64,000 nucleotides of DNA from Candidatus Accumulibacter regalis. Lineage in GTDB: Bacteria > Pseudomonadota > Gammaproteobacteria > Burkholderiales > Rhodocyclaceae. The number at the start of each line of letters is the position of its first letter. Positions within the stretch are counted from its first letter, which is position 1. Positions 1 to 64,000 of the stretch are shown in pieces. The translations under genes were made by a program, and so were the position numbers. The notes beneath the pieces were generated by a model. It had not been told where the DNA came from and did not search any database. It saw only the letters and a list, made by a program, of their open reading frames with translations. The stretch covers positions 1 to 64,000 of the forward strand of contig JEMY01000017.1 of the NCBI GenBank assembly GCA_000585075.1. The letters run 5' to 3'.

Positions 1-61
1 CGCCCGTCGGTGCTGCGCCGCCGCGCCGCCGCCGGGGCCTGTGCCCCCGGCGGCCTGAGCC

Positions 62-1330
62 GTGCCCTGGCGGCGGCTGGTCGATTGTCGTGCGGGCGAA
101 GGGCGAGCGCTGTTCTGGTCCTTTGCCGCTTTCTTTCTGCTCCTGGCCGGGTATTACGTGCTGCGTCCCGTGCGCGAGGAGATGGGCGTCCAGATCGGGC
201 CGGACAAACTGCAGTGGGCATTCACGCTGACCCTGGTAGGCATGCTGGTGATCGTGCCGCTTTATGGCTGGGCGGCCGCCCGCTTGCCACGGCGTGCCTT
301 GCTGGCCGCCGTTTTCGGCATCACGGCGCTGCTTCTGACCGGCTTTCGCGCCTGGATAGCCGGCGGCGCCTCGCCCGCGGCAGCGCTTGCCCTCTTCGTC
401 TGGGTAAGCGTTTTCAACCTGGTCGTCGTCTCGCTGTTCTGGACGGCGATGGCCGACAGCTTTACGCACGCGCAGGCGCGGCGCCTGTTCGGCGTGATTG
501 CCGCCGGCGGCAGCAGCGGGGCCTTGGTCGGCCCGGCGATCACTGCCCTGTCGGTGCACGCGGTTGGCGTGCATGGCCTGTTGCTGGTTTCGGCGGCCTT
601 GATGATGCTTTCCCTGCTCTGCATCCTGCGTGTGCTGGACGACCATCTCCAGGCCGAACTGCTGCAGCCGCTCGGCGGCAGGGTTCTGGCCGGCCTGGCG
701 GAGATCGCCTCGTCCCCTTTTCTGGCCATGATTGCGCTGCTGATCGTGTTGCAAAGCGTGCTCGCCACCTTTGTCTATTTCGAGCAGGCGCGTCTGGTCA
801 AGGAGGCCGCCCTGAGTACCGAGGCACGCACGCAGCTCTTCGCGCTCATCGACCTGACGGTGAACCTGATCGCCCTTGGGCTGCAGGCGATGGTCGCCGG
901 TCGTCTGATGCAGCGCTTGGGCGTCGGCATCACGCTGGCGGCGGTACCCGTATTGCTGGTCGTTCCGCTGGCCGCGTTGGCCGCCATTCCGCTGCTGATC
1001 ACGGTGCTGCTGATCCAGGTGATTTCGCGCGCCGGTGGCCACGGGTTGCTGCGCCCGGCGCGTGAGGCGTTGTTTACGGCGGTCGGGAGGGAATCCCGCT
1101 ACAAGGCCAAGAACGTCCTCGATACCGTGGTCACCCGGGCTGGCGATGCCTTTGGTGGCTGGTTGCACGCCGCCGCCGGGATGGGCACCTCGGGCGTCGC
1201 CCTGGCGGCAATTCCCGCTTCTCTGGCGCTGGCCTGGTTGGGAATTAGACTTGGCACGCGTTGTCAGCAACAGGTGGCGGAAGCGGCGCCCGAAGCGGGT
1301 GCGGAGACGGCGCAGCGGGGCGCGTGGTGA
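62..1330 (+). CDS. MFS-like transporter resembling the ATP:ADP antiporter-type group
   Basis: A 422-residue, very hydrophobic protein with about 10-12 predicted membrane segments. The segment LAGYYVLRPVREEMG near residue 30 is typical of bacterial MFS proteins often annotated as NTP/NTP exchange or nucleotide-transporter-like; the substrate cannot be told from sequence. The C-terminal tail after the last membrane segment is Ala/Glu rich. The frame is closed by a stop at 56-58, so the GTG at 62 is the furthest possible start. No clear ribosome binding site is visible, and a start a few codons downstream is possible. It lies 40 bp before the aldo/keto reductase gene and could share its transcript. 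Confidence 0.7.
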   Translation: MPWRRLVDCRAGEGRALFWSFAAFFLLLAGYYVLRPVREEMGVQIGPDKLQWAFTLTLVGMLVIVPLYGWAAARLPRRALLAAVFGITALLLTGFRAWIAGGASPAAALALFVWVSVFNLVVVSLFWTAMADSFTHAQARRLFGVIAAGGSSGALVGPAITALSVHAVGVHGLLLVSAALMMLSLLCILRVLDDHLQAELLQPLGGRVLAGLAEIASSPFLAMIALLIVLQSVLATFVYFEQARLVKEAALSTEARTQLFALIDLTVNLIALGLQAMVAGRLMQRLGVGITLAAVPVLLVVPLAALAAIPLLITVLLIQVISRAGGHGLLRPAREALFTAVGRESRYKAKNVLDTVVTRAGDAFGGWLHAAAGMGTSGVALAAIPASLALAWLGIRLGTRCQQQVAEAAPEAGAETAQRGAW

Positions 1331-1370
1331 GCGCGCAGCGTCGCCCGCGGCAAAACGAAAGGAGACGGTG

Positions 1371-2315
1371 ATGAAAGCCAGGGATCGAGGTTCGGTTGTT
1401 TTCGGGCGGCGCGCGGTGCTCAGGGCGATCGCCGCCAGCGGCGCGGCGGTGGTCGGAAGCGCATTCGGTGCGCCATCCGGCACGCCGGAGGGCGGCCTGC
1501 TCCGGCGACGCATCCCGTCGTCCGGCGAATTGATCGCCGCCGTCGGGCTGGGTACCTACCAGACCTTCGATGTCGCCGATTCCGCCAGCACGGCCCTGGA
1601 ACCGGTCTTGGCGCGTTTCGTGGCGCTCGGCGGGCAGCTGGTCGACAGTTCGCCGATGTACGGGCGTTCCGAATCGGTGCTCGGAGAACTGGCGGCGAAG
1701 CTCGGCGTGCGCGACCGGCTGTTCCTGGCGACCAAGGTATGGACCAGCGGGCGCGGTGAGGGCATTCGACAAATGGAGGCATCACTCAGCCGCTTGCGTA
1801 CGCAACAGCTGGATTTGATGCAGGTTCACAATCTGCTCGACTGGCAGGCGCAGCTGCCGACCCTGCGCGAGTGGAAGGAGCAGGGAAGAATTCGCTACCT
1901 CGGCGTCACGCACTATCACGAGGGTGCCTACCGCGAGGTTGAAGCGCTGCTGCTCGCCGAAAACCCGGATTTCGTGCAGATCAACTACAGCATGGCCGAA
2001 CGCGACGCCGAAGAGCGCGTGCTGCCGCTGGCGCAGGATCTGGGGATCGCCGTCATCATCAACCGCCCCTTCGCCAAGGCCTCGCTGTTCTCGCGCGTGC
2101 GCGGCAAGCCGCTGCCCGAATGGGCGGCGGAATTCGACTGCGCCAGCTGGGCCCAGTTCTTCCTCAAGTTCATCCTCGCCCAGCCGGCAGTAAGCTGCGT
2201 CATCCCGGCGACCAGCAAGGTCAAACACCTGGAAGACAACCTAGCCGCAGCGCGTGGCCGGCTGCCCGATGGCCGACAAAGAGCGAGGATGGCTGAGTAC
2301 CTCGCGCGGATTTGA
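1371..2315 (+). CDS. Tat-exported aldo/keto reductase
   Basis: A 314-residue protein. Residues 11-34 form a twin-arginine type leader (FGRRAVLRAIAASG, Arg13-Arg14, then a hydrophobic stretch to about Ala34). The rest is an aldo/keto reductase barrel with the usual tetrad: Asp92 and Tyr97 (DSSPMYG), Lys122 (ATKVW) and His153 (MQVHN). Family members reduce carbonyls with NAD(P)H; the physiological substrate is unknown. The ATG at 1371 is chosen because AAAGGAGA lies just upstream and it gives the full leader. An AKR with a Tat leader is less common than the cytosolic form, and implies export already folded, perhaps with bound nicotinamide. Confidence 0.85.
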   Translation: MKARDRGSVVFGRRAVLRAIAASGAAVVGSAFGAPSGTPEGGLLRRRIPSSGELIAAVGLGTYQTFDVADSASTALEPVLARFVALGGQLVDSSPMYGRSESVLGELAAKLGVRDRLFLATKVWTSGRGEGIRQMEASLSRLRTQQLDLMQVHNLLDWQAQLPTLREWKEQGRIRYLGVTHYHEGAYREVEALLLAENPDFVQINYSMAERDAEERVLPLAQDLGIAVIINRPFAKASLFSRVRGKPLPEWAAEFDCASWAQFFLKFILAQPAVSCVIPATSKVKHLEDNLAAARGRLPDGRQRARMAEYLARI

Positions 2316-2393
2316 ACGCCGGCCTTTCTGGCAATCACGGGAAGGGGTCTTGCGTGTGCCGCGACAACAAGGCACCGTGGCCTGAATCCGCGA

Positions 2394-2422
2394 TTGACTG
2401 TAGCGGCTTGCGTCAGTGATAC
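2394..2422 (+). promoter_or_regulatory. Putative sigma-70 promoter for the usp gene
   Basis: TTGACT (2394-2399), a 17-bp spacer and TGATAC (2417-2422). It lies about 70 bp before the universal stress protein start, in the gap after the aldo/keto reductase. The -35 is close to consensus, the -10 is moderate. Confidence 0.45.
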
Positions 2423-2491
2423 TTGTCAATGGTGTCAGTGAGTTTGACTCTTCGCAGGTTCATTCAGGCCGAAAAGCAGAGGACTATCAAC

Positions 2492-2902
2492 ATGTACAAG
2501 ACTGTTCTGGTACCCATCGACATGGCACACCTCGCCGAAGGCAAGGCCAACGTCACTCTTGCCGCAAGCTACGGTGCGCAGGGTTCGAAGATCATTTTGC
2601 TCAACGTCGTGGAGGACATTCCGAACTGGGCGGCGGTCGACCTGCCGGCAGGCCTGCTCCACAAATCCGTCGAAGCGACAAAAGCGGAACTGACCGCGAT
2701 AGCCAAAGCCAGTGGCATGCACATGGATGTCGATGTAAGGACCGGCCATTCCTACGATACGATTCTCGATGTGGCCAAGGAAAGCAATGTCGATTTGATC
2801 ATCATCGCCTCCCATCGTCCCGGCCTGCAGGATTATTTCCTCGGCTCGACCGCGGCCAAAGTGGTGCGCCACGCCAACTGTTCCGTATTGGTGGTTCGCT
2901 AG
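2492..2902 (+). CDS. Universal stress protein, UspA family
   Basis: A 136-residue single Usp domain beginning MYKTVLVPIDMA. It ends with the family's nucleotide-binding segment (GSTAAKVVRHANCSVLVV), which suggests the ATP-binding subclass. The ATG at 2492 follows AGAGGA at a suitable distance and matches the normal family start. It is monocistronic, with its own likely promoter upstream and a minus-strand gene downstream. Usp proteins accumulate under growth arrest or stress; the specific role here is unknown. Confidence 0.9.
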   Translation: MYKTVLVPIDMAHLAEGKANVTLAASYGAQGSKIILLNVVEDIPNWAAVDLPAGLLHKSVEATKAELTAIAKASGMHMDVDVRTGHSYDTILDVAKESNVDLIIIASHRPGLQDYFLGSTAAKVVRHANCSVLVVR

Positions 2903-2998
2903 CAAGCTGACTTCCGGCTTTCGCCCGATTCGTCGGGCGGTCGCGCGGGCTGAGGTAGACCGATACCCGTTGCACCCGCGCCACGCGGCGCTGCGCTA

Positions 2999-3718
2999 GC
3001 TCAACACCCATGGAACGAGCACCGGAAGCAGGAGTGCCGTGACCAGGCCATTGAGCCCCATCGCCAGGGCCGCGAAGGCGCCCATTTGTTCGCTCTCCTG
3101 GAAGGCGCGTGCGGTACCGATGCCGTGCGCGGCGATACCCATGGCGAAGCCGCGCACGCCGTCGTCTTCGATATGCAGGGCGCGGAAGACGTAGCGCGCG
3201 CCAATCGCGCCGATGATGCCGGTGGTGATCACCAATACGGCGGTCAGCGACGGCAGGCCACCAATGCGTTCGGCGATGCCCATGGCAATCGGGGTGGTCA
3301 CCGACTTGGGTGCCAGCGACAGCAGCGTCGCCTTGCTGGCGCCGAGCACGCCGCCGATGGCCACGGACGAGAGCGCGGCGCTCAGCGAGCCAACGAGCAG
3401 GGCGCCGAGCAACGGGATGGCCAGGCGTTTCAGGCGGGCGAGCTGAGCGTAGAGCGGAATGGCGAGGGCGACGGTCGCCGGCCCGAGCAGGAAGTGCACG
3501 AACTGCGCGCCGTCGAAGTAGGTGCCGTACGGGGTGTCGGTAATCCACAGCAGGCTGACCAGCGTGGCCACCGCCAGTAGAACGGGATTGGCCAGCGGAT
3601 GGCCATGGCAGCGCCTGCTGACGTAGACCGCGCCCTGATAGGCGAGCAGCGTTAGGGTCAGGCCGAGCAGCGGCGAAGCGGACAGGTAGACCCAGATCTC
3701 GTCAAGGCGGGCGTTCAT
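2999..3718 (-). CDS. LrgB/CidB family membrane protein
   Basis: A 239-240-residue protein with about seven membrane segments. It carries the conserved LrgB region around LAPKSVTTPIAMGIAERIGG and the C-terminal segment GFAMGIAAHGIGTARAFQ. The family works with a holin-like LrgA/CidA partner in control of murein hydrolase activity or in export of small metabolites such as pyruvate or glycolate. Its ATG overlaps the stop of the upstream lrgA-like gene by 4 bp (ATGA), so the two are probably translationally coupled. Confidence 0.88.
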
Positions 3719-4074
3719 GGCGCGTCACTCTGCAGGTCTCGGCGCCGGGAAAGGACGCGTAGCGTCAGCGCGGTGACCGCGATGGTGATCAACGTGCTGC
3801 CGAGCAGGGAGAGTGCCAGCGCCAGCCATTCGTCTGACATGCGCTGGAAGTGCAGCATGACGCCGGTACCGGCAGGGACGAAGAGTAGCGAGAGGTGCTG
3901 CAGCAGTCCCTGCGCAGCATTGCGCAGTTCGCCGGAGGGGCCGCCGCGGGCGACGAGAGCGGCAAATAGCAACGCCATGCCGATCACCGGCCCCGGGATC
4001 GGCAAGGCCAGTGTTCTGGCAAAGATCTCGCCGATCAGCTGAAAAACGAGGAGCAGGGTGATGGCACCGATCAT
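3715..4074 (-). CDS. LrgA/CidA family holin-like membrane protein
   Basis: About 119 residues with four membrane segments. It carries the CidA/LrgA signature (LLVFQLIGEIFAR, PIPGPVIGM, LLFVPAGTGVML). The start at MIGAITLL (4074) matches the family N-terminus; an upstream in-frame ATG at 4137 would add 21 non-conserved residues. It is coupled to the lrgB-like gene by an ATGA overlap. The pair forms the usual two-component holin-like unit; no LytTR or LysR regulator lies beside it here. Confidence 0.85.
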   Translation of the reverse strand: MIGAITLLLVFQLIGEIFARTLALPIPGPVIGMALLFAALVARGGPSGELRNAAQGLLQHLSLLFVPAGTGVMLHFQRMSDEWLALALSLLGSTLITIAVTALTLRVLSRRRDLQSDAP

Positions 4075-4217
4075 GCTGGCGGCTCGGGCGTAGAGGTGGC
4101 GTGGTCGCCAGTATAGCGGAAGCGCCCGCGCGGGCATCCGCTATGCTCGGGCAGGAGCGGGTAGAAGCGAGGGCGCGCACGGGCGAGCGATCATGCGAAC
4201 GCGCCGCGCCGGACGAT

Positions 4218-4379
4218 CTACTTGCCTTCGCTCTCGTTCTCCAGCGTCTCCTCCAGGCTCTCGAGATCCTTGCGATTCTGTCGAAAAAAGAGGCGCAGGC
4301 CCCAGACTAGGCCTGCGGCGATGACCGCCAGCAGGGCTATGGCTCCCCAGTTGATGCCGACCGCCGACTCCGGATCCAT
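4218..4379 (-). CDS. Small single-pass membrane protein (53 aa)
   Basis: A short ORF read from the minus strand. It starts MDPESAVGINWGAIALL, has one membrane segment (residues about 11-30), then a basic patch (RLFFRQNRKD) and a Glu-rich tail ending EGK. A strong ribosome binding site (AAAGGAGAAACTG before the ATG at 4379) supports translation. It lies divergent to hfq with about 240 bp between them. I do not recognise a family; the layout (short periplasmic N-terminus, one helix, acidic cytosolic tail) resembles many uncharacterised small inner-membrane proteins. Confidence 0.65.
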   Translation of the reverse strand: MDPESAVGINWGAIALLAVIAAGLVWGLRLFFRQNRKDLESLEETLENESEGK

Positions 4380-4538
4380 CAGTTTCTCCTTTGGGTGACG
4401 AAAACCCGTGGCGTTTAGGTGCGCGCCGCTCCTCCGGGCCTGGAGTCGGCGTTGGCGGACAGCCGGGCAGCCCCTACCGCGGCATCATCGTCGGAATGCC
4501 GGCAAGCGGACCCCGGGAATCCGGGCGCGAATACTGCT

Positions 4539-4569
4539 TTGACCTTGATATGGCAAACGGCAGTAAAAT
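4539..4569 (+). promoter_or_regulatory. Possible hfq promoter
   Basis: TTGACC (4539-4544) and TAAAAT (4564-4569) lie 49 bp before hfq. The 19-bp spacer is longer than ideal, so this is only a candidate. The local sequence is clearly more AT-rich than its surroundings. Confidence 0.3.
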
Positions 4570-4617
4570 CAATTATGCTGGTCTTTCCAAAACACGAATA
4601 AATACGGAGTTCGACGT

Positions 4618-4857
4618 ATGACTAATAAAGGGCAACTTTTACAAGACCCGTTTCTCAACACATTGCGGCGTGAACGAGTTCCCGTTTCGATTTACCTGGT
4701 CAATGGTATCAAACTGCAGGGTCAGGTTGAATCCTTTGATCAGTACGTCGTCCTGCTCAAGAACACGGTCACGCAGATGGTCTACAAGCATGCCATTTCG
4801 ACGGTCGTGCCGTCGCGTCCGATCACCATCCAGCAGGATGCCAACGGCGAGGGCTGA
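4618..4857 (+). CDS. hfq: RNA chaperone Hfq
   Basis: 79 residues, the short Hfq form without an extended C-terminus. Sm1 and Sm2 motifs are complete: Gln9 and Asp10 of the proximal face, Arg17-Arg18 of the rim, and Tyr56-Lys57-His58 of Sm2. It forms a hexamer that pairs small RNAs with mRNAs. It heads the hfq-hflX-hflK-hflC block seen across Beta- and Gammaproteobacteria and is followed by hflX after 112 bp. Confidence 0.98.
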
Positions 4858-4969
4858 TCGATTACCGTCCGGCTGCTGCGGCGCGAGTTTGCGCGCCAAT
4901 TTCCCTCTTCCGACCTTCTGACCCGCTCCGATCTCTTCACGGCGGAGCCAATTCTCCCGGAATATCTGC

Positions 4970-6142
4970 ATGCATGAGCGTCCCTCAGTCGAGGAAAGGG
5001 CGGTCATCGTCCAGCTCGACTTCGGCCACGACGACCTCGCCGAGCAACTTGAAGAAGTCCGTTTGCTGGCGCTTTCTGCCGGTGCGTCGATTTGCGCGGT
5101 GGTCCATGGTCGTCGCCACAGCCCGGACGCGGCGACTTACGCCGGCAAGGGAAAGGTCGGGGAGGTGGCCGCCGAGGTGCTCGCGCACGAGGCCGACCTG
5201 GTGATCTTCAATCACGAACTGAGCGCTGGCCAGGAACGCAATCTCGAGCAGGCGCTGCAGTGTCGCGTCATCGATCGGACCAGTCTGATTCTTGACATCT
5301 TCGCGCAGCGGGCAAAGAGCGCCGAAGGTAAGTTGCAGGTCGAACTGGCGCAGCTCGAACATCTGTCCACGCGGCTGGTTCGTGGCTGGACACACCTGGA
5401 GCGGCAGAAAGGGGGTATTGGTCTGCGCGGTCCGGGGGAGACGCAGCTGGAAACCGACCGTCGCTTGCTCGGTATTCGGGTCAAGTCGCTCAAGGAGCGC
5501 TTGGTCAAGCTCGAGCGTCAGCGTGGCGTTCAGCGCAAGGCGCGTGGACGGGGCGAATTGCTCAACGTGTCGCTGGTTGGCTATACCAACGCCGGCAAAT
5601 CGACCCTCTTCAATGCGCTGACCCATGCCGGCGTTCTTGCGGCCGACCGGCTTTTCGCGACGCTGGATACGACCACGCGCAAGCTGTGGCTGGCCGAGGC
5701 CGGGCATATCGTGCTCTCCGATACCGTCGGCTTCATTCGCGACCTGCCGCACTCGCTGGTGGCCGCTTTTCACGCCACGCTGGAAGCGACGGCCGAGGCG
5801 GATCTCCTGCTGCATGTGGTTGACTCGGCTAGTCCGGCGCGCGACGAGCAGGTGGGCGATGTCAACAAGGTACTGGCCGAGATCGGCGCGGCCGGGGTTC
5901 CGCAACTGATGGTACTCAACAAGCTCGATCTTACCGGCCTGCCGCCGACAGTCGAGCGGGATGAATATGGTACACTCCTGCGGGTTCGCGTCAGCGCCAG
6001 ACGTGGCGACGGCTTGTCGCTGCTGCGCGAGGCGCTGGCCGAGGTGGCTTTGGCCAAGAACCGGAATCTGCGCCAGCAGTCATCCGGTGAGGCTGACTTA
6101 CAGGATATCGATATGGTTTTTGATTCAGATGGTTCGGCATGA
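4970..6142 (+). CDS. hflX: Ribosome-associated GTPase HflX
   Basis: 390 residues: an N-terminal HflX domain (with the Gly-rich GGIGLRGPGETQLETDRR near residues 148-164), a coiled-coil linker, then a TRAFAC GTPase domain. G1 is GYTNAGKST (204-212), G3 is DTVG (251-254) and G4 is NKLD (317-320). HflX splits or rescues stalled 70S ribosomes under stress. The ATG at 4970 fits the family length. The gene sits between hfq and hflK, as usual. Confidence 0.97.
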   Translation: MHERPSVEERAVIVQLDFGHDDLAEQLEEVRLLALSAGASICAVVHGRRHSPDAATYAGKGKVGEVAAEVLAHEADLVIFNHELSAGQERNLEQALQCRVIDRTSLILDIFAQRAKSAEGKLQVELAQLEHLSTRLVRGWTHLERQKGGIGLRGPGETQLETDRRLLGIRVKSLKERLVKLERQRGVQRKARGRGELLNVSLVGYTNAGKSTLFNALTHAGVLAADRLFATLDTTTRKLWLAEAGHIVLSDTVGFIRDLPHSLVAAFHATLEATAEADLLLHVVDSASPARDEQVGDVNKVLAEIGAAGVPQLMVLNKLDLTGLPPTVERDEYGTLLRVRVSARRGDGLSLLREALAEVALAKNRNLRQQSSGEADLQDIDMVFDSDGSA

Positions 6143-6162
6143 TTTCAATCCCTGGAGTGCGT

Positions 6163-7440
6163 ATGTCGTTGAATGATCCGCAGTGGGGAAATCGCGGCAA
6201 CGATAACAACGATGGCGGTGGTGGACGGCGTCCCAATCAGGGGCCGCCGGACCTCGATCAGTTGTGGCGCGACCTCAATCGTCGTTTGTCGGGAATTTTC
6301 GACAAGAAGCGGGGCGGCGGCGACCGCGGTGGCGACGGTGATGGCGGCGATCGCCCACCGGTCCAGTTCAGTCCAAAATTCCTCGGTGGCGGCATCGGTA
6401 TGCTGCTCGTCCTGGTGCTCATCGTCTGGTTGGCGAGCGGCTTCTACATCGTCGACGCCGGGCAACGTGGTCTCGTGCTCCAGTTCGGTCGCTACAAGGA
6501 AAGCTCTGATCCGGGTCTGAGGTGGCGCCTGCCGTACCCGATCCAGTCGCATGAGCTGGTCAACCTTTCCGGCGTGCGCACGCTCGAAGTCGGTTATCGC
6601 GGCACCGAGAGGAACAAGGTTCTGAAAGAGGCGCTGATGCTCACGGATGATGAAAACATCATCAATATTCAGTTTGCCGTGCAATACATACTCAAGGACC
6701 CCTTTGACTACGTCTTTGCCAACAGAAATCCGGACGAGGCGGTGATGCAGGTGGCTGAGACGGCCATTCGCCAGATCGTCGGCAAGAACAAGATGGACTT
6801 TGTTCTCTACGAAGGTCGCGAACAGGTGGCGGTCACGGCCTCGCAGCTGATGCAGGAGATCCTTGATCGCTACAAGACCGGGATTCTCATTTCGAAGGTC
6901 ACCATGCAGAACGCGCAGCCGCCAGAGCAGGTTCAGGCGGCGTTCGATGACGCGGTCAAGGCTTCGCAGGATCGCGCTCGGCAGAAGAATGAGGGCCAGG
7001 CCTACGCCAATGATGTGATTCCGCGAGCGCGCGGAACGGCGGCACGCCTGTTCGAGGAGTCCGAAGGTTACAAGCAGCGCGTCATCGCCAGGGCCGAGGG
7101 TGATGCCAGCCGCTTCACACAGATCTACACCGAGTACGCCAAGGCGCCCGAAGTGACCCGCAGCCGCATGTACCTGGACACCATGCAGGAGGTCTATGCG
7201 AATACCAGCAAGGTGCTGGTCGATAGCAAGGGGCAGGGCAATCTGCTCTATCTGCCGCTCGACAAGCTGATCCAGGCCGCCGGGGCGGTTGCGGCGTCGC
7301 CTGGTGGCGCTGCCAGCAGCCCGGAAACGCCTGCTGCGGTGGCTCGTTCGTCGCCGCCGATATCCAACGAGGTGCCGCCGCAAATGAGCGAAGGCCGTTC
7401 GCGCGAAAACCTGCGCCAGCGTGATCGGGAGGCCCGTTGA
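6163..7440 (+). CDS. hflK: FtsH protease modulator HflK
   Basis: 425 residues. It has a Gly/Asp/Asn-rich cytosolic N-terminus, one membrane segment (near LLVLVLIVWLASGFYIVDAG), then an SPFH/band-7 domain and a Pro/Ser-rich tail. With HflC it forms the periplasmic cage that encloses and modulates FtsH. The start at 6163 is preferred to the in-frame ATG at 6139: GGAG lies 6 bp upstream and MSLNDPQWG matches the family N-terminus. Its TGA overlaps the hflC ATG by one base. Confidence 0.95.
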   Translation: MSLNDPQWGNRGNDNNDGGGGRRPNQGPPDLDQLWRDLNRRLSGIFDKKRGGGDRGGDGDGGDRPPVQFSPKFLGGGIGMLLVLVLIVWLASGFYIVDAGQRGLVLQFGRYKESSDPGLRWRLPYPIQSHELVNLSGVRTLEVGYRGTERNKVLKEALMLTDDENIINIQFAVQYILKDPFDYVFANRNPDEAVMQVAETAIRQIVGKNKMDFVLYEGREQVAVTASQLMQEILDRYKTGILISKVTMQNAQPPEQVQAAFDDAVKASQDRARQKNEGQAYANDVIPRARGTAARLFEESEGYKQRVIARAEGDASRFTQIYTEYAKAPEVTRSRMYLDTMQEVYANTSKVLVDSKGQGNLLYLPLDKLIQAAGAVAASPGGAASSPETPAAVARSSPPISNEVPPQMSEGRSRENLRQRDREAR

Positions 7441-8330
7441 TGAGAGCGAGCGTGAATTTTCTTGCGGCCGTCGTGGTGACTGCACTGGTCGTTCTCGGCG
7501 CGACGATCTTCACCGTTGACCAGCGCCAGCACGCCATCGTCTTCCAGCTTGGCGAGGTGCGCGATGTCATCGACGAACCGGGTCTCTATTTCAAGTGGCC
7601 GCTGATCCAGAACGTGCGCTATTTCGACAAGCGCATTCTCACCCTGGACGCTGCCGAACCCGAGCGCTTCATCACGTCAGAGAAGACGAACGTCCTGGTT
7701 GATTCATTCACCAAGTGGCGGATCATCGACCCAAAGCTTTACTACATCTCGGTGGCCGGTGACGAATCGCGTGCCAAGACACGACTGTCGCAAACGGTCA
7801 ATGCCGGCCTGCGCGAAGAGTTCGGCAAGCGAACCGTGCATGATGTGGTTTCCGGTGAGCGTGATCAACTGATGGAGTTGATGCGCGAGAAAGCCGATCT
7901 CGATGCGCGCAAGATCGGTGTGCAGATTGTCGACGTGCGTGTCAAGCGCGTTGAACTGCCAAGTGACGTCAGCGAATCGGTCTATCGGCGGATGGACGCC
8001 GAACGCAAGCGGGTGGCCAATGAGCTGCGTTCGCAGGGTGCTGCCGACGCCGAGAAAATTCGCGCCGACGCCGACAAGCAACGCGAGGTGATCGTTGCCG
8101 AAGCGTATCGCGACGCGCAGAAGATGAAGGGTGAGGGCGACGCCAAGGCGGCCGCGACCTATGCCCAGGCGTTTCAGCGGAATCCTGAGTTCTATGCCTT
8201 CTATCGCAGTCTGGAGGCCTATCGCAACAGCTTCAACGGCAAGAGCGACGTGATCGTCGTCGAGCCGAGTTCGGATTTCTTCAAGTACATGAAGAGCATC
8301 GGCCGAGGCGGCGACAACACCGCCAAATGA
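7440..8330 (+). CDS. hflC: FtsH protease modulator HflC
   Basis: 296 residues: an N-terminal membrane anchor (NFLAAVVVTALVVLGATIFTV), then an SPFH domain with the typical sequence FTVDQRQHAIVFQLGE and a helical region rich in Ala/Glu/Arg. It is the partner of HflK in the FtsH-HflKC complex. The ATG at 7440 overlaps the hflK stop (TGATG); its own stop overlaps the next gene (ATGA), which indicates tight coupling. Confidence 0.96.
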   Translation: MRASVNFLAAVVVTALVVLGATIFTVDQRQHAIVFQLGEVRDVIDEPGLYFKWPLIQNVRYFDKRILTLDAAEPERFITSEKTNVLVDSFTKWRIIDPKLYYISVAGDESRAKTRLSQTVNAGLREEFGKRTVHDVVSGERDQLMELMREKADLDARKIGVQIVDVRVKRVELPSDVSESVYRRMDAERKRVANELRSQGAADAEKIRADADKQREVIVAEAYRDAQKMKGEGDAKAAATYAQAFQRNPEFYAFYRSLEAYRNSFNGKSDVIVVEPSSDFFKYMKSIGRGGDNTAK

Positions 8331-8512
8331 CCGACAATCTGTTGCTTGCTCTTGCCCTCATGCTGGTGCTTGAAGGACTGGTCCCGTTCGTGGCGCCAAA
8401 CGCCTGGCGTGAGACATTTCGTCGCCTGATCCGTTGTTCGGACGGGCAAATCCGTTTCGTTGGCCTGACGTCGATGTTGATCGGCCTGGTCCTGTTGATG
8501 GTCTTCCGATGA
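8327..8512 (+). CDS. DUF2065 small membrane protein (YjeT-like)
   Basis: 61 residues with two membrane segments separated by a short basic loop ([12 protein letters not shown]). It matches the DUF2065/YjeT family, which is characteristically found directly after hflC. Function is unknown; the position suggests an accessory role with HflKC. It overlaps hflC upstream and hisZ downstream by ATGA junctions. Confidence 0.85.
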
Positions 8513-9669
8513 ACTGGCTGCTTCCCGAACATATCGCCGACGCGCTGCCGTCCGAAGCCGCGCAGATCGAACGGCTGCGGCGGGCGCTGCTCGACCTTTT
8601 CCGCGTCCATGGCTACGAGCTGGTTCTGCCGCCGCTGCTCGAGCATCTCGATTCCCTGCTCACCGGTTCGGGGCAGGATCTGAAGCTGCGCACGTTCAAG
8701 CTGGTCGACCAATTGTCGGGCCGCACGCTCGGCGTGCGCGCCGACATGACGCCGCAGGTCGCCCGCATCGACGCCCATTTGCTCAATCGCCAGGGGGTCA
8801 CCCGGCTTTGCTATTGCGACAGCGTTCTCCACACCCTGCCGGCGTCGCTGGCCGCGAGTCGCGAACCGATACAGCTCGGCGCAGAGGTTTTCGGGTATGC
8901 CGGCCTGGCCGCTGATCGCGAAGTGATTCGCTTGATGGCCGATGCCTTGAACGCCGCTGGCGTTCCGGCTGCGCGCATCGACCTCGGTCATGTCGGCGTG
9001 TTTCGCGCGCTGGTGGACGCCGCTGGCCTCGATGGAGAACTCGAGGGGGCTCTGCTGCAGTTGCTGCAAGCCAAGGACGTGCCAAGGCTGCGCGAGCGGT
9101 GCAGTAGCATGGACGAGCCCTGGCGCTCGGCACTGCTCGCCTTGCCCGAACTTTACGGCGACGTCACGACGCTTGCCGTTGCTGCTCGCGCCTTGCCGGC
9201 CCTGCCACCAATCACGACGGCTCTCAACGCCTTGCGCGAACTGCAGGCGGCGCTGCCGGACCTGCCCCTGTCGTTCGACCTGGCCGATTTGCGTGGCTAT
9301 CGTTATCACAATGGCGTTGTCTTCGCCGCCTATCACGCAGCCTTCCCGAGTGCTGTCGCGCTCGGCGGCCGTTATGACGGCGTCGGCAAGAGCTTTGGTC
9401 GAGAACGGCCAGCGACCGGTTTTTCGCTCGACCTGCGCGAGCTGGCACGGCTGACGAGCGCGCGCGGCGAGCCGGAGGGGGCAGTGTTGGCACCTTACGT
9501 GGCCGACTGCAGCGCCCTGGCCGAAGCGATCGCGGCTTTGCGGGCGCAGGGTGAGGTCGTCGTCGAACTGCTGCCCGACGAACAGGGCGGCGCCGGACCG
9601 TTGTGCGACCGGCAACTGGTCGACGCCGACGGGCAATGGGTAATCAGGGCAATCAACAGGGACGGATAA
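8509..9669 (+). CDS. hisZ: ATP phosphoribosyltransferase regulatory subunit HisZ
   Basis: 386 residues with a class II histidyl-tRNA synthetase-like fold (motif 2-like region [14 protein letters not shown]; a late [21 protein letters not shown]). HisZ lacks aminoacylation and activates the short-form HisG, the first enzyme of histidine synthesis. hisG is not in this window. The ATG at 8509 overlaps the DUF2065 stop. The hflC-DUF2065-hisZ-purA order is typical of Betaproteobacteria. Confidence 0.94.
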
Positions 9670-9674
9670 CAAGC

Positions 9675-10982
9675 ATGGCCAAGAACGTCGTAGTCGTGGG
9701 CACGCAATGGGGCGACGAAGGCAAGGGCAAGATCGTCGACTGGCTGACTGATCGCGCCAAGGGGGTCGTTCGCTTCCAGGGAGGGCATAACGCTGGCCAC
9801 ACCCTGGTTGTCGGCGAGAAGGTATTCAAGCTCAACCTGGTACCCTCGGGAATCGTTCGCGAAGGCGTCGACTGCTTCATTGGCAACGGAGTGGTGCTCG
9901 ACATTCACCACCTGATCAGCGAGATGGAAGTGCTCGAGTCGGGAAATATCGACGTGCGCTCGCGCCTGAAGATCAGTCCCGGTTGCCCGATCATCCTCGG
10001 CTACCATTCGGCACTCGATCATGCTCGCGAGGCAGCCAAGTGTGCGGATCTGAAAATCGGCACCACCGGCAAGGGTATTGGCCCGGCCTATGAAGACAAG
10101 GTGGCACGCCGCGCGCTGCGCGTTTACGACCTGTTCTATCCGGCACGCTTCGCCGAGCGCTTGCGCGAGAACCTGGACTACCACAATTTCGTCCTGACCC
10201 ACTATCTGGGCGCCCAGGCCGTCGATTTCGACGCTGTTCTGGCGCAGGCAATGGCTGACGCCGAAGTGATCAAGCCTCTGGTGAGCGACGTCTCGGCGGC
10301 GCTGCATGCGCTCAACAAAGCCGGCCACAATCTGCTTTTCGAAGGTGCCCAGGGTGCCTTGCTCGACATCGATCACGGCACCTACCCCTTCGTGACCTCG
10401 TCGAACTGCGTCGCCGGCCAGGCGGCTGCCGGGTCCGGCGTCGGCCCGGGGATGCTGCATTACGTTCTCGGAATTACCAAGGCGTATTGCACACGCGTTG
10501 GCGGCGGTCCGTTTCCGAGTGAGCTGGATATCGAGAAAGAAGGGCTGCCGGGCTACCAGATGTCGCAGAAGGGTCGTGAATTCGGCACTGTTACCGGGCG
10601 CAAGCGCCGCTGTGGATGGCTCGACGTGGCGGCGCTCAGACGTTCGATCCAGATCAACGGCGTGACCGGGCTGTGCATCACCAAGCTCGACGTCCTCGAC
10701 GGCTTCTCCGAGCTGAAGATTTGCACCGGTTATCTGCTCGACGGAAAGCCCGTCGACCTGCTGCCGATGGGGGCCGACGACGTTGCGGCGTGCGAGCCGG
10801 TGCTCGAGACCTTGCCCGGCTGGTCGGGGTCGACGGTCGGTGCGAATACGATGGCCGCGCTGCCAGCCTCGGCGCGCGCTTACCTGGCGCGCATCGAGGA
10901 ACTGTGCGAAGTGCCGATCGATATTGTGTCGACCGGTCCGGAGCGCGGCGAGACCGTCGTTCACCGCCACCCGCTAGGCTGA
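9675..10982 (+). CDS. purA: Adenylosuccinate synthetase
   Basis: 435 residues, the normal length. The N-terminal [11 protein letters not shown] carries the catalytic Asp and the GTP loop, and [10 protein letters not shown] carries the catalytic His. Later conserved blocks include [14 protein letters not shown] and [10 protein letters not shown]. It joins IMP and aspartate using GTP in AMP synthesis. It begins 5 bp after hisZ and appears to end this operon; no terminator hairpin is obvious. Confidence 0.98.
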
Positions 10983-11152
10983 TTTCGCCTCCGATCTGAG
11001 CTCGGCGCGCGTCGGCGTCGGGGCCCTCCGCAAGCGCTGCAAGGCCCGCCAGGATGGCGTTCAAGCGGCTGCGGGAGGGGCCGGTGGCGCAGCGAGGGCG
11101 CTTCGTTCGAAGCGCCTGGCTTTTTCTCGCCGTCGGCTTCGTCAGCGCCGTC

Positions 11153-11180
11153 TGGACATCGCTTGCGTCCTTGATATCAT
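11153..11180 (+). promoter_or_regulatory. Putative sigma-70 promoter for the gene at 11213
   Basis: TGGACA (11153-11158), a 16-bp spacer and TATCAT (11175-11180), 32 bp before the next start. Five of six -35 bases match consensus. It suggests that the following gene is transcribed separately from purA. Confidence 0.45.
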
Positions 11181-11212
11181 GCCGCCAGGTTTCGCTACCG
11201 CAGGAGGCAGGC

Positions 11213-12238
11213 ATGGGAATTCTCGACTGGTTCATGAACCGGCCGGCGCAATTCGATACTGATCGAGTATCGGAGGCAATGATTCGCGGGGCGACCGAGA
11301 AAGCGATCACGCTGACCAACCCGCGCCTGAGCGTACTGCCCTCCTGCCACGCGCGCCTGGCGCCGGCGGTCGATACGACGATCAGGTATCTCCGGGCGAT
11401 GGTCGAGGAACTGCCCGGTGCCACGCTTGTGTCGTCGGCCACCTGGTCTTCCGATCGCGCCTTGCGGGCGTTTTTTGTCGCGCCGTCGGATATCCCGACG
11501 GTTCTCGGGCGTTCGGAAAACCTGCGCACGCTGTTTGACAAGTATCCCGCCCTCGACGAGGCCTGCGTCCTTCTGGGCATGAGCTTCAACGAGCAGCGCG
11601 TTTTCGGGGTGGCCTTGCACGGCGAAGTCGTCCGCCGTGACGTGGTGCAAACGAGGGTCAGCTTCTCGGACCATCGCGCGCATGTCTGTGCGCAGGACGA
11701 GGGCGAACTGCGCCGCCTGATCGGAGTGCAAGCCTTCGAGTATCTGCTCGCGCAGGCCTTGTCGGAGATCGGCGAGGACAGGGCCGAGCGGCAGGAGTTG
11801 GAGGGTAATCGCGCACTGATCAGGGCGCGTCTGCGCCTGCTTCGCAGGCAGGGGCCGGGCCTGGGGTCAATGTTCGGTGGTGCTCCGGGCGAAGTTTCCG
11901 AGCAAGCCGAGCTGCAGGCGAAGCTACTGGAAAACGGGCGCCAGCTGGAGGTCGTCGGAGATAGTCAGACGGCGCTCGAAATGGAGCTTGAGTGCCTGAA
12001 GGAGGTGCTTGAGCATCCACAGCGCTGCCTGTGCGTGGCGCAGAAGACCTTGCGCCTGAACACGATGAACGTGCTGTGCGACGAAGCGAGCGCGGACCTT
12101 GTCGCCGATGTCGCCTTCTCGCTGGCGGAGTTGACGGGTGAGCCGCCGGTACAGCGAGCGTTCGTGCTGGCGCGCTTCGCGCGCGCAGATCTTCCCTCCC
12201 AGACAATCAATTTCGACGCCGCCGCGCGTTATCTCTAG
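11213..12238 (+). CDS. Conserved-looking protein of unknown function (341 aa)
   Basis: A soluble protein beginning MGILDWFMNRP. I do not recognise a domain. Residues about 195-290 are Glu/Arg/Leu rich with no prolines in long stretches and look like a coiled coil or long helices, broken by a Gly-rich loop (PGLGSMFGGAPGE). The N-terminal 190 residues look like a mixed alpha/beta domain. There is no signal peptide or membrane helix. Translation is well supported: AGGAGG (11202-11207) lies 5 bp before the ATG. It probably has its own promoter. The next gene follows after 137 bp. Confidence 0.75.
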   Translation: MGILDWFMNRPAQFDTDRVSEAMIRGATEKAITLTNPRLSVLPSCHARLAPAVDTTIRYLRAMVEELPGATLVSSATWSSDRALRAFFVAPSDIPTVLGRSENLRTLFDKYPALDEACVLLGMSFNEQRVFGVALHGEVVRRDVVQTRVSFSDHRAHVCAQDEGELRRLIGVQAFEYLLAQALSEIGEDRAERQELEGNRALIRARLRLLRRQGPGLGSMFGGAPGEVSEQAELQAKLLENGRQLEVVGDSQTALEMELECLKEVLEHPQRCLCVAQKTLRLNTMNVLCDEASADLVADVAFSLAELTGEPPVQRAFVLARFARADLPSQTINFDAAARYL

Positions 12239-12375
12239 CGCGTGGACGCCGTCGTCGGCAGCGGAAGGCCGCGCAGCCCGCTTCGATTTCTCTGTTCATC
12301 GCGCTGGCGACCTGTACAATCGGCCGAGCAGGGATATGCCGTCGCATATCTGCCAAGCAACCAGGAGGATCAGGC

Positions 12376-12867
12376 ATGAATCGAGAGGAACTTCGTGACC
12401 AGCTGCTGGCGCCGGTTCTCCAGTGGACCCGCCTGGGGCGGCAGACCAGCCGCCTGATGACGGCGAGTACCGCGGTTATCAGTTATCGCAGTCGTCGCCT
12501 GCTGCGCGCGGGCGCGCTCACCCGACGGGCAGACTGGGCCGAGGCGGCCCAGATGGCTCGCGAGAAGGTCGAAGTGCCTCTGGAATCTGCGACCGCGATG
12601 GCCGCGGCGATGCTTCCTGTCATGCAACAGTTCTGGACGCACGCCGGGCAGTCGATGCTCGCCTGCACCAGCGACAGCCTGTCGCTGGCCTGCAGTCGCA
12701 ATTCCGAACAGTTCCGCGAGCGGCAGGCGGAACTGGGCACGACCTTGATCAATGTCACGGTCGGCTGGTTTCGGCTGCTTGGCAGCGTCGCCGACGTGGC
12801 GAGCCAGGGCGTGGCGCCGGTGCTTCGGCAGGTGCAGGCGAACGCGGCGAGGCTCGAAAAGCGCTGA
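12376..12867 (+). CDS. Small helical protein, possibly phasin-like
   Basis: 163 residues, almost entirely predicted helix, with alternating Ala/Leu-rich and charged segments and no signal peptide. AGGAGG (12363-12368) stands 7 bp before the ATG. The amphipathic helical character and the region around VISYRSRRLLRAG recall polyhydroxyalkanoate granule-associated phasins. That would fit a PHA-storing Rhodocyclales organism, but the likeness is weak and no PHA gene is nearby. It could equally be an unrelated helical protein. Confidence 0.65.
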   Translation: MNREELRDQLLAPVLQWTRLGRQTSRLMTASTAVISYRSRRLLRAGALTRRADWAEAAQMAREKVEVPLESATAMAAAMLPVMQQFWTHAGQSMLACTSDSLSLACSRNSEQFRERQAELGTTLINVTVGWFRLLGSVADVASQGVAPVLRQVQANAARLEKR

Positions 12868-13091
12868 ATTGTCGATCGCCGCTGGTCTGCCGGGTTTCCC
12901 GGCGCGCTCGCGTGTCGTGTCCGCGCCGGGATGCCATCCGCTTGTATCTCGTCCCGACCTGGCCGGGTTGCGCAAAAACCTCTGCTAATCAGCCACTCGC
13001 CGAGCCTTGGGAAGGGGCTGGCGTGCTAGAATCACGGGCTTGATCAAGACGATGACATTCCTCCGGAAGTCACGTTGCCAGCGGAAAAAAG

Positions 13092-15707
<2,616 letters not shown>

Positions 15708-15712
15708 TACGC

Positions 15713-15811
15713 ATGGACCGCGTGCCTGATCGCCGGTGTCGAGCTCTCGCCCGGCAGTTCGCGTCGGTCGTGCGGCTGCCGCTGGCGCTGGCTGGGCACG
15801 CGGCGGCGTGA
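15713..15811 (+). CDS. Short ORF coupled to pheA (32 aa)
   Basis: An ORF starting MDRVPDRRCRALARQ, preceded by AGGAG at the end of gyrA and ending in a TGATG junction with the pheA start. The product is Arg/Ala/Leu rich with one Phe and no run of Phe or Tyr codons, so it does not look like a classic attenuation leader. It may simply provide coupled translation into pheA, or be chance. Confidence 0.3.
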   Translation: MDRVPDRRCRALARQFASVVRLPLALAGHAAA

Positions 15812-16902
15812 TGAGCGACGACCTGCAGCGCGAACTCGCGCTTGTCCGGCAGCAGATCGATAGCGTCGACGGGCAGTTGCTCGGACTGCTCAATCAGCGT
15901 GCGCGCTTTGCCCAGCAGGTTGGCGAGATCAAGGCGCGTCACGGTGAGGCGGGTTTCATTTATCGCCCCGAACGTGAAGCGCAGGTCTTGCATCGCATTC
16001 AGGAAGAGAACTCGGGGCCGCTGTCGAACGAGACCGTGACCTGGTTCTTCCGCGAGGTGATGTCCGCCTGCCTGTCGCTCGAGCAGCCCCTGGGAATTGC
16101 TTTCCTGGGCCCGCTCGGGACCTTTTCGGAAAGCGCCGCGACCAAGCACTTCGGCCACGCCGCGCGTCTGATGCCGCAGATTTCGATTGATGACGTCTTT
16201 CGGGAAGTCGAGGCCAGCCATGCCGATTACGCAGTGGTCCCGATCGAAAACTCAACCGAGGGGGCCATCGGGCGCACGCTCGACCTGTTGTTGACCACGC
16301 CGCTGAAGATCTGTGGCGAGGTGGTCTTGCGCATTCATCAGCATTTGCTGTCGAACGAGGCTTCGCTCGGCGAGGTCAAGAAAGTGTATTCCCACGCCCA
16401 GTCGCTGGCGCAGTGCCACGAGTGGCTGAATCGCTCGCTGCCGAAGGCGCAGCGCATTTCGGTGGGCAGCAATGCGCAGGCGGCGCAGCTGGCGGCCGCC
16501 GAAGCGGGCGCGGCGGCGCTCGCCGGCCAGGCTGCTGCCGAGCGCTACTCTCTGCCGCAGCTGGCGAGTAACGTCGAGGACGAACCGAACAACACGACGC
16601 GTTTCGTCGTTCTTGGCCGCCAGGACGCCGGGCCTTCGGGGCGCGACCGGACGTCGCTGATCATGTCGGCGCATAATCAGACCGGCGCGCTGAGCAAGCT
16701 GCTCGCGCCGTTCTCCGATGCCGGCGTGTCGATGACCCGGCTCGAGTCGCGGCCGGCACGGCATACCCTGTGGGCCTACGTCTTCTTCGTCGATCTCGAA
16801 GGTCACCGTGCCGACGCGGCGGTCAGGACGGCGCTTGCCGAGCTTGCGCGGCGTGCGCCCTACCTGAAGATTCTCGGCTCGTACCCGATGGCCGCCACTT
16901 AG
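15811..16902 (+). CDS. pheA: Bifunctional chorismate mutase / prephenate dehydratase (P-protein)
   Basis: 363 residues: an AroQ-type chorismate mutase (1-90, LALVRQQIDSVDGQLLGLLNQR), a prephenate dehydratase domain (about 95-275, including GPLGTFSESAA and the Thr-Arg-Phe motif at NNTTRFVVLG) and a C-terminal ACT domain (about 280-360, with ALSKLLAPF and LESRP for Phe feedback). It makes phenylpyruvate from chorismate. The ATG at 15811 overlaps the stop of a 32-codon ORF. Confidence 0.96.
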   Translation: MSDDLQRELALVRQQIDSVDGQLLGLLNQRARFAQQVGEIKARHGEAGFIYRPEREAQVLHRIQEENSGPLSNETVTWFFREVMSACLSLEQPLGIAFLGPLGTFSESAATKHFGHAARLMPQISIDDVFREVEASHADYAVVPIENSTEGAIGRTLDLLLTTPLKICGEVVLRIHQHLLSNEASLGEVKKVYSHAQSLAQCHEWLNRSLPKAQRISVGSNAQAAQLAAAEAGAAALAGQAAAERYSLPQLASNVEDEPNNTTRFVVLGRQDAGPSGRDRTSLIMSAHNQTGALSKLLAPFSDAGVSMTRLESRPARHTLWAYVFFVDLEGHRADAAVRTALAELARRAPYLKILGSYPMAAT

Positions 16903-16928
16903 GCCGATCGACTTTTCGCGGAACGCAG

Positions 16929-18017
16929 ATGCCACTCGACGAACAATCATTGCCGTACATTCGCTCGATTTCACCGTACCAGCCGGGCAAACCGATAACC
17001 CAGCTGGCCCGGGACCTGGGCCTGCCTGTCGACAGGATCGTCAAGCTGGCGTCGAACGAGAATCCGCTCGGTATGAGTCCCAAGGCGCAGGCAGCGGTGG
17101 GCGTGGCGATCGCTGGCTTGTCGCGCTACCCGGATGACTTCGCCTTGAAGCAGGCGCTCGCTGAGCGTAGCGGTCTGGGAATGGAGCGCATCGTTCTCGG
17201 TAACGGGTCGAATGACGTGCTCGATCTGGTCGCTCGTGTTTTTCTCGCCCCGGGCCGCTCGGCGATCTTCGCTCAGTATGCTTTTGCCGTCTATCCGCTG
17301 GCGACGATTTCCACTGGCGGCGAGCCCATTGCCGTCGCGGCCAGCGACTACGGCCATGACCTGGAGGCGATGCTGGCGGCGATCAGGCCCAACACGCGAT
17401 TGATCTGGATTGCCAACCCGAACAACCCAACCGGCACTTTTCTGCCCTATGCGCAGCTCAAGACGTTTCTGCAAGCGGTGCCGTCGAACATCGTGGTGGT
17501 CCTCGACGAAGCCTATAACGAATACCTGCCGCCTGCAGAGCGCGTTGATACAACCGCCTGGCTGGCCAGGCACGGGAACCTGGTAATTACGCGCACTTTC
17601 TCGAAGATCTACGGTTTGGCCGGTCTGCGCATCGGCTACGCCCTGTGCTCGGCGGAAATTGCCGACCTGATGAATCGCGTTCGCCAGCCGTTCAATTGCA
17701 ACAACCTGGCTTTGGCGGCGGCTGTGGCGGCGCTCGATGACCATGAATTCGTCGCCAGGAGCTACGCGCTGAACCGGGCGGGCATGGAGCAGATCATTGC
17801 CGGGCTGAAGCGACTCGCTTGTCGCCATATACCGTCACACGGAAATTTCCTGACTTTCTACGTCCCGGAGGCGGCAGCGGTAAACCAGAAGCTGCTCAGC
17901 AACGGGGTGATCGTCCGCCCGATTGCGGCTTACGGGATGCCCGACTGGCTGCGCGTCACGATCGGCACCGAGAGCGAAAACAGCCGTTTCCTGGAAGCTT
18001 TGGAGGTGTCCTTGTGA
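16929..18017 (+). CDS. hisC: Histidinol-phosphate / aromatic aminotransferase
   Basis: 362 residues of the fold-type I PLP aminotransferase family, HisC group. The PLP lysine lies in TRTFSKIYGLAGLRIGY (near residue 225); the cofactor-binding Asn/Asp/Tyr are in NPNNPTGTF and VVLDEAYNEY. Set between pheA and tyrA, this HisC copy may act mainly on aromatic substrates as well as on imidazole acetol phosphate. The ATG at 16929 follows pheA by 26 bp. Confidence 0.93.
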   Translation: MPLDEQSLPYIRSISPYQPGKPITQLARDLGLPVDRIVKLASNENPLGMSPKAQAAVGVAIAGLSRYPDDFALKQALAERSGLGMERIVLGNGSNDVLDLVARVFLAPGRSAIFAQYAFAVYPLATISTGGEPIAVAASDYGHDLEAMLAAIRPNTRLIWIANPNNPTGTFLPYAQLKTFLQAVPSNIVVVLDEAYNEYLPPAERVDTTAWLARHGNLVITRTFSKIYGLAGLRIGYALCSAEIADLMNRVRQPFNCNNLALAAAVAALDDHEFVARSYALNRAGMEQIIAGLKRLACRHIPSHGNFLTFYVPEAAAVNQKLLSNGVIVRPIAAYGMPDWLRVTIGTESENSRFLEALEVSL

Positions 18018-18042
18018 GTGATCCCGGCGTGGTTTTCCTGCC

Positions 18043-18930
18043 ATGAGCGACACGGCTCCGTTGGGCAAGGTCGTCGTCTTTGGCGTTGGTCTGATTGGTG
18101 GCTCCTTTGCGCTGGCGCTGAAGGCCGCCGGACAGGCCGCCGAGGTGGTCGGTTTCGGGCGGACGCTTGGCTCGCTGACACAGGCGCTGGAACTGGGCAT
18201 CGTCGATCGGGCCGGGTTCAACGTCGGTCAGGAAGTGTCGAATGCCGACCTGGTGCTCATCGCCACCCCGGTCGGGACGACGCCGGAGGTCATGGCGCGC
18301 ATCGCGCCATGCCTGGGGTCGCAGACCGTCGTAACCGACGCCGGCAGCACCAAGGAAGACGTGGTCGAGGCCGCGCGCGCCTGTTTTGGCGAGCGCATCG
18401 GACAATTCGTCCCGGCGCACCCGATCGCCGGCGCCGAGAATAGTGGCGCACTCGCTGCGCGGCCTGATCTCTATCGTGGAAAGCAGGTGGTGCTGACACC
18501 CTTGGCAGAGAGCAGCGAGCTGAGCATTGCGCGCGTACGTTCAGCGTGGGAAGCTTGCGGAGGCGAGATCCGGGAGCTTGCTCCGGCCGAACACGATCGG
18601 GTATTCGCGGCCGTCAGCCACCTGCCGCACCTGCTGTCGTTTGCGTTGGTGCACGATCTGGCGCGTCGTGACAACCGCGAGCTTCTCTTCGCTTACGCGG
18701 CCAGCGGTTTTCGTGACTTCACGCGCATTGCCGCCAGCCATCCCGAAATGTGGCGCGACATCTGTCTGGCCAACCAGAAGGCCCTGCTCGAGGAACTCGA
18801 TCGTTATCGGGAGCAGCTAGACGAGCTGCGCGACGCCCTGCAACGCGGCGACGGCGCCAGCCTCGAGGCCACCTTCGACGTCGCCCGCACGGCGCGGCGC
18901 GAGTGGGCGGAGAGCAAAACAAGGACGTGA
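18043..18930 (+). CDS. tyrA: Prephenate (arogenate) dehydrogenase
   Basis: 295 residues with an N-terminal Rossmann domain ([17 protein letters not shown], near residue 10) and the conserved [11 protein letters not shown] substrate segment. It oxidatively decarboxylates prephenate or arogenate towards tyrosine. No chorismate mutase or ACT domain is fused, as expected for a stand-alone TyrA in this cluster. It lies 25 bp after hisC and 2 bp before the aroA-cmk start. Confidence 0.94.
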
Positions 18931-18932
18931 AC

Positions 18933-20885
18933 GTGGATTTCATCGATCTGCCGCAGCTGCTCGCTGCCCGGGGCACGCTGCGCCTGCCCGGTTCGAAGAG
19001 CATTTCCAATCGCGTCTTGCTCCTCGCTGCGCTGGCCAGCGGCGACACCGAGCTTCGCGACCTGCTGCAGTCGGACGATACCGCACGAATGATCGACGCG
19101 CTGCGAAAACTTGGCGTCAAGGTAGAGGCGCTGGCCGACAAGGGCTTTCGGGTCAGCGGCGTCGGCGGCGTTTTTCCGCTTCGCCAAGCCGATCTTTTTC
19201 TTGGCAACGCGGGAACGGCCTTCCGTTCGTTGACCGCGGTACTCGCTCTGGCTGGCGGCGATTATCGACTCTCGGGCGTCGCGCGCATGCACGAACGACC
19301 GATCGCCGACCTCGTCGATGCCTTGCGCCAGCTCGGGGCCGAGATAACTTACGCTGAGCAGGGCGGTTTTCCGCCACTGCTGATCTCGGCACCGACGCCG
19401 TGCCCGGTCGATCTGGTGAGAGTGCGCGGTGACGTGTCGAGCCAGTTTCTCAGCGGTTTGCTGATGGCCTTGCCACTGCGCGGCGTGGCGACGACGGTCG
19501 AAGTCGTTGGCGAGCTTATTTCCCGACCCTACGTAGATATCACGCTGGCCAGCATGGCGCGCTTTGGCGTCGAGGTGCTGCGCGAGGGCTGGCAGCGCTT
19601 CACGGTCGCCGCCGGTAGCGCTTATCGCTCGCCGGGGGTGGTGGAAGTTGAGGGCGATGCCTCGTCAGCGTCATATTTTCTTGCCTTGGGAGCGCTGGGC
19701 GGTGGTCCGCTACGCGTCGAGGGCGTTGGTCGCGACTCGCTTCAGGGCGATGTGCGCTTCGCCGATGCTCTGGCCGGGATGGGGGCTAAAATCACCGTTG
19801 GCGATAGCTGGATCGAGGCTGCCGCCGCAGACAACGGCAGGCTTCGGGGTGTAGATCTGGACTGTAATCACATTCCCGACGCGGCCATGACGCTGGCCAC
19901 CGTCGCGCTGTTCGCCGAAGGGCCGACGATTTTGCGCAACGTCGCCAGCTGGCGGGTCAAGGAAACCGACCGCATCGCGGCCATGGCCTGCGAGTTGCAG
20001 AAGCTGGGTGCAAGCGTCGAAACCGGCGACGACTTCATCCGCATCGTGCCGCCGGCCCGAGATCGGGGCCTTCGCCCGGCGGCAATTGATACCTACGACG
20101 ACCATCGCATGGCGATGTGCTTTTCGCTGGCGGCGCTGGGTACGCCCTTGCGAATCAATGACCCGGCGGCCGTCGGCAAGACTTTCCCGGACTACTTCAC
20201 GCGTTTCGCCGCAGTCACCCAGCCTGTGCCGGTGGTGGCTATCGATGGCACTTCGGCTTCCGGCAAGGGGACAGTCGCTTCGCGAGTGGCCGCGGCGCTC
20301 GGCTGGCATTATCTGGATTCCGGGGCGCTCTATCGCCTTACTGCACTGGCTGCCCGCAGGGCCGCCGTCGGCTGGGACGATGAAGCGGCTGTGGCGGGGA
20401 TTGCCGCCAATCTCGACGTCGACTTCGCAGGCGGGGTAACCAGGCTCTCCGGTGAAGATGTCGGCGACGCCATACGCAGCGAGGAAATCTCGGGCGGCGC
20501 GTCACGGGTCGCGGCGCTGCCTGCCGTACGTGCCGCGCTGCTCTTCCGGCAGCGGGCTTTCCGCCGCCCGCCTGGACTGGTGGCCGACGGGCGCGATATG
20601 GGCGCGGTGGTATTCCCCGATTCAATGACCAAGGTCTTCCTCACGGCGAGCGTCGAGATACGCGCCGAGAGGCGCCATAAGCAGTTGATCGAAAAAGGAA
20701 TCGCTGCTAGTATTGCAGCCCTCTTGCTGGATCTGCGCGAACGTGACGAACGGGATAGCCAACGGTGCGTCGCGCCGATGCAGCAAAGTGCGGATGCTGA
20801 ATTGCTCGACACGACAAACCTGACCATAGCCACCGCGGTGGCGCAGGTGCTGGACTGGGTCAACAAGGTCTCCGAAAGAGGGTGA
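18933..20885 (+). CDS. aroA-cmk: Fused EPSP synthase / cytidylate kinase
   Basis: A single 650-residue frame encodes two enzymes. Residues 1-430 are EPSP synthase, with [17 protein letters not shown] near the N-terminus, [12 protein letters not shown], and a late [17 protein letters not shown]. From about residue 433 it continues into cytidylate kinase with the P-loop [21 protein letters not shown] and a late [12 protein letters not shown]. There is no stop, start or long linker between them. The GTG start at 18933 is chosen because AAGGA precedes it and VDFIDLPQ is the expected AroA N-terminus; the longer frame upstream overlaps tyrA. Known in several betaproteobacteria as a bifunctional protein. 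Confidence 0.95.
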
Positions 20886-21043
20886 AACGGTTTTGCCGTT
20901 CGCCAAAGGTGTTGTCAGTTCCACACGTCATTCCGTCGGCACAGTGGCCGTTCCCTCCAGGGTCTGCCAGTGCAGTGTTCGTGCTCACCGCTCTGGTGCG
21001 CGATGCGGAGTGCTCGGAACTGGTGATCGTTTTTTAACTCACC

Positions 21044-21057
21044 CCGCAGCTCTGCGG
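21044..21057 (+). promoter_or_regulatory. Small hairpin in the rpsA leader
   Basis: CCGCAGCTCTGCGG is a perfect 6-bp inverted repeat, 19 bp before the rpsA ATG and flanked by two copies of TAACTCA. S1 is known to autoregulate through its own mRNA leader in E. coli; a similar role here is inference. Confidence 0.3.
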
Positions 21058-21075
21058 TTAGGTAACTCAATTCAT

Positions 21076-22773
21076 ATGTCAGACAATCCCACCATGGAAG
21101 AAAGCTTTGCCGACCTTTTCGAGGAAAGCCTCGGCCGTCAGGAGATGCGCCCCGGCGAGGTCATCACGGCCGAAGTCGTGCGTATTGACCAGAATTTCGT
21201 CGTGGTCAATGCCGGTCTCAAGTCGGAAAGCTACATTGACCTCGAAGAATTCCTGAGCGATCAGGGCGAACTGGAAGTCGGCGTTGGTGACTTCGTGCAG
21301 GTCGCCATCGAGCAGCTCGAGAACGGTTTTGGCGAAACGCGGCTGTCGCGCGACCGCGCCAAGCGGGTCGCGGCGTGGAACGCGCTTGAACAGGCCTTGA
21401 ACGACGGTAGCCTGGTGTCCGGTACGATCACCGGCAAGGTCAAGGGTGGCCTGACGGTCATGACCAACGGCGTGCGTGCCTTCCTGCCCGGCTCGCTGGT
21501 CGATATGCGTCCAGTCAAGGACACCACCCCGTACGAAGGCAAGACCTACGAATTCAAAGTCATCAAGCTCGACCGCAAGCGCAACAACGTCGTCGTTTCG
21601 CGGCGTGCCGTTCTCGAGGCGAGTGTCGGAGAAGAGCGCGATGCACTCCTTGCTGCGCTCAAGGAAGGAAGTATCGTCAAGGGTGTGGTCAAGAACATCA
21701 CCGACTACGGCGCTTTCGTCGACCTCGGTGGTATCGACGGCCTGCTGCACATTACCGATCTGGCCTGGCGCCGCGTGCGTCACCCCTCCGAAGTTCTCGC
21801 CGTGGGCGACGAATTGCAGGCCAAGATTCTCAAGTTCGACCAGGAAAAGAACCGCGTTTCGCTCGGTCTCAAGCAGCTGGGCGAAGATCCCTGGGTCGGT
21901 ATTTCCCGCCGTTACCCGGCGACGACTCGCCTCTTCGGCAAGGTTACCAACCTCACCGATTACGGTGCCTTCGTCGAGATCGAGCAGGGCATCGAAGGGC
22001 TGGTCCACGTCTCCGAAATGGACTGGACCAATAAGAACGTTCACCCGTCCAAGGTCGTTCAGCTGGGTGATGAAGTCGAAGTGATGATCCTCGAGATCGA
22101 TGAAGATCGGCGCCGTATTTCGCTGGGTATGAAGCAGTGTGCTGCCAACCCGTGGGACGATTTCTCGATGAACTACAAGAAGGGTGACCGCGTGCGCGGC
22201 GCCATCAAGTCGATCACCGATTTCGGCGTGTTCATTGGTCTGCCCGGTGGCATCGACGGCCTGGTTCACCTCTCCGACCTCTCGTGGTCGCAGCCAGGTG
22301 ACGAAGCGATTCGCAACTTCAAGAAGGGCGACGAGGTGGACGCGGTGGTGCTGGCGATCGATACCGACAAGGAGCGGATTTCCCTGGGTATCAAGCAGCT
22401 CGATGGCGACCCCTACACCAGCTATATCGCCACCCACGAGAAGAACAGCGTTGTCCGCGGAATCGTCAAGTCGGTTGACGCACGGGGCGCGGTGGTGATG
22501 CTCGACGGCGACATGGAAGCCTATCTGCGCGCCTCCGAAGTTTCACGCGATCGCATCGACGATCTGACCAAGGTGTACAAGGACGGTGACACCGTCGAAG
22601 CGATGATCATCAATGTGGATCGCAAGACGCGTTCGATCAGCTTGTCGATCAAAGCCAAGGATCAGGCCGAGCAGCACGAGGCGATGCAGAAGTTTTCTGC
22701 GGACAGCAGTGCCAGTTCGGGTACCACCAACCTTGGCGCCTTGCTGAAGGCCAAGCTCAACAACCCCCAGTAG
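21076..22773 (+). CDS. rpsA: 30S ribosomal protein S1
   Basis: 565 residues with six S1/OB repeats. The first two, ribosome-binding, are divergent; the last four carry typical segments such as [19 protein letters not shown] and [16 protein letters not shown]. It brings structured mRNAs to the 30S subunit. The ATG at 21076 starts [19 protein letters not shown], the normal N-terminus. It has a 190-bp leader after aroA-cmk and is followed by ihfB after 9 bp. Confidence 0.98.
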
Positions 22774-22782
22774 GGTTAGAGA

Positions 22783-23076
22783 ATGACCAAGTCGGATCTT
22801 ATCGGTCAATTGGCCGGGCGCTTTCCCCAACTGGTCGCAAAGGACGCTGATTTGTCGGTGAAAACGATTCTCGATGCGATGTCCGAAGCCCTGTCCAGGG
22901 GCGATCGCATCGAGATTCGTGGCTTCGGGAGTTTTGCGCTGAATTACCGGCCACCGCGTGTTGGCCGAAACCCAAAGTCCGGTGAGAAAGTTGACGTTCC
23001 GGAAAAATGGGTGCCGCATTTCAAGGCCGGGAAGGAATTGCGGGAGCGCGTCGATGGCTCGCTGGAAGTGATCTGA
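22783..23076 (+). CDS. ihfB: Integration host factor subunit beta
   Basis: 97 residues of the HU/IHF family, beta subunit. It starts [17 protein letters not shown] and has the DNA-contacting arm [22 protein letters not shown] with the intercalating proline. It pairs with IhfA to bend DNA sharply. The rpsA-ihfB order is conserved in Beta- and Gammaproteobacteria. A strong hairpin follows 23 bp after the stop. Confidence 0.97.
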
Positions 23077-23098
23077 ATGGTCAGGCTATGTCGTATTG

Positions 23099-23128
23099 CG
23101 GGCGGCAACGAGTGTTGCCGCCCGTTTC
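23099..23128 (+). terminator. Terminator-like hairpin after ihfB
   Basis: A perfect 11-bp stem (CGGGCGGCAAC / GTTGCCGCCCG) with a 4-base GAGT loop, followed by TTTCC. The T run is short, so it may attenuate rather than stop transcription into lapA, whose start lies 14 bp further on. Confidence 0.6.
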
Positions 23129-23141
23129 CTATGGGAAGCTG

Positions 23142-23426
23142 ATGATGCGTTGGTTGTTGTGGATCCTGAGATTTGCCCTGTTTCTCTTTCTTCTTGCGTT
23201 TGCGCTCAGAAACACGGATCCAGTCGGCGTCCGTTTCTTTCTTGACGCCGCATGGCAAGCGCCTCTGGCGATCGTTCTGTTCGTTTTTTTCGCTGCTGGT
23301 GTCGCTTCGGGGATGCTCTTTCTGCTCGCTTCCCTGCTTGGTCGGCGTCGCGAGGTGGCCAGATTGAAGCGCGAGTTGGGCCAGGCCCGGGCTCGCCTCG
23401 TCGGCCATCGCGAGAGCCAGATGTGA
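23142..23426 (+). CDS. lapA: LapA-domain inner-membrane protein
   Basis: 94 residues: two membrane segments (LLWILRFALFLFLLAFAL and IVLFVFFAAGVASGMLFLLASLL) with a conserved RNTDPVGVRFFL between them, then a basic coiled-coil tail. It matches the LapA/DUF1049 family, which acts with LapB in controlling LpxC turnover and LPS assembly. Two ATGs are adjacent (23142 and 23145); GGAAG lies just upstream. The longer ORF from 23007 is out of frame with ihfB and is not supported. Confidence 0.85.
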   Translation: MMRWLLWILRFALFLFLLAFALRNTDPVGVRFFLDAAWQAPLAIVLFVFFAAGVASGMLFLLASLLGRRREVARLKRELGQARARLVGHRESQM

Positions 23427-23588
23427 GTCTGTTCGGGAAGCTGGCACAGGGGGATCTGGCGATCGCCAGGCGCCTCCTGAATCTGATAAGCGGTACGCAG
23501 TGCTGCTCGCCGGATGGCGTCGACAGCGCATGCGCGACCTTCACTCCCGGCTTCAGTGGCGGGTGTGCGCCGCCGCTGCGTTCCCCAA

Positions 23589-24758
23589 ATGATTGAGTTC
23601 GAGTATTGGCAGCTACTTCTCTTTCCGCTCTTCTTCGGGCTCGGATGGGCCGCGGCGCGTGTTGATATCCGGCACCTGGTCAAGGAGTCGCGTACCCTTC
23701 CACGTTCTTATTTCGAGGGCCTCAACTTCCTGCTCAACGAGCAGCCCGATCGTGCGATCGAGGCCTTTGTCGAAGCCGTCAAGGTCGACCCCCAAACCAT
23801 CGAAATTCACTTTGCGCTGGGTAGCCTGTTTCGTCGCCGCGGCGAGACCGAGCGCGCTATTCGCATGCACCAGAATCTCGTCGAGCGCGACGACCTGCCG
23901 CAGGATCTGAAACTGCAGGCGCTGGCCGAACTGGGCCAGGACTATCTGAAAGCCGGGCTGCTCGACGGCGCAGAATCGGTGTTCGAGAAGCTGCGCGACT
24001 CGGCGCTGGCTGAGGACGCCAAGCGCAATCTGCTCGAGATTTACCAGCTGGAGAAGGACTGGGAGAAGGCGATCGCGATCGCCTCGGAACTGCCGGATTT
24101 TGCGTCGCACAAGGAAGTCGCCGAGTACTACTGCGAGCTGGCGGCTGCCGAGATGATGCGTTCGCGCCCGGATCTGGCGGCAAGCTTTCTGCAGACGGCG
24201 CTCGAACGCAACCGCAAGTGCGTCCGAGCCAGTCTTCTCCTGGGCGATCTGCAGTTCCAGCAGGAAGAGTTCGCCGCCGCCATTGCGTCATGGCAGCGCA
24301 TTGAACAGCAGGATCCTGTCTATCTGGCGCTGGTCGCCAAACGCTTGCTCGACGCCTTTCGCAAGCTGGATCGGCGTGAGGCGGGCCTGCAGCTGTTGCG
24401 CGGCTATCTTGATCACTACCCGTCGCTCGACCTGCTCGACGTCGTCTTCCAGCTGGAGCTCGAGAGCGGCGGCCCAGAAGCCGCTTACCGGCTGGTTCGC
24501 GATGAGTTGAGGCGCAATCCGACCCTGCTTGGTTTTGACAAGCTCCTCGAGGCGAGGCTGCTTTTTGCGTCGCCCGACATTCGCCCCGACCTGGATCTGG
24601 CGAAAGGCATCGTGCATGGCTACACGCGTCGCCTGGCGCGCTATCGGTGCGATAATTGCGGCTTCAAGGCACGTCAGTTCTACTGGCGCTGTCCGGCCTG
24701 CGGCGGTTGGGAGACCTACTCGCCGAAGCGCACCGAAGAGTTCGATCTGACACCCTAG
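23589..24758 (+). CDS. lapB: LPS assembly protein LapB
   Basis: 389 residues, the same length as E. coli LapB. It has an N-terminal membrane anchor (WQLLLFPLFFGLGWAAARVD), then tetratricopeptide repeats over most of the protein, and a C-terminal rubredoxin-like zinc site (CDNCGFKARQFYWRCPACGGW). LapB adapts LpxC to FtsH proteolysis and coordinates LPS synthesis. The ATG at 23589 follows a 160-bp gap after lapA. It precedes the heptose genes, so LPS control and core synthesis are neighbours. Confidence 0.94.
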   Translation: MIEFEYWQLLLFPLFFGLGWAAARVDIRHLVKESRTLPRSYFEGLNFLLNEQPDRAIEAFVEAVKVDPQTIEIHFALGSLFRRRGETERAIRMHQNLVERDDLPQDLKLQALAELGQDYLKAGLLDGAESVFEKLRDSALAEDAKRNLLEIYQLEKDWEKAIAIASELPDFASHKEVAEYYCELAAAEMMRSRPDLAASFLQTALERNRKCVRASLLLGDLQFQQEEFAAAIASWQRIEQQDPVYLALVAKRLLDAFRKLDRREAGLQLLRGYLDHYPSLDLLDVVFQLELESGGPEAAYRLVRDELRRNPTLLGFDKLLEARLLFASPDIRPDLDLAKGIVHGYTRRLARYRCDNCGFKARQFYWRCPACGGWETYSPKRTEEFDLTP

Positions 24759-24841
24759 GAGTTCTATGTTGCCTGCCACCGTGCTGGCTACCGGGCAAGC
24801 CAGTTCGGCGAGCCCAGTTTGTCTTGCCGATAGGGACCGTG

Positions 24842-25774
24842 ATGCCATTTGCTAGCGTGGCGTGCGCACGCTTGCTGATCGTCGGCGATGTGATGCTCGA
24901 TCGTTACTGGTTTGGTGAGGTCGCTCGCATCTCTCCCGAGGCACCTGTGCCGGTGGTCAAAGTGTCGCGTAGCGAGGAGCGTCCGGGGGGCGCTGCCAAC
25001 GTTGCCCGCAATGTGGCCGCGCTGGGGGCACGGGTCAGCCTGTTGTCGGTCGTCGGTGACGACGAAGCCGGGCGGCAGCTGCAGCGCCTGCTCGAAGCCA
25101 GCGCCATCGACGTCAGCTTGCATGTCGACGCGGCGATCAGCACGACTGTCAAGTTGCGCGTCATTGGCCGCCAGCAGCAGCTCCTGCGTATTGATTTCGA
25201 GACCTGGCCGTCACACGAGGTGTTGCGCGCCAAGCTGGTCGAGTTTGAGTCGCGTCTGGCCGATTGCGACGCGGTGATTCTCTCCGACTACGGCAAGGGC
25301 GGGCTGGCGCATATTGCCGAGATGATCCGCATGGCACGTGCTGCCGGCAAGAAAGTTCTCGTCGATCCTAAAGGTGACGATTTCTCGAAGTATGCCGGGG
25401 CCACCATCGTTACCCCGAATCGTGCCGAATTGCGTGAAGTTGTCGGTCGCTGGCAGGACGATGACGGCCTTGCCCGGAAGGCCGAGGCGCTGCGCAGCGA
25501 GCTGGGCCTTGAGGCCTTGCTGGTGACACGCAGCGAGGAGGGTATGTCGCTCTTCCACGCGGCAGGGGCGGTTCACGAGCCGGCAGTGGCGAGGGAGGTC
25601 TTCGACGTTTCCGGCGCCGGTGACACGGTCATCGCGACGCTCGCCGTGATGTTGGCGGGAGGGGCTGGCTGGGCGGATGCGGTGCATGCGGCGAATGTCG
25701 CCGCCGGCGTGGTCGTGGGCAAACTCGGGACGGCGGTGGTCGGCCGTGACGAGCTTGATGCTGCATTGAAGTGA
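24842..25774 (+). CDS. hldE: D-glycero-beta-D-manno-heptose-7-phosphate kinase
   Basis: 310 residues, a PfkB/ribokinase-family kinase equal to the first domain of HldE (RfaE1). Motifs: RPGGAANVARNVAALG near the N-terminus and DVSGAGDTVIATLAVML near the C-terminus with the catalytic Asp. The adenylyltransferase domain (HldE part II) is not fused and is not in this window, so a separate gene must supply it. The ATG at 24842 matches the family start. It leads into hldD after 9 bp. Confidence 0.92.
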   Translation: MPFASVACARLLIVGDVMLDRYWFGEVARISPEAPVPVVKVSRSEERPGGAANVARNVAALGARVSLLSVVGDDEAGRQLQRLLEASAIDVSLHVDAAISTTVKLRVIGRQQQLLRIDFETWPSHEVLRAKLVEFESRLADCDAVILSDYGKGGLAHIAEMIRMARAAGKKVLVDPKGDDFSKYAGATIVTPNRAELREVVGRWQDDDGLARKAEALRSELGLEALLVTRSEEGMSLFHAAGAVHEPAVAREVFDVSGAGDTVIATLAVMLAGGAGWADAVHAANVAAGVVVGKLGTAVVGRDELDAALK

Positions 25775-25783
25775 GGTAGAACC

Positions 25784-26788
25784 ATGTACACCATCGTCAC
25801 CGGCGCTGCCGGTTTCATCGGCGCCAATCTGGTCAAGGCGCTCAACGAGCGCGGCGTGCGCAGCATTATTGCGGTCGACAATCTCAGCAAGGCCGACAAG
25901 TTCAGGAATCTCGTCGATTGCGAGATTGCCGATTACATCGACAAGAACGAGTTCATTGACCGTCTGATTGCCGGCGATTTCGATGGCGATGTCGATGCCA
26001 TCCTCCACCAGGGCGCGTGTTCCGACACCATGGAGAGCGACGGTCGCTACATGATGGAGAACAACTACCGCTACTCGCTGGCGATTCTCGACTGGTGCCT
26101 CGATCAGGAAGTCCAGTTTCTCTACGCCTCGAGTGCGGCGACCTATGGCGGCGGCAGCGTGTTCAGGGAAGAGCGGCAGTATGAGGCGCCGCTGAACGTC
26201 TATGGCTATTCGAAGTTCCTTTTCGACCAGATCGTCCGCCAGCGCCTCGCGGCGACCGACGCGTGCAGCTCGCAGGTGGTCGGCTTTCGCTATTTCAACG
26301 TCTACGGACCACGCGAAGCGCACAAGGGGCGGATGGCGTCGGTCGCCTTCCATCACTTTCACCAATACCAGCGCGAGGGTCGGGTGAAGCTTTTCGCAGG
26401 TTGCGATGGTTACGCCGACGGCGAGCAGCGGCGAGATTTCGTCTACATCGGCGACATCGTGCGCGTGAATCTGCACTTCCTTGATCATCCGGACAGGTCG
26501 GGAATCTACAACGTCGGCAGCGGTCGTGCGCAGACTTTCAACGAGCTGGCCGTGGCCAACGTCAATGCCTGCCGGGCGCTGGCTGGACACGAAGCGCTGC
26601 CGCTCGCCGAACTGGTCGGGCGAGGCCTGATCGAGTACATCCCGTTTCCGGCGGATCTGCGCGGCAAGTACCAGAACTTTACCGAGGCCGATCTCTCGCT
26701 CCTGCACAAGGCCGGCTACAAGCACCGCTTTTCCAGCGTCGAAGAAGCGGTTCCGCAGTACGTCAAATGGCTGGGCGACCGTGTATAA
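25784..26788 (+). CDS. hldD: ADP-L-glycero-D-manno-heptose 6-epimerase
   Basis: 334 residues, short-chain dehydrogenase fold. It has the NADP loop [14 protein letters not shown] at the N-terminus, and [10 protein letters not shown] carrying the catalytic Tyr-x3-Lys. It produces the ADP-heptose used for LPS inner core. AGGTAG precedes the ATG. Its stop overlaps the cysM GTG start by 8 bp. Confidence 0.96.
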
Positions 26789-27680
26789 GACGCTCGAGAA
26801 CAGCGTCGGCGACACCCCTCTGGTGCGCCTGAAGCGTTTGCCGGGCGCCGCTTGCGACGCGCGCGGGAACGTCGTGCTGGCGAAGCTTGAGGGCAACAAC
26901 CCGGCGGGTTCGGTCAAGGATAGGCCGGCGCTGTCAATGATCGTCCACGCCGAGCAGCGTGGCGATATCAAGCCCGGTGATACGCTGATCGAGGCGACTT
27001 CCGGCAATACCGGAATTGCGCTGGCGATGGCGGCTGCCATGCGCGGCTACCGCATGATTCTGGTCATGCCCGAGAACCAGAGCGTCGAACGTCGGCAAAC
27101 GATGCGCGCTTTTGGTGCCGAACTGGTGTTGACGCCGCGCGATGGGGGCATGGAAGTGGCACGCGACGTGGCCGAAAGCATGCGCAACGAGGGACGCGGA
27201 ATCATCCTTGACCAGTTCGCCAACCCGGACAACCCGCTCGCCCACTACACGGGGACAGGGCCCGAGATCTGGCGCCAGACGGAAGGTCGAATCAGTCATT
27301 TCGTAAGCAGCATGGGGACCACGGGAACGATCATGGGCGTCTCGCGCTTTCTCAAGGAGCAAGACCCGGGCATCTGCATCGTCGGTTGCCAGCCCGAGGA
27401 TGGTTCGCAGATCCCGGGTATTCGTAAATGGCCGGAAGCTTATCTGCCAAAGATTTTCGACCGCGCTCGCGTCGACCGTATCGAGTCGGTTGCGCAAGGT
27501 GAAGCCGAGGAGATGACCCGGCGGCTGGCGCGCGAGGAAGGAATTTTCGCGGGCATTTCCTCCGGTGGCGCGCTGGCCGTTGCCTTGCGCCTGGCTGGCG
27601 AACTCGAGAACGCGACCATCGTCAGTATCGTCTGCGATCGCGGTGATCGCTACCTGTCGACGGGCGTCTTTCCCGCGTGA
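26781..27680 (+). CDS. cysM: Cysteine synthase B
   Basis: 299 residues of the beta-family PLP enzymes. The PLP lysine is Lys46 in [11 protein letters not shown], followed by [16 protein letters not shown] for the cofactor phosphate. The C-terminus GVFPA and segment IEGIQ-like sequences fit CysM rather than CysK. The start is a GTG inside the end of hldD. CysM can use sulfide or thiosulfate with O-acetylserine. The hldD-cysM adjacency is common in Betaproteobacteria. Confidence 0.93.
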
Positions 27681-27798
27681 CGGCGGTAGTCGGCGGTGAA
27701 CGCAATGGCCGCCTGGTGGCGTGTGTTTGGGTGGCTCGCCGGTCACGGCGTACGCCTCGCTGCGGCGCCGAACCTGCTGAATGCGCTGACTGTGTGAG

Positions 27799-28584
27799 AT
27801 GAAACCCGTTCTCGCCTTTGATATCGAAACCATCCCGGACGTCGCAGGTCTGCGGAGGCTGCACGGTCTCGACGCGGCACTGTCCGATGACGAGGTCGCC
27901 GAACTGGCTTTCCAGCACCGTCGCGCCACGCACGGCAACGACTTCCTGCCGCTGCATTTGCAGCGGGTGGTGGTGATTTCGTGTGCGCTGCGCGCCGGCA
28001 GGGACTTCCGCGTCTGGTCTCTGGCCGAGCCCGAGCAGGGCGAGGGCGAGATCATCCAGCGTTTCTTTGACGGCGTCGAGAAGTTCACGCCGCAGATCGT
28101 TTCCTGGAATGGGGGCGGCTTCGACCTGCCGGTGCTCCACTATCGGGGGCTCATCCATGGCGTCATGGCGCCGCGCTACTGGGACCTCGGTGACAGCGAT
28201 TACGCCGATAGCCGCGACTTCAAGTGGAACAACTACATCAGCCGTTACCACTCGCGCCATCTCGACCTGATGGATCTGCTGGCCCTGTATCAGCCGCGGG
28301 CCAGCGTTCGTCTGGATGAACTTGCCAAGCTGATCGGTTTTCCCGGCAAATTGGGCATGGACGGCGGCAAGGTGTGGCAGGCGTGGCTGACGGGTGGAAT
28401 GTCTGGCGTGCGCGACTACTGCGAGACAGACGTGCTCAATACCTACCTTGTTTCGGTCCGCTTTCGTCTGCTGCGCGGCGAGTTGTCTCGCGCCGAGTAC
28501 GATGCCGAGATATCTTTCGTGCGCGGCGAACTGGCGAAGATCGGCAAGCCGCACTGGCAGGAGTTCCTCGCCGCCTGGGAGTAG
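27799..28584 (+). CDS. Predicted 3'-5' exonuclease, PolB-exonuclease-like
   Basis: 261 residues of the DEDDy family related to the proofreading domain of family B polymerases (DNA_pol_B_exo2 type). Exo I is FDIETIPD (Asp8, Glu10), Exo II is SWNGGGFDLPVL and Exo III is DYCETDVLNTYLV with the Tyr-x3-Asp type arrangement. It acts probably on ssDNA or RNA ends; the in vivo role is unknown. It is convergent with the DUF2189 gene, 32 bp apart. Confidence 0.9.
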   Translation: MKPVLAFDIETIPDVAGLRRLHGLDAALSDDEVAELAFQHRRATHGNDFLPLHLQRVVVISCALRAGRDFRVWSLAEPEQGEGEIIQRFFDGVEKFTPQIVSWNGGGFDLPVLHYRGLIHGVMAPRYWDLGDSDYADSRDFKWNNYISRYHSRHLDLMDLLALYQPRASVRLDELAKLIGFPGKLGMDGGKVWQAWLTGGMSGVRDYCETDVLNTYLVSVRFRLLRGELSRAEYDAEISFVRGELAKIGKPHWQEFLAAWE

Positions 28585-28616
28585 CGGCGGGGACGCGTGG
28601 GCAGCACCAGCACCAT

Positions 28617-29429
28617 TCAAGCGGCGGCCGCTGCCCCCTGTTCGTCCTCTTCAGGGGCGACGATATCCCGATACGCGTACCACGTGGAGTGTCCGACCAG
28701 CGGCATGGTGATGATCAGGCCGACAAAAAAGGTCGCGAAGCCGATGATGCCAAGGATTCCGATGCACGTTCCCCAAAGCAGCAGCGGGCCCGGGTTGCGA
28801 CCGCAGGCGACGAGGCTGGCGATGGTCGCGGTGACGGCGTCTGTCTTGCGGTCGAACATCAGGGGTACGGCGATGACGCTGATGGCAAAAACGAACATCG
28901 CGAAGAAACCGCCGACGGCAAAGTAGACCAGCGCGAAGTCGAGTTGCTCGAAAGTCAGAACGGTATGCACGACATTGCCGAAGGTCGGAAACCCGCCGGT
29001 AAAGAAGAGGGCAAAAACGATGATCGATGCGCGTGCCCAGACGAGCAAGACGATGGCCAGAAGGGCGGCAAAGAGACCGACATTGGGCAGGTTCGGACGC
29101 CAGGCGGCGAGCGTCGGTAACAGTCGCGGGGGCATGCCGAATTCGATCTGCCGACTGAGGTCGTAGAGTCCCAGCGTAAGGAACGGGCCGACCAGCAGGA
29201 AGCCTGTCGTCAGGCCTGCGAAGAGCGCGTAGGCTTCGGCAAAAACGATCTGCATCAGCCAACCGGCGATAGCGAAGCAACTGCCGTAGAACAGGCTGGC
29301 CCGGCCTCCTCGGCGAAGGTCATGCCAGCCGCCACGCATCCAGCCGATGACGGCGCCGGTTTTTACGCTGCGGATGACCGGGAAGCGGCTGGCACGGTTC
29401 TCGGTGGCTGGCGGTTCATTTTCGCTCAT
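28617..29429 (-). CDS. DUF2189 multi-pass membrane protein
   Basis: 270 residues with about six membrane segments. The N-terminus (SRFPVIRSVKTGAVIGWMRGGWHDL) and the segment LTTGFLLVGPFLTLGLYDLSR are characteristic of the DUF2189 family, common in proteobacteria, with no known function. The ATG at 29429 follows GGAGA and gives a natural N-terminus; the longer frame to 29717 lacks support. The C-terminus is an acidic and Ala-rich tail. Confidence 0.85.
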   Translation of the reverse strand: MSENEPPATENRASRFPVIRSVKTGAVIGWMRGGWHDLRRGGRASLFYGSCFAIAGWLMQIVFAEAYALFAGLTTGFLLVGPFLTLGLYDLSRQIEFGMPPRLLPTLAAWRPNLPNVGLFAALLAIVLLVWARASIIVFALFFTGGFPTFGNVVHTVLTFEQLDFALVYFAVGGFFAMFVFAISVIAVPLMFDRKTDAVTATIASLVACGRNPGPLLLWGTCIGILGIIGFATFFVGLIITMPLVGHSTWYAYRDIVAPEEDEQGAAAAA

Positions 29430-29887
29430 CGACGGGTCTCCTCTGGCTTGTTCCTGGTTCGTGCTCCCCTGCAGCGATGGCGCTCCGGCTTCTCTGGCCG
29501 AATCGCCCCAACATCCTCGGGCTGGCGGCCACTCCTTACAGGATTTCGCGGGAACCGCCCAAGGGGCTGCCGAAGGATTGAATGCTGCGTATACCGTGAC
29601 GCAATGAACGGTGCGTCGTTTATATAGCACACTGTGCAGCGTTCGTAACCTTTTGCCGAGACCAGCGCCGCAGTGGCCGATCGTCGCGCTGCTGGGGGTC
29701 GGCGAGCAGTGGGGCACGCCGTCGCGTGCTTCTCTCCTTGACTCCGGATGGGCCTCGCTTACAATCGGGCCGGTCGGCGTCCTCTCTCGGCGTCGTTCAT
29801 GGTGCTTTCTCGGTCAGCGAATCGCGTCGCTTGTTCCTCTCATGACGGAGCAACACGATTCGTTCTCGATGCAAAAAGGGTAAAAAA
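29430..29887 (+). other. Intergenic region between divergent genes
   Basis: I see no gene here. The left part must hold the promoter of the minus-strand DUF2189 gene (an AT-rich stretch, TTTATATAGC, near 29620 is a candidate). The right part holds a good plus-strand promoter at 29738-29765 and a 120-base leader of the small membrane protein. Confidence 0.5.
29738..29765 (+). promoter_or_regulatory. Strong-looking sigma-70 promoter
   Basis: TTGACT (29738-29743), a 16-bp spacer and TACAAT (29760-29765): five of six matches in each hexamer. It points towards the 72-residue membrane protein gene at 29888. Confidence 0.6.
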
Positions 29888-30106
29888 ATGGATGCTCTTC
29901 TGTTGTTGTTGGGACGCGTTGTCGGCTTTGCTGGCCTGCTGCTGTGCGTCGTCGCTGCTGTCGCGCGTCTGCTCGGCAATTACTGGTTGGCGGGCATCCA
30001 GCTGGGGACGCTGATGCAGGCAGGCATTGCCGCGGTCGTCATCGGCTGTTTCCTGCTGCTCGTCGCACAAGGCTGCGCAGACGGTTCCGGGCGCTCGCGC
30101 CGGTGA
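29888..30106 (+). CDS. Small two-pass membrane protein (72 aa)
   Basis: 72 residues beginning MDALLLLLGRVVGFAGLLLC, with two membrane segments joined by a short loop (NYWLAGIQLGTLMQAG) and a basic Arg/Ser tail. AAAGGG precedes an A-rich stretch before the ATG, and a near-consensus promoter lies 120 bp upstream. I do not recognise a family. It lies 113 bp before rimO, which may have its own promoter. Confidence 0.6.
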   Translation: MDALLLLLGRVVGFAGLLLCVVAAVARLLGNYWLAGIQLGTLMQAGIAAVVIGCFLLLVAQGCADGSGRSRR

Positions 30107-30162
30107 TCCTGGCAATCATTTGCGGGGATTGGCGCCGGACGACCGCGCGCATCGCGTAAGAC

Positions 30163-30190
30163 CTGAATCGCCTCGGGCTGACGGTATACT
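30163..30190 (+). promoter_or_regulatory. Possible rimO promoter
   Basis: TATACT (30185-30190) is a good -10; CTGAAT (30163-30168) at 16 bp is a weak -35. The -10 lies 29 bp before the rimO ATG. Confidence 0.35.
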
Positions 30191-30219
30191 GGCGAGCTAC
30201 TCAACATCACTGGTATGCC

Positions 30220-31545
30220 ATGTCAAAGCCGAAAAACATCGGTTTCGTTTCGCTGGGTTGTCCGAAAGCTCTCGTCGATTCCGAACAGATTCTCACCAAG
30301 CTGCGGGCCGAAGGTTATCTGATCTCGCCTTCGTATGAAGGCGCCGATCTGGTCGTCGTCAATACCTGCGGTTTCATCGACGCCGCCGTCGAGGAGTCGC
30401 TCGACGCCATTGGCGAGGCGCTGACCGAGAATGGCAAGGTGATCGTCACCGGTTGCCTGGGGGCCCGGGAAGAGGTGATTCGCAAGGCGCATCCGCAGGT
30501 TCTGGCGGTGACCGGTCCGCATGCCGCCGACGAGGTCTTGCAGCATGTGCATGCGCACTTGCCACAGCCGCACGACCCCTTCGTCAGCCTGGTCCCGCCA
30601 CAGGGCATCAAGCTGACGCCGCAGCATTTCGCCTACCTGAAGATTTCAGAGGGTTGCAATCACAGTTGTACCTTCTGCATCATTCCGTCCATGCGCGGCC
30701 CGCTGCTCAGCCGACCGATTGGCGACGTGTTGCAGGAGGCAAGAAATCTTGCAGACGCGGGTGTTCGGGAGTTGCTGGTCATCTCGCAGGACACCAGCGC
30801 CTACGGCGTCGATGTCAAGTATCGAACGGGGTTTGCCAGCGGTCGGCCGCTGCGCACCCGACTGCGCGAGCTCTGCGAAGCACTGGGGGAACTCGGGATC
30901 TGGGTGCGTTTGCACTACGTTTATCCTTACCCGAGCGTCGACGCGTTGCTGCCGCTGATGGCCGAAGGAAAAATCCTGCCCTATCTCGACGTGCCTTTCC
31001 AGCACGCCAGTGCGCGCGTGCTGAAGGCGATGAAACGACCGGCGAGTGCCGAGAACAATCTTGAGCGGCTGCGGGCGTGGCGGGCGGTTTGTCCGGACAT
31101 CACGGTGCGCAGCACTTTCATTACCGGTTTTCCTGGTGAGAGCGAAGCCGAGTTCGAGGAATTGCTGGCTTTCATCGCCGAGGCTCGCCTGGATCGCGTC
31201 GGTTGCTTTGCCTATTCGGCGGTCGACGGCGCGGCGGCCAATGCGCTTCCCGGCGCGGTGGCGGAGGAGGTTCGCGAGGAGCGAAAGCGACGGTTGATGG
31301 AACTGCAGGAGGATATCTCGGCCGAGTTGCTGGCAGCGAAGATCGGGCGCGAGATCGAGGTCCTGGTCGACGAGGTCGATGACGACGGAACGATTGCCCG
31401 TTCCGCGGCGGACGCGCCGGAAATCGACGGCCTGGTTTTCGTCAACGAGTACTTCGACGCCGAACCCGGCGACTTCCTGCGCGTGCGTGTGGTCGACGCC
31501 GACGAGCACGACCTGTACGCCGAGATCGTTGCTCGCGCTGCCTGA
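30220..31545 (+). CDS. rimO: Ribosomal protein S12 methylthiotransferase RimO
   Basis: 441 residues: an N-terminal MTTase domain with the first cluster's cysteines ([21 protein letters not shown]), a radical SAM domain with CxxxCxxC at Cys146, Cys150 and Cys153 (GCNHSCTFC), and a C-terminal TRAM domain (from about residue 375). It adds a methylthio group to the conserved aspartate of S12. The NTCGF and CxxxCxxC spacing and the overall length fit RimO rather than MiaB. The ATG is at 30220. Confidence 0.96.
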
Positions 31546-31573
31546 CAATCTGGCCGTCCGCTCGTCCTGGCGG

Positions 31574-34500
31574 TCAATGAAAATTGCGACTCGCGGTTGG
31601 CAGGCGGCCAAGCAAGGAAGACAGGTCAACAAGCCGTTTGGCCACCAGATGGACGACCTGACCTTCGCGCTGTACCTGCCCGAGAACGCCGAGCAGGCGG
31701 GCGCCGAGCAGTTCGTGGCGCTGCTGCTCGACCAGCCGTGAGTGCACGACGATGTTGGCCAGCCCGGTTTCATCTTCCAGGGTGACAAAAACAATGCCGC
31801 TGGCGGTGCCTGGCCGTTGCCGGCAGGTGACAATTCCAGCGGCGCGAGCGAGCTGGCGGTCGGGCGCATTCTGCAGCTCGCTGGCGGAAACGAAGCGCTG
31901 CGCACTGAGTCGGCTGCGCAGCAGCGTCAGGGGGTGGCGACCGAGGGTGAAGCCGGTTGCGGCGTAGTCGGCAATCAGCTCCTCGGCCTCGGATGGCGTG
32001 GCGAGCTCGGCAGCCTCTTCCGGCGGCGGTACGCTGCCCAGCAGGTCGCGCTGCAGCTTGGCGCCGGCGGCCAACCAAGCGGCTTGCCGACGATGGCCGG
32101 CAAGGCTGGCCAGGGCGCCGGCGGCGGCGAGCAGTGCGAGATCCTTGTCGGTCAGCTGGGCGCGTGTGGCGAGCTCGGCAACGCTGCGCAGCGGCTGCTG
32201 CCGACGGGCTTCGAGCAGACGCGCGGCAGCGGCTTGCGGCAGGCCGGAAATACTGCCCAGACCGAGGCGGACGGCAGGCCTGCCGGCCACCGTTCCCGCC
32301 TCGCCGCCGGCGCTTTCGAGTCGCGCTTCCCAGGTGCTGTCATTGACTGTCACCGGCCGCACATCGACGCCATGCCGGCGCGCGTCCTGCAGCAATTGGG
32401 AAGGGGAGTAGAAGCCCATCGGCTGGCTGTTGAGCAGTGCGCAGAGAAAGGCCGCCGGATGATGGCGCTTGAGCCAGGCCGAGACGTACACCAGCAAGGC
32501 GAACGAGGCGGCGTGTGATTCGGGGAAACCGTATTCGCCGAAACCGCGAATCTGCGCAAAGACACGCTGCGCGAAGGCTTCGTCATGGCCGCGCTGGCGC
32601 ATACCGGTGATCAGCTTCTCTTCGAAAGGTTCGAGCCCCCCCTTGCGTCGCCAGGCGGCCATCGCCCGCCGCAGTTGATCGGCCTCGCCGGGAGTGAAGC
32701 CGCCGGCGACGACCGCCAGTTGCATCACCTGTTCCTGGAAAATCGGCACGCCGCAGGTGCGCCCGAGGACGGCGGCAATTTCCGGACGCATCGGCTCGAT
32801 GGCTTCCTGGCCGTGCCGGCGACGCAGGTAGGGATGGACCATGTCGCCCTGGATCGGCCCCGGCCTGACCAACGCCACTTCGATGACCAGGTCGTAGAAA
32901 TTGCGCGGTCTGAGGCGCGGCAACATGGCCATCTGTGCACGCGATTCGATCTGAAAGACGCCGATCGTGTCGGCAGCGCAAAGCATGTCATAGACTGCCG
33001 GGTCTTCGGGCGGTACATCCGGCAAGTGAATGCCGACCAGATCCAGCGCCCGGTGGATCGCCGAGAGCATGCCGAGGGCCAGGATGTCGACTTTCAACAG
33101 TCCGAGCGTGTCGAGATCGTCCTTGTCCCACTGGATCACCGTACGCTCGGGCATGGTGGCATTCTCTAGCGGCACCAGCTGTGCCAGTGGGCCGCGCGAG
33201 ATGACGAAGCCACCGACGTGTTGCGAGAGATGGCGGGGAAAACCGCGCAGCGCTTCGGCCAGTGTCAGCCACTTGGCGACGCGCGGCGCCGCCGGGTCGA
33301 GGCCGACTGCGCGCAGGCGTTCGGGCAGTTGCTCGCGCTTGTCCCACCACGCCAGCGAGGCGGTCAGTGCGTCGATCTGGGCGCTGCCGAAACCGAGGGC
33401 GCGGCCGGCGTCGCGCAAAGCGCCGCGCGTCCGGTAAGTGATCACCGTTGCCGTCAGTGCGGCGCGTTCACGCCCGTAGCGCTGGTAGAGGTACTGAATC
33501 ACCTCTTCGCGCCGCTGGTGTTCGAAATCGACGTCGATGTCCGGCGGCTCACCGCGTTCCCGCGAAATGAAGCGCTCGAAAAGGAGCCGCGAACGTGCCG
33601 GGTCGACTTCGGTGATCCCCAGGCAGTAGCAGACGGCCGAGTTGGCGGCCGAGCCGCGTCCCTGGCAAAGAATGTTCCGGCTGCGGGCAAAATTGACCAG
33701 GTCGTAGACGGTCAGGAAATAGGCTTCGTAGGAGAGTTCGCCGATCAGCGCGAGTTCGTGTTCGACGCGCTCGCGCACCGCTGCTGCTTCCCCGCCCGGA
33801 TAGCGTCGGCGCAGCCCTTTTTCGACTTCGGCGCGCAGGAAAGCCGGCGCCGTCTGCCCGGCAGGTACCACTTCGTCAGGGTATTCGTAGCGCAGTTCGG
33901 CCAGCGAGAATTGGCAGCGTGCGGCGATGGTCAGCGTTTCGGCGAGAAGCCCGGGCGGGTAAAGCCGTGCCAGTCGCAGACGGCTGCGCAGGTGGCGCTC
34001 GCCATTGGCAAAGAGTGCGTGACCGGCGGCAAAGAGCGTGCTCTTCAGGCGGATCGCGGTCAGCGTATCCTGCAACGGGCGGCGCGCGCGCCGGTGCATG
34101 TGCACGTCGCCAGCAGCGACTGCCGGCAGGCCGCTGGCCGTGGCCAGTTCGAGCAGCATGGTCAGGCGTGTCCTGTCATCGGGCCCCGCATGCAGTTCGA
34201 CGGCCAGCCAGGAGCGGGCCGGGAAGCGGGCTGCCAGCCAACGACCGTCGGCCACACTGGCGCCAGCGCCCGGGATCCACAGCGCCAGGCAGTCGGGCAG
34301 GGCGCTGCTGCTGCCGGCAAAATCGCCGGCGCTCTCGAGGTCGCCACGGTAGAGGCGGTATTGGCCCTTGGGTGAGCGTCGCCGCGCCAGGGTGATCAGC
34401 GTCGAGAGCCTGCCGTAACCGGCTCGGTTCTGTGCCAGCAGGACCAGCCGGAGACCGGCGCCGGCATCATCGGCAAGATGAAATTCGGCGCCGATGAGCA

Positions 34501-34696
34501 GCGGCAGGCCATGCGCGCTGGCTGCCCGGTGCGCCCGCACGACACCGGCCAGCGATGCTTCATCGGTGATGGCCAGCGCGCTGTAGCCGAGAGCCTGCGC
34601 GTGTTTGACCAGTTCTTCCGGATGCGAGGCACCGCGCAGGAAGGAAAAATTGGAGCAGCAGTGAAGTTCGGCGTAGGCAGGAAGGCAATCAGACAT
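31574..34696 (-). CDS. dnaE2: Error-prone DNA polymerase DnaE2
   Basis: 1040 residues of the C-family polymerase alpha group. The N-terminal PHP domain begins AYAELHCCSNFSFLRGASHP, the form typical of DnaE2/ImuC rather than the replicative DnaE. The catalytic region has PDIDVDFEH (near residue 385) and a later DTLGLLKVDILALGMLS. A C-terminal OB domain (FVTLEDETGLANIVV) is present. The start MSDCLPAYAEL at 34696 is chosen because the longer frame would run through the LexA box. DnaE2 makes damage-induced mutations, usually with ImuA/ImuB, which are not adjacent here. Confidence 0.95.
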   Translation of the reverse strand: MSDCLPAYAELHCCSNFSFLRGASHPEELVKHAQALGYSALAITDEASLAGVVRAHRAASAHGLPLLIGAEFHLADDAGAGLRLVLLAQNRAGYGRLSTLITLARRRSPKGQYRLYRGDLESAGDFAGSSSALPDCLALWIPGAGASVADGRWLAARFPARSWLAVELHAGPDDRTRLTMLLELATASGLPAVAAGDVHMHRRARRPLQDTLTAIRLKSTLFAAGHALFANGERHLRSRLRLARLYPPGLLAETLTIAARCQFSLAELRYEYPDEVVPAGQTAPAFLRAEVEKGLRRRYPGGEAAAVRERVEHELALIGELSYEAYFLTVYDLVNFARSRNILCQGRGSAANSAVCYCLGITEVDPARSRLLFERFISRERGEPPDIDVDFEHQRREEVIQYLYQRYGRERAALTATVITYRTRGALRDAGRALGFGSAQIDALTASLAWWDKREQLPERLRAVGLDPAAPRVAKWLTLAEALRGFPRHLSQHVGGFVISRGPLAQLVPLENATMPERTVIQWDKDDLDTLGLLKVDILALGMLSAIHRALDLVGIHLPDVPPEDPAVYDMLCAADTIGVFQIESRAQMAMLPRLRPRNFYDLVIEVALVRPGPIQGDMVHPYLRRRHGQEAIEPMRPEIAAVLGRTCGVPIFQEQVMQLAVVAGGFTPGEADQLRRAMAAWRRKGGLEPFEEKLITGMRQRGHDEAFAQRVFAQIRGFGEYGFPESHAASFALLVYVSAWLKRHHPAAFLCALLNSQPMGFYSPSQLLQDARRHGVDVRPVTVNDSTWEARLESAGGEAGTVAGRPAVRLGLGSISGLPQAAAARLLEARRQQPLRSVAELATRAQLTDKDLALLAAAGALASLAGHRRQAAWLAAGAKLQRDLLGSVPPPEEAAELATPSEAEELIADYAATGFTLGRHPLTLLRSRLSAQRFVSASELQNAPDRQLARAAGIVTCRQRPGTASGIVFVTLEDETGLANIVVHSRLVEQQRHELLGARLLGVLGQVQREGQVVHLVAKRLVDLSSLLGRLPTASRNFH

Positions 34697-34715
34697 GGCT
34701 GGACATGGCACGAAA

Positions 34716-34731
34716 CTGTATAAATAAACAG
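34716..34731 (-). promoter_or_regulatory. LexA (SOS) box of dnaE2
   Basis: CTGTATAAATAAACAG fits the gamma/beta-proteobacterial LexA operator CTGT-N8-ACAG with an AT-only core. It sits 19 bp upstream of the dnaE2 ATG and overlaps the probable promoter (TATACT on the minus strand near 34733). It is strong evidence for SOS control of dnaE2. Confidence 0.88.
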
Positions 34732-34764
34732 TATATCGTCTGTCCGGCGTCTTTCCGCAGGCGC

Positions 34765-35874
34765 TTACTCGCTCTGCTGTCGGAGCGTTATCCGTGCTCG
34801 CCAGGCGCGCATGCTTTTGTGGGCAATTTGACGAACGAGCAAGCCAGGCGGCAGGCGCAGCCATTGGTGGCGGAGCGAGCCCAGGCGCGCAGCGGTGCGT
34901 CGCGAAATACCCGCTGGCTGATCCGGAATTCGCGGCAGGGTGCAGCGTGGGAAGACCCAGTCAAACAGTCGAATCACTGCTGCCGGCGGGGTCGCCAATG
35001 GCAGATCCTCGGGAACCGGCGTTGTCAGCCAGGCGCGACAGTAACGCAGCGCGTACCACAACGGACGCTCGACCCGGTGCTGCACGGCGCGTGCCGCGAG
35101 CGCCTGCCAATCGTCGTGCGAATGCACATGGGCGCGAAGCAGTCCGTCGATATCGACCAGGTCGCGCAGATGTGCCTGCAAGTCGGAATCCTGGAACAGA
35201 TGAACCACCGCATGCAGGATCTGATCGAGCGGGTGCAGGACCAGGAAGCGCTCGCCGGGGAGCGCTTGCAGGTCGGCAAACAGCAGCGTCGTGTCCGGCT
35301 TCAGTCGACCGGTCACCGGGGTGATCGTGTGGTGCAGGTCGACTTCGAGCGGATGTCCGGGAACACGCAGCGGCGGCAGTTCGTGGCTCCATTGGCGATA
35401 GTAGCGCTCGGTATAGGCGTCGATTTCTTCGAACTCCCAGCCCGCATTGCGCAGCGCCGCCTCGGCCGGGTCGAGGTCGCTGTGAGCGACCATCAGGTCG
35501 ACGTCGCTGGGCAGGCGGCCGCGTGCCAGGTCAAGCTTCTGCAGCATGTAGGCGGCCCCCTTGAGGACGACCACCGGCAGTTCCGGGGGCAGTGCCTTGG
35601 CCAGGGCCGTCAACTCCATGCGCAGCAGGTGTCCGCGATGCGCCGAATAGACCGTCGCCGAGCGCAGGTGGCCGAGGACGCACTCGGGCACCGCCGAGCG
35701 AAGTTCGTCGTGCGGCTGGATGCGCTGCGCGAGGACGCCAAGCAGTCGTGCCTGGCGAGCAAGACGAATCGTCTTGTCCCATTCCGGTAGGCCAATACTG
35801 AGCACGTGGTGCGGGTCGGCGAGCAACGCCAGCAGCGTATGCACGCAGGGGTCGGCGGGCCCCAGAGCGATCAT
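34765..35874 (-). CDS. Nucleotidyltransferase-fold protein of the HprK-related/PqqD cassette
   Basis: 369 residues of the 'uncharacterised nucleotidyltransferase' family (NTP_transf_5). The fold's motifs are VVLKGAA (102-108) and SDVDLMV (123-129, with Asp124 and Asp126 as likely metal ligands); a third acidic residue is probable in LEVDLHH. Family members occur beside PqqD-like and HPr-kinase-like proteins, including in some phosphorylated lasso peptide clusters. Its ATG overlaps the kinase stop by ATGA, so it is the last gene of a coupled three-gene cassette. The reaction is unknown; nucleotidyl or phosphoryl transfer to a peptide or small molecule is inference. Confidence 0.85.
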   Translation of the reverse strand: MIALGPADPCVHTLLALLADPHHVLSIGLPEWDKTIRLARQARLLGVLAQRIQPHDELRSAVPECVLGHLRSATVYSAHRGHLLRMELTALAKALPPELPVVVLKGAAYMLQKLDLARGRLPSDVDLMVAHSDLDPAEAALRNAGWEFEEIDAYTERYYRQWSHELPPLRVPGHPLEVDLHHTITPVTGRLKPDTTLLFADLQALPGERFLVLHPLDQILHAVVHLFQDSDLQAHLRDLVDIDGLLRAHVHSHDDWQALAARAVQHRVERPLWYALRYCRAWLTTPVPEDLPLATPPAAVIRLFDWVFPRCTLPRIPDQPAGISRRTAARLGSLRHQWLRLPPGLLVRQIAHKSMRAWRARITLRQQSE

Positions 35875-36845
35875 GCGGCCACCGCATCGCTGGTCGACTC
35901 GGCGATCATCGTGCGTATCGCTTCGATGGCTTCGTCAAGCCTGCTGTACTCCAGCGCAAAGGCCGGACAGGCCGCGACGACTTCAGCGACGGCAGCGAAG
36001 GAGATCTGGCCGAGAAGGGCGTAGTTGAAGCTGTTGAACGCCACGCGCGCGAAAGCTTCTTCGCCGGGCAGACGTCGGATGTTCAGCGTGGCGCCGTCGC
36101 GAAAGCTTGGGAAGAGCAGCAGGCACGGTCGAGCGGGCCGCTGTCGCGCGTCCACGCTGGCCGCCAGCGGGGCCAGATGCGCGACGTCACCTTTGCGCGT
36201 TCCCTTGTAGAGAGGGCCAAGAATCGCGTTATCGGCGAAATCACGGATCACGTCGACCGCCCGGTTCTTCAGCGCCACCGGCTTGAGCATCGGCCACAGC
36301 TTGCCGGTGCGCGGGCAGAGTACGCCAAACTCGTCGGACAGCATGCGAAACCCGCGCAGCATCATCGCCGCGGTCAGCGTGCTCTTGCCGGCACCTGGCG
36401 GCGCGGCCATGATCACCGCGCGATCGCCCAGGGCCAGGGCGCCGGCGTGGAGCAGTACGTGCTGGTTGAAGCGTTGCGCAAAGCACCAGTTCACGCCCCA
36501 TTCAAAGTGCGGCAGCGCCTGCGCCTTGGGGAAGGGGTCAAAAGGCTGAATGCCGTCGATCAGGAAACGGGATTGCGGTCTGAGGAAGGAACGCAGTCCC
36601 TGGCCGCCGCAGACTTCGGTATGGAAATCCGCGAAGGGGGGGGCGTCGGCCACTGCAAACGCGCCATAGACCTGCTGGAAATCACGCACGAAGACGCCGA
36701 GGCGTGAGCGAACCCTGACGATTGCGGCGCCGTAGTCGAGCGCCAGAGAGGCCGTTGAAAAACGCTTTTCGAGCAGGGTAAGGGGCAGATCTCTGATGCG
36801 GGTGGGCTGTGTGTGCTGCGGTTCCTGCGGTTGCTGGCTGGTCAT
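35871..36845 (-). CDS. HprK-related kinase (HPr-rel-A type)
   Basis: 324 residues. The C-terminal half resembles the HPr kinase/phosphorylase core: a P-loop APPGAGKST (Lys154), His133 (LLHAGA) and MLSDEFGVL (Asp171, Glu172) as the Walker B-like site. The N-terminal 110 residues are not the usual HprK domain. I recognise it as the 'HprK-related kinase A' group that co-occurs with a PqqD-like protein and a nucleotidyltransferase. It is unlikely to act on PTS HPr, as no PTS gene is near. ATGA overlaps at both ends couple it to its neighbours. Confidence 0.85.
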   Translation of the reverse strand: MTSQQPQEPQHTQPTRIRDLPLTLLEKRFSTASLALDYGAAIVRVRSRLGVFVRDFQQVYGAFAVADAPPFADFHTEVCGGQGLRSFLRPQSRFLIDGIQPFDPFPKAQALPHFEWGVNWCFAQRFNQHVLLHAGALALGDRAVIMAAPPGAGKSTLTAAMMLRGFRMLSDEFGVLCPRTGKLWPMLKPVALKNRAVDVIRDFADNAILGPLYKGTRKGDVAHLAPLAASVDARQRPARPCLLLFPSFRDGATLNIRRLPGEEAFARVAFNSFNYALLGQISFAAVAEVVAACPAFALEYSRLDEAIEAIRTMIAESTSDAVAA

Positions 36846-37093
36846 CCAGCAAGCATGCCCATCTCCTGAAGAGAACGCAACACCTGTTGCATTTCCGGGC
36901 TGCCGGGGTCTACATCGAGCTCTTCGCGAAGCAGTTCGAGCGCACGGCTTTCTGCTATTGCATCACCATTACCCGCTTCAGCAAACACTTCGAAAATGAC
37001 CGCGGCCGCCGGGGTGAGAATATGGGTATGCCAATTCGCCGTATCGAATACGACGGCACCGTCGCCCAACTGGCGGTAGAGCAGGCGCGTCAT
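36842..37093 (-). CDS. PqqD-like protein (possible RiPP recognition element)
   Basis: 83 residues of the PqqD-like winged-helix family: an N-terminal beta hairpin (AVVFDTANWHTHILTP), then helices (AAAVIFEVFAEA and PEMQQVLRSLQEMGML). PqqD-type domains bind leader peptides in RiPP pathways. It is the first gene of the three-gene cassette and lies 37 bp after the small Tat-leader protein gene, the natural candidate for its ligand. Its stop overlaps the kinase start (ATGA). The ribosome binding site is weak (GGG only), which suggests coupling to the upstream gene. Confidence 0.8.
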   Translation of the reverse strand: MTRLLYRQLGDGAVVFDTANWHTHILTPAAAVIFEVFAEAGNGDAIAESRALELLREELDVDPGSPEMQQVLRSLQEMGMLAG

Positions 37094-37130
37094 CGACCCG
37101 GTTTGTTGATGCAGAAAATCGTCGGGTTGC

Positions 37131-37484
37131 TCAGCGAATCAGGTTTTGGCCGTCGGCGAACGGTCCGCCCGGGTGGACCGAGTTCCAACATGAAGCGGTA
37201 GCCACCGGTTTGCCGTCGACGAATTGCAGATAGTTTCCTGCCGGAGGGTTGTCGTTCGGACCGGCGGGCTGAAAACTCCGTACCCACTGGTCGTGGCTGG
37301 TCGCCGGGATCGGGTTCGCTGGAGTTTGAGTGCCCGGCGGGAAACCCCGGGCAACGCACGCGTTCAGGCTGCTGTTCGCGACTTCTGCGCCGGCAGGAAG
37401 GACGAAAATTGCAGGTACCGCAGCCGCACTCTTGAGCAAGCGCCGCCGCCGTAGCTTGGTTCGTTCCGATTCGGTCATTGACAT
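37131..37484 (-). CDS. Small Tat-leader protein, candidate substrate of the HprK/PqqD cassette
   Basis: 117 residues. The N-terminus is a twin-arginine-like leader: charged residues 4-15, RRRRLLK (12-18), then a hydrophobic stretch to about Ala36. The mature part opens with NSSLNAC (Cys43), has a Gly/Pro/Asn-rich middle (47-83) and ends with a more ordered stretch holding a second Cys (Cys99). I do not recognise a family. The start at 37484 is chosen because AAGGAAA lies 6 bp upstream; the longer frame has no such site. It directly precedes the PqqD-like gene on the same strand. A substrate role is inference from position and leader. Confidence 0.7.
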   Translation of the reverse strand: MSMTESERTKLRRRRLLKSAAAVPAIFVLPAGAEVANSSLNACVARGFPPGTQTPANPIPATSHDQWVRSFQPAGPNDNPPAGNYLQFVDGKPVATASCWNSVHPGGPFADGQNLIR

Positions 37485-37642
37485 GTGCTTTCCTTGAGAT
37501 CGATTTCTGCTCTGACGCTCGTATGTTAGCTTTCGTGCTCCGGAAGCCTTGCGGACAAAATCACACAGTTGCCAGAGAAGCGGTCTTTCTCCGACCTTGG
37601 CATTCAAGCTTCCATCGCTTTAAGGCGCTTGAATAATGTTTA

Positions 37643-37658
37643 AGCAAATTCTATACCA
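37643..37658 (-). promoter_or_regulatory. Sigma-54-like promoter
   Basis: Reading the minus strand, TGGTATAGAATTTGCT fits the -24/-12 consensus TGGYRYR-N4-TTGCW, with GG and GC exactly 10 bases apart. Transcription would begin near 37632 and run into the small Tat-leader gene. The alternative reading is a sigma-70 -10 (TATAGA) without a clear -35. No activator gene is adjacent. Confidence 0.45.
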
Positions 37659-37746
37659 GGGCTTTGTGGGCGCCCAAATAATCTTTTAAAGCATTGAATT
37701 GGAACAAAGGCTCGGTTTCATGGCATGGTTCAGAATGGTCATGTGT

Positions 37747-37793
37747 AAAAAAAACCGACAGTCGACCCGCCCCCGATGTCGAGGCGGTCGTTG
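37747..37793 (-). terminator. Terminator-like structure after glnD
   Basis: On the minus strand an 8-bp stem with one bulge (CGACCGCC / GGCGGGTCG) is followed, after ACTGTCGG, by eight T. The distance between stem and T run is larger than ideal. A smaller alternative stem (CGACA/TGTCG) reaches nearer the T run. Confidence 0.4.
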
Positions 37794-37857
37794 CTTTTCT
37801 TGTTTCGGGATGATTTGCGACACGTGTCTTTTCTCCACGCGCCGAGGACGAGCGCTG

Positions 37858-40440
37858 TTAGAGTTTCAAACGCTCCAGCAACTCGGTTTCCAGCTTGATG
37901 CGGCTGGCCGTCATGCCGAGGTCGCCGCCGCTGATCAGAAAGGTGTCCTCAACCCGTTCGCCGAGAGTGGAAATCTTTGCTGTGTGTAGATTAGCACCGT
38001 GTGCGGCCAAAGTCATGGCGATTGTGTACAGCAGGCCGGGGCGGTCGGCAGCGCTCACCGATAGCACGTAATGCGCGCCTTTCTCGTCCGGTTCGATGGT
38101 CACCAGCGGGTGTATCGGGAAGTGCTTTACCTGGCGCGAGATACGCCCGTTGCCTGGGCCCTCGGGCGGAGCAGGGCGACTCAGCCGTTCTTGCAGTTCG
38201 TGCTCGATGTAGCTGATCATCGCGCGATCGCTGCCAAGTTCGCCAAGGTTGAGCAGCATGAAGCTGTCCAGCGCGTAGCCGTGACGGGTGGTGTGGATCT
38301 TGGCGTCAACGATGGTGTAACCGGCGCGACCAAAAAAACCGACCAGGCGCGCGAAAAGGTCGGGTTGGTCCTGCGCGTAGATCATCACCTCCAGGCCTTC
38401 ACCCTGCGGGTTGATGCGCGCTTTGACGACCGCTTGTTCGACCACCGGCCGATAGTGCAGGGCGCGCGTATGCCAGGCCACTTCTTCCGCGGAGTGGCGC
38501 AGGAAGTACACGGTGTCGAGCTGTTTCCACAGGCGTTCGTGTACCGCGTCGGGAAGTGCAAAATAGCGCAGCAGGCGCAACGCCTCTTGCTGGCGTTCCT
38601 CGATCAGGCCCTGCCTGACGGGCGCTTCACCGCCGGCCAGCAGCGCCCGGCAGGTGCACCTGAACAGTTGCTCAAGGAGTTGGCCCTTCCAGCTGTTCCA
38701 GACTTTCGGGCTGGTGCCGCGAATATCGGCGACGGTGAATAGGTAGAGCGCAGTGAGATGGCGCGGGTCCTTTACCGTCGTCGCGAACGCGCCGATGACT
38801 TCGGGGTCTCCGATGTCCTGCTTCTGGGCGACGGTGGACATCAGCAGATGCTGCTCTACCAGCCAGACGATGAGTTGACTGTCGGCTGCAGCGAGGCCGT
38901 GGTCGGCGCAGAACCGGGCCGCATCAACGGCGCCGAGGCGCGAGTGGTCGCCCCCGCGTCCCTTGGCGATGTCGTGGAACAGGGCTGCGACGTAGAGCAC
39001 CCAGGGACGGCGAAAATCGCTCATCAACTCGCTGCACAGCGGATACTCGTGGGTGAACTCGTCGGCGAGAAAGCGTCGCAGGTTGCGCAGGACGCGCAGG
39101 ATGTGCTGGTCTACGGTATAGACGTGGAACAGATCGTGCTGCATCTGGCCGACGATCTTGCCGAAATTCGGCAGGTAGCGGCCGAGAATGCCGAACTGGT
39201 TCATGCGCCGGAGTTCATGCAGCACGCCGCGTCGCTGTTGCATGATCTCCAGAAAGCGTGCGCGATTGGCGGGATCGCGGCGGAACTCGTCGTTGATCAG
39301 CGTGCGCGCGTGCCACAGCGCGCGCAGTGTGCGTGCTGTCATGCCCTGCAGTGCTGGATTCTTTTCCATCAGCAGGAAGGCTTCGAGGATGGCTGCCGGT
39401 TCGCGGTGGAAGATCTGGTCATCCGCGACGTCGAGAAAGTCGTGCGTATTCTGGAAGCGTTCGTTGATTGGCTGCGGTGGTTGATCCGGCAGCGGCGATA
39501 TGGCGGCACCGATATTCAGGAGCAGGATGGTGTTGATCTGGGTGACTTCTTTCGCCGTCCGGTAGTACTTCTGCATCAGCAGTTCGCTGGCCCGCCGGGT
39601 TGCGGTTGCCCGGTAGCCAAGCTGCTCCGCGAGGGCGGTCTGGTAGTCGAAGAGAAGTCGATCTTCTCGGCGGCCGACATGAACGTGCAGACGGGTCCGC
39701 AACTGCTGCAGGAACTTGATGCTGCGTTGCAGCTGTGCTTCTTCTTCGTGGGTCAGGAAACCGTATCTCGCCAGTTCGGCCCACGTGGAACCGTAACCCG
39801 CCGCACTGGCAATCCACAGTATCGTCTGCAGGTCACGCAGCCCGCCCGGACCTTCCTTGCAGTTGGGTTCCAGGCTGTAGGGGGTATCGTCATAGCGCAG
39901 GTGGCGCTCGTCCTGTTCGCTACGTTTGGCTTCGAAAAAAGTGAGTGGATCAAGGACCTCTTCGAGTCCGGTCGAGAATTTCTCGAAGAGCTGGTTGCTG
40001 CCAATCAGCAGGCGCGCTTCGAGGAGCGCCGTCTGAATCGTGAGGTCGCTTGCCGCGGCCTGTGCGCACTCGTCGACGGTGCGCACGCTGGGGGCGATTT
40101 CCAGGCCGATGTCGTAGCAAAGGGTGACCGCCTGTTCCAGTTGCGTCGTCAAATTGCCGTCGGGCGGTGCGGGGAGCAGCAGCAGCAGGTCTACGTCCGA
40201 CGCTGGGTAGAGCTCGCCACGCCCGTAGCCACCGACGGCGAGCAGAGCCAGGGACGCCGGCAGGTGCAGCGATTGCCACAGGTCGCAGAGAACTTCATCG
40301 ATCAGAGCGCAACGCTCGTGCAACAGGTGCGGCGCGTCGCTGCTGGCGAGGTAGCGTTCGCGAATCGCTGCTTGACCCAGTTGCAGGCGTGAGCGGTAGT
40401 GCGCGACCAGCGCCAGCGGGTCGACGATATCAGCGTTCAC
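37858..40440 (-). CDS. glnD: Bifunctional uridylyltransferase / uridylyl-removing enzyme GlnD
   Basis: 860 residues. The nucleotidyltransferase domain has GGYGRGEL and SDVDLLL (70-87, Asp82 and Asp84). The HD domain has [12 protein letters not shown] (near residue 486), and two C-terminal ACT domains begin near residues 683 and 792. It uridylylates PII proteins when glutamine is low and removes UMP when glutamine is high. The GTG start at 40440 overlaps the map stop (GTGA), and VNADIVDPL matches the short N-terminus of the family; the longer frame is a shadow of map. Confidence 0.96.
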
Positions 40441-41249
40441 TGCCGATGCCCGGGGATTCCGTCGGGTGGCGGGCGCGTAGCCGCGGATACGGTGAGTACT
40501 TCGTAACCCGTTTCCGTCACCAGGATGGTGTGCTCCCATTGTGCGGACAGGCTGTGATCCTTGGTCACGATGGTCCAGCCATCGGCCATGGTCCTGATCG
40601 GCGCCTTGCCGGCATTGATCATCGGTTCGATGGTGAAAACCATTCCCGCCTGCAACTCGAGACCCGTGTGCGGGCGACCATAGTGAACGACCTGGGGTTC
40701 TTCGTGAAACTTGGCGCCAATGCCGTGACCACAGAACTCGCGGACGACCGAGTAGCCCGATTTTTCGGCCTGCTGCTGAATGGCATGGCCGATATCGCCG
40801 AGATGCGCGCCGGCGCGTACCTGCGCGATGCCGAGCCACAGGCATTCAAAGGTGATCTCGCACAGCCGCCGCGCCTGAACCGACGTTTCTCCAATCTGAA
40901 ACATGCGGCTGCTGTCACCGTGATAGCCGTCCTTGATTACCGTGACATCAAGATTGACGATGTCGCCGTTCTTCAGCTGGCGATCGCCGGGAACGCCGTG
41001 GCAAACCTGGTGGTTTACCGAGGTGCAGATCGACTTCGGATAGGGCTGGTAGCCCGGCGGAGCGTAGTTGAGTGGCGCCGGAATGCTGCCCTGAACATCG
41101 ACCATGTAGTCGTGGCAGAGGCGATCAAGCTCGCCGGTCGTGATTCCCGCTTTGAGGTACGGCGTGATGAAGTCGAGCACTTCGGCCGTGAGCCGGCCCG
41201 CGACGCGCATTTTTTCTATTTCCAGGGGAGTTTTCAGTGTGACGCTCAT
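40437..41249 (-). CDS. map: Methionine aminopeptidase type I
   Basis: 270 residues, the short type Ia form. Metal ligands sit in the expected blocks: [19 protein letters not shown] (two Asp), GHGIG (His), FTIEPMI (Glu) and a final Glu near [12 protein letters not shown]. It removes the initiator Met from new proteins. It diverges from rpsB, the usual arrangement in proteobacteria, and is coupled to glnD by a 4-bp overlap. Confidence 0.96.
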
Positions 41250-41604
41250 GCGTTTTGGTCGCCGCCAAGTGTAAGAGGAGCAAGGATAAAGGAAGCCACC
41301 CGCTTAGGCAATTTGCCGAGCGCTGACCGTGCGGCGTGAACTTCTCGTCGGCGTGGCAGATCCGCGACCGGCGAACGACCTACGACGTCAATTGAACTAC
41401 AGGTGCCATTGATGGTAGTATCGCCCGGTTTTGCTGGCTGCGGTCAGCAAGGCAGGAAGGCGTGCCGCTGTGCTACGCCGGGTGTGCCGACCGCGGCACG
41501 CTTCATTTCGCACATTCGCCTGTTCAAGGGTGTCTGCCAACACAACACGGCAGGCTGTAGCTGGGCGAATGGTGGTCCAACCCTGATAGTGAGAGTAAAA
41601 ACAT
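41250..41604 (+). other. Divergent map / rpsB intergenic region with long rpsB leader
   Basis: No gene is supported. It carries the rpsB promoter candidate (41392-41421) and a leader of about 175 bases. The leader has several GC-rich inverted stretches and could hold the S2 autoregulatory structure known from rpsB leaders; I cannot assign it without folding. Confidence 0.45.
41392..41421 (+). promoter_or_regulatory. Putative rpsB-tsf promoter
   Basis: TTGAAC (41392-41397), an 18-bp spacer and TAGTAT (41416-41421). It would give a leader of about 175 bases before rpsB. Confidence 0.45.
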
Positions 41605-42348
41605 ATGTCTACAACGATGCGTCAGATGCTCGAGGCCGGCGTTCACTTCGGCCACCAGACACGATTCTGGAACCCCAAGATGGCGCCCTACATATTTGGC
41701 GCCCGCAACAAGATCCATATCGTCAACCTGGAAAGGACGCTGGCCAAGTACAACGAAGCCATGACTTTCGTTCGCAAGCTGTCCGCGAACAAGGGCAACA
41801 TTCTGTTTGTCGGGACCAAGCGCCAGGCGCGCGAAATTATGGCCGAGGAAGCCTCTCGTTGCACTTCGCCGTACGTTGACCAGCGATGGTTGGGTGGAAT
41901 GCTGACCAACTTCAAGACGATCAAGCAGTCGATCAAGCGCCTCAAAGAGATGGAAGGCATGGTCGAAGATGGTTCTCTGGAGCGCCTGGGCAAGAAAGAG
42001 GCACTGATGACCACGCGCGAACTGGACAAGATGCTCAAGTCCATCGGTGGTATCAAGGATATGGCGACCTTGCCCGATGCGCTGTTCGTGATTGACGTCG
42101 GCTACCACAAGATCGCCATAACCGAGGCCAGCAAGCTGGGTATTCCGGTGGTGGCGGTTGTCGATACCAACCATTCGCCGGACGGTGTCGACTACGTCAT
42201 CCCGGGTAACGATGATTCTTCGCGCGCCATCCGTCTGTACGCGCGCGGTGTCGCCGATGCCGTTCTTGAGGGGCGCAGCCAGTTTGTCGAGGAGATCATC
42301 GAAGCGGTTTCTGGCGATGAGTTCATTGAAGAGGCCAGCGACGACTGA
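41605..42348 (+). CDS. rpsB: 30S ribosomal protein S2
   Basis: 247 residues, normal length. It starts [26 protein letters not shown] and has the family segment [28 protein letters not shown] precedes the ATG. It begins the rpsB-tsf-pyrH-frr block. Confidence 0.99.
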
Positions 42349-42419
42349 TCGTCGCCTGCTGCGGCCGTGCGGCGTGCTGTCGCCCCCGGCCTGTTTGTCC
42401 TGAACTGTTCAGTGAGGCG

Positions 42420-42438
42420 CGGCCGGCACTTCCGGCCG
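42420..42438 (+). promoter_or_regulatory. Hairpin between rpsB and tsf
   Basis: A 7-bp perfect stem CGGCCGG / CCGGCCG with a 5-base loop, without a T run, 22 bp before the tsf ATG. Preceded by a smaller CTGAA/TTCAG stem. It may set the ratio of S2 to EF-Ts or mask the tsf start region; it is not a classical terminator. Confidence 0.4.
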
Positions 42439-42459
42439 TGTCCACAAGTGGAGATTGCA

Positions 42460-43353
42460 ATGGCGGAAATTACCGCAAGTATGGTGAAAGAGTTGCGCGA
42501 GAGAACCGACGCGCCGATGATGGAGTGCAAACGGGCGCTGACCGAGGCTGCTGGTGACCTTGGCAAGGCTGAAGAAATTCTGCGCGTCAAGCTTGGTTCG
42601 AAAGCGAGCAAGGCCGCAAGTCGAATTACCGCCGAGGGTGTGGTGGCAGTTTATCTGTCGGACGACGGCAAGGTTGGTGTTCTGATCGAAGTCAATTCTG
42701 AGACCGATTTCGTCGCCAAGAACGACGAGTTTCTGAAACTCGCCAGCGATAGTGCGGCGCTGGTCGCCAGCCACGACCCGGCCGACGTGGCTGCCTTGTC
42801 GGCCTTGCCGCTGGGTGACGGGACCGTCGAGTCGACGCGTACTGCCTTGGTCGGAAAAATTGGCGAAAACATGTCGATTCGGCGCTTCGTGCGCATGCAG
42901 GCCAAGGGCAGGCTCGCTACCTACATTCATGGTGGCGCCAAGATCGGCGTCCTGCTCGATTTTCAGGGTGGTGACGAGCAACTGGGCAAGGATCTGGCCA
43001 TGCAGATCGCTGCCGGCAAGCCGAAGGCGCTGGATTCGACGGGGGTCGCCGCTGATCTGATCGAGAGCGAGCGGCGCATCGCTATCGAAAAAGCAAAAGA
43101 AGCCGGCAAGCCGGAAGCGATGCTGGAAAAAATTGCCGAGGGCACGGTGCAGAAATTCCTCAATGAGGTGACCCTGCTTGGCCAGGTCTTTGTCAAGGCC
43201 GAAGACGGCAAGCAGACGATCGCCCAGTTACTCAAGGCCAAAGGGGCATCGGTTGAGGGTTTCACGCTGTTTGTCGTTGGCGAAGGCATTGCCAAGAGGA
43301 GCAACGATTTCGCGGCCGAGGTGGCTGCCCAGGCCGCTGCGGCCCAGAAGTAA
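42460..43353 (+). CDS. tsf: Elongation factor Ts
   Basis: 297 residues: an N-terminal UBA-like domain ([22 protein letters not shown]), the core with [12 protein letters not shown] that contacts EF-Tu and the dimerisation region. The ATG at 42460 follows GGAG. It catalyses GDP release from EF-Tu. Confidence 0.98.
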
Positions 43354-43394
43354 GCGAAGACCCGTCGCCACACCGACCATGGAGCTAGACGCCA

Positions 43395-44140
43395 ATGTCC
43401 AATAAATCGCCAAGATACAAGCGCATCCTGCTCAAACTCTCCGGTGAGGCCCTCATGGGCTCTGATGCTTACGGCATCAACCGGCAGACGATTTCCGGAA
43501 TCGTTGCTGAAATCAAGGTGATCGTCGACATGGGCGTTCAGGTCGGCGTGGTGATCGGCGGGGGCAACATCTTTCGCTCGGCGGGGGCAACATCTTTCGC
43601 GGTGTTGCCCCCGCCGCGTCGGGCATGGACCGGGCTCAGGCAGACTACATGGGGATGCTGGCGACGGTGATGAACGGCTTGGCCCTGCACGATGCCATGC
43701 GCTCAGCCGGAATGGCCTCGCGCGTTCAGTCGGCACTGAACATTGAGCAGGTCGTCGAGCCGTACATCCGTGCCAAGGCCATTCGCTACCTGGAACAGGG
43801 TCGGACGGTGATCTTTTCCGGTGGGACGGGAAACCCCTTCTTCACGACCGATACGGCCGCCGCCTTGCGTGGTGCAGAAATCGGTGCTGAAATCGTGCTT
43901 AAGGCGACCAAGGTAGATGGCATCTACTCGGCAGACCCGAAGAAGGATCCCCTGGCCATTCGCTACGACCGGATCAGCTTCGACGAGGCGATTGCCCAGA
44001 ATCTGGCGGTGATGGATGCCACTGCTTTCGCGCTCTGTCGAGACCAGAAGTTGCCGATCAACGTCTTCTCGATTTTCAAGAAGGGCGCTTTGCAGCGGGT
44101 TACGATGGGCGAGCATGAAGGCACCCTGGTGTATTGCTGA
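43395..44140 (+). pseudogene. pyrH: UMP kinase gene with a frameshifting 23-bp tandem duplication
   Basis: The first frame from the ATG at 43395 gives a perfect PyrH N-terminus ([13 protein letters not shown], then [11 protein letters not shown]). It then leaves frame and stops at 43670 as a 91-residue product. The remainder ([19 protein letters not shown] onwards to 44140) continues in another frame. A 23-bp direct duplication (43555-43577 and 43578-43600) causes the shift. Removing one copy restores [20 protein letters not shown] and a 240-residue enzyme of normal length. PyrH is normally essential, so an assembly or sequencing error, or a mixed population, is more likely than true loss. 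Confidence 0.9.
43555..43600 (+). repeat. Perfect 23-bp tandem direct repeat inside pyrH
   Basis: Two identical, abutting 23-bp units (43555-43577, 43578-43600), each beginning TCGGCGGGGGC and ending TTTCGC. It lies in the sequence for the GGGNIFR motif. The unit length is not a multiple of three. Confidence 0.97.
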
Positions 44141-44151
44141 CGGAGACCAAG

Positions 44152-44712
44152 ATGTCCATAGCAGATGTAAAAAAGGCTACAGAGAAGAAGATGCAGAAGT
44201 CCCTGGACGCGCTCCGGGTGGACCTCGCCAAGGTGCGCACCGGGCGTGCTCATATTGGGCTACTCGACCACGTCCAGGTCGAATACTATGGTTCGATGGT
44301 GCCGATCAATACTGTCGCCAACGTGACCTTGATCGATGCCCGTGCGCTAGGGGTTCAGGCCTGGGAGAAAGGCATGGCGGCGAAGGTCGAGAAGGCCATT
44401 CGTGACTGTGACCTGGGGCTCAATCCGTCGTCGCAAGGGGATCTGATCCGGGTGCCGATGCCGGCGCTGACCGAGGATCGGCGGCGCGACTTGATCAAGG
44501 TGGTGAAAGCCGAGGCCGAAGGTGCCAAGGTGGCGATTCGCAATTTGCGGCGGGACGCCATTGCAACACTGAAAGAAATGCTCAAGAACAAGGAGTGCTC
44601 CGAAGATGAAGAGCACCGCGCTCAGGACGACATTCAGAAACTCACCGACCGTCACGTTGCGGAAATCGATCAGCAACTCAGCCACAAGGAAACCGAGTTG
44701 ATGGCTATCTAG
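44152..44712 (+). CDS. frr: Ribosome recycling factor
   Basis: 186 residues with a three-helix-bundle/beta domain typical of [19 protein letters not shown] near the N-terminus and [16 protein letters not shown]. The start at 44152 ([14 protein letters not shown]) is preferred over an in-frame upstream codon, with GGAGA just upstream. It splits post-termination complexes with EF-G. Confidence 0.98.
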
Positions 44713-44734
44713 GGCTAGGGGACCAGTTATAGCA

Positions 44735-45532
44735 ATGGCACTTTTCGCCAGTTCCACTCGCGGAGTTCCGGCAACTTCGGCGGTGCCGCGGCATGTGGCG
44801 ATCATCATGGACGGCAATGGGCGATGGGCCAGGAAGCGTCTGTTGCCGCGCTTTGCGGGCCATCATCGTGGCGTCGAAACCGTGCGTGCGACGGTCAAGA
44901 CCTGTCTTGAGCGGGGTGTCGAGTTTCTGACCCTATTTGCATTCAGCTCGGAGAACTGGCGTCGTCCGCAAGAGGAAGTTTCCCTCTTGATGCAGCTCTT
45001 CGTAAGGGCGCTGAAGGATGAAGTCAGCAAGCTGCATCGCAACGGCGTTCGCCTGCGGGTGGTCGGCGATCTGTCACGCTTCGATGTGGACCTGCAGGCG
45101 CTAATCCGCAGCTCCGAGGAGCGGACGGCAGGCAACACTCGGCTGATCCTGACCGTGGCTGCGAACTACGGCGGGCGCTGGGACATTCTTCAGGCCGTCA
45201 ACCGCATGGTGCTTAGTGAGCCGGAAAAGATTGGCGAGTGGGCCGAGAGCGATCTCGCGCCACACCTGGCGATGAGCTACGCGCCGGAGCCCGATCTGTT
45301 CATCCGCACGGGTGGCGAACAGCGGATCAGCAATTTCCTGCTCTGGCAGCTGGCCTATTCCGAGTTCTACTTCACCGAAATGCTCTGGCCGGAGTTTGAT
45401 GCAGCCGCTTTCGATGCCGCGCTGGCGTCTTTTCAGAAGCGCGAACGCCGTTTCGGACGAACCAGCGAGCAACTGGTTGACGGTTCTCCGGCGACCAGTG
45501 CAGCAGCGACGGGCCGGCGTATAGATGCTTAG
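44735..45532 (+). CDS. uppS: Undecaprenyl diphosphate synthase
   Basis: 265 residues of the cis-prenyltransferase family. Asp26 in [13 protein letters not shown] is the Mg ligand, followed by [11 protein letters not shown] and a late [19 protein letters not shown]. It makes the C55 lipid carrier for peptidoglycan and LPS. Its end overlaps the cdsA start by 8 bp. Confidence 0.98.
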
Positions 45533-46364
45533 GACGCGGGTAATCACCGCGGTCGTCCTGTTCGCCGCTTTCTTTACCGCCCTTTTCTACCTGCCGCCCG
45601 CGGGTTGGCTGGTCTTCGTCACGGCGATAGCCGCCGTCGCCGCCTGGGAGTGGGGGGCGTTGATGCGCCTTGCTGCGGTCGCACGGATCGCGCTTGGGGT
45701 TCTGGTCGTCGCGCTGTGCGCCTTGCTGAGTGCCGTCGAACCGGCTGCTGTCGGGCTTGGCGCGGGTTTTTCGCAGCCGGCAGCGTGGCGTCTGGGTGCC
45801 TTCCTCTATTTGCCCGCGGCCGCTTTCTGGCTCCTCGCGGTACCGATCTGGCTGGGCCGCCGTTGGCTTTTGTCGAACGCGCTGCTTGGCCTGCTGACCG
45901 GCATGGTCTTGATCCTGCCGACGTGGCTGGCCCTGGTGCAGCTAAGGCAAGCGGGGGCGCTGGCCTTGCTGGCGATCATGGTCGTCGTCTGGCTGGCGGA
46001 CATTGGTGCCTACTTTGCCGGTCGCCGTTTCGGGAAACACAAGCTGGCGCCCAATATCAGCCCGGGAAAAACCTGGGAGGGGGCCGTTGGCGGTGGCATC
46101 GCAGTCCTCGCGTATGGCTTTCTGTTGTCGTCGAAACTGCCGGTGGCGCTGGCCGAGAAGCCATTTCTGCTGCTCGTGGTACTCGTCGCTCTGACCTCGA
46201 TCAGCGTCGTCGGCGATCTCTTTGAGTCCTTGCTCAAACGCCAGGCAGGCCTGAAAGATAGCAGTAACGTCTTGCCCGGGCATGGGGGGGTTCTTGATCG
46301 TATCGACAGTCTCACTTCGACGCTGCCACTGGTTGCCCTGGTCTGGCTGGTGACTTTTCCATGA
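45525..46364 (+). CDS. cdsA: Phosphatidate cytidylyltransferase
   Basis: 279 residues with about eight membrane segments. The C-terminal CDS signature is complete ([20 protein letters not shown], then LDRIDSL). It makes CDP-diacylglycerol for phospholipids. ATG at 45525 lies inside uppS; its stop overlaps dxr by ATGA. Confidence 0.97.
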
Positions 46365-47566
46365 ATGCGGGCAGCGCCGTGCAACGCTTGACGATCCTCG
46401 GATCGACCGGGTCGATCGGGGTCAATACCCTGGACGTCGTTCGTCGCCATCCGCAGCGCTATCAAATTGTGGCCCTGTGTGCGCATCGGCAGATCGATCG
46501 CCTGTTCGAGCAGTGCGTCGAGTTTGAGCCGCGCCATGCCGTTGTCGGCGAGGCCGCCCTGGCTGCCGAACTCGCGGCGCGCTTGCTCGCCGTCGGCTCC
46601 AGGACCGAGGTTGGCTACGGCCCTGATGCGCTGTTGCGCATGGCGGCGCTGCCCGAGGTTGACACCGTCATGGCGGCCATCGTCGGTGCGGCCGGCTTGC
46701 CGCCGACCTTGGCAGCGGCCGTCGCCGGCAAGAAGATTCTGCTCGCCAACAAGGAAGCATTGGTCATGGCTGGCGCGGTTTTCATGCGCGCCATTCGTCA
46801 GAGTGCTTCCATCCTGTTGCCGATCGATAGCGAGCACAATGCGATCTTTCAGTCGTTGCCGAGTGGTTATTCGGGTGATCCTGACGACGGCGGGGTGCTG
46901 GGTCTGTATCTCACGGCCTCGGGCGGTCCGTTTCGTCTGACGCCGGTCGCTGACCTTGCTTCGGTCAGTCCGGAGCAGGCCTGTGCGCATCCGAACTGGG
47001 TGATGGGACGGAAGATTTCGGTGGACTCGGCGACGATGATGAACAAGGGTCTCGAGGTGATCGAGGCGCATTGGCTGTTCAACGTCCCGGCCGAGCGCAT
47101 CGAAGTGGTGATCCACCCGGAAAGCATTGTCCATTCGCTGGTTCAGTATGCTGACGGCTCGGTGATTGCCGAACTGGGCAATCCGGACATGCGTACGCCG
47201 ATCGCGCATGCGCTGGCCTACCCGCAGCGTATTGCTGCCGGTGTCGAACCGCTGGACCTGTTCAAGGTGGCGGCGCTGCATTTCGAGCGCCCCGACTTGC
47301 AGCGCTTTCCCTGCCTTGCCCTTGCCTATCGTGCGCTCAAGGAGGGCGGTTGCGCGCCAACGACGCTGAATGCGGCCAACGAAGTAGCGGTCGAGGCTTT
47401 CCTCGACGGGCGCATCGGCTTCACGGCAATTCCCCGGGTGATTGCCGGCGCCATGGACGAGTTGCCGGCAAGCTGCGTGCCAGGCTCGCTGGCCGAAGTC
47501 CTGGCCGCCGATCGAATGGCACGCATCGCCGCCGAGCAGTTGGTCGTCGTGCTAGGCCGTCAATGA
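46361..47566 (+). CDS. dxr: 1-deoxy-D-xylulose-5-phosphate reductoisomerase
   Basis: 401 residues: NADPH-binding [18 protein letters not shown] at the N-terminus, catalytic blocks [13 protein letters not shown] and SGGPFR, and [19 protein letters not shown]-like sequence ([18 protein letters not shown]). It commits carbon to the MEP isoprenoid pathway, upstream of uppS in the pathway. ATGA overlaps at both ends. Confidence 0.98.
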
Positions 47567-48930
47567 GTGGCTTTCTGTACTACCTGGCGGCGTTTGCCCT
47601 GGTCCTCGGAATTCTGGTCGTGGTGCATGAGTTCGGCCACTATCTCGTCGCCCGTTGGGTCGGCGTCAAGGTGCTGCGTTTCTCGGTCGGTTTCGGCCGG
47701 CCGCTGTGGTCGAAGCGCTTGGGGGCGGACGGCACCGAGTGGGCGATTGCCGCCTTTCCGCTGGGCGGTTATGTCAAGATGGTCGACGAGCGCGAAGGCG
47801 AGGTTGCTGTCGAAGACTTGCCGCGCAGCTTCAACCGGCAGCCGGTGCTGTCGCGAATTCTCGTCGTTGCAGCGGGACCCGCAGCCAACTTCCTGCTCGC
47901 TATCGTGCTCTATTGGGGACTCTTCTGGCACGGTACCGAGGAGTTCAAGCCACTGCTGGGAGCGCCGGTGGCGGCCAGTGCTGCCGCTGCAGCCGGACTG
48001 GAAGACGGCGAGTTGGTGCTCAAGGTCGCCGGGGAAAAGGTTCAGACCTGGCAGGACATGCGTTGGTTGTTGCTGCAGCGGGCGGTCGATCAGGACCTGA
48101 TCGACCTTGAAGTGATCAATGCCCGCAACGAGATCAGCATCCGTCGTCTCGACGTGTCGCCCGTCCGGCAATCGGGCTGGGACGGTGACGCCCTGGCACG
48201 CCTCGGTTTGGGCCTCTACCGTCCGCAACTGCCCGCGGTTTTCGGCACGATCAGTGGCAACAGCGCTGCAGCCGACGCCGGTTTGCGTTCCGGAGACACG
48301 GTGCTGGGTGTTGATGGCCAGGCCATCGACAGCTGGGCAGACTTCGTGCGCATCGTGCGCCGCTCGCCGGGGAAGCCTCTTGCGCTCGATCTTCTGCGTG
48401 ACGGCAAGCAAATGGCGATCACCGTGACCCCGGCCGCGGTCGACGAACAGGGGAAGGAGATCGGCCGCATTGGCGTCGCCGTCAGCGATGGCGACCGGTC
48501 GCACGCCGCGCTGATGGTCACCGTCAGCTACGGCCCTCTCGTGGCATTGACCAAGGCGGTCGTGGAGACTTGGGAGAAGTCGACCTTCACCCTGTTGATG
48601 ATCGGCAAGATGATCACTGGCGAAGTATCGTGGCGAAATATCAGCGGCCCGGTGACCATTGCTGACTACGCCGGCCGCTCGGCGAGGCTGGGGCTGGACT
48701 ACTACATCAAGTTCCTGGCGCTGGTCAGCATCAGCCTCGGCGTCCTGAATCTATTGCCAATCCCGATTCTGGATGGGGGCCATTTGTTGTATTATCTCGT
48801 CGAAATCATCAAGCGTGGGCCAGTTTCCGAGCGCAGCATGGAAGTCGGTCAGAAGATCGGCATGGCGCTCCTGTTCATGTTGATGGCTTTCGCTTTCTAC
48901 AACGATATCAATCGACTGTTTTCCGGCTGA
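47563..48930 (+). CDS. rseP: Site-2 protease RseP
   Basis: 455 residues. The zinc motif is HEFGH (His22, Glu23, His26) in the first membrane segment; two PDZ domains lie near residues 115-290; the third metal ligand is in [13 protein letters not shown] near the C-terminus. It cleaves anti-sigma factor RseA and leftover signal peptides. Its place between dxr and bamA is the usual one. Confidence 0.97.
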
Positions 48931-48934
48931 ACTC

Positions 48935-51217
48935 ATGAACAAATCCCTGCTTGCAGGTCTGGTTGCCACCTTTTTTGCGACTGGCGCCACGGCCATGCAA
49001 CCGTTTACGGTCAAGGACGTTCGTGTCGAAGGCATTCAACGTGTCGAAGCCGGCACCGTCTTCAGCTACCTGCCGGTCAAGGTCGGCGAGACAATGAACG
49101 ACGAGAAGGCGGCGCAGGTCATCAAGACCCTGTTTGCGACCGGATTTTTCAACGACGTCCGCATAGAAGTAGATGGTGACGTGCTCATCGTCGTCGTTCA
49201 GGAGCGACCGGCAATTGCGCAGATCGACTTCGTCGGTCTGAAGGAGTTCGACAAGGAGCAGTTGCTCAAGGGTCTGAAGGAAGTGGGCATCGCCGTATCA
49301 CGCACCTTCGATCGAGCGACACTCGAGAAAGCCGAGCAGGAACTGAAACGCCAGTATCTGTCGCGGGGCAGGTATGCGGTGACCATAACCACCACCATCA
49401 CGCCGCTGGACCGCAATCGCGTGGCAATCAACTTCGATGTCGACGAAGGTGACGCCGCCAAGATCAGACAGATCAACATTGTCGGCGCGCATGCCCTCAA
49501 GGAAAAGGATCTTCTCGGCGTGCTGGAGCTGAAAACGCCAAGCTGGATCAGTTGGTACACCAAGAGCGACCAGTACTCGAAGCAGAAGCTTGCCGCCGAT
49601 CTCGAAACGCTGCGTTCCTACTACCTCGACCGTGGCTTTCTCGAGTTCAACGTCGAGTCAACCCAGGTTTCGATCAGTCCCGACAAGCAGGCCATCTACA
49701 TCACGATCAGCATCAACGAGGGGGATCGTTATCTTGTCTCATCGGTGAAGCTGGCCGGTGACCTTACCCTGCCGGAAGAAGAGTTCCGGGCGTCGGTCAA
49801 GATTAAGCCGGGCGACGTTTTCTCCCGCGAAAAGCTCAACGAGAGTACCAAATCGATCAGCGACAAACTCGGTGCGCAAGGCTACGCGTTTGCCAACGTC
49901 AACGCGGCGCCGGATGTCGACAAGGAAAAGCATCTGGTTGCGTTCACCATTTTCGTCGATCCCGGCAAGCGTGCCTACGTCCGGCGGATCAACGTTACGG
50001 GAAACACCAAGACCCGCGACGAGGTCGTTCGGCAGGAAGTGCGCCAGATGGAAGGCGCCTGGTACGACGCAAGCCGGGTTGTTGCATCCCGTGAAAGAAT
50101 CGATCGGACCGGTTACTTCAGCGAGGTTAACGTCGAGACGCCGCCCGTACCTGGCACCATTGATCAGGTTGACGTCAACATCAATGTGGCCGAGAAGTCG
50201 ACCGGCAATATCTCCCTCGGTGCCGGCTACTCGAGTGCGGAGAAAGTGATTCTCTCGGGCTCGATCTCGCAATCAAATATTTTTGGTAGCGGCAAGTTCC
50301 TTGCCCTGCAACTGAACACCGGCAAGTTGAACCGAACTCTCGGAATCAACTACACCAATCCTTACTTTACCGTCGACGGTATCAGTCAGGGTTTCGATCT
50401 CTATTACCGCACGCTCAACCCGACCTCTCTCGGCTACGCATTTCAGTCAACCTCATACGGAGGCGGCATCCGCTTTGGTTATCCGATCAATGAAAAGGAA
50501 ACGATCAATCTAGGGCTGGCGATTGATGAGACGACGATCGACATTACGCCGGTTACCGCTGCAACGCCGAATCAGTATGTCACGTTCCAGGCCGAGCACG
50601 GCGACTCCAATGTCACGTTGCCGGCGACGGTGGCCTGGGTCAGCGACACTCGGGACAGCGCCATCTATCCGACCAAAGGGGGAACCCAACGCGCCGGAAT
50701 AGAGGTGGCAATTCCTGGGGCAGACCTGACTTTCTACCGAGCGACCTATCAGCATCAGCGCTACTTCCAGATCGTCAAGGATATGGTGCTGATGGTCAAT
50801 TTCGACTTCGGCTACGGGGGCGGCCTCTCGGGCCAGACCCTGCCGTTCTACAAGAACTACTTTGCCGGTGGCGTCAGTTCGGTACGTGGCTACGACACAG
50901 CCAGCCTCGGCCCGGTCGATCCGCAATATCCGGATACGCGCCTTGGCGGTACGCGCAAGGCGGTGTTCAATACGGAGATCCTGATGCCGTTTCCGGGCGT
51001 CGACAAGTCATTCCGCTTCGGTCCATTTTTTGACGCTGGCAACGTTTTTACCGACAACTATACCTATGCCGAAGAAGGATTACGGAGTTCGGTCGGGCTG
51101 GCTGCAGCCTGGATTTCGCCCCTCGGGCCGCTGAAATTCAGCTACGGCCAGCCGATCAACGAGCAAAGTAGTGATAAACTCCAAAAGTTCCAGTTCCAGT
51201 TTGGAACGACTTTTTAA
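48935..51217 (+). CDS. bamA: Outer membrane protein assembly factor BamA
   Basis: 760 residues: a signal peptide (MNKSLLAGLVATFFATGATA), five POTRA domains to about residue 420, then a 16-strand barrel. The barrel has the conserved VRGYD motif (SSVRGYDTASLGP) and a C-terminal Phe (FQFGTTF). It inserts beta-barrel proteins into the outer membrane. It starts 4 bp after rseP. Confidence 0.98.
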   Translation: MNKSLLAGLVATFFATGATAMQPFTVKDVRVEGIQRVEAGTVFSYLPVKVGETMNDEKAAQVIKTLFATGFFNDVRIEVDGDVLIVVVQERPAIAQIDFVGLKEFDKEQLLKGLKEVGIAVSRTFDRATLEKAEQELKRQYLSRGRYAVTITTTITPLDRNRVAINFDVDEGDAAKIRQINIVGAHALKEKDLLGVLELKTPSWISWYTKSDQYSKQKLAADLETLRSYYLDRGFLEFNVESTQVSISPDKQAIYITISINEGDRYLVSSVKLAGDLTLPEEEFRASVKIKPGDVFSREKLNESTKSISDKLGAQGYAFANVNAAPDVDKEKHLVAFTIFVDPGKRAYVRRINVTGNTKTRDEVVRQEVRQMEGAWYDASRVVASRERIDRTGYFSEVNVETPPVPGTIDQVDVNINVAEKSTGNISLGAGYSSAEKVILSGSISQSNIFGSGKFLALQLNTGKLNRTLGINYTNPYFTVDGISQGFDLYYRTLNPTSLGYAFQSTSYGGGIRFGYPINEKETINLGLAIDETTIDITPVTAATPNQYVTFQAEHGDSNVTLPATVAWVSDTRDSAIYPTKGGTQRAGIEVAIPGADLTFYRATYQHQRYFQIVKDMVLMVNFDFGYGGGLSGQTLPFYKNYFAGGVSSVRGYDTASLGPVDPQYPDTRLGGTRKAVFNTEILMPFPGVDKSFRFGPFFDAGNVFTDNYTYAEEGLRSSVGLAAAWISPLGPLKFSYGQPINEQSSDKLQKFQFQFGTTF

Positions 51218-51232
51218 CTCAGGAGAATAAGC

Positions 51233-51751
51233 TTGAAGAAGACGATTGCCAGACTGCTGGTTGCGTTGATGGCTTCGCTGCCGGTGTCCTACGCGTCGGC
51301 GGTGGAACAACTCAAGGTCGGGTACGTCAATACCCAGCGTCTTTTCCGTGATGCACCGGCAGCGGTGCGAGCGGCCAAAAAGATCGAGCAGGAATTCTCC
51401 AAGCGCGACCAGGATTTGCAGCGTCTGGCGAAGCAGGTGCAGGGCTTGCAGGAGACCCTCGAGAAAAATGGTGTGACCATGGCCGAACCTGATCGTCGCG
51501 CAAAGGAGAAGGACCTTGGCGAGTTGTCGAGGGAGTTCCAGCGCAAGCAACGCGAGTTCCGTGAAGATCTGAACCTGCGCCAGAACGAGGAGAACGCGGC
51601 GATCATTGAAAAGGCCAACAAGGCGATCAAGCAGCTTGCCGAGAATGAGAAATACGACCTGATCGTTCAGGACGTCGTCTGGGTCAGCCCGCGACTCGAC
51701 ATCACCGACAAGGTGATCAAGGCCTTGTCCGATCCCAAGGACGGGAAGTAA
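51233..51751 (+). CDS. skp: OmpH/Skp family periplasmic chaperone
   Basis: 172 residues: a signal peptide (KKTIARLLVALMASLPVSYASA), then a short beta segment (LKVGYVNTQRLF) and a long coiled-coil hairpin, as in Skp. It keeps unfolded outer membrane proteins soluble on the way to BamA. The start is TTG (51233) with AGGAGA 6 bp upstream; no ATG fits. Confidence 0.93.
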   Translation: MKKTIARLLVALMASLPVSYASAVEQLKVGYVNTQRLFRDAPAAVRAAKKIEQEFSKRDQDLQRLAKQVQGLQETLEKNGVTMAEPDRRAKEKDLGELSREFQRKQREFREDLNLRQNEENAAIIEKANKAIKQLAENEKYDLIVQDVVWVSPRLDITDKVIKALSDPKDGK

Positions 51752-51780
51752 GCCTAAGCTCGCCGAGCCACGGAGTTGAG

Positions 51781-52812
51781 GTGTCAGGAGGCCTGCGGCT
51801 AGACGAGATCGTTGCCTGTCTCGGCGGCGTCCTTGTAGGCGATGGCTCGGTCGTCGTCTCGCAGGTTGGTAGCCTGCTTTCGGCAGGCGAGGGGCGCATC
51901 GCCTTTCTCGCCAATTCCAGATACCGCCAGCAACTGAAAGCAACGCGCGCGGCGGCGGTGATCGTGCCGCCGCAGTTCTCGCAAGAGACCTCGCTACCGC
52001 GAATCGTTCATCCCAATGCCTACGCCTACTACGCGCGCGTTGTTGCCCTGCTCAATCCGATCCGGCAACGTTGCCCGGGCGTCCATCGCGGCGCCGTGGT
52101 CAAGTCGGACCTGCCGCCATCGTCGAGTGTTGGCGAGAACGTCGTCATCGGCGAGCGCGTTCGCCTTGGCGACAATGTGACCCTCTACCCCGGTTGTGTG
52201 ATCGGTGATGATGCCGCGATCGGCGACGATTCCGTGCTCTACCCGAACGTCGTGCTCTATGACGCCTGCGTGATTGGCAAGCGGGCGATTATCCACGCCG
52301 GCGCGGTTCTCGGTGGCGATGGCTTTGGCTTTGCCAAGGAGGGTGAGCGCTGGGTCAAAATCCCGCAGATCGGTCGGGTCGTGATTGGTGACGATGTCGA
52401 AATCGGGGTCAATACTTCAATCGACCGTGGTGCGCTGGACGATACGGTCATCGGCGACGGCGTCAAACTCGACAACCAGATTCAGATTGGCCACAACGTC
52501 AGTATCGGCGAGCATGTGGCGATGGCAGGCTGTGTCGGGATCGCCGGCAGCACCCGGATAGGGCGTCGCTGCACGGTCGGTGGGGCGGGCATGATCATCG
52601 GTCATCTCGAACTCGCCGACGATGTGCACATCTCGGCGGGTAGTATGGTGACCAAGAGCCTGTCTAGAGCGGGACAATACACCAGCATATTTCCGCTCGA
52701 AGGGCACCAGGAATGGTTGCACAATGCAGCACAGATCAGGCGTCTGGCAAGACTCGCCGAGCGGGTCGCCGACCTTGAAAAGAAACTCGAACTGAGGGAG
52801 AACGCGCCTTGA
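51781..52812 (+). CDS. lpxD: UDP-3-O-acylglucosamine N-acyltransferase
   Basis: 343 residues: a uridine-binding N-terminal domain, then hexapeptide repeats of a left-handed beta helix (for instance [18 protein letters not shown]) and a C-terminal helix. It adds the second acyl chain in lipid A synthesis. The GTG start (51781) is 29 bp after skp and is consistent with the family N-terminus ([12 protein letters not shown]). Confidence 0.96.
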
Positions 52813-53267
52813 ACACAATGGATATACACGAAATCCTCGAGCATCTGCCGCATCGCTATCCCTTTCTCCTGGTCGACCGCGTGCTCGATTTCGAGCTCGG
52901 CAAGTCTATCCATGCTTACAAGAACGTGACGGTCAACGAACCGTTTTTTGTCGGTCACTTTCCGCATCACCCGGTGATGCCGGGCGTGTTGATCATGGAG
53001 GCTCTGGCGCAGGCGGCCGGAATCCTGTCTTTCAAGACCATGGGCGCCAAGCCGGACGCCAATTCCGTCTTCTATTTCGTCGGCATCGACGGCGCACGCT
53101 TCAAGAAACCGGTGACAGCGGGTGACCAGTTGCACTTGCACGTACTCATTCAACGTCAAATGCGCGGCATCTGGAAATACAAGGCGGAAGCCCGCGTCGA
53201 CGGTGAAATCGTCGCCGAGGCCGAGCTCATGTGCGCCAAGCGCGATGTCGGCGGAGTCGGCGGATGA
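52809..53267 (+). CDS. fabZ: 3-hydroxyacyl-ACP dehydratase FabZ
   Basis: 152 residues of the hotdog fold. Catalytic His50 ([12 protein letters not shown]) and Glu64 (IMEALAQ) are 14 residues apart, as in E. coli. The TTG at 52809 overlaps the lpxD stop and has GGGAG 6 bp upstream. An ATG three codons later (52818) is the alternative but is poorly spaced. It supplies fatty acid elongation next to the lipid A genes. Confidence 0.95.
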
Positions 53268-54046
53268 CGGGTGCCATGATTCATCAAAGTGCACTCGTCG
53301 AGCGCGGCGCGCAACTGGGCAGCAAGGTTTCTATCGGCGCGTATTCAATCATCGGCGAGCATGTTGAAATTGGCGACAACACGGTGATCGGTCCGCATGT
53401 GGTGATTTCCGGGAGGACGCGCATTGGTCGGGATAACCGCATCTTTCAGTTCAATTCGCTCGGCGAGGTACCGCAGGACAAGAAATACGATGGCGAGCCG
53501 ACGCGACTCGAGATTGGCGACCGCAACACGATTCGTGAATTCTGCACTTTCAACCTCGGCACTGCCCAGGATGTCGGCATCACCCGCATTGGCAACGACA
53601 ACTGGATTATGGCCTACGTCCATGTTGCGCACGATTGCCAAGTGGGCAGCCATACCGTATTCGCCAACAATGCACAGCTGGCCGGCCATGTGCACATCGA
53701 CGACTGGGCAATTCTCGGCGGCTACACCGGGGTGCATCAGTTCTGCCGGGTCGGCGCGCACACCATGACCGCCGTCGGGACGGTGGTTCTGCAGGACATC
53801 CCGCCTTTCGTGATGGCGGCTGGCAACACGGCCAGTCCCTTTGGGATTAACGCCGAGGGACTCAAGCGGCGAGGCTTTTCTCCCGAGGCGCTACTGGCCT
53901 TGAAGCGTGCCTACCGGACGCTCTACAAATCCGGGCTGATGCTTGACGAAGCGCGCGCCAAACTGGCTGAAGAGGTGCTCGTTCATCCAGAGATCCAGCC
54001 GCTGCTGGATTTCCTCGCGGCATCGAAGCGCGGCATCATACGATGA
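53264..54046 (+). CDS. lpxA: UDP-N-acetylglucosamine acyltransferase
   Basis: 260 residues: hexapeptide beta helix ([20 protein letters not shown]) and a helical C-terminus ([19 protein letters not shown]). Catalytic His123 lies in VHVAHDC. It starts lipid A synthesis. The ATG at 53264 overlaps fabZ (ATGA); an internal ATG at 53276 would remove four residues. Confidence 0.97.
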
Positions 54047-55230
54047 GCGTAGCAGCGCCGCTGCGGATCGCCATGGTCGCTGGCGAGGCCTCGGGCGACC
54101 TCCTCGCCGGTCAGTTGATCCAGGCCTTGCAGGCGAGACTTCCTGGGGCCGTGTTTTTTGGTGTCGGTGGCCCGAAGATGCTTGCCATGGGGTTCCAGGC
54201 CTGGCATCCGCTCGAGAAGCTGGCCGTCCGCGGTTATGTCGAAGTGCTCAGGCACTATCGCGAGATTGCCGGTATCCGCCGCGATCTCAAGCGCCGCTTG
54301 CTCGCCGATCCACCGGACGTGTTCATCGGCGTAGACGCGCCGGACTTCAACCTGTCCCTGGAAAAGGCCCTCAAGCGGCACGGCGTTGCCAGCATTCATT
54401 ATGTCAGCCCGTCGATCTGGGCCTGGCGCGGCGAACGCATCCACGCCATCGGTGCAGCCGTTTCGCGGGTGCTGACGCTTTTTCCTTTCGAGACGGCGCT
54501 CTACGAGGCGCAGCGCATTCCGGTGACCTATGTTGGCCATCCGCTCGCCGACATGCTGCCTCTTGAGGACGGCCGCAATACGGCGCGGGCGCTGCTCGGC
54601 ATTTCGCCAAGCGTACCGGTCTTCGCGCTCTTGCCCGGCAGTCGCCAGTCGGAACTGCAGTACATGGCGGAGACCTTTATCGAAACCGCCCGCCGGATGC
54701 ACGAGCAGATTCCCGAGGCGCTTTTCCTCGCCCCGCTGACGACGCGCGAGACGCGCGTACTGTTCGAAGCCGCGTTGCATCGCCGGGGCGCGAAGCAGTT
54801 GCCTATTCGATTGCTGTTTGGGCACGCGCATCAAGCGATGACGGCTGCCGATGCGGTGCTGGTCGCCAGCGGCACTGCTACCCTTGAGGCGGCACTGCTC
54901 AAGAGACCGATGGCCATTGTCTACAAGATGGCGCCGCTCTCCTACCGGATGATGCGTCGCATGGGTTACCTGCCCTATGTCGGTCTGCCGAACGTGCTCG
55001 CCGGAAGATTCGTCGTTCCGGAGTTCATCCAGGATGAAGCGACCCCCGAGAACCTGGCGCAGGCACTGCTCAATCTCTATGCCGACAAGGCGGCGTGCGA
55101 ACGGATCAAGGCCGTGTTCACGGATATCCATCGGCAGCTGCGACAGAATGCTGCCGAAAAGGCGGCGGTAGCAATCATTGCCTGCTTGCCAACGGTACTG
55201 CGCGGCGATGCCGTTCCTGCTGCCGGCTGA
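54043..55230 (+). CDS. lpxB: Lipid A disaccharide synthase
   Basis: 395 residues of glycosyltransferase family 19: [17 protein letters not shown] near the N-terminus, [14 protein letters not shown] and [10 protein letters not shown]. It joins two acylglucosamines to form the lipid A backbone. ATGA overlap with lpxA; the rnhB start lies inside its 3' end. Confidence 0.97.
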
Positions 55231-55810
55231 GGGTCTCGTCTGCGGCGTCGACGAGGCTGGCCGCGGGCCGCTGGCGGGGCCGGTGGTCGCCGCCGCAGTG
55301 ATTCTCGATCCCGGCCGGCCGATCGCCGGCCTGAACGACTCGAAAAAACTTTCGGCCCGCAAACGGGAAGCGCTCGCCGAGCAGATTCGCTGCACGGCGC
55401 TGGCCTGGGGCGTCGCCGAAGCAACCGCCGCCGAGATCGATCAGATCAATATCCTGCAAGCCAGCCTGCTGGCCATGCAGCGGGCTGTCGCGGCGCTCAC
55501 TGGCGCGCAGGGTCGTGTGTCGCCGAGCCGTGTCCTGGTAGACGGCACACATTGTCCCTCGCTGTCGTGTCCTGTCGAAGCCATTCTCGGCGGCGACGGC
55601 AAGGTCGCATCAATCGCTGCCGCGTCGATTCTCGCCAAGACATTCCGCGACGCTGGCATGCTCGTGTTGCATGCCAGCCATCCACAGTACGGCTTCGATC
55701 GCCACAAGGGCTACCCGACCGCGATGCACCTGCAGGCACTGCGCGAATACGGTGCAAGCGTGCAGCACCGCCGCAGTTACGCGCCGGTGGCGCGGCTCGG
55801 CCAGCCATGA
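55208..55810 (+). CDS. rnhB: Ribonuclease HII
   Basis: 200 residues: [20 protein letters not shown] carries the first catalytic Asp-Glu pair, [13 protein letters not shown] follows, and VDGTH and [12 protein letters not shown] give the other conserved sites. It removes RNA from RNA-DNA hybrids, including single ribonucleotides. The start MPFLLPAEG (55208) lies within lpxB. Confidence 0.95.
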
Positions 55811-56595
55811 GACGGATCGCCTCGCGCGACAATGCCCATTACAAAGCGCTGCTGAAACTTGCCCGCAGCAGCCGTGAGCGGCGCAAGAGCGGGCGCGTGC
55901 TGCTCGACGGCATGCACCTGATCGCGGCCTACGAGCAGCACTACGGGACCCCTGAAGAGGTGCTGGTCAGCGAAAGCGGCGCCGAGCGGACAGAAAACGC
56001 CCGCTATCTCGAGAGCCGGGCGTCGCTTGCCGTTACCCGAATGGGCGACGCGCTGTTCGACGCCCTGGCCGTGGTGGACACACCAAGCGGGATCATGGCC
56101 ATCGTCGCCCCGCCGCAGCCGGCCTGCAGTCTTGATCATGATCGGGATGCGGTCCTCCTCGACGGCATTCAGGATCCGGGCAATCTTGGTTCGATTCTGC
56201 GCAGCGCCGCCGCCGCCGGTTTCCGCCAGATCCTGCTGTCGGATGATTGCGCGCAGGTTTGGTCGCCGAAAACCTTGCGGGCAGCGATGGGCGCTCATTT
56301 CCAGCTTGAACTCCATGAGCACGGCGATCTGCCGGGTTTCCTCACTGCCTTTCGCGGCCAGTCAGTCGCCACCGTGCTCGCCGGATCGAGCAGCCTTTAT
56401 TCGGCCGCTCTTCGACAACCGCTGGCCTGGGTGTTTGGTAGCGAGGGGCTCGGCGTGAGGCCGGCAGTCGCCGCTGCAGCCGATCTACGATTGTGCATCC
56501 CGATGCCCGGTAGCAGTGAATCGCTGAATGTTGCCGCAGCTGCTGCGGTCTGCCTGTTCGAGACGCTGCGCCGCCGCCAGGCCGCTCAGCCATGA
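55807..56595 (+). CDS. TrmH/SpoU-family RNA 2'-O-methyltransferase
   Basis: 262 residues. An N-terminal substrate-binding domain is followed by a SPOUT (trefoil-knot) domain with the three SpoU motifs: [30 protein letters not shown] and [18 protein letters not shown]. The target is an rRNA or tRNA ribose; the exact site cannot be told from sequence. ATGA overlap with rnhB; it ends the long supercluster. Confidence 0.9.
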
Positions 56596-56652
56596 GCGGA
56601 GGAAAGCCGACCCAAAACAGCATTTCCTGTTGTCCGACCGAGCACGACGCGT

Positions 56653-56681
56653 TTGGTGTTGGCGTTGCCTTCTGCTAGAAT
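56653..56681 (+). promoter_or_regulatory. Promoter of tRNA-Ser
   Basis: TTGGTG (56653-56658), a 17-bp spacer and TAGAAT (56676-56681), 12 bp before the mature tRNA. Confidence 0.6.
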
Positions 56682-56693
56682 TCGCGGTCTTCC

Positions 56694-56784
56694 GGAGAGA
56701 TGGATGAGTGGTTTAAGTCGCACGCCTGGAAAGCGTGTTTAGGATAATATCCTAACGCGGGTTCGAATCCCGCTCTCTCCGCCA
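56694..56784 (+). tRNA. tRNA-Ser (GGA anticodon)
   Basis: 91 bases with encoded CCA. The acceptor arm GGAGAGA pairs with TCTCTCC, the anticodon stem CACGC/GCGTG encloses the loop CTGGAAA (anticodon GGA, reads UCC/UCU). A long variable arm (TTAGGATAATATCCTAA) and the T arm GCGGGTTCGAATCCCGC confirm a class II serine tRNA. Confidence 0.97.
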
Positions 56785-56787
56785 GTG

Positions 56788-56831
56788 AAAAAACCGCAGG
56801 CCCTGCTTCGCACAGGGCCTGCGGTTTTTTT
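56788..56831 (+). terminator. Bidirectional rho-independent terminator
   Basis: Six A, a perfect 12-bp stem (CCGCAGGCCCTG / CAGGGCCTGCGG) with a 7-base loop, then seven T. It ends the tRNA-Ser transcript and, on the other strand, the pilus operon whose last gene stops at 56914. Confidence 0.95.
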
Positions 56832-56913
56832 CGCCTGATGTCCGATTCGTAGCCGTTTCGCTGAGCGGAAAAGCCGATTCGCTGCTTTTCCGCTCTTTCA
56901 AACCCCTGTCGGA

Positions 56914-59900
56914 CTACTGCTCGGTGACCAGTTCGCGCCAGGACACGCGACGGGTATCGAGTGGGGTCGCCGCTGTTGGTACGGGCGCGCTGACGGTGCT
57001 CGGCGCGTCGGTGCGGACCAGGGCCCTGATTGTGCCGTCCAGCAGGCGGACGATGCTTGGCGAGGCGCTGAGGTAGTCGCCAAGGCGCCGAGCCGCCATG
57101 CCATCCGTTCCTTCGACGGCTGCCCCGCTGCGGTAGTCAAGGTAGTAGGCGAAGCTCACGCCGACCGGTCTGCAGGCTCCTACGGTTGGCGTGTTGGTGT
57201 TGAACGCCAGGGTGCCAAGCTGCAGGCGCATTTCGGTATTCACGCGTTCGCCGAACACCGGAAAGTCGATGTACCAGCCGTCGTGAGTGTTGAAGTCAAC
57301 GGCGTTGTTCGAGCTGGTCACGATTGAATCGCCACTGGTGCAGTAGGCGTTGCCTTCCGGACAGGTGCCTGAGGTCAGGGTTTGGGCAACGAAAGTTCCC
57401 GGCGTGGGTATCGTCTGGGCAGGCGTCAGGGGCCGTGGGCTGCCATAGTCACTATCCAGGAGCCGGTCCTTGATCGCGTACATCGACTGCTTCTGGGTGG
57501 TCCCCAAATCATCCGAGCCGAGAAGCTGTCCGGTGGCGACAAACACGACCGGGTGGCTACTGACCTTGCCCAGTTCCGGTTTGGTGGTGATCGGCTGCGC
57601 TACGCCGTCCGCATCCTTCAGCGTAGCCAATCGCTGGGCGTCGTAGACCGGTGGGTCGGCGACCAGCGGTATGTCGCCATTCACATCAAAGCGCCACAGG
57701 TTGCCGAACTGGTCGCCACCATAGATACGCTGGGTCGTGTTGTTGTTGTCCGGGAAGTTGGCCCAGGCGCTGATTCGCGACAAGCCGCTCGGCGTCGTCG
57801 TATCGCCGACACCGGTGCTGATCGTGCGGATCAAGGCGCCGGTACTGGCGTTCAGAACGAACAAATGTCCGCCGCCGTCGCCGGGGGAGATGTTGTTGTA
57901 CCCGGAGGTCACCATGACTACCCAGGTTCCATCCTTGAGCTTGCTGATCACCGGGTTGCCATAGCTGTAGCCGAGGTTCTCGTTGCTATCCTGGGTGAAC
58001 TCCCACAGGGCTTTTGGCGCGACCGGATCGGTGACGTCCAGGGCGTAGTAGCCACGGCCACCATTGTTCAGGCCGCCGACCAGGATCGTCTTCCACACTG
58101 CGCTCGAGGTCCCACAGTCGCTGATGCAGATATCGCCCATCACCGGCGTGCCATCGACGGTAAATTGGTGCGCGCCCTCGAGGTGGTAGCTCTTGTCAGC
58201 CAGTTTGGCAAGCTTGGGGATGACCACGGCAGGGATGTACGCCCATTCTTCGGCACCGCTTGTGGCATTGAAGGCGTGCAGCATGCCGTCGTTGGCGCCG
58301 ATATAGATCATCCCCGTCCGCGTGTGGTTGGCGGTCCGGAAGGCACCGTACTGCGCGTCGGCGTAGTTCCACGGCGAAGCCTGCACGTACGCGGCCTCGG
58401 AGCCGACGATGTCGCCGAGAATGTGCGTTCGCTGCCGGTAGTAAGCGGACGTGTCGATAGCTGATCCCTGGTTGCTGGTGTCGCCACGCAGGAAGTTCAC
58501 CAGAGGTTCACCGCTGGCAGCGGTTTGTGTCGTCGCCGTCAGGCAGATCGTGCCGGTCGAACAGAACTGCGACAGGTTGCCGGCCAGCGCGTCGGTCGCA
58601 AAGTAGGCCCGTTGCGCAGTAGTGAGGTTGGCCCAGGTGAAGAATTTCAAGTTGTTGGCCGCGTCGGCGACGCTTTCGCCACCCGGATTGTAGGTGTAGA
58701 TCTTGCGGCTGGCATAGCCGTCGGTGGCCACCTTGTTATCCAGCCTTTCCCTGGCAGACCAGCCCGGAGAGACGTGAGCTTCTCCTTCTGCGGGGAGCGC
58801 CGAGAGGGCGCCGGTGCTGCCGTTGATCGTTCTCTTGACCACGTCTCCGGACCACTCCCCGACCTTGAATGACACCTCGAAGAAGCCATTGGCGTCGGCG
58901 ACGAGGTTGGGGCTGACGACCGCAACGGCGGCCAGCGCACCGGCCTGGATTTCGATGTTGGACAGGGCGTCGCTGATCCCGGCGGCCAGAGTCGAAGGGT
59001 CGGAGGCACTGAAGTAAATGCCTCGACCATTGACGGCGGCGTGCCACAGGTCGTCGATGTTGGTCTGCTTGTCGCTCTCCGGCTTTGGCCAGTTGCAGGG
59101 GCCACTTCGTTGCCACGGGCAGACGCCGGTGCTGGGGTCGGCGGTAAGTCCTTCCCGGATGCTGTAGAAGTCACCCGATGTTTCAGCCCGCGACAGGTAG
59201 TTCGGGTTGTACTGCATCAGCCCGGAGGCGCCCAGGCCCAGCGTATAGGTGGTCATGTGCTGGCCGGTCGGTTGTGCGTCGGGATCGTTGTAGCAGACGT
59301 CGTTGTAGGTGGTCACCCCACCCGCGACGACGGGCCCGCCGGAGCAGCTGCCGGGGATCGTGACGCTATCGCGCAAGTCGGTTTTCCAGTAGTACTCGGC
59401 GACGTCGGCGAGCGTGTCCGGGGTGGGACCCAGCGATGCCACATCGCAGGCGATCTGCAGGTAGTTGTTGCCGGCAACGGGATCCTGGCGGGTGCATTGC
59501 GCAACGTTGGTGGGACCGCTCCTCTCGGTGTGGCAGGTAACGCCGACGCCGCCGTTGGTTGCCGCGTCAGGCAGCTCTTCAACACAGGTGTCGGGCGGGA
59601 CGAAGTCCACCTGCGGGGGGGGAACGGTGAGGGCGCCGCAAAGGGTGATCAGACCGGTGTTGCTGGTGCCTGGCGTACATCCGTTGGTGTCCGTCCAGTT
59701 GCTGATCAATCGCGTTGAACACTGGACCGCGACAGCGGGCCGACCCGACCGCGGAGCCTCGGTGCAGGAATTCGCATCGGCATAGGCGCTCCAAGCGGTG
59801 TATTGACACTGCCTGGCATTCGGGACCAAAGGCGAAGCAGGAGTCGTGGCCGTACAGCTGGTGGTGGCCGTCCAGTCCGTAAAGACGTACTGACAGAGCG

Positions 59901-62691
59901 TCGTGGCGCTGGGGACGCAGGTCGCGGCGTTGTTGTAGCCGGTCCAGACCTGCTGACACTCCCTGGCAACCCCTTGCCCGGCTGATTGAGGGACCGGCGT
60001 GCACGAGCCGACCTCGGTCCAGGGGCCCCAGTCGGTGTAGGAACACTGCGTCTGGATTGCGCCGCTGCTCACCGGGGTGCACAAGGAAACCCCCACTTCC
60101 AGGGCGCCGTTCACCTGGCACTCCACGGGGGGCGGGGTGGCTGAGGAGACGTCTCCGGTGGGTGCCGCCACGGGGACGCAGGAAGGGTTATCGGTCCACG
60201 CGGTCCAGGCGCCGAATTGACAGAGGACCGAGTTTGGGACCGGTGTGCAGCCCGAAGCGTCGGCGGTCTGCCAGGCCTGGGCCCAACTCGTCTGGCAGTT
60301 CCGGGCGACGACCTGGGTGAAGCTTGGCCCGGTCGATTGTGGCTGGTCCGTACAGCTTCCGGGTCCGGACCAGGCTGTCCACCCGCTCCAACCGCTATAC
60401 CAGCAGATCTCGGTGGCCGATTCGTTGCACGTGGTTGTCGCGTCCTGCCCCTGGGACCAAACCATCGAGCAGGTAACGAGGTTGCCGGTGTAGTTCGGGC
60501 CGCTGGACGCCGTCCCGCTGGCGGTGCAGCTAGTCACGTTGGTGGTAGACGGTGAACTGTAGCGACACTGTGAATCGGTGGTATAGGTGGTCGTCTGGCT
60601 ATCCGTTCCGGGGTTGTTGATGCGCGTGCCGCCGTTAATCGTGGAGCAGGCGGATACGCCCGTCCAGCCGGTCTGGGCCAGCGTCTGGCAATCGACGCGG
60701 TTGGTGCCGTTGGTGACGGGTGTACAGGAAGCGACATTGCTCCACGCGCCGAACGAGGTTCCGCCATTGCTCGAGGTACGTTGCTGGACCTGCGTCAGCT
60801 GCTGCTGAAGGAGGGAGGTCACCATCTGGAGCTGGCCTGTCGCGCGCCGAAGCTGCGAGGTCTGCACCTCGACCCGATCCCTGCGGATGATTTCGAGAGG
60901 CCTCGTTCTGCTCTGTAGCGGACCGGTCCTGCGCTGCAGAAGGGAGGTCCTTTCCTGCCAGACGTAGTTGTTGGCTTGCAGGATGCTGTTGGTGCGCGTC
61001 TGCAGTTCGGAGGTCCGGGCGCGCGTCTGCTCAATTCTGGTGTGTGACTGCGTGGCCAGGGTTGGCGTCCGGGTCCGCGTCGTCTGGGTTCTCGTTTCCT
61101 GATCCTGCGGACCGCCACCATCGAGTTGCGGCCGCTCCTCGAGTCCCGGGCCGTCCTGGTCGCCGATCGCGGAAGCCCCGTCCCAGCGGAAGCCGGCACC
61201 CTCGTTCCAGTAACCGTCGGTCGACAGGATGGTGACGTTCTTCTGGCAGTAGTACTGAACCGGATCGACCACGCTCACCCCGTTGAACGTGCTGCCGTTC
61301 AGCTGCCCCGAATAGAGGCGGCCTGCGTTCGACAAGGCAACGCGCAGAGGCGTGTTGCGGTTGGGAACGGCAGCAAACAACTTGTCGTACCAGGCCCTTT
61401 TCTGGGCGGCGGTGAACGACTCGATGTTCTGAAAGTCCGAACCGGTATTGTTGTTGATCGACATGTAGCCGATGCGCTGCCGCTGGTCGGTGGGTTCAAA
61501 GGACAGGCTGGTGGCCGTTTTCATCGTTTGCATGCGCGTGCGGTAATAGGCCCACCAGTTCGCGTAGTTGGTCATTTCTTCCGCATAGGTGCAGGTGGTG
61601 TCCCCGGCACAGTCGGTGCGCTTGTCGCCCTTGGGATAGCTGGTGACGGTCGGGTAGATGATCGTCAGCAGGTTTTCGCCGGGTGCCTGATTGCTGCCGG
61701 GCCGGGCAAAACTGGTGGTCGTGAACGACATCGCGTTCGCGTTACTCTGGGTAATTACCGGTGCTGTGCTGTTGTTCAGGGGCGAGGTGACGGTTACGAC
61801 CCTGCCCGCGGAGACTGCGCGGTAGCCCGCGACTTGACAGGCGCCACTGAGCGCGAAGGAGCAGTCGTTGATTCTGCTCGCGATGTTGGCGGCCATCGTC
61901 GTCGAGTTGCTGGTCCCCGTGGTCGCCGCCGAGAGGATGATCCGGCCGTCGACGGTAACGTTGGTGACCGACGTGTTGCTGTTGCCGCTGATGGTGATCG
62001 TACTCGTGCGCGGCGACGGCATGCGCGGGAAATCGTACGAGACATTGGTCGCCGTCGCCGGCGGTGGCGGGCTGGGTTCGATCTGCGTTGCCTGGCACGT
62101 GCCGTCAGCGGGAGCGGCGTCGACGGCATCGGCGGCGGTCCGGCACCAGCGAAGTCGCGCCGGAAACGGATAGGCGTCGCTCGCCGCGCTGGCGGCGACG
62201 CACACCCTGAGGCTTCGATTGGTGCAGTATTCACCGACCACGGTGGTGAAGTAGTAGGCGTTACCGATAAGGTTGACCATGGCGGCGCTTTGCACGCCGT
62301 AGCCATCGTCCTTGACGGCTGTCCAGGCGCCGCTTTGCGCAGAGGTCTGGCTGGGGTAGGTCGTGGTGTCGGCTGCTCCGTCGACGGCGAAATACTTCGG
62401 CGGTATGTAACGGACGGCGGGATTGTAGGCGATGCCGTTGAAACCTGGGTTGCGGGTCCAGGAGAGAGGGAGGGGGCGTGCCGCCGTCGGCTCGGCCCAG
62501 TCCGGAAGATATTCCTTGGTCATGCTCAGCGAGTCATCGAGGACGAACAGGATGTTGGTCGAGATCTCGATTGACGAGGCGCTGGACATCGGCGCGTTGG
62601 CGAGTTGAGTGGGCTGGGCCTGCGCACCGCGGGCAAGGATCAGCAGCGCTGCAGCGGCTATCGCACGCCATTTCAGTGAGTCGGATCGCAT
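56914..62691 (-). CDS. pilY1: Type IV pilus tip/assembly protein PilY1
   Basis: 1925 residues, longer than most PilY1 proteins. Order: signal peptide (about 1-25); an N-terminal von Willebrand A-like region starting NILFVLDDSLSM with a MIDAS-type D-x-S-x-S (52-56); an Arg/Thr/Gln heptad-like segment (about 529-640); a Cys/Trp-rich repeat region (about 645-1085); then the conserved PilY1/PilC C-terminal beta-propeller (about 1250-1900) with YIGANDGMLHAFNA and GGDQFGNLWRFDVNGD. GAGGAG precedes the ATG. It caps or promotes assembly of type IV pili and mediates adhesion. It is the last gene of the operon. Confidence 0.93.
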   Translation of the reverse strand: MRSDSLKWRAIAAAALLILARGAQAQPTQLANAPMSSASSIEISTNILFVLDDSLSMTKEYLPDWAEPTAARPLPLSWTRNPGFNGIAYNPAVRYIPPKYFAVDGAADTTTYPSQTSAQSGAWTAVKDDGYGVQSAAMVNLIGNAYYFTTVVGEYCTNRSLRVCVAASAASDAYPFPARLRWCRTAADAVDAAPADGTCQATQIEPSPPPPATATNVSYDFPRMPSPRTSTITISGNSNTSVTNVTVDGRIILSAATTGTSNSTTMAANIASRINDCSFALSGACQVAGYRAVSAGRVVTVTSPLNNSTAPVITQSNANAMSFTTTSFARPGSNQAPGENLLTIIYPTVTSYPKGDKRTDCAGDTTCTYAEEMTNYANWWAYYRTRMQTMKTATSLSFEPTDQRQRIGYMSINNNTGSDFQNIESFTAAQKRAWYDKLFAAVPNRNTPLRVALSNAGRLYSGQLNGSTFNGVSVVDPVQYYCQKNVTILSTDGYWNEGAGFRWDGASAIGDQDGPGLEERPQLDGGGPQDQETRTQTTRTRTPTLATQSHTRIEQTRARTSELQTRTNSILQANNYVWQERTSLLQRRTGPLQSRTRPLEIIRRDRVEVQTSQLRRATGQLQMVTSLLQQQLTQVQQRTSSNGGTSFGAWSNVASCTPVTNGTNRVDCQTLAQTGWTGVSACSTINGGTRINNPGTDSQTTTYTTDSQCRYSSPSTTNVTSCTASGTASSGPNYTGNLVTCSMVWSQGQDATTTCNESATEICWYSGWSGWTAWSGPGSCTDQPQSTGPSFTQVVARNCQTSWAQAWQTADASGCTPVPNSVLCQFGAWTAWTDNPSCVPVAAPTGDVSSATPPPVECQVNGALEVGVSLCTPVSSGAIQTQCSYTDWGPWTEVGSCTPVPQSAGQGVARECQQVWTGYNNAATCVPSATTLCQYVFTDWTATTSCTATTPASPLVPNARQCQYTAWSAYADANSCTEAPRSGRPAVAVQCSTRLISNWTDTNGCTPGTSNTGLITLCGALTVPPPQVDFVPPDTCVEELPDAATNGGVGVTCHTERSGPTNVAQCTRQDPVAGNNYLQIACDVASLGPTPDTLADVAEYYWKTDLRDSVTIPGSCSGGPVVAGGVTTYNDVCYNDPDAQPTGQHMTTYTLGLGASGLMQYNPNYLSRAETSGDFYSIREGLTADPSTGVCPWQRSGPCNWPKPESDKQTNIDDLWHAAVNGRGIYFSASDPSTLAAGISDALSNIEIQAGALAAVAVVSPNLVADANGFFEVSFKVGEWSGDVVKRTINGSTGALSALPAEGEAHVSPGWSARERLDNKVATDGYASRKIYTYNPGGESVADAANNLKFFTWANLTTAQRAYFATDALAGNLSQFCSTGTICLTATTQTAASGEPLVNFLRGDTSNQGSAIDTSAYYRQRTHILGDIVGSEAAYVQASPWNYADAQYGAFRTANHTRTGMIYIGANDGMLHAFNATSGAEEWAYIPAVVIPKLAKLADKSYHLEGAHQFTVDGTPVMGDICISDCGTSSAVWKTILVGGLNNGGRGYYALDVTDPVAPKALWEFTQDSNENLGYSYGNPVISKLKDGTWVVMVTSGYNNISPGDGGGHLFVLNASTGALIRTISTGVGDTTTPSGLSRISAWANFPDNNNTTQRIYGGDQFGNLWRFDVNGDIPLVADPPVYDAQRLATLKDADGVAQPITTKPELGKVSSHPVVFVATGQLLGSDDLGTTQKQSMYAIKDRLLDSDYGSPRPLTPAQTIPTPGTFVAQTLTSGTCPEGNAYCTSGDSIVTSSNNAVDFNTHDGWYIDFPVFGERVNTEMRLQLGTLAFNTNTPTVGACRPVGVSFAYYLDYRSGAAVEGTDGMAARRLGDYLSASPSIVRLLDGTIRALVRTDAPSTVSAPVPTAATPLDTRRVSWRELVTEQ

Positions 62692-62721
62692 GGCAAACTC
62701 CTCGTGGGATCTCTGGTAGAC

Positions 62722-63390
62722 CTACAGCGCAACGATCGTCTGGATGTAGGCGACGGTGTTGCGCGGCCCGCGAACGCGGGTGGTGATTCGGTAATAGACC
62801 TGGTTGTTGGTGATTGCGGTGACACTGCCGGCGCCGAAGCTTCCGCCGCTGTTGATCGCCGACGGTTGCGTCGCGCAGTTGGCCAGGTGCGGGGCGGCCG
62901 GAAGGGTAGGCGGGTCGCAAAGCCGATGAATCACATAACAGACGGTGTTGCCGGCAGCATCGGCGTTGACGTCGGTTGGCTGTGGGTCGGCTGGGCAGGC
63001 GACTCCCGGGGTGACTACTGCTTGCGCTTCCAGGGTGTCAATCCAGAAAGCGTCCCATGAGACGCCGGGTACGGGATCTTCGCGCCTGGCGCGGTAACCG
63101 TTGGCCGCGCTGTGGTCGTGCAGATCCGTGTCCCCCAAGCCGTTGTTTCCTTGCAGCCAGTTGTTGAGCGCAATTTCTGTGCTTCGCTCGCCGGCATGCA
63201 CGGCCGCTTGATGAAACGACTGGTTGCCGGCAATCAGGTTGGCCGTATCGACCGAGCGGATGAGTGCCACTCCGGCCAGGGTCAGGGCGACCAGGATGAT
63301 CAGCGCGACGAGCAGAACGACACCGCGCTGGCGGCTGCGGGGGGCGCCGGCGCAGGCTTGGCGGAGGTGGGGGCTTGGCCTTAGGTACAT
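62722..63390 (-). CDS. pilX: PilX-like minor pilin
   Basis: 222 residues. After a basic N-terminus (PSPHLRQACAGAPRSRQRG) comes a prepilin-like hydrophobic helix (VVLLVALIILVALTLAGVAL) and a globular part. It resembles PilX-type minor pilins encoded before pilY1. Its ATG overlaps the pilW stop by 10 bp; pilY1 starts 30 bp after its stop. Minor pilins prime pilus assembly in complex with PilY1. Confidence 0.85.
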   Translation of the reverse strand: MYLRPSPHLRQACAGAPRSRQRGVVLLVALIILVALTLAGVALIRSVDTANLIAGNQSFHQAAVHAGERSTEIALNNWLQGNNGLGDTDLHDHSAANGYRARREDPVPGVSWDAFWIDTLEAQAVVTPGVACPADPQPTDVNADAAGNTVCYVIHRLCDPPTLPAAPHLANCATQPSAINSGGSFGAGSVTAITNNQVYYRITTRVRGPRNTVAYIQTIVAL

Positions 63391-64000
63391 GTTCCCATCC
63401 AGGGCAGGTTGCGAATCGGAATGATGGTTTCAAAGACCTTGTAGCGGTAGTTCTGCCAGTTCCCGGCTGCGCTCAGATCGATCGCCGCACCCGCGCTACC
63501 TACCCAAGTCGGCGCCGCGGCGGTGATCTGGTCGCGATCGACCTGGCTGTTGCGGGCGACGATGGCGATACGCAGCGCTGAAGTTCTCGCCCAGAGACAG
63601 GCCAGAGTCGCCTGGTTGGCGTTCGCCGGGGTCGTCTGATCCCACGAATCGACACCGCTCACCGCCGTCGAGGCGTGCCCGTACTGCGCGCGCAGGCTGA
63701 CGATGTTGTTGGCGATGGCCACGTAGTTGGTCGCCACGCTGCAATTGGCGGCGAGGTAATCACAGACGGTAAGGTTGCCGCCGCGTACGGCGTAGGCGAG
63801 GAATCTCGGGTTGGCGCCGAGATTGAACAGCGTGCCGCCATCGACGGCACCGCTCGCGTCGGTGACCGTGACGTTGGGCGCTGTCGGTGCACCATTCACC
63901 GCCGCCAGGGTGAAGGTGCAGCCCGCTGTGGGCGCTGACGGCGCAGCCAGCACGCGCTGCCCGTTGGCGTAATTCGTCGCCGTCTGTACCGCCAGTTGCA
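63381..64000 (-). CDS. pilW: PilW-like minor pilin, 5' part beyond the window
   Basis: The C-terminal 206 residues of a protein read through the right edge without a stop. Its extracellular-type sequence has paired cysteines (AGCTFTL, CDYLAANC) and ends FETIIPIRNLPWMGTCT. The closing segment (ARTSALRIAIVARN, then YRYKVFETIIPIRN) and its place before pilX identify a PilW-like minor pilin. The N-terminal prepilin helix is outside the window. Confidence 0.8.
   Translation of the reverse strand, partial: QLAVQTATNYANGQRVLAAPSAPTAGCTFTLAAVNGAPTAPNVTVTDASGAVDGGTLFNLGANPRFLAYAVRGGNLTVCDYLAANCSVATNYVAIANNIVSLRAQYGHASTAVSGVDSWDQTTPANANQATLACLWARTSALRIAIVARNSQVDRDQITAAAPTWVGSAGAAIDLSAAGNWQNYRYKVFETIIPIRNLPWMGTCT

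Follow-up and report, generated by a model that had tools for sequence, protein, structure and literature searches.

The closest known kinds of system to the gene cassette described here are the linear polyphosphorylated peptides (LPP) of the Bacillota and the lasso peptides paeninodin and pseudomycoidin. In the available part of their description, LPP clusters combine a discrete RRE, an HprK-like kinase and an NTP transferase with a precursor whose N-terminus is conserved and whose C-terminus is very variable; LppK adds one to four phosphates to this precursor, at core Ser3, and deletion of lppN caused no detectable change (PMC13381572). The same part describes a leader of the YxxPxVL type, an SpI peptidase dedicated to the system and an MsbA-like exporter, as well as clusters in polysaccharide surroundings (PMC13381572). 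In the lasso peptides, as far as the accessible sections of the source go, the HprK-like kinases PadeK (paeninodin) and PsmK act on the C-terminal Ser and are accompanied by a B1 RRE, while pseudomycoidin also carries a nucleotidyltransferase gene and PsmN adds hexoses to its phospho-Ser (PMC9266682).

The cassette lies in a window of 64,000 nucleotides (the whole stretch of DNA that was analysed) from Candidatus Accumulibacter regalis, and its genes and motifs are listed in Table 1. An earlier note on this DNA had described four genes on one strand joined by three ATGA overlaps. The common strand stands, and two of the overlaps are present (PqqD/kinase at 36842-36845 and kinase/transferase at 35871-35874); the third is absent because the small gene lies 37 bases away from the PqqD gene. 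The likeness to the NCBIfam HPr-rel-A association that had been pointed out is borne out by the kinase (TIGR04352) and the PqqD protein (TIGR04353), both of which exceed curated cut-offs. The small protein is covered by none of the models tested, with no NCBIfam model (10 proteins) and no Pfam model (9 proteins) above cut-off.

Table 1. Features of the cassette in the window, with the evidence for each.
Feature	Position	Strand	Evidence
Small protein (substrate candidate), 117 aa	37131..37484	-	ORF; homologues upstream of kinase elsewhere
Conserved leader/Tat-like signal, about residues 1-36 (RR 13-14, P24, L29)	37377..37484	-	Column make-up
NSSLNAC patch, mature N-terminus, residues 37-43 (Ser39, Cys43)	37356..37376	-	S39 and C43 in at least 90% of 32 aligned
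SCWNS motif, residues 98-102, candidate acceptor Ser102	37179..37193	-	S102 in 32/32 and 56/57
PqqD-family RRE protein, 83 aa	36842..37093	-	TIGR04353, 39.4 bits (cut-off 35)
HprK-related kinase A, 324 aa	35871..36845	-	TIGR04352, 354.7 bits (cut-off 200)
PF14907 nucleotidyltransferase family protein, 369 aa	34765..35874	-	NTP_transf_5, 168.3 bits (cut-off 31.2)

The cassette is flanked by glnD on one side and by a gene for an error-prone DNA polymerase on the other, and the four flanking genes tested (those of RimO, the polymerase, GlnD and methionyl aminopeptidase) are housekeeping genes. The closest named loci are from Accumulibacter, with a top kinase identity of 87% in Ca. Accumulibacter adiacens. 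At 11/11 of the loci L003-L013 glnD adjoins the cassette, showing that its genomic place is kept in Accumulibacter, and the four flanking products have no match at the other 26 loci of L003-L039. Median identity between the window and 10 Accumulibacter loci falls from 74% for the kinase to 67% for the transferase, 65% for the leader, 61% for the PqqD protein and 45% for the mature part of the small protein. No recurrent fifth gene emerged: judged from coordinates and by eye, which is not rigorous, the 15 flank families among the matches listed look like antisense cassette frames or local synteny.

The cassette has the RRE, kinase and transferase of LPP and a small protein of comparable design, and Ser phosphorylation, documented for the LPP precursor, is proposed here too (compared with the available part of PMC13381572). 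The Tat-like leader sets it apart from LPP, as do its hosts, which are seen mainly in Proteobacteria. Membership of the LPP family was rejected, as none of its three further marks was found: TIGR02228, for the archaeal-type SpI signal peptidase, matches nothing in the window's whole genome at E<=0.01; the 5 genome matches to PF00664, for an MsbA-like exporter, include none on the window's contig (C17); and the leader consensus, compared by eye, lacks the LPP motif YxxPxVLxHQxIxFETxxS. None of the terms Tat, twin-arginine, proteobacteria and Pseudomonadota occurs as a whole word in the main text of PMC13381572. Paeninodin and pseudomycoidin share with the cassette the pairing of kinase and RRE, and pseudomycoidin shares the nucleotidyltransferase gene too. 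Unlike lasso peptides, the putative substrate here carries a Tat-like signal, and its mature part spans about 13-246 residues (median 152 among the small proteins of the loci examined), and the 6 genome matches to PF00733, the Asn synthase family of the lasso macrolactam cyclase, include none on contig C17.

The linkage of small protein and kinase was computed over 168 loci, comprising 37 named loci, 30 from a family search, 100 further regions and the window's own copy; L002 and L070 (own second copy, with a weaker kinase) were left out. The family-search rows over the cut-off supplied the 30 obtained as loci and 60 more of about 100, and all 40 class-search rows over the cut-off besides the window's own were taken. 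Clustering at 95% kinase identity reduces the 168 loci to 151. Iterated HMMs run on the six-frame ORFs matched a kinase at 168 loci, a transferase at 167, a small protein at 164 and a PqqD protein at 162. A small protein stands upstream of the kinase on the same strand at 165/168 loci (164 by HMM and L080 by eye). By ORF limits this position holds at 160 loci; at L037, L038, L106 and L129 the small protein stops before the kinase match, and the open frame of the kinase extends back across it. The three loci lacking a small protein are L030 and L101, cut by contig ends, and L152, which is full-length. Where both matches exist, the stops of the PqqD gene and the small gene are no more than 430 bases apart at 152/160 loci and 490 to 1364 bases apart at the remaining 8, and L145, L146, L160 and L170, which have no PqqD match, show by eye a short divergent ORF at the expected place. 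With 15 of 20 held-out loci added (see below), the small protein proves to be a regular companion of the cassette, being neither absent nor unrelated beside most copies, and the cassette as first reported largely holds and is partly confirmed.

Two loci have unusual arrangements. L014 (4182-6942) has an extra small-protein match, with small protein and PqqD gene seemingly duplicated around a gap of unknown bases, which is probably an assembly artefact. At L152 (1-3361) pilus-like genes lie upstream of the kinase, which adjoins a gene resembling a pilus tip adhesin and a pilin-like ORF with a frame ending in GDSCWRR; there is no PqqD match.

The leader is uniform among the aligned relatives, in which the mature part is highly variable. 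Its consensus is SRRRLLKGAAAAAPVILTLASGPALA, from an alignment that took in 147 of 149 proteins (L049 and L080 excluded). The twin-arginine-like character first noticed in the window's protein is general: the two Arg columns stand at 99% and 100% in the 147 aligned relatives, followed by P at 77% and L at 75% (of 145), and the last residue is A or G in 98% (of 141). The window's protein alone scores 13.2 bits with Pfam TAT_signal, under the cut-off of 22.7. Run on 19,050 ORFs, an HMM of the leader only gave 178 matches at E<=10, of which one is not a small protein; since this HMM was built from the same proteins, the count shows specificity and is not independent evidence. The window's genome has one tatC gene, and a search of that genome with the window-type alignment found no second substrate, the only other match having E=0.4. 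In a mirror-tree comparison of leader and PqqD protein the signal is weak, with a partial correlation of 0.12 given kinase distance.

For the PqqD protein AlphaFold predicts an RRE-like fold, with a pLDDT of 90.9 and the order strand-strand-strand-helix-helix-helix, and lasso RREs rank first in a structural search with this model. The Pfam PqqD model gave no report for it at E<=10, so that TIGR04353 and the predicted fold are the grounds for calling it PqqD. In the kinase, H133, GxGKST at 151-156 and D171-E172 are invariant in 34/34 aligned kinases and the top PDB profile matches are HPr kinases; by alignment, the HprK-type catalytic residues are kept.

At L037 (3556-5487) and L038 (2436-4373) the PqqD and kinase matches share one open frame, which suggests natural RRE-kinase fusions. 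The window's genome itself holds, at L070 (7504-9862, G000:C13), a diverged PqqD-HprK-like fusion with a transferase-like gene; the fusion kinase scores 85.8 bits, under the TIGR04352 cut-off, and no Tat substrate was seen beside it among the ORFs listed.

Because linkage, a uniform Tat-like leader, an RRE-like fold and HprK-type residues come together, a peptide- or protein-modifying system with Tat export is the best reading of the cassette, and the earlier interpretation is partly supported. In the mechanism that we infer, from binding, site and chemistry to the order of steps, export and disulfide, the PqqD-like RRE would grip the small protein's conserved leader, itself also the putative Tat signal. 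The HprK-like kinase would then phosphorylate a Ser in a short S-x3-S motif (in the window, Ser102 in SCWNS), the PF14907 transferase would add a nucleotide- or sugar-derived group onto that phosphate, and the modified product would be exported by Tat. Outside the cytoplasm, a Cys43-Cys99 disulfide would probably tie both ends together. We put the probability of binding, phosphorylation, extension and export as a whole at roughly 60%. By analogy with the known systems, the kinase most likely acts on Ser102 and the transferase most likely builds upon the phosphate, although the lack of a detectable effect of lppN deletion in LPP makes the role of the transferase here uncertain. A tentative extension, to which we give only about one chance in a few, is that the RRE serves as a proofreading chaperone for Tat, holding the twin-arginine leader until kinase and transferase are done with the motif Ser and so gating export by modification; if true, protein-sized substrates would have a Tat pathway that is gated by modification.

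The cassette looks like a proteobacterial cousin of the recently described systems for peptide phosphorylation, and its route of export is unusual; what is new compared with the known kinds is the protein-sized, Tat-type substrates, mainly in Proteobacteria. TIGR04352 scores above its cut-off in 128/297 genomes sampled from the window's family, 41/369 from its class and 61/398 from its phylum, the window's own genome included each time. A widespread cassette thereby gains a testable substrate, a candidate Ser and an export route. Should the proposed mechanism be true, HprK-like peptide phosphorylation would reach exported proteobacterial proteins and RRE recognition would be tied to Tat. A literature search limited to a PMC collection found no paper on the HPr-rel-A cassette, and twin-arginine does not occur among the matches listed.

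The features of the mature part to which attention had been drawn, the NSSLNAC patch and a second Cys (Cys99), are both present in the small protein. The C-terminal SCWNS motif, absent from the earlier note, is more conserved than the patch. The alignment of 32 proteins in Table 1 (A1) omits L013, L021, L032, L036 and L038 from the 36 small proteins of L003-L039. The kinase of the window belongs to a clade of 58 kinases (support 0.999), 57 of them with a small protein, and among these 57 Ser102 is kept in 56, C43 in 52, D65 in 49, C99 in 45 and S98 in 43; L108, the sole exception at Ser102, has GCYTSI nearby, aligned elsewhere. The pattern [ST][CASG]xxS[ILVFM] occurs in the last 45 residues of 46/57 proteins inside the clade (500 shuffles: mean 2.4, max 8) and of 2/90 outside it (200 shuffles: mean 3.65), while S-x3-S occurs within the first 26 mature residues of 89/90 outside (500 shuffles: mean 14.6, max 26); these patterns were picked after the first set had been seen, so that the shuffles are not independent and only the held-out set is. 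When proteins are labelled by motif only, the N-terminal motif stands alone in 87/90 outside and the C-terminal one alone in 40/57 inside, with both in 8 and neither in 12. On a kinase tree that includes held-out rows (171 tips, 141 labelled from motifs alone, 30 unlabelled), motif position changes 2 times, against at least 34 in 100 label shuffles. The 74-aa substrate of L094 stops about 13 residues past the signal and still keeps CNASL.

These data bear on the site that had been proposed earlier, Ser38/Ser39. The same enzymes could modify this mature N-terminus, with SCWNS as a structural element, for instance as the disulfide partner of Cys43. The retention of Ser39 and Cys43 in the 32 aligned proteins and in the window's clade fits such a site, as do the S-x3-S near the mature N-terminus of type N substrates and the phosphorylation of LPP at core Ser3 (available part of PMC13381572). 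The highest conservation is nevertheless that of Ser102, the S-x3-S of the other substrates sits elsewhere, and the motif Ser persists in five clade members that have neither Cys. Ser38/39 is thus probably not the main target as far as sequences indicate, and we regard this alternative as unlikely; modification at the S-x3-S motif, Ser102 in the window, is preferred.

The held-out set comprised 20 of the 61 genomes over the cut-off in the phylum search, hand-picked for spread, and the HMMs were fixed beforehand. A protein with a Tat-like leader stands upstream of the kinase in 15/20, including L184, L185 and L189, which have weak small-protein HMM matches (E 0.002-0.03) and were counted by place and by eye; PqqD matches were found in 13/20 and transferase matches in 18/20 (in L175 a fragment only). 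By eye, [ST]-C-x-x-S-[ILF] is present close to the C-terminus in 11/15 of the substrates and C-x-x-S-x-x-x-S after the signal in 3/15, and L190 was placed in neither group. Four of these loci (L184, L185, L187 and L189), alphaproteobacterium-like by inferred lineage, have C-type substrates outside the main C clade. No small protein adjoins the kinase in L179, L180, L182, L186 and L188; the kinase of L182 adjoins nucleotide-sugar enzymes. At L180 (2565-5872) the kinase lies in an XrtA/PEP-CTERM locus with a TIGR03087 glycosyltransferase and a TIGR03019 FemAB protein and no PqqD or Tat-protein match.

Such loci would suit a kinase and transferase that act on another target, a polysaccharide or a different protein, with the Tat protein as a co-transcribed passenger: 5/20 held-out kinases lack the neighbour, two of these standing among the XrtA/PEP-CTERM and nucleotide-sugar genes just named, and L152, the full-length exception of the first set, adjoins pilus genes. 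A passenger is hardly expected, however, to be linked at 165/168 loci or to have a motif whose position tracks the kinase tree, and we think this account improbable, preferring the small protein as the substrate.

The two Cys of the small protein tend to be kept together. In the clade (n=57), 45 members have both, 7 have C43 only, 5 have neither and 0 have C99 without C43 (Fisher p 1.9e-4, kinship ignored). A lipoprotein reading of Cys43 was rejected, as the residues preceding the Cys, inspected by eye, do not form a lipobox. Ser and Cys conserved side by side could also point to kinase-driven dehydration, in which phospho-Ser is eliminated and the dehydroalanine caught by Cys to give a thioether protein, as with the kinase-lyase dehydration of lanthipeptide synthetases (accessible part of PMC10604976), but no lyase or cyclase match was found in the four cassette proteins with NCBIfam and Pfam, the Ser is kept in some members that have neither Cys, and this route is very improbable.

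The structure model of the small protein is poor (pLDDT 58.3). Many type N substrates (L062, L064, L097 and others) contain an SPGYWK-like stretch, and in those tested neither Pfam nor NCBIfam scores above cut-off. Its pattern PG[YF][WYFG] occurs in 49/90 proteins outside the window's clade versus 0/57 inside.
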